10,000 nt of DNA, taken from Hepatocystis sp. ex Piliocolobus tephrosceles (lineage: Eukaryota > Apicomplexa > Aconoidasida > Haemosporida > Plasmodiidae). The stretch is from NCBI GenBank assembly GCA_902459845.2, contig CABPSV020000199.1:1-10000 (forward strand). The letters are read 5' to 3'. Below the pieces are notes generated by a model. The model saw only the letters and a program-made list of their open reading frames with translations, was not told the origin of the DNA and did not search any database. Below, piece after piece: positions 1 through 10,000 of this stretch. Both the position numbers and the translations under genes were made by a program. The number at the start of each line of letters is the position of its first letter. The first letter of the stretch is position 1.

Positions 1-240
1 TGTTGATTTATTTTTTATTTTTATTTTTATTTTTTTTCATTTTTAACTTATTTGTAAAGCATTAGAAATAAACGTTCATTATTACTGTTATTATTTTTTT
101 TAGTTTTTAAATCACTTCAATTTAGCTTAAATTGTGATCTCAAGTTTGGCTTTACTTTTATTTTATTTTTTCTGTCCTTCTATATATTCGTTTTTACTTC
201 TTTTTTTTGTGTTTCTTTTTGTTTTTTTTTATTTCCAAAC

Positions 241-304
241 TAACACTATCACTAACAAACACTATCATTAACAAACGCTATCACTAAATAACACTATCAC
301 TAAC
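241..304. repeat. 16-bp minisatellite, about four units
   Basis: The core ctatc recurs at 246, 262, 278 and 294, an exact 16-bp period. Each copy is followed by a variant of acTAACAAACa. Degenerate copies (ctaacactagc, ctaacactaatac) continue to about 330. The array is non-coding and lies upstream of the cyclophilin-SYF2 gene. Confidence 0.75.
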
Positions 305-367
305 ACTAGCAGTAACTAACACTAATACTTTTTAGTTAACCTCGAGAAGTATACGTACATCCGCCGT

Positions 368-396
368 AAAGTATATACTTTTGTAGGTAATTACCT
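368..396. promoter_or_regulatory. two adjacent perfect palindromes
   Basis: Positions 368-381 read AAAGTATATACTTT, a perfect 14-bp palindrome. Positions 385-396 read AGGTAATTACCT, a perfect 12-bp palindrome. Three bases separate them. A CTCGAG hexamer lies just upstream at about 341-346. Dyads like these could be dimeric transcription-factor sites, but palindromes occur fairly often by chance in A/T-rich DNA and no known factor motif is claimed. Confidence 0.35.
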
Positions 397-535
397 GCTT
401 GTTCATTTTTGTTTACGTTTACATATTCGTCTTTAAATAAAAACGAATTCATATTTATTTATTTTATTCCTTGTGATTTCTTTTCATTTAGTAAAAAAAA
501 AACATATAAACAATATATATATATATATAGATAGA

Positions 536-538
<3 letters not shown>

Positions 539-599
<61 letters not shown>
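539..599. repeat. poly(dT) run of 61
   Basis: This is an uninterrupted run of 61 T residues on the plus strand. It is the longest homopolymer in the window and follows a short (AT)n stretch at about 512-529. Such tracts are typical of haemosporidian intergenic DNA and disfavour nucleosomes. Their assembled length is unreliable. Confidence 0.9.
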
Positions 600-604
<5 letters not shown>

Positions 605-719
605 AATATATGTACGTTCATACATAACACTCCTATTTTACAACATAAATACAAACACATAATTAAGACAAACAATTTACTCTGTTATCACCTGAACACA
701 TACTTATGACCTCTCACAC

Positions 720-863
<144 letters not shown>

Positions 864-3011
864 ATGAGTAATCGGAAAAAATACGTATATATCGAATTTA
901 CGATAAACACAATTACCCTCGGTAAGGTATACTTCGAACTATTCAATGATAATGAAATTAAAAAATCAGTCGATAATTTTGTAAGTTTATGTAAAGGTAA
1001 TGAATATCATAGTATTTATTATGATGAAATGTTAAGCTATAAAAATTGTAGAATTGAAAAAATAAAAAAAAACAAATGTATAAAAACAGGTTATTTAAGA
1101 AATAAAGTATATATTGACAGTAATAATAAAAATAATAATAATTATAACAACAGAAATAATAATATTAATAAAAATGACAAATATGATAAAACTGAATGTA
1201 TTTATGGACAGTCATATAAAAAAGAATATTCTCAAAAAAAACACATTTGTGCTGGATTAATAACAATGATTCCTGTAAATAAAAATAAATATTCATCAAT
1301 TTTTAAAATCACACTTAATGCTGTACCTAAATATAACCATAAAAATATAATTATTGGAAGAGTAATTAAAAACATGCATATATTGAGAGCAATCGAATTT
1401 ATACCTGTAACTATTAACTATATTCCGAAGTTAGAAGTATATATATCCGATAGTGGTGAAGTGAGTCCTTATTTTTTTAAAAAAAATAAAAAATCACAGA
1501 GACAATCTTACATTGATAATTTATTTGCAACATATCTCGATACTAATGTAGAAAATACATCAGAAAGTTGTTCCAGTGATATGAGCGACACTGATAATAC
1601 AAGTGAAAGTATTTATTCTGACACGAGCATAAATGCTGATCTAAGTACTCTTTCAAAACATATTTCTAACTTAACAAATAGTGATAAAAAAAAAAAAAAA
1701 AAAAAAATTACAGAAAAACAAAAAGGGCTTAAACTATTGAATCAAATAGTAGCTAATATAGATAATAAAAATTATGAAAGGGGGAAAGGAAGTTCTAATT
1801 TGTTGGGTGGCGATGCAAATCGGAGTGATGACAACCGAAACGATAATAACCGAAACGATAACAACCGAAACGATAATAACCGAAACGATAATAACCGAAA
1901 CGATAATAACCGAAACGATAACAACGAACCTCAGTTAGGGAAAAAAAAAAACCACGTTAAAATGGTATTAGCACAGGATTACGAAAATATGAACAAAAAA
2001 ATGACTAACAGAGAAAAAAGATTGTTCGAAATTCAATTAAAAATAAACCAATCTAAACATTTAAATCAAGTTGAATCAAAAAAAGAAAAACAAACTAATA
2101 TTTATAGTACTACGTTTTATAATAACAAATCGGAGAATACACTTTTTGAGTATGACAAATACAAATTTGAAAATTCTGAATATGTTAAAAATGCTATACC
2201 AAAAAAAAAAGAACAAACTGAAATCCAACTTGAAAAAAAAAAAAAAAAAAACATTAAAGAAGCAACAATTAACGATAAAGAAGCAACCATTAAAGATAAA
2301 GAAGCAACCATTAAAGATAAAGAAGCAACCATTAAAGATAAAAAAACAGAGAAACAAACTTGTTCAAACAATCTTAGTGAAGACACTACAAAAACAACAA
2401 ATGTTAAACACACACAAACAGATGCACAAACAAATGTACAAACAGATGTACAAACAGATGCACAAACAGATGCACAAACAGATGCACAAACAGATGCACA
2501 AACTTCTTTAAATAATAATAGCGACGATACTCCAATCAAAGAAGAAAACGAGGCTGACCAATCGAATGTATACGACAAAATATACAACGTCAGTGCAATA
2601 TATGCAAAATATAAACATGGTAATAAAAAAAAAAATAACAGCAGCTACAATAATAGTAACGTTCTCGATAAAGATATAATTCTTTACAAAAAAATGAACT
2701 TAAACTTTTCTGTTAATCGTAAAATATATAATGATCAAAAAAAACAGTACGAAGATAAAACGTTTTATGGAAAAAATTTACTTATCAGTGATAAAACAGA
2801 ATGTTCTGAAAAACATAAAAAAAAAGTCATCGAATTTTGTAAAAAACAAGAAGAATTGAGAAAAAAAAATAGTAGAAAAAGAAAAGAGCAAAATGATATA
2901 TTTCAAAATTATATAAACAAAAGAAACAAAATTTATAACAAAAAATTAGATACTTTTTTTAATAAACACACTGTTGAAATTAGGCAAAACTTAGAGCGAA
3001 GACCATTGTAA
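864..3011 (+). CDS. cyclophilin-like domain fused to pre-mRNA splicing factor SYF2
   Basis: This is one open frame of 715 codons. Residues about 6-200 align with cyclophilins: VYFELF (22-27) matches the usual VFELF, DNFVSLCKG (37-45) the NFRALCTG segment, ECIYGQSYKKE (111-121) the SIYGEKFEDE loop, ICAGLITM (128-135) the PGLLSMAN strand, and NIIIGRV (161-167) the HVVFGKV strand. An Asn-rich insert fills 86-105. Most catalytic positions are changed, so isomerase activity is doubtful. A Ser/Asp-rich linker follows, then a 22-A poly-Lys tract (275-281) and Asn/Asp repeats. Residues about 378-410 (REKRLFEIQLKINQSKHLNQ) match the start of SYF2. Residues about 570-715 match its C-terminus, including NYINKRNKIYNKKLDTFF and EIRQNLER. 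In other eukaryotes SYF2 acts in the nucleus with the Prp19-associated spliceosome. The start is the first Met, directly before the cyclophilin strand. The gene may correspond to one of the large divergent Plasmodium cyclophilins, but I cannot say which. Confidence 0.9.
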   Translation: MSNRKKYVYIEFTINTITLGKVYFELFNDNEIKKSVDNFVSLCKGNEYHSIYYDEMLSYKNCRIEKIKKNKCIKTGYLRNKVYIDSNNKNNNNYNNRNNNINKNDKYDKTECIYGQSYKKEYSQKKHICAGLITMIPVNKNKYSSIFKITLNAVPKYNHKNIIIGRVIKNMHILRAIEFIPVTINYIPKLEVYISDSGEVSPYFFKKNKKSQRQSYIDNLFATYLDTNVENTSESCSSDMSDTDNTSESIYSDTSINADLSTLSKHISNLTNSDKKKKKKKITEKQKGLKLLNQIVANIDNKNYERGKGSSNLLGGDANRSDDNRNDNNRNDNNRNDNNRNDNNRNDNNRNDNNEPQLGKKKNHVKMVLAQDYENMNKKMTNREKRLFEIQLKINQSKHLNQVESKKEKQTNIYSTTFYNNKSENTLFEYDKYKFENSEYVKNAIPKKKEQTEIQLEKKKKKNIKEATINDKEATIKDKEATIKDKEATIKDKKTEKQTCSNNLSEDTTKTTNVKHTQTDAQTNVQTDVQTDAQTDAQTDAQTDAQTSLNNNSDDTPIKEENEADQSNVYDKIYNVSAIYAKYKHGNKKKNNSSYNNSNVLDKDIILYKKMNLNFSVNRKIYNDQKKQYEDKTFYGKNLLISDKTECSEKHKKKVIEFCKKQEELRKKNSRKRKEQNDIFQNYINKRNKIYNKKLDTFFNKHTVEIRQNLERRPL
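1833..1925 (+). repeat. in-frame 15-bp repeat encoding NRNDN units
   Basis: Six tandem copies of a 15-bp unit (aaccgaaacgataay) encode residues 324-354 as NRNDN repeats. Copies differ almost only at aac/aat synonymous positions. The array lies in the linker between the cyclophilin and SYF2 domains and is probably disordered. Confidence 0.85.
2256..2339 (+). repeat. in-frame 21-bp repeat encoding four KEATIKD heptads
   Basis: Four 21-bp units encode residues 465-492: KEATIND once, then KEATIKD three times, with a degenerate KKTEK tail. The exact 7-residue period with A and I at spaced positions could form a short helix or coiled coil. It lies within the insert that splits the SYF2 domain and follows a 19-A poly-Lys tract at 2233-2251. 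Confidence 0.85.
2415..2504 (+). repeat. in-frame 12-bp repeat encoding QT(D/N)(A/V)
   Basis: Seven and a half copies of a 12-bp unit (caaacagatgca and variants) encode residues 518-547 as QTDA, QTNV, QTDV and then four QTDA. The unit is polar and probably disordered. It is the third array in the low-complexity insert of the SYF2 half. Confidence 0.85.
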
Positions 3012-3390
3012 ATGATGAGAGCTTTTATATATGCGCATGTTTACTCACATACATGTATATACATACATACGCATGTACATTTTTTTTTTTTTTTTTTTTA
3101 AACGCCCAAACAGACTTATAATTACTTTACCATTTTTTATTTTTATTTTACTACTTTTTTTGTTTATTTATTTATTAATTTTTTTTTTTTTTTATTTTCA
3201 ACTTTTTAAATATTAATTCAAAAAAAAAAAAAAAAAAAAAAAAAGGAAAAGGAAAAAAAAAAGAAAAAGGGTTTATACTAACACGTATACAAATATGTAT
3301 ATGCAATAAAAAAATGAATTATTAAAAATGAAGTAACTTGTTAAGAATAAATTGTTAAAAATTAATATGTAATTATACATAATATGTTAT

Positions 3391-3392
<2 letters not shown>

Positions 3393-3433
<41 letters not shown>
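3393..3433. repeat. poly(dT) run of 41
   Basis: This is an unbroken run of 41 T bases in the convergent spacer, directly followed by the GC-richer hairpin island. Read from the minus strand it is poly(A) downstream of the UTP14 stop codon. Confidence 0.9.
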
Positions 3434-3435
<2 letters not shown>

Positions 3436-3443
3436 ACAAGCCA

Positions 3444-3463
3444 ATTGAGCGCTCTAGCTCAAT
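3444..3463. terminator. 7-bp hairpin in the convergent 3' spacer
   Basis: ATTGAGC at 3444-3450 and GCTCAAT at 3457-3463 form a perfect 7-bp stem with a 6-base loop (GCTCTA). It lies between the 3' ends of two convergent genes and is flanked by a 41-T run and a 9-to-11-T run. The term terminator is positional only; eukaryotic Pol II does not need such hairpins. It could equally be a 3' UTR structure or a small RNA. Confidence 0.35.
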
Positions 3464-3490
3464 CAATTAAGTTAGACTTTTTTTTTTCCG

Positions 3491-3537
3491 ATATGTGTAT
3501 TGTGTCCCTTGGCTAGGAAGACTCACACGCCATATCA
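3491..3537. other. possible second structured element, GC-richer hairpin
   Basis: GATATG (3491-3496) is complementary to CATATC (3532-3537). Inside it TGTGT (3502-3506) can pair with ACACG (3526-3530) including one G-T wobble, and CCT/AGG (3508-3510 with 3516-3518) can close a small loop. Its base composition differs clearly from the flanking A/T runs. Structure is inferred by eye only. Confidence 0.3.
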
Positions 3538-3589
3538 CTTATGTTAAGGTAACAAACGTATGTATATATATATATATATATAGTATACA

Positions 3590-6427
3590 TTACAATTTCG
3601 CAATGCTCTTAAATGTTTTTTTGAAGGTTAAAAGTTTGGCTATTTGCAAAGGATCATGTGTTAAAGGAGGCACTATATTACCAACTGGATTTATAAAACG
3701 TGGTTCGATTAATTGATTAAAATCAGTAATAGAATTCATTTCTTTATTTAAATTGATATTTAATGATTTGTTATATACAGATTCTGTAAATAAATATGGA
3801 ATTTTATTAACATAATAAGTATTAAACTTTTTATCTTTTTTTTTTAATTTAGAAATCGTATGTAATGGTATATTTTTTTTTTTTTTTATTATTTCTTCTT
3901 CTTTTTTTTTTTTTTTTTTTTCCAACTCTATTAATGTATTATAATTGCACCATTCCGATACGTTTATTTGTTTTAGTTTTATTTTTTCGCTATCGCTTAA
4001 TGCGAGTAATTCTTCATCTTCTTTTTCATTTATTACTTCTTCAACGTTTATATAATTTTCATATTCATTGTATTCATCATTATAAATACTTATTTTTTCT
4101 CCAAACGTTTTAAGTACCATATCATTGTTAACATTATCAATATCAATTAAATCAGTTTTTTTTTGTACAATATTGTTACTAACAACATTGGAATTATCAC
4201 CTTCGTTTTCATTTGTTTCTAAAAAAGTATTCACTACGTCAGAGATTTCCACTACACTACTTACATCTGCTACACCACTTACATCTGCTACACCACTTAC
4301 ATCTACTACACCACTTACATCTGCTACACCACTTACATCTGCTACACCACTTACATCTACTACACCACTTACATCTGCTACACCACTTACATCTACTACA
4401 CCACTTACATCTGCTACACCACTTACATCTTCCAACTCAATGGATTGAATAATTTCATCCAGATTTAATATTTTTCTTTTTTTTAAATTATTAATAAAAT
4501 CAATATTATTTTTTAACTGTTCTTTTCCCTTTTTTAATTGCTTGTCACTCAAATTTTGAACTTTATTCGAATTTTCCATAAGTTTGGAATCTTTTACTAA
4601 ATTTTCTTCATCAGAAGAATAACAAGAATCGTCAGACAACTTATTATATTTTATTTTGTTTATGTTGTTACTATTGTCATTATTTATATTGTTATTATTG
4701 TCATCATTACTGATCATATTTAACAAAACTTTTCTTTTGTTTATAATATTTTCATTTATTTTATGTTCTTTTGCATTTTTCATAAAAGCAAATTTTTGTA
4801 ATTTTTTTTTTGTTTTTTTTTGTTTCATTCGTTTGTTTTCTTTGTCTTCATCTGTTGTTGTGTTGTTATCACTACCACTGTCATTTCCACTGTCATTTCC
4901 ACTAGCACCACCACCAACACCAACACCACCTCCCCAATCAACAGTATTATCTCCATACATAGAAGACGGATTATTAATTTCGGTTAATGCTTTTGTTATG
5001 ACCGTTTTAAGCATATTTTTTTTTTCTTTATTAGCTTGTACACTTTTTAAAATTTCTTTTTTAAGTCCCTCATTTTTATATTTATTTATCAAATTTAAAG
5101 TTTTTCTATTTTTTACATTACTTATAAGATTTCTTTTTTTTGCATATTCTTCTTCAAAATTATGTAACTGTTCAGCTAGTTCTGGAGCTTCTGTATATAA
5201 ATTTTTTAAAATTTTTTTTTCTTTTGATTTTAAATGTTTTCTATATGATTTAGATTTTATTTTTTTTCTGTAAATGGATTTACGTCTTTCTTCTTCTAGC
5301 ATTTTTCTTAACTCTATAATATGTCTTATTTCATTTCTTTTTTTAATTTTATCATTTAAAAAACTATTTTTTTCTATCATATTCATATCAGCGTGTTGTA
5401 TATTTTTTTTTAATTCTTCTTCAAATAATTTATTGCTCAATTCTTTATCTTCTTTTATTATAACATTTTTAATTTTAGGGTCTAAACTATTTTTATTAGT
5501 TCTATCTTCTTCTATTTTTTGTTTATACAAACTTACAACATTATTTTTTAACATTTCATCAGTTGTTAAAAACGTATTTTTCTTACATCCAAAATCAACT
5601 TTATATGAATTATTTATGTCACGAAACGAGTTTAGTATTATTTCTATATCTTCCATGTTTTCATTATACACTAATTTCGATCTATTTTTTTCTTCTTCTA
5701 ATGTAGAAACATATTTATTATAAATATTATATTTTTGTAAATCCATTTTATTTAATAATAACGTTAAATCTTCTTTTACTTTATTATTTAATAAAATATC
5801 ATCTATATTTATTAAATCGTTAAAATTAATTTCTTCGTTTGAATTTTTTATATTATAAATATTATCATGCATTGGTAAATATTTATAAGAATCTTTTTTT
5901 TCTCCATCTTCTTCATACTTATCACTTTTTTTTTTAGCACGATAATTTTTGTCCTTTTTTTCGTTGTCTTTTTTATAATTGTTTAAAAAAGTTATAAATT
6001 GTGTTGAATCATATTGTGCATTTTTTTCTGCACCTTCTCCACATGTTATGTCACCATCTATTATGGCATCTTCGATTTGAACCAGATTTTTATTTACCTC
6101 CGATGATGTACCATCTACTATATCTTCACTACTATTTGTACTTGTCAAAGGTATACTTTTTTTTTTTTTTTTTTTTTTTAGTACATTACTTTTTATATAT
6201 TTATCACGATCATTGCAGATATTTTTTTTCTCTCCTGTTTTGTTTATAATTTTTTTTTTGCTTTTTTTTTTATTAATTGTTTTTTGTTCTTCAACATCTA
6301 GACTTAGCCTGTTGCTATCTTTACTTTTCTTTAATTTTTCCATTAATTTTTTCTTCGATTTTTTCTTCGATTTTTCCACCGATTTTTTCTTCGATTTTTC
6401 CACTGATTTCTCCACTGATTTTTCCAT
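3590..6427 (-). CDS. UTP14: UTP14-like U3 snoRNP / small-subunit processome protein
   Basis: This is a single 945-codon frame. In other eukaryotes UTP14 is a nucleolar component of the small-subunit processome and stimulates the DEAH helicase Dhr1/DHX37, which releases U3 from pre-18S rRNA. The identification rests on [15 protein letters not shown] (386-400), matching the family KIKSKxYRK motif; a central [18 protein letters not shown] segment (416-433); and the C-terminal block: SEWCNY (824-829) in place of the usual GWGSW, then [25 protein letters not shown] (split as [10 protein letters not shown] 866-875 and [15 protein letters not shown] 876-890), DFNQLIEPR (902-910) and NPVGNIVPP (913-921). 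Length is close to yeast Utp14 (about 900). The N-terminus is a Lys/Ser/Glu repeat that could serve as a nuclear or nucleolar signal. Inserts include Gly-, Asn- and DVSGV-rich tracts. An in-frame TAA lies immediately upstream of the ATG, which fixes the start unless there is an upstream exon. Neighbours do not share its pathway. Confidence 0.88.
4250..4429 (-). repeat. 18-bp repeat, ten in-frame DVSGV(A/V) hexapeptides
   Basis: Ten tandem 18-bp units encode residues 667-726 of the UTP14-like protein. The last residue alternates A, V, A, V, A, A, V, A, A, V, and the tenth unit is DVSSVV. A degenerate copy (EISDVV) follows. The unit is unusual for this protein, whose other inserts are Lys/Asn-rich, because it is hydrophobic and acidic. 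Confidence 0.9.
6344..6427 (-). repeat. 12-bp repeat at the UTP14 N-terminus (VEKS/KKKS)
   Basis: Residues 1-28 of the UTP14-like protein consist of four-residue units, VEKS and KKKS, starting at the initiator Met. The charged repeat could act as a nuclear or nucleolar localisation signal; that is inference from composition only. Confidence 0.75.
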
Positions 6428-6595
6428 TTATGCTTGTGTTTTATTAGGCTTGCGCTTGGCTTGTTTATTCGGAGCTTACTATTTTTTTTTTTTTTTTTTT
6501 TTTTTTTATATTAACGTACTTTTTGACGTATGAAAGCTCATTATACAAGACGACAGTTTTACATAAATTATCTACAACTGCATAAATACATATAC

Positions 6596-6597
<2 letters not shown>

Positions 6598-6627
<30 letters not shown>
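6598..6627. repeat. (AT)n tract, 30 bp
   Basis: This is a perfect alternating AT run of about 15 dinucleotides in the upstream flank of UTP14. Confidence 0.9.
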
Positions 6628-6632
<5 letters not shown>

Positions 6633-6988
6633 CTTTATGTATAATCTGCTTTTTCTATTTATTTCTTGTTTTTTTTTTTATACTTAAGGCAACCTACCAA
6701 AAATTGACACAGTTAGGTTTTAAAATTATGTAAAAAGTTCAATTGTAAAGTACAAAAATGTTTAAAGAAATAAGATATGTATGTTTATGTTATATGACCA
6801 CTTCTCACTTGTTTTTTTTTTTTTTTTTTTTTTTTAGTTAAAGCTTTTTTTTTTTTTTTTTTTATATTTCCCAATAAGTTTGCATAAATAATACAATTCC
6901 TTGTTGACATTTTTTTTTTTTTTTTACGTTTTTAAAGTTTTCAAATATAACAACAGCTTGTGCTTTTATGTCATAAAAAACGTAGCTA

Positions 6989-6996
<8 letters not shown>

Positions 6997-7039
<43 letters not shown>
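6997..7039. repeat. (AT)n tract, 43 bp
   Basis: This is a perfect alternating AT run of about 21 dinucleotides, preceded by a run of As. It is the longest AT dinucleotide tract in the window. Confidence 0.9.
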
Positions 7040-7044
<5 letters not shown>

Positions 7045-7084
7045 TTCAATTCGCTATGAAGATATATTTATGTCAAAAAAAAAT

Positions 7085-7163
7085 AAAAAAAAAAGTAAAA
7101 AAAAAAGTAAAAAAAAAAGTAAAAAAAAAAGTAAAAAAAAAAGTAAAAAAAAAAGTAAAAAAA
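7085..7163. repeat. 12-bp minisatellite (GT plus ten As)
   Basis: The dinucleotide gt recurs at 7095, 7107, 7119, 7131, 7143 and 7155, exactly every 12 bp, separated by ten As. A related copy of the same unit occurs near 8113-8128. Because 12 is a multiple of three it produces a long SKKK frame on the plus strand, which is not taken as a gene. Confidence 0.9.
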
Positions 7164-7465
7164 TAGGAGCATGTATATATAGCCTAAATTGTTATGTTTT
7201 TAAAGTGATCATATATGTACCGTATGTAAATATAAATGCATTTTTCCGAAGTGTTTAGTTTTATGTAAAACTGTTTATGTATATTTTTTTGCCAGTACGA
7301 AAACAACGCGGGGGATACAAATTATATAAACAAGTATTAATACGCTCGTATAATATAATGTATATGTCATAGCTTTAACAAACGTTTACAACGATACATA
7401 CTTCATTTTTTTTTTTATTTTTCATAACTTTTTTAACTTTTATTTCATTCATTCAGCTTTTTTTT

Positions 7466-7585
7466 TTATAAAAAAACTAAAATATTGATTTATAAAAAAA
7501 CTAAAATATTGATTTATAAAAAAACTAAAATATTGATTGATAAGAAAGCTAAAGTATTGAGTTATAAAAAAACTAAAATATTGAG
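7466..7585. repeat. 24-bp minisatellite, five units
   Basis: Five 24-bp units begin at 7466, 7490, 7514, 7538 and 7562, each resembling ttataaaaaaactaaaatat followed by tgat or tgag. Units 1-3 and 5 are nearly identical; unit 4 has several A-to-G changes and starts tgat. The frame through it (YKKTKILI) is open but lacks an ATG at its start, so it is not called coding. Confidence 0.9.
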
Positions 7586-7827
7586 CTTAACTTTTTCTTT
7601 TTACATTTTTTTGGCAATTTTATCTGTTCACTTATTTATACATTTGTTTTTTTATTGTTATTATTACTCCTGTTCTTTTTTTTTAAACTTTTACAAAAAA
7701 AAAAACTATGACAACATAAACATGTACAAGTTTTTTATTTCTGTTTTTTCTTCACTAAAACAAAAACGAAAGAAAAAAAAAAAAAAGAAAAAACATACGA
7801 ACTTAACTATGTAAGACAATTAATAAA

Positions 7828-7915
7828 GTACGAAAGTACGAAAGTACGAAAGTACGAAAGTACGAAAGTACGAAAGTACGAAAGTACGAAAGTACGAAAG
7901 TACGAAAGTACGAAA
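7828..7915. repeat. 8-bp microsatellite GTACGAAA, eleven perfect units
   Basis: Eleven uninterrupted identical copies of GTACGAAA cover 88 bp. The unit contains a GTAC palindrome and a CpG, so G and C recur every 8 bp in otherwise A/T-rich surroundings. A purine-rich, G-containing patch (gaatgaaggatggagggg) follows it. Confidence 0.95.
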
Positions 7916-8180
7916 GAATGAAGGATGGAGGGGGGGAAGGAAAAGAAAAAAAAAAAAAACTCACATTAGTATGTGTATAGACGATCGTATGAGAAGGTAC
8001 AACTATATACAAAATTTTATAAAATGGTAATATAAGAATGCGCACCATTAAGCAAAACATAAAAAAATGATGTTATACTGTGATAAAAATTCTAAAAAAA
8101 TTAAAAAAAAAAAGTAAAAAAAAAAGTTTAAAATAGTTTACTGCATAAGAATATGTGCATATGTATATGTACGGAAAGAC

Positions 8181-8270
8181 ATGCCAACGTTTGCTACGAT
8201 TTTCTGTTATATTTTGCCATGTTCTGTTTTGCTATGTTCTGTTTTTTTTGGAGGGGAAAGCAGTTGGCAT
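8181..8270. other. long-range inverted repeat (possible hairpin) 3' of SF-assemblin
   Basis: ATGCCAAC at 8181-8188 is the exact complement of GTTGGCAT at 8263-8270. Just inside, TGCT (8192-8195) can pair with AGCA (8259-8262), leaving a 3-base bulge, for a 12-bp stem enclosing about 63 bases. The loop holds two or three short repeats of TTTGCYATGTTCTGTT. It lies 80-170 bp past the SF-assemblin stop and could be a 3' UTR structure. Confidence 0.35.
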
Positions 8271-8306
8271 AAAAATAAACAACTGTGACAGGTCTCCACT
8301 ATATAC

Positions 8307-8339
<33 letters not shown>

Positions 8340-8350
8340 ATTTTATATAA

Positions 8351-9996
8351 CTAATTCGAATTAATAAGTTTTAAAGAATCTTGCAATGCCTTAGTATAGT
8401 GGTTAACTGCCTGAACAATATCATCGTCTGCTGCTTCTCTTGTTTGAGATTCTAACATTAATCCGTTTTTAACTGCAGATAACTCTTCTAACACAAAATT
8501 CTGGAAACTAGCACTTTTTCCTTTTTTCTCTTTTTTTATTTCTTCGATGTAGGCCATTATTTCTTGGTATTTACTGTCTCTTATGTTCTGGCGTTAGCGA
8601 AAAAAAAAAAAAAAAAAAAAAAAAACATTTACATATGTATATATATATATATATATATGCACGTATGTACGTACGTATGTGTATGTACCTACATGAGTAA
8701 GTAAATAATGAATAATAAAAAAAATGTAAGTGACAATATGTGACAGTATGTGACAGTATGTGACAGTAAGTGACAGTATGTGACAGTAAGTGACAGTATG
8801 TGACAGTAAGTGACAGTATGTGACAGTATGTGACAGTATGTGAGTAAATAAACACGAACGTTTTTACACGCACATACCTTTTCGATGGATATTTTACTTT
8901 CCATTTTTTTCTCTATGTCTTCCAATCTTTTACACATGTTACCCTCTTTCTCCTTATTATTTATTTTGTCCTGATTAAACTGTAACTGTAAATTTGAAAA
9001 ATCTTTTGCAATATTATTTTTTTTTTTTTCCAAGTTTTGTATACATTTAACTTTTTCATTCTCAAAATTAACACTTATATTATTAACTTTATCATTCAAT
9101 ATTTTTATAGCTCCTTCAATTTGTAATACTTTATCATTTACAACATTTTCGATTTTTTCTTGTACTTTTAACAATTCAGATGAAAAAATATTTTGTATAT
9201 TTCTATTATGTTCTATTCTTTTTTTTATTTCGTTGTTTAAATTTTTTTCTAATTTTGTTATAGCTTCTCTAATTATATAAATTTTTTCTTTTTCTATATT
9301 TTTTTTTTGTATAATTTCATTTTTTATTTCTTTTTCAAATCCTTCGATTTTTTCACATAATCTTTTTATTTTTATTTTTGTATTATTATTAATACATTTA
9401 TCATTAATGTCAATTGATTTATTAGCTAGTTCACTAAACATTATATGTTCATCGTCAATTATACCATTATTAATATTTTTATTATTAACACTTTTATTAT
9501 TAATATTTTTATTATTAATACTTTTATTATTAATATTACTATTAGTACTAATACTACGATCATAAGCTATATTACTATTTTTTTTTAAACTACATCCAAG
9601 TCCTAATCTCTTATTACTTGAATTTCTTTCACTATAGCTATTTAGGTTACTTTTGTTAAAAAAATTGTCATTTTTATATGAACAGTTCATAATATTATTA
9701 TTATAATTTGTATTTTCTAAATTATGTAAACTGTTAATTACACTTTTTGTATTACTGTTTGTTTTTATGTTACAATAATTTTTTATATTACTTTCGTCAT
9801 TGTCCATATAACTACTACTACCACTATTATCTATACACATATCAGGAGTTATACTTTTATTTCCACTATTATTTATATACCTCGTATCTGTACTTATATG
9901 TCTTATATTTCTCTCATTATTACCGTAATCACTATTTAAGTGAGTACTTATATTCCCTATACTACTACCACTACCTATACCACTAGCGCTATCCAT
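8351..9996 (-). CDS. SF-assemblin, two exons (join 8351-8587, 8878-9996); 5' end at window edge
   Basis: Exon 1 (8878-9996) gives 373 codons and exon 2 (8351-8587) gives 78 codons plus stop; the join is in phase 0. Residues about 205-451 form one long coiled coil that matches SF-assemblin: KLEKNLNNEIKKRIEHNR (248-265), FSSELLKVQEKIE (271-283), then in exon 2 NGLMLESQTREAADDDIVQA (414-433) and VNHYTKALQDSLKLINS (434-450), the family's conserved C-terminus. SF-assemblins build striated fibres; in the apicomplexan Toxoplasma they tie the centrosome to daughter buds during division. Residues 1-200 are an Asn/Ser-rich extension not shared by algal assemblins. The splice model uses donor AAG/GTATGT and acceptor CGCCAG/AAC after a 26-T tract, and rests on the family match across the junction. 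The Met at 9996 is the first visible, but the codon before it is Ser with no stop, so the gene may start outside the window. Confidence 0.88.
8638..8658. repeat. (AT)n tract in the SF-assemblin intron
   Basis: This is an alternating AT run of about ten dinucleotides between the poly-pyrimidine tract and the intronic minisatellite. Confidence 0.85.
8731..8840. repeat. 10-bp intronic minisatellite TGACAGTATG, eleven units
   Basis: Eleven contiguous 10-bp units run from 8731 to 8840. The first is TGACAATATG, then TGACAGTATG twice, then TGACAGTAAG alternates with TGACAGTATG three times, and two further TGACAGTATG copies close the array. A degenerate twelfth unit starts TGAGTAA. The unit has no stop in any frame on the minus strand, which explains the artefactual open frames over it. 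Confidence 0.95.
9466..9537 (-). repeat. in-frame repeat encoding NINNK/SINNK units
   Basis: Residues 154-177 of the SF-assemblin protein are five-residue Asn/Lys units (NINNK, SINNK, NINNK, SVNNK, NINNG) from a 15-bp DNA unit. They lie in the low-complexity N-terminal extension, just before the coiled coil. Confidence 0.8.
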
Positions 9997-10000
9997 ACTA

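Follow-up and report, generated by a model that had tools for sequence, protein, structure and literature searches.

A cyclophilin and the splicing factor SYF2 are joined in one protein of the haemosporidian parasite Hepatocystis, an orthologue of Plasmodium CYP81, and in this protein as in its 11 relatives the ligand pocket of the cyclophilin has been rewritten. We consider it likely that the protein is a spliceosomal SYF2 tethered to a conserved, non-catalytic pseudo-cyclophilin, which would serve as a binding or scaffold module. The fusion itself is mainly a correct rediscovery of a published architecture; the pocket loss in all 12 proteins is the less familiar part.

One reading frame carries a cyclophilin and SYF2

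The gene lies in a 10,000-nucleotide stretch of contig CABPSV020000199.1, which we analysed as a whole (the window). A single plus-strand frame at 864-3011 stays open for 715 codons and needs no intron; its start codon agrees with that of most relatives (MSNRKKYVYIEF / MGRKKYVYLEF). The features of the gene are:

864..3011, plus strand: single-exon open reading frame of 715 aa, orthologue of Plasmodium CYP81 (ORF calling, relatives, alignment)
897..1451, plus strand: cyclophilin-type domain, residues 12-196, with the pocket replaced and a low-complexity Asn/Lys loop inside (PF00160, table of pocket residues)
1464..1988, plus strand: variable linker, residues 201-375, pairwise identity 22-82% among 11 proteins (alignment)
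1833..1925, plus strand: tandem repeat of a 15-bp unit, 6.2 copies, coding for the DNNRN-type repeats of the linker
1995..2099, plus strand: SYF2 N-terminal conserved segment, residues 378-412 (profile matches in SYF2 proteins)
2100..2573, plus strand: repeat-expanded loop within SYF2, residues 413-570 (44-158 residues among 11 proteins)
2255-2342: 21-bp repeat inside the SYF2 loop
2413-2503: 12-bp repeat inside the SYF2 loop
2580..2996, plus strand: C-terminal part of the SYF2 domain, residues 573-711 (PF08231; human chain 6qdv_y, E 1.6e-11)

Both Pfam domains score far above their gathering scores: Pro_isomerase (PF00160) reaches 60.5 bits against 21.7 (E 2.9e-16) at residues 12-196, and SYF2 (PF08231) reaches 76.7 bits against 23.5 (E 3.1e-21) at residues 573-711. 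The initial annotation had proposed an uninterrupted frame with an N-terminal cyclophilin and a SYF2 match in the C-terminal half, and both proposals stand. The relatives of the N-terminal part in the PDB, by sequence, are cyclophilins (best match 1qng_A, E 6.1e-13); with the last 141 residues as query, six of the seven PDB matches at E<=10 are spliceosomal SYF2 chains, 6qdv_y among them. The middle of the protein is low-complexity, and three of its coding tandem repeats have longer units (15, 21 and 12 bp).

The Pfam SYF2 model spans only the C-terminal part of SYF2, and for the N-terminal segment we built a profile from residues ~366-440 of 8 haemosporidian proteins (the window protein and seven relatives) and searched with all filters off. 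The test set held 121 SYF2 proteins, that is, human SYF2 and the best 120 of the 522 proteins matched at E<=1 by the SYF2 segment of a Chlamydomonas protein; 605 shuffled sequences served as control. At E<=1 the profile matched 114 of the 121 SYF2 proteins and 2 of the 605 shuffles, and at E<=1e-3 it matched 66 and none, respectively, counts that are not independent as the set includes many close kin. The stretch was placed in 111 of the 114 matching proteins, and in every one of these (111/111) it lies 159-207 residues from the C-terminus. Human SYF2 was matched weakly (E 0.63), and no SYF2 chain turned up when this profile was run against the PDB set. On the strength of the matches and their consistent placement we take the segment at residues 378-412 as real but divergent, which supports the earlier claim that both halves of SYF2 lie in this frame. 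The two parts are separated here by 158 residues, close to the 150-residue insert of the initial annotation; across 11 proteins, however, this distance ranges from 44 to 158 residues, and the region is therefore better read as a loop lengthened by repeats than as a discrete insertion.

Elsewhere in the window, a run of 61 T at 539-599 lies upstream of the gene; an A-rich tandem array with units of 7/20 bp (724-865) comes after it and extends as far as the start codon. On the minus strand, a 945-aa open reading frame at 3590-6427, which includes an 18-bp coding tandem repeat (4252-4430), weakly matches Utp14 at its C-terminal end (21.9 bits, short of the 30.2 that Pfam requires; E 7.6e-05) and probably encodes a divergent nucleolar processome protein. 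A further minus-strand frame at 8689-9996 carries an SF-assemblin/beta-giardin domain (E 7e-55); its terminal tail is encoded by a 10/40-bp repeat (8726-8843), so splicing probably joins this frame to its true 3' end. Searches of the window for tRNAs and Rfam families gave no match.

Orthology with CYP81 and the SYF2 complement of the genome

Ten relatives came from one protein search and the P. vivax protein from a second. Ten of these 11 bear Plasmodium species names, one of them as CYP81, and the remaining protein (P0009) was classed as haemosporidian by likeness; together with the window protein they make up the 12 haemosporidian proteins compared here. All 11 relatives have both Pfam domains, with the cyclophilin first and SYF2 last in the alignment of ten of them and, for P. 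vivax, in its own sequence. BLAST identity to the named Plasmodium proteins is 40-69% over 31-99% of the query, and overall identity to the ten aligned relatives is 45-51%. A tree of 20 rows separates the 12 haemosporidian rows from 8 algal-type rows with a split support of 100/100; the window protein forms a branch of its own, which the tree joins to no particular Plasmodium group. Both domains were matched in all 30 members of a mixed haemosporidian and algal-type alignment, and words taken from the P. relictum SYF2 gave 11 matches among 704 candidates, all of them haemosporidian-like proteins. With its N-terminal cyclophilin, its C-terminal SYF2 and its orthology with named members, the window protein belongs to the cyclophilin-SYF2 (CYP81/CSY1) family, and it has the conserved N-terminal segment and the C-terminal domain of a SYF2 splicing factor.

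Because eleven relatives carry both domains in the same order, the fusion is not an accident of assembly or reading frame. A chimera of two adjacent genes, made by the assembly or the gene model, would have the low-complexity linker in its favour and nothing more; those two-domain relatives, together with a family already published (PMC2713222), leave it with practically no credence. The two halves might instead part company after the gene is read, by cleavage of a precursor or by separate transcripts, to give one cyclophilin and one SYF2 protein, a thought invited by the long low-complexity linker and by an internal Met at residue 367. We hold this to be very unlikely: the frame is continuous in all 11 aligned proteins despite the fast change of the linker, and a Chlamydomonas protein has the identical domain order.

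A six-frame search of the 12.39-Mb assembly (611 contigs, completeness unknown) returned a single SYF2 match, the window gene itself, and thus no second, separate SYF2, in keeping with the initial reading of the fusion. The assembly also gave ten cyclophilin matches and members of the PRP19, SKIP and BUD31 families; a search for the CDC5 C-terminal family gave no match, which does not prove absence. NCBIfam assigned no family to three parasite proteins, and its Chlamydomonas matches fell far below the cut-offs.

The fusion in earlier work

The initial annotation suspected that the SYF2 part might have gone unnoticed, but the fusion is already known and was published in 2009, 2010, 2011 and 2024. 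Krücken and colleagues (2009; PMC2713222) described 'Cyps with SYF2 domain' in Plasmodium, Toxoplasma, Babesia, Theileria and C. muris, and pointed to a comparable domain arrangement in Tetrahymena, Paramecium and Ostreococcus; a 2010 meeting abstract listed SYF2 among the P. falciparum cyclophilin domains; and Tetrahymena CSY1 is given among the known fusions in PMC3143110 (2011). The 2024 review PMC11357558 includes PF3D7_0803000 (CYP81) and P. vivax PVP01_0117200 and gives a nuclear location for the P. falciparum protein, and PMC12606809 mentions PfCYP81 by name.

The Plasmodium proteins CYP81/PfCyp80.9 (PF3D7_0803000) and PvCyP65 (PVP01_0117200) share with the window protein the N-terminal cyclophilin, the long variable linker and the C-terminal SYF2, and P. 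falciparum CYP81 is, like the window gene, encoded by a single exon (PMC2713222); the linker repeats, in contrast, are species-specific. From its domains and length, the P. falciparum protein of our set (P0010, 676 aa) is presumably PF3D7_0803000. Compared by their published descriptions (PMC3143110, PMC2713222), Tetrahymena CSY1, its Paramecium orthologue, TgCyp66.2, BbCyp57.3 and CmCyp48.8 also hold a cyclophilin and SYF2 in one protein.

The haemosporidian cyclophilin half has lost its pocket residues

Four cyclophilin loci of the same genome serve as an internal control: the CypA-like gene L003 (1480-1992), whose pocket is intact, and loci L002, L004 and L005. The pocket positions, which we take to be R55, F60, M61, Q63, A101, Q111, F113, W121, L122 and H126 in human CypA numbering, were mapped through L003 (170 aa), in which 10 of 10 residues are kept. 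Although CypA, whether as L003 or as PfCYP19A (1QNG), belongs by sequence to the same cyclophilin domain family as the window protein, the latter keeps none of the ten (K K C K I I K K Y N). The changes F60K, Q63K, F113K and L122Y are each found in all 12 haemosporidian proteins, W121 is absent from all 12, R55 is retained in one and H126 in two; in the alignment, whose set does not include P. yoelii, the rodent, vivax-type, ovale and avian proteins resemble that of P. falciparum in this loss. The window protein lacks the residues of a catalytic cyclophilin (PPIase). Judged by its residues, the haemosporidian domain is a pseudo-cyclophilin stripped of those for isomerase activity and cyclosporin binding, and it is presumably inactive as an isomerase.

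PfCyp80.9 had been noted in 2009 as single-exon and aberrant; in Krücken et al. (PMC2713222) the latter label is given to the P. falciparum protein only, whereas here the pocket is rewritten in 12 of 12 proteins. A description of pocket loss across the genus was not found in the accessible literature, and subscription articles (Marin-Menendez and Bell, 2011) may contain one.

The haemosporidian cyclophilin domain is also strongly basic, with a net charge of +12 to +18 in the 12 proteins; the charge is -7 to +5 in 46 algal-type domains, some of them incomplete. Domains from four of the assembly's ten cyclophilin matches, all other than that of the window protein, have -2 to +2, and full-length L003 has +3. 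Because these other domains of the same genome are near neutral, the codon bias of AT-rich DNA is insufficient to explain the basic charge. The cyclophilin half is as conserved as SYF2 in haemosporidians: over the 55 pairs of 11 proteins, median pairwise identity is 0.69 for the cyclophilin domain and 0.67 for the C-terminal part of SYF2, and 0.30 and 0.22 for two variable stretches.

These figures bear on whether the domain is a dispensable passenger, drifting towards loss after relaxed selection had removed catalysis. The pocket columns are indeed conserved no more than the rest of the domain, with 4 of 12 invariant as against 73 of 186 over the domain (11 proteins, P. vivax not included); but we hold such drift to be unlikely, since the domain is kept at 60-91% pairwise identity beside the low medians of the variable stretches, and four replaced pocket positions hold the same residue in all 12 proteins. 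We also considered a new function seated at the former pocket; it is unsupported, the pocket columns being no more invariant than the others.

Continued action as an isomerase or chaperone on spliceosomal proteins, through a reshaped pocket, would account for a domain that is retained and conserved as much as SYF2, and the 2010 abstract reported that each of the eight P. falciparum cyclophilins or cyclophilin domains purified had chaperone activity, with isomerase activity in CYP19A and CYP19B only. All 12 proteins, however, have replacements at the equivalents of F60, Q63, F113 and W121, and 11 of the 12 at that of R55, and PfCyP81 could not be made as a recombinant protein according to PMC11357558; we regard continued catalysis or chaperoning as doubtful, and prefer a pseudo-cyclophilin that is conserved for something other than isomerization.

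Green algae carry the fusion, mostly with an intact pocket

The search with the Chlamydomonas SYF2 segment took in only proteins at least 0.55 times as long as the 505-letter query. Among the 120 matches listed of 522, 46 also match cyclophilin at E<=1e-5, and those named by organism are green algae (Chlamydomonas, Volvox, Chlorella, Trebouxia, Prototheca and others); the other 74 have no cyclophilin match, and their organism-named members are land plants. By these matches the cyclophilin-SYF2 fusion is widespread in green algae. The initial annotation had SYF2 as a separate small protein in yeast, plants and animals; taken as a statement on all other organisms, this fits the solved animal and fungal chains and the land-plant matches listed, but not green algae. 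Where organisms are named, none of the 120 matches listed of 522 comes from Toxoplasma, Theileria, Cryptosporidium, a ciliate or a dinoflagellate.

In animals, fungi and land plants, SYF2 stands alone: it has a C-terminal domain and an N-terminal segment like those of the window protein, and lacks the cyclophilin. The green-algal fusions, that of Chlamydomonas included, have the domain order of the window protein, but differ from it in their near-neutral charge and in their pocket, which is complete at all ten residues in 40 of 46; the other six have gaps or substitutions at one position or more. The tree branches that separate haemosporidian from algal-type rows measure 4.67 and 4.89 changes per column, which is too long to test common origin.

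The Chlamydomonas protein CHLRE_01g037400 is chain M of PDB entry 8XI2, deposited as 'PPIase cyclophilin-type domain-containing protein' and 100% identical over the queried segment to P0013 of our set. This cyclophilin fusion is the only SYF2-matching chain of 8XI2. In PMC11833078 Syf2 is listed in the NTR of the Chlamydomonas C* complex, and chain M, as the only SYF2-matching chain, is most probably that Syf2; the main text of PMC11833078, searched by word starts, gave no match for 'cyclophilin', 'PPIase', 'Cyp' or 'prolyl'. The Chlamydomonas fusion thus sits in a solved C* spliceosome, whereas the window protein is known from sequence.

A proposed role for the tethered pseudo-cyclophilin

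PMC8682746 describes how U2/U6 helix II is stabilised by yeast Syf2, which joins as a subunit of the NTC, and how human SYF2, after independent recruitment, binds helix II in its rearranged form. By analogy, the window protein would be a member of the spliceosome: its SYF2 part would enter the activated spliceosome as it does in yeast, humans and, there as a fusion, Chlamydomonas, and the long variable linker would covalently carry the N-terminal cyclophilin along. The SYF2 part would in this way keep the cyclophilin, as a non-catalytic module, close to the RNA core, where the module may bind or scaffold; RNA or an acidic partner suggests itself as the ligand because the former pocket is lysine-rich. 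SYF2 may be dispensable for some spliceosomes, since trypanosomes are reported to be apparently without a homologue (PMC8682746).

That the fusion tethers a cyclophilin to the Prp19-associated complex, as first proposed, is a fair idea, but the tethered domain of haemosporidians has lost its isomerase residues, so the useful reading is that of a pseudo-enzyme tether. A more specific and more tentative version, to which we give somewhat less than even chances, is that in the shared ancestor of all haemosporidians the isomerase half turned into a strongly basic pseudo-enzyme arm, anchored to the active spliceosome, that binds RNA or a partner near the U2/U6 RNA helix instead of isomerising prolines.

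Because mammals have no such fusion, SYF2-cyclophilins were put forward as targets for drugs specific to the parasites (PMC2713222); the loss of the pocket would matter for this idea, as cyclosporin-type ligands are not expected to fit. The pocket-intact algal fusion and the pocketless parasite fusion would together offer a clean comparison for the non-catalytic roles of spliceosomal cyclophilins.
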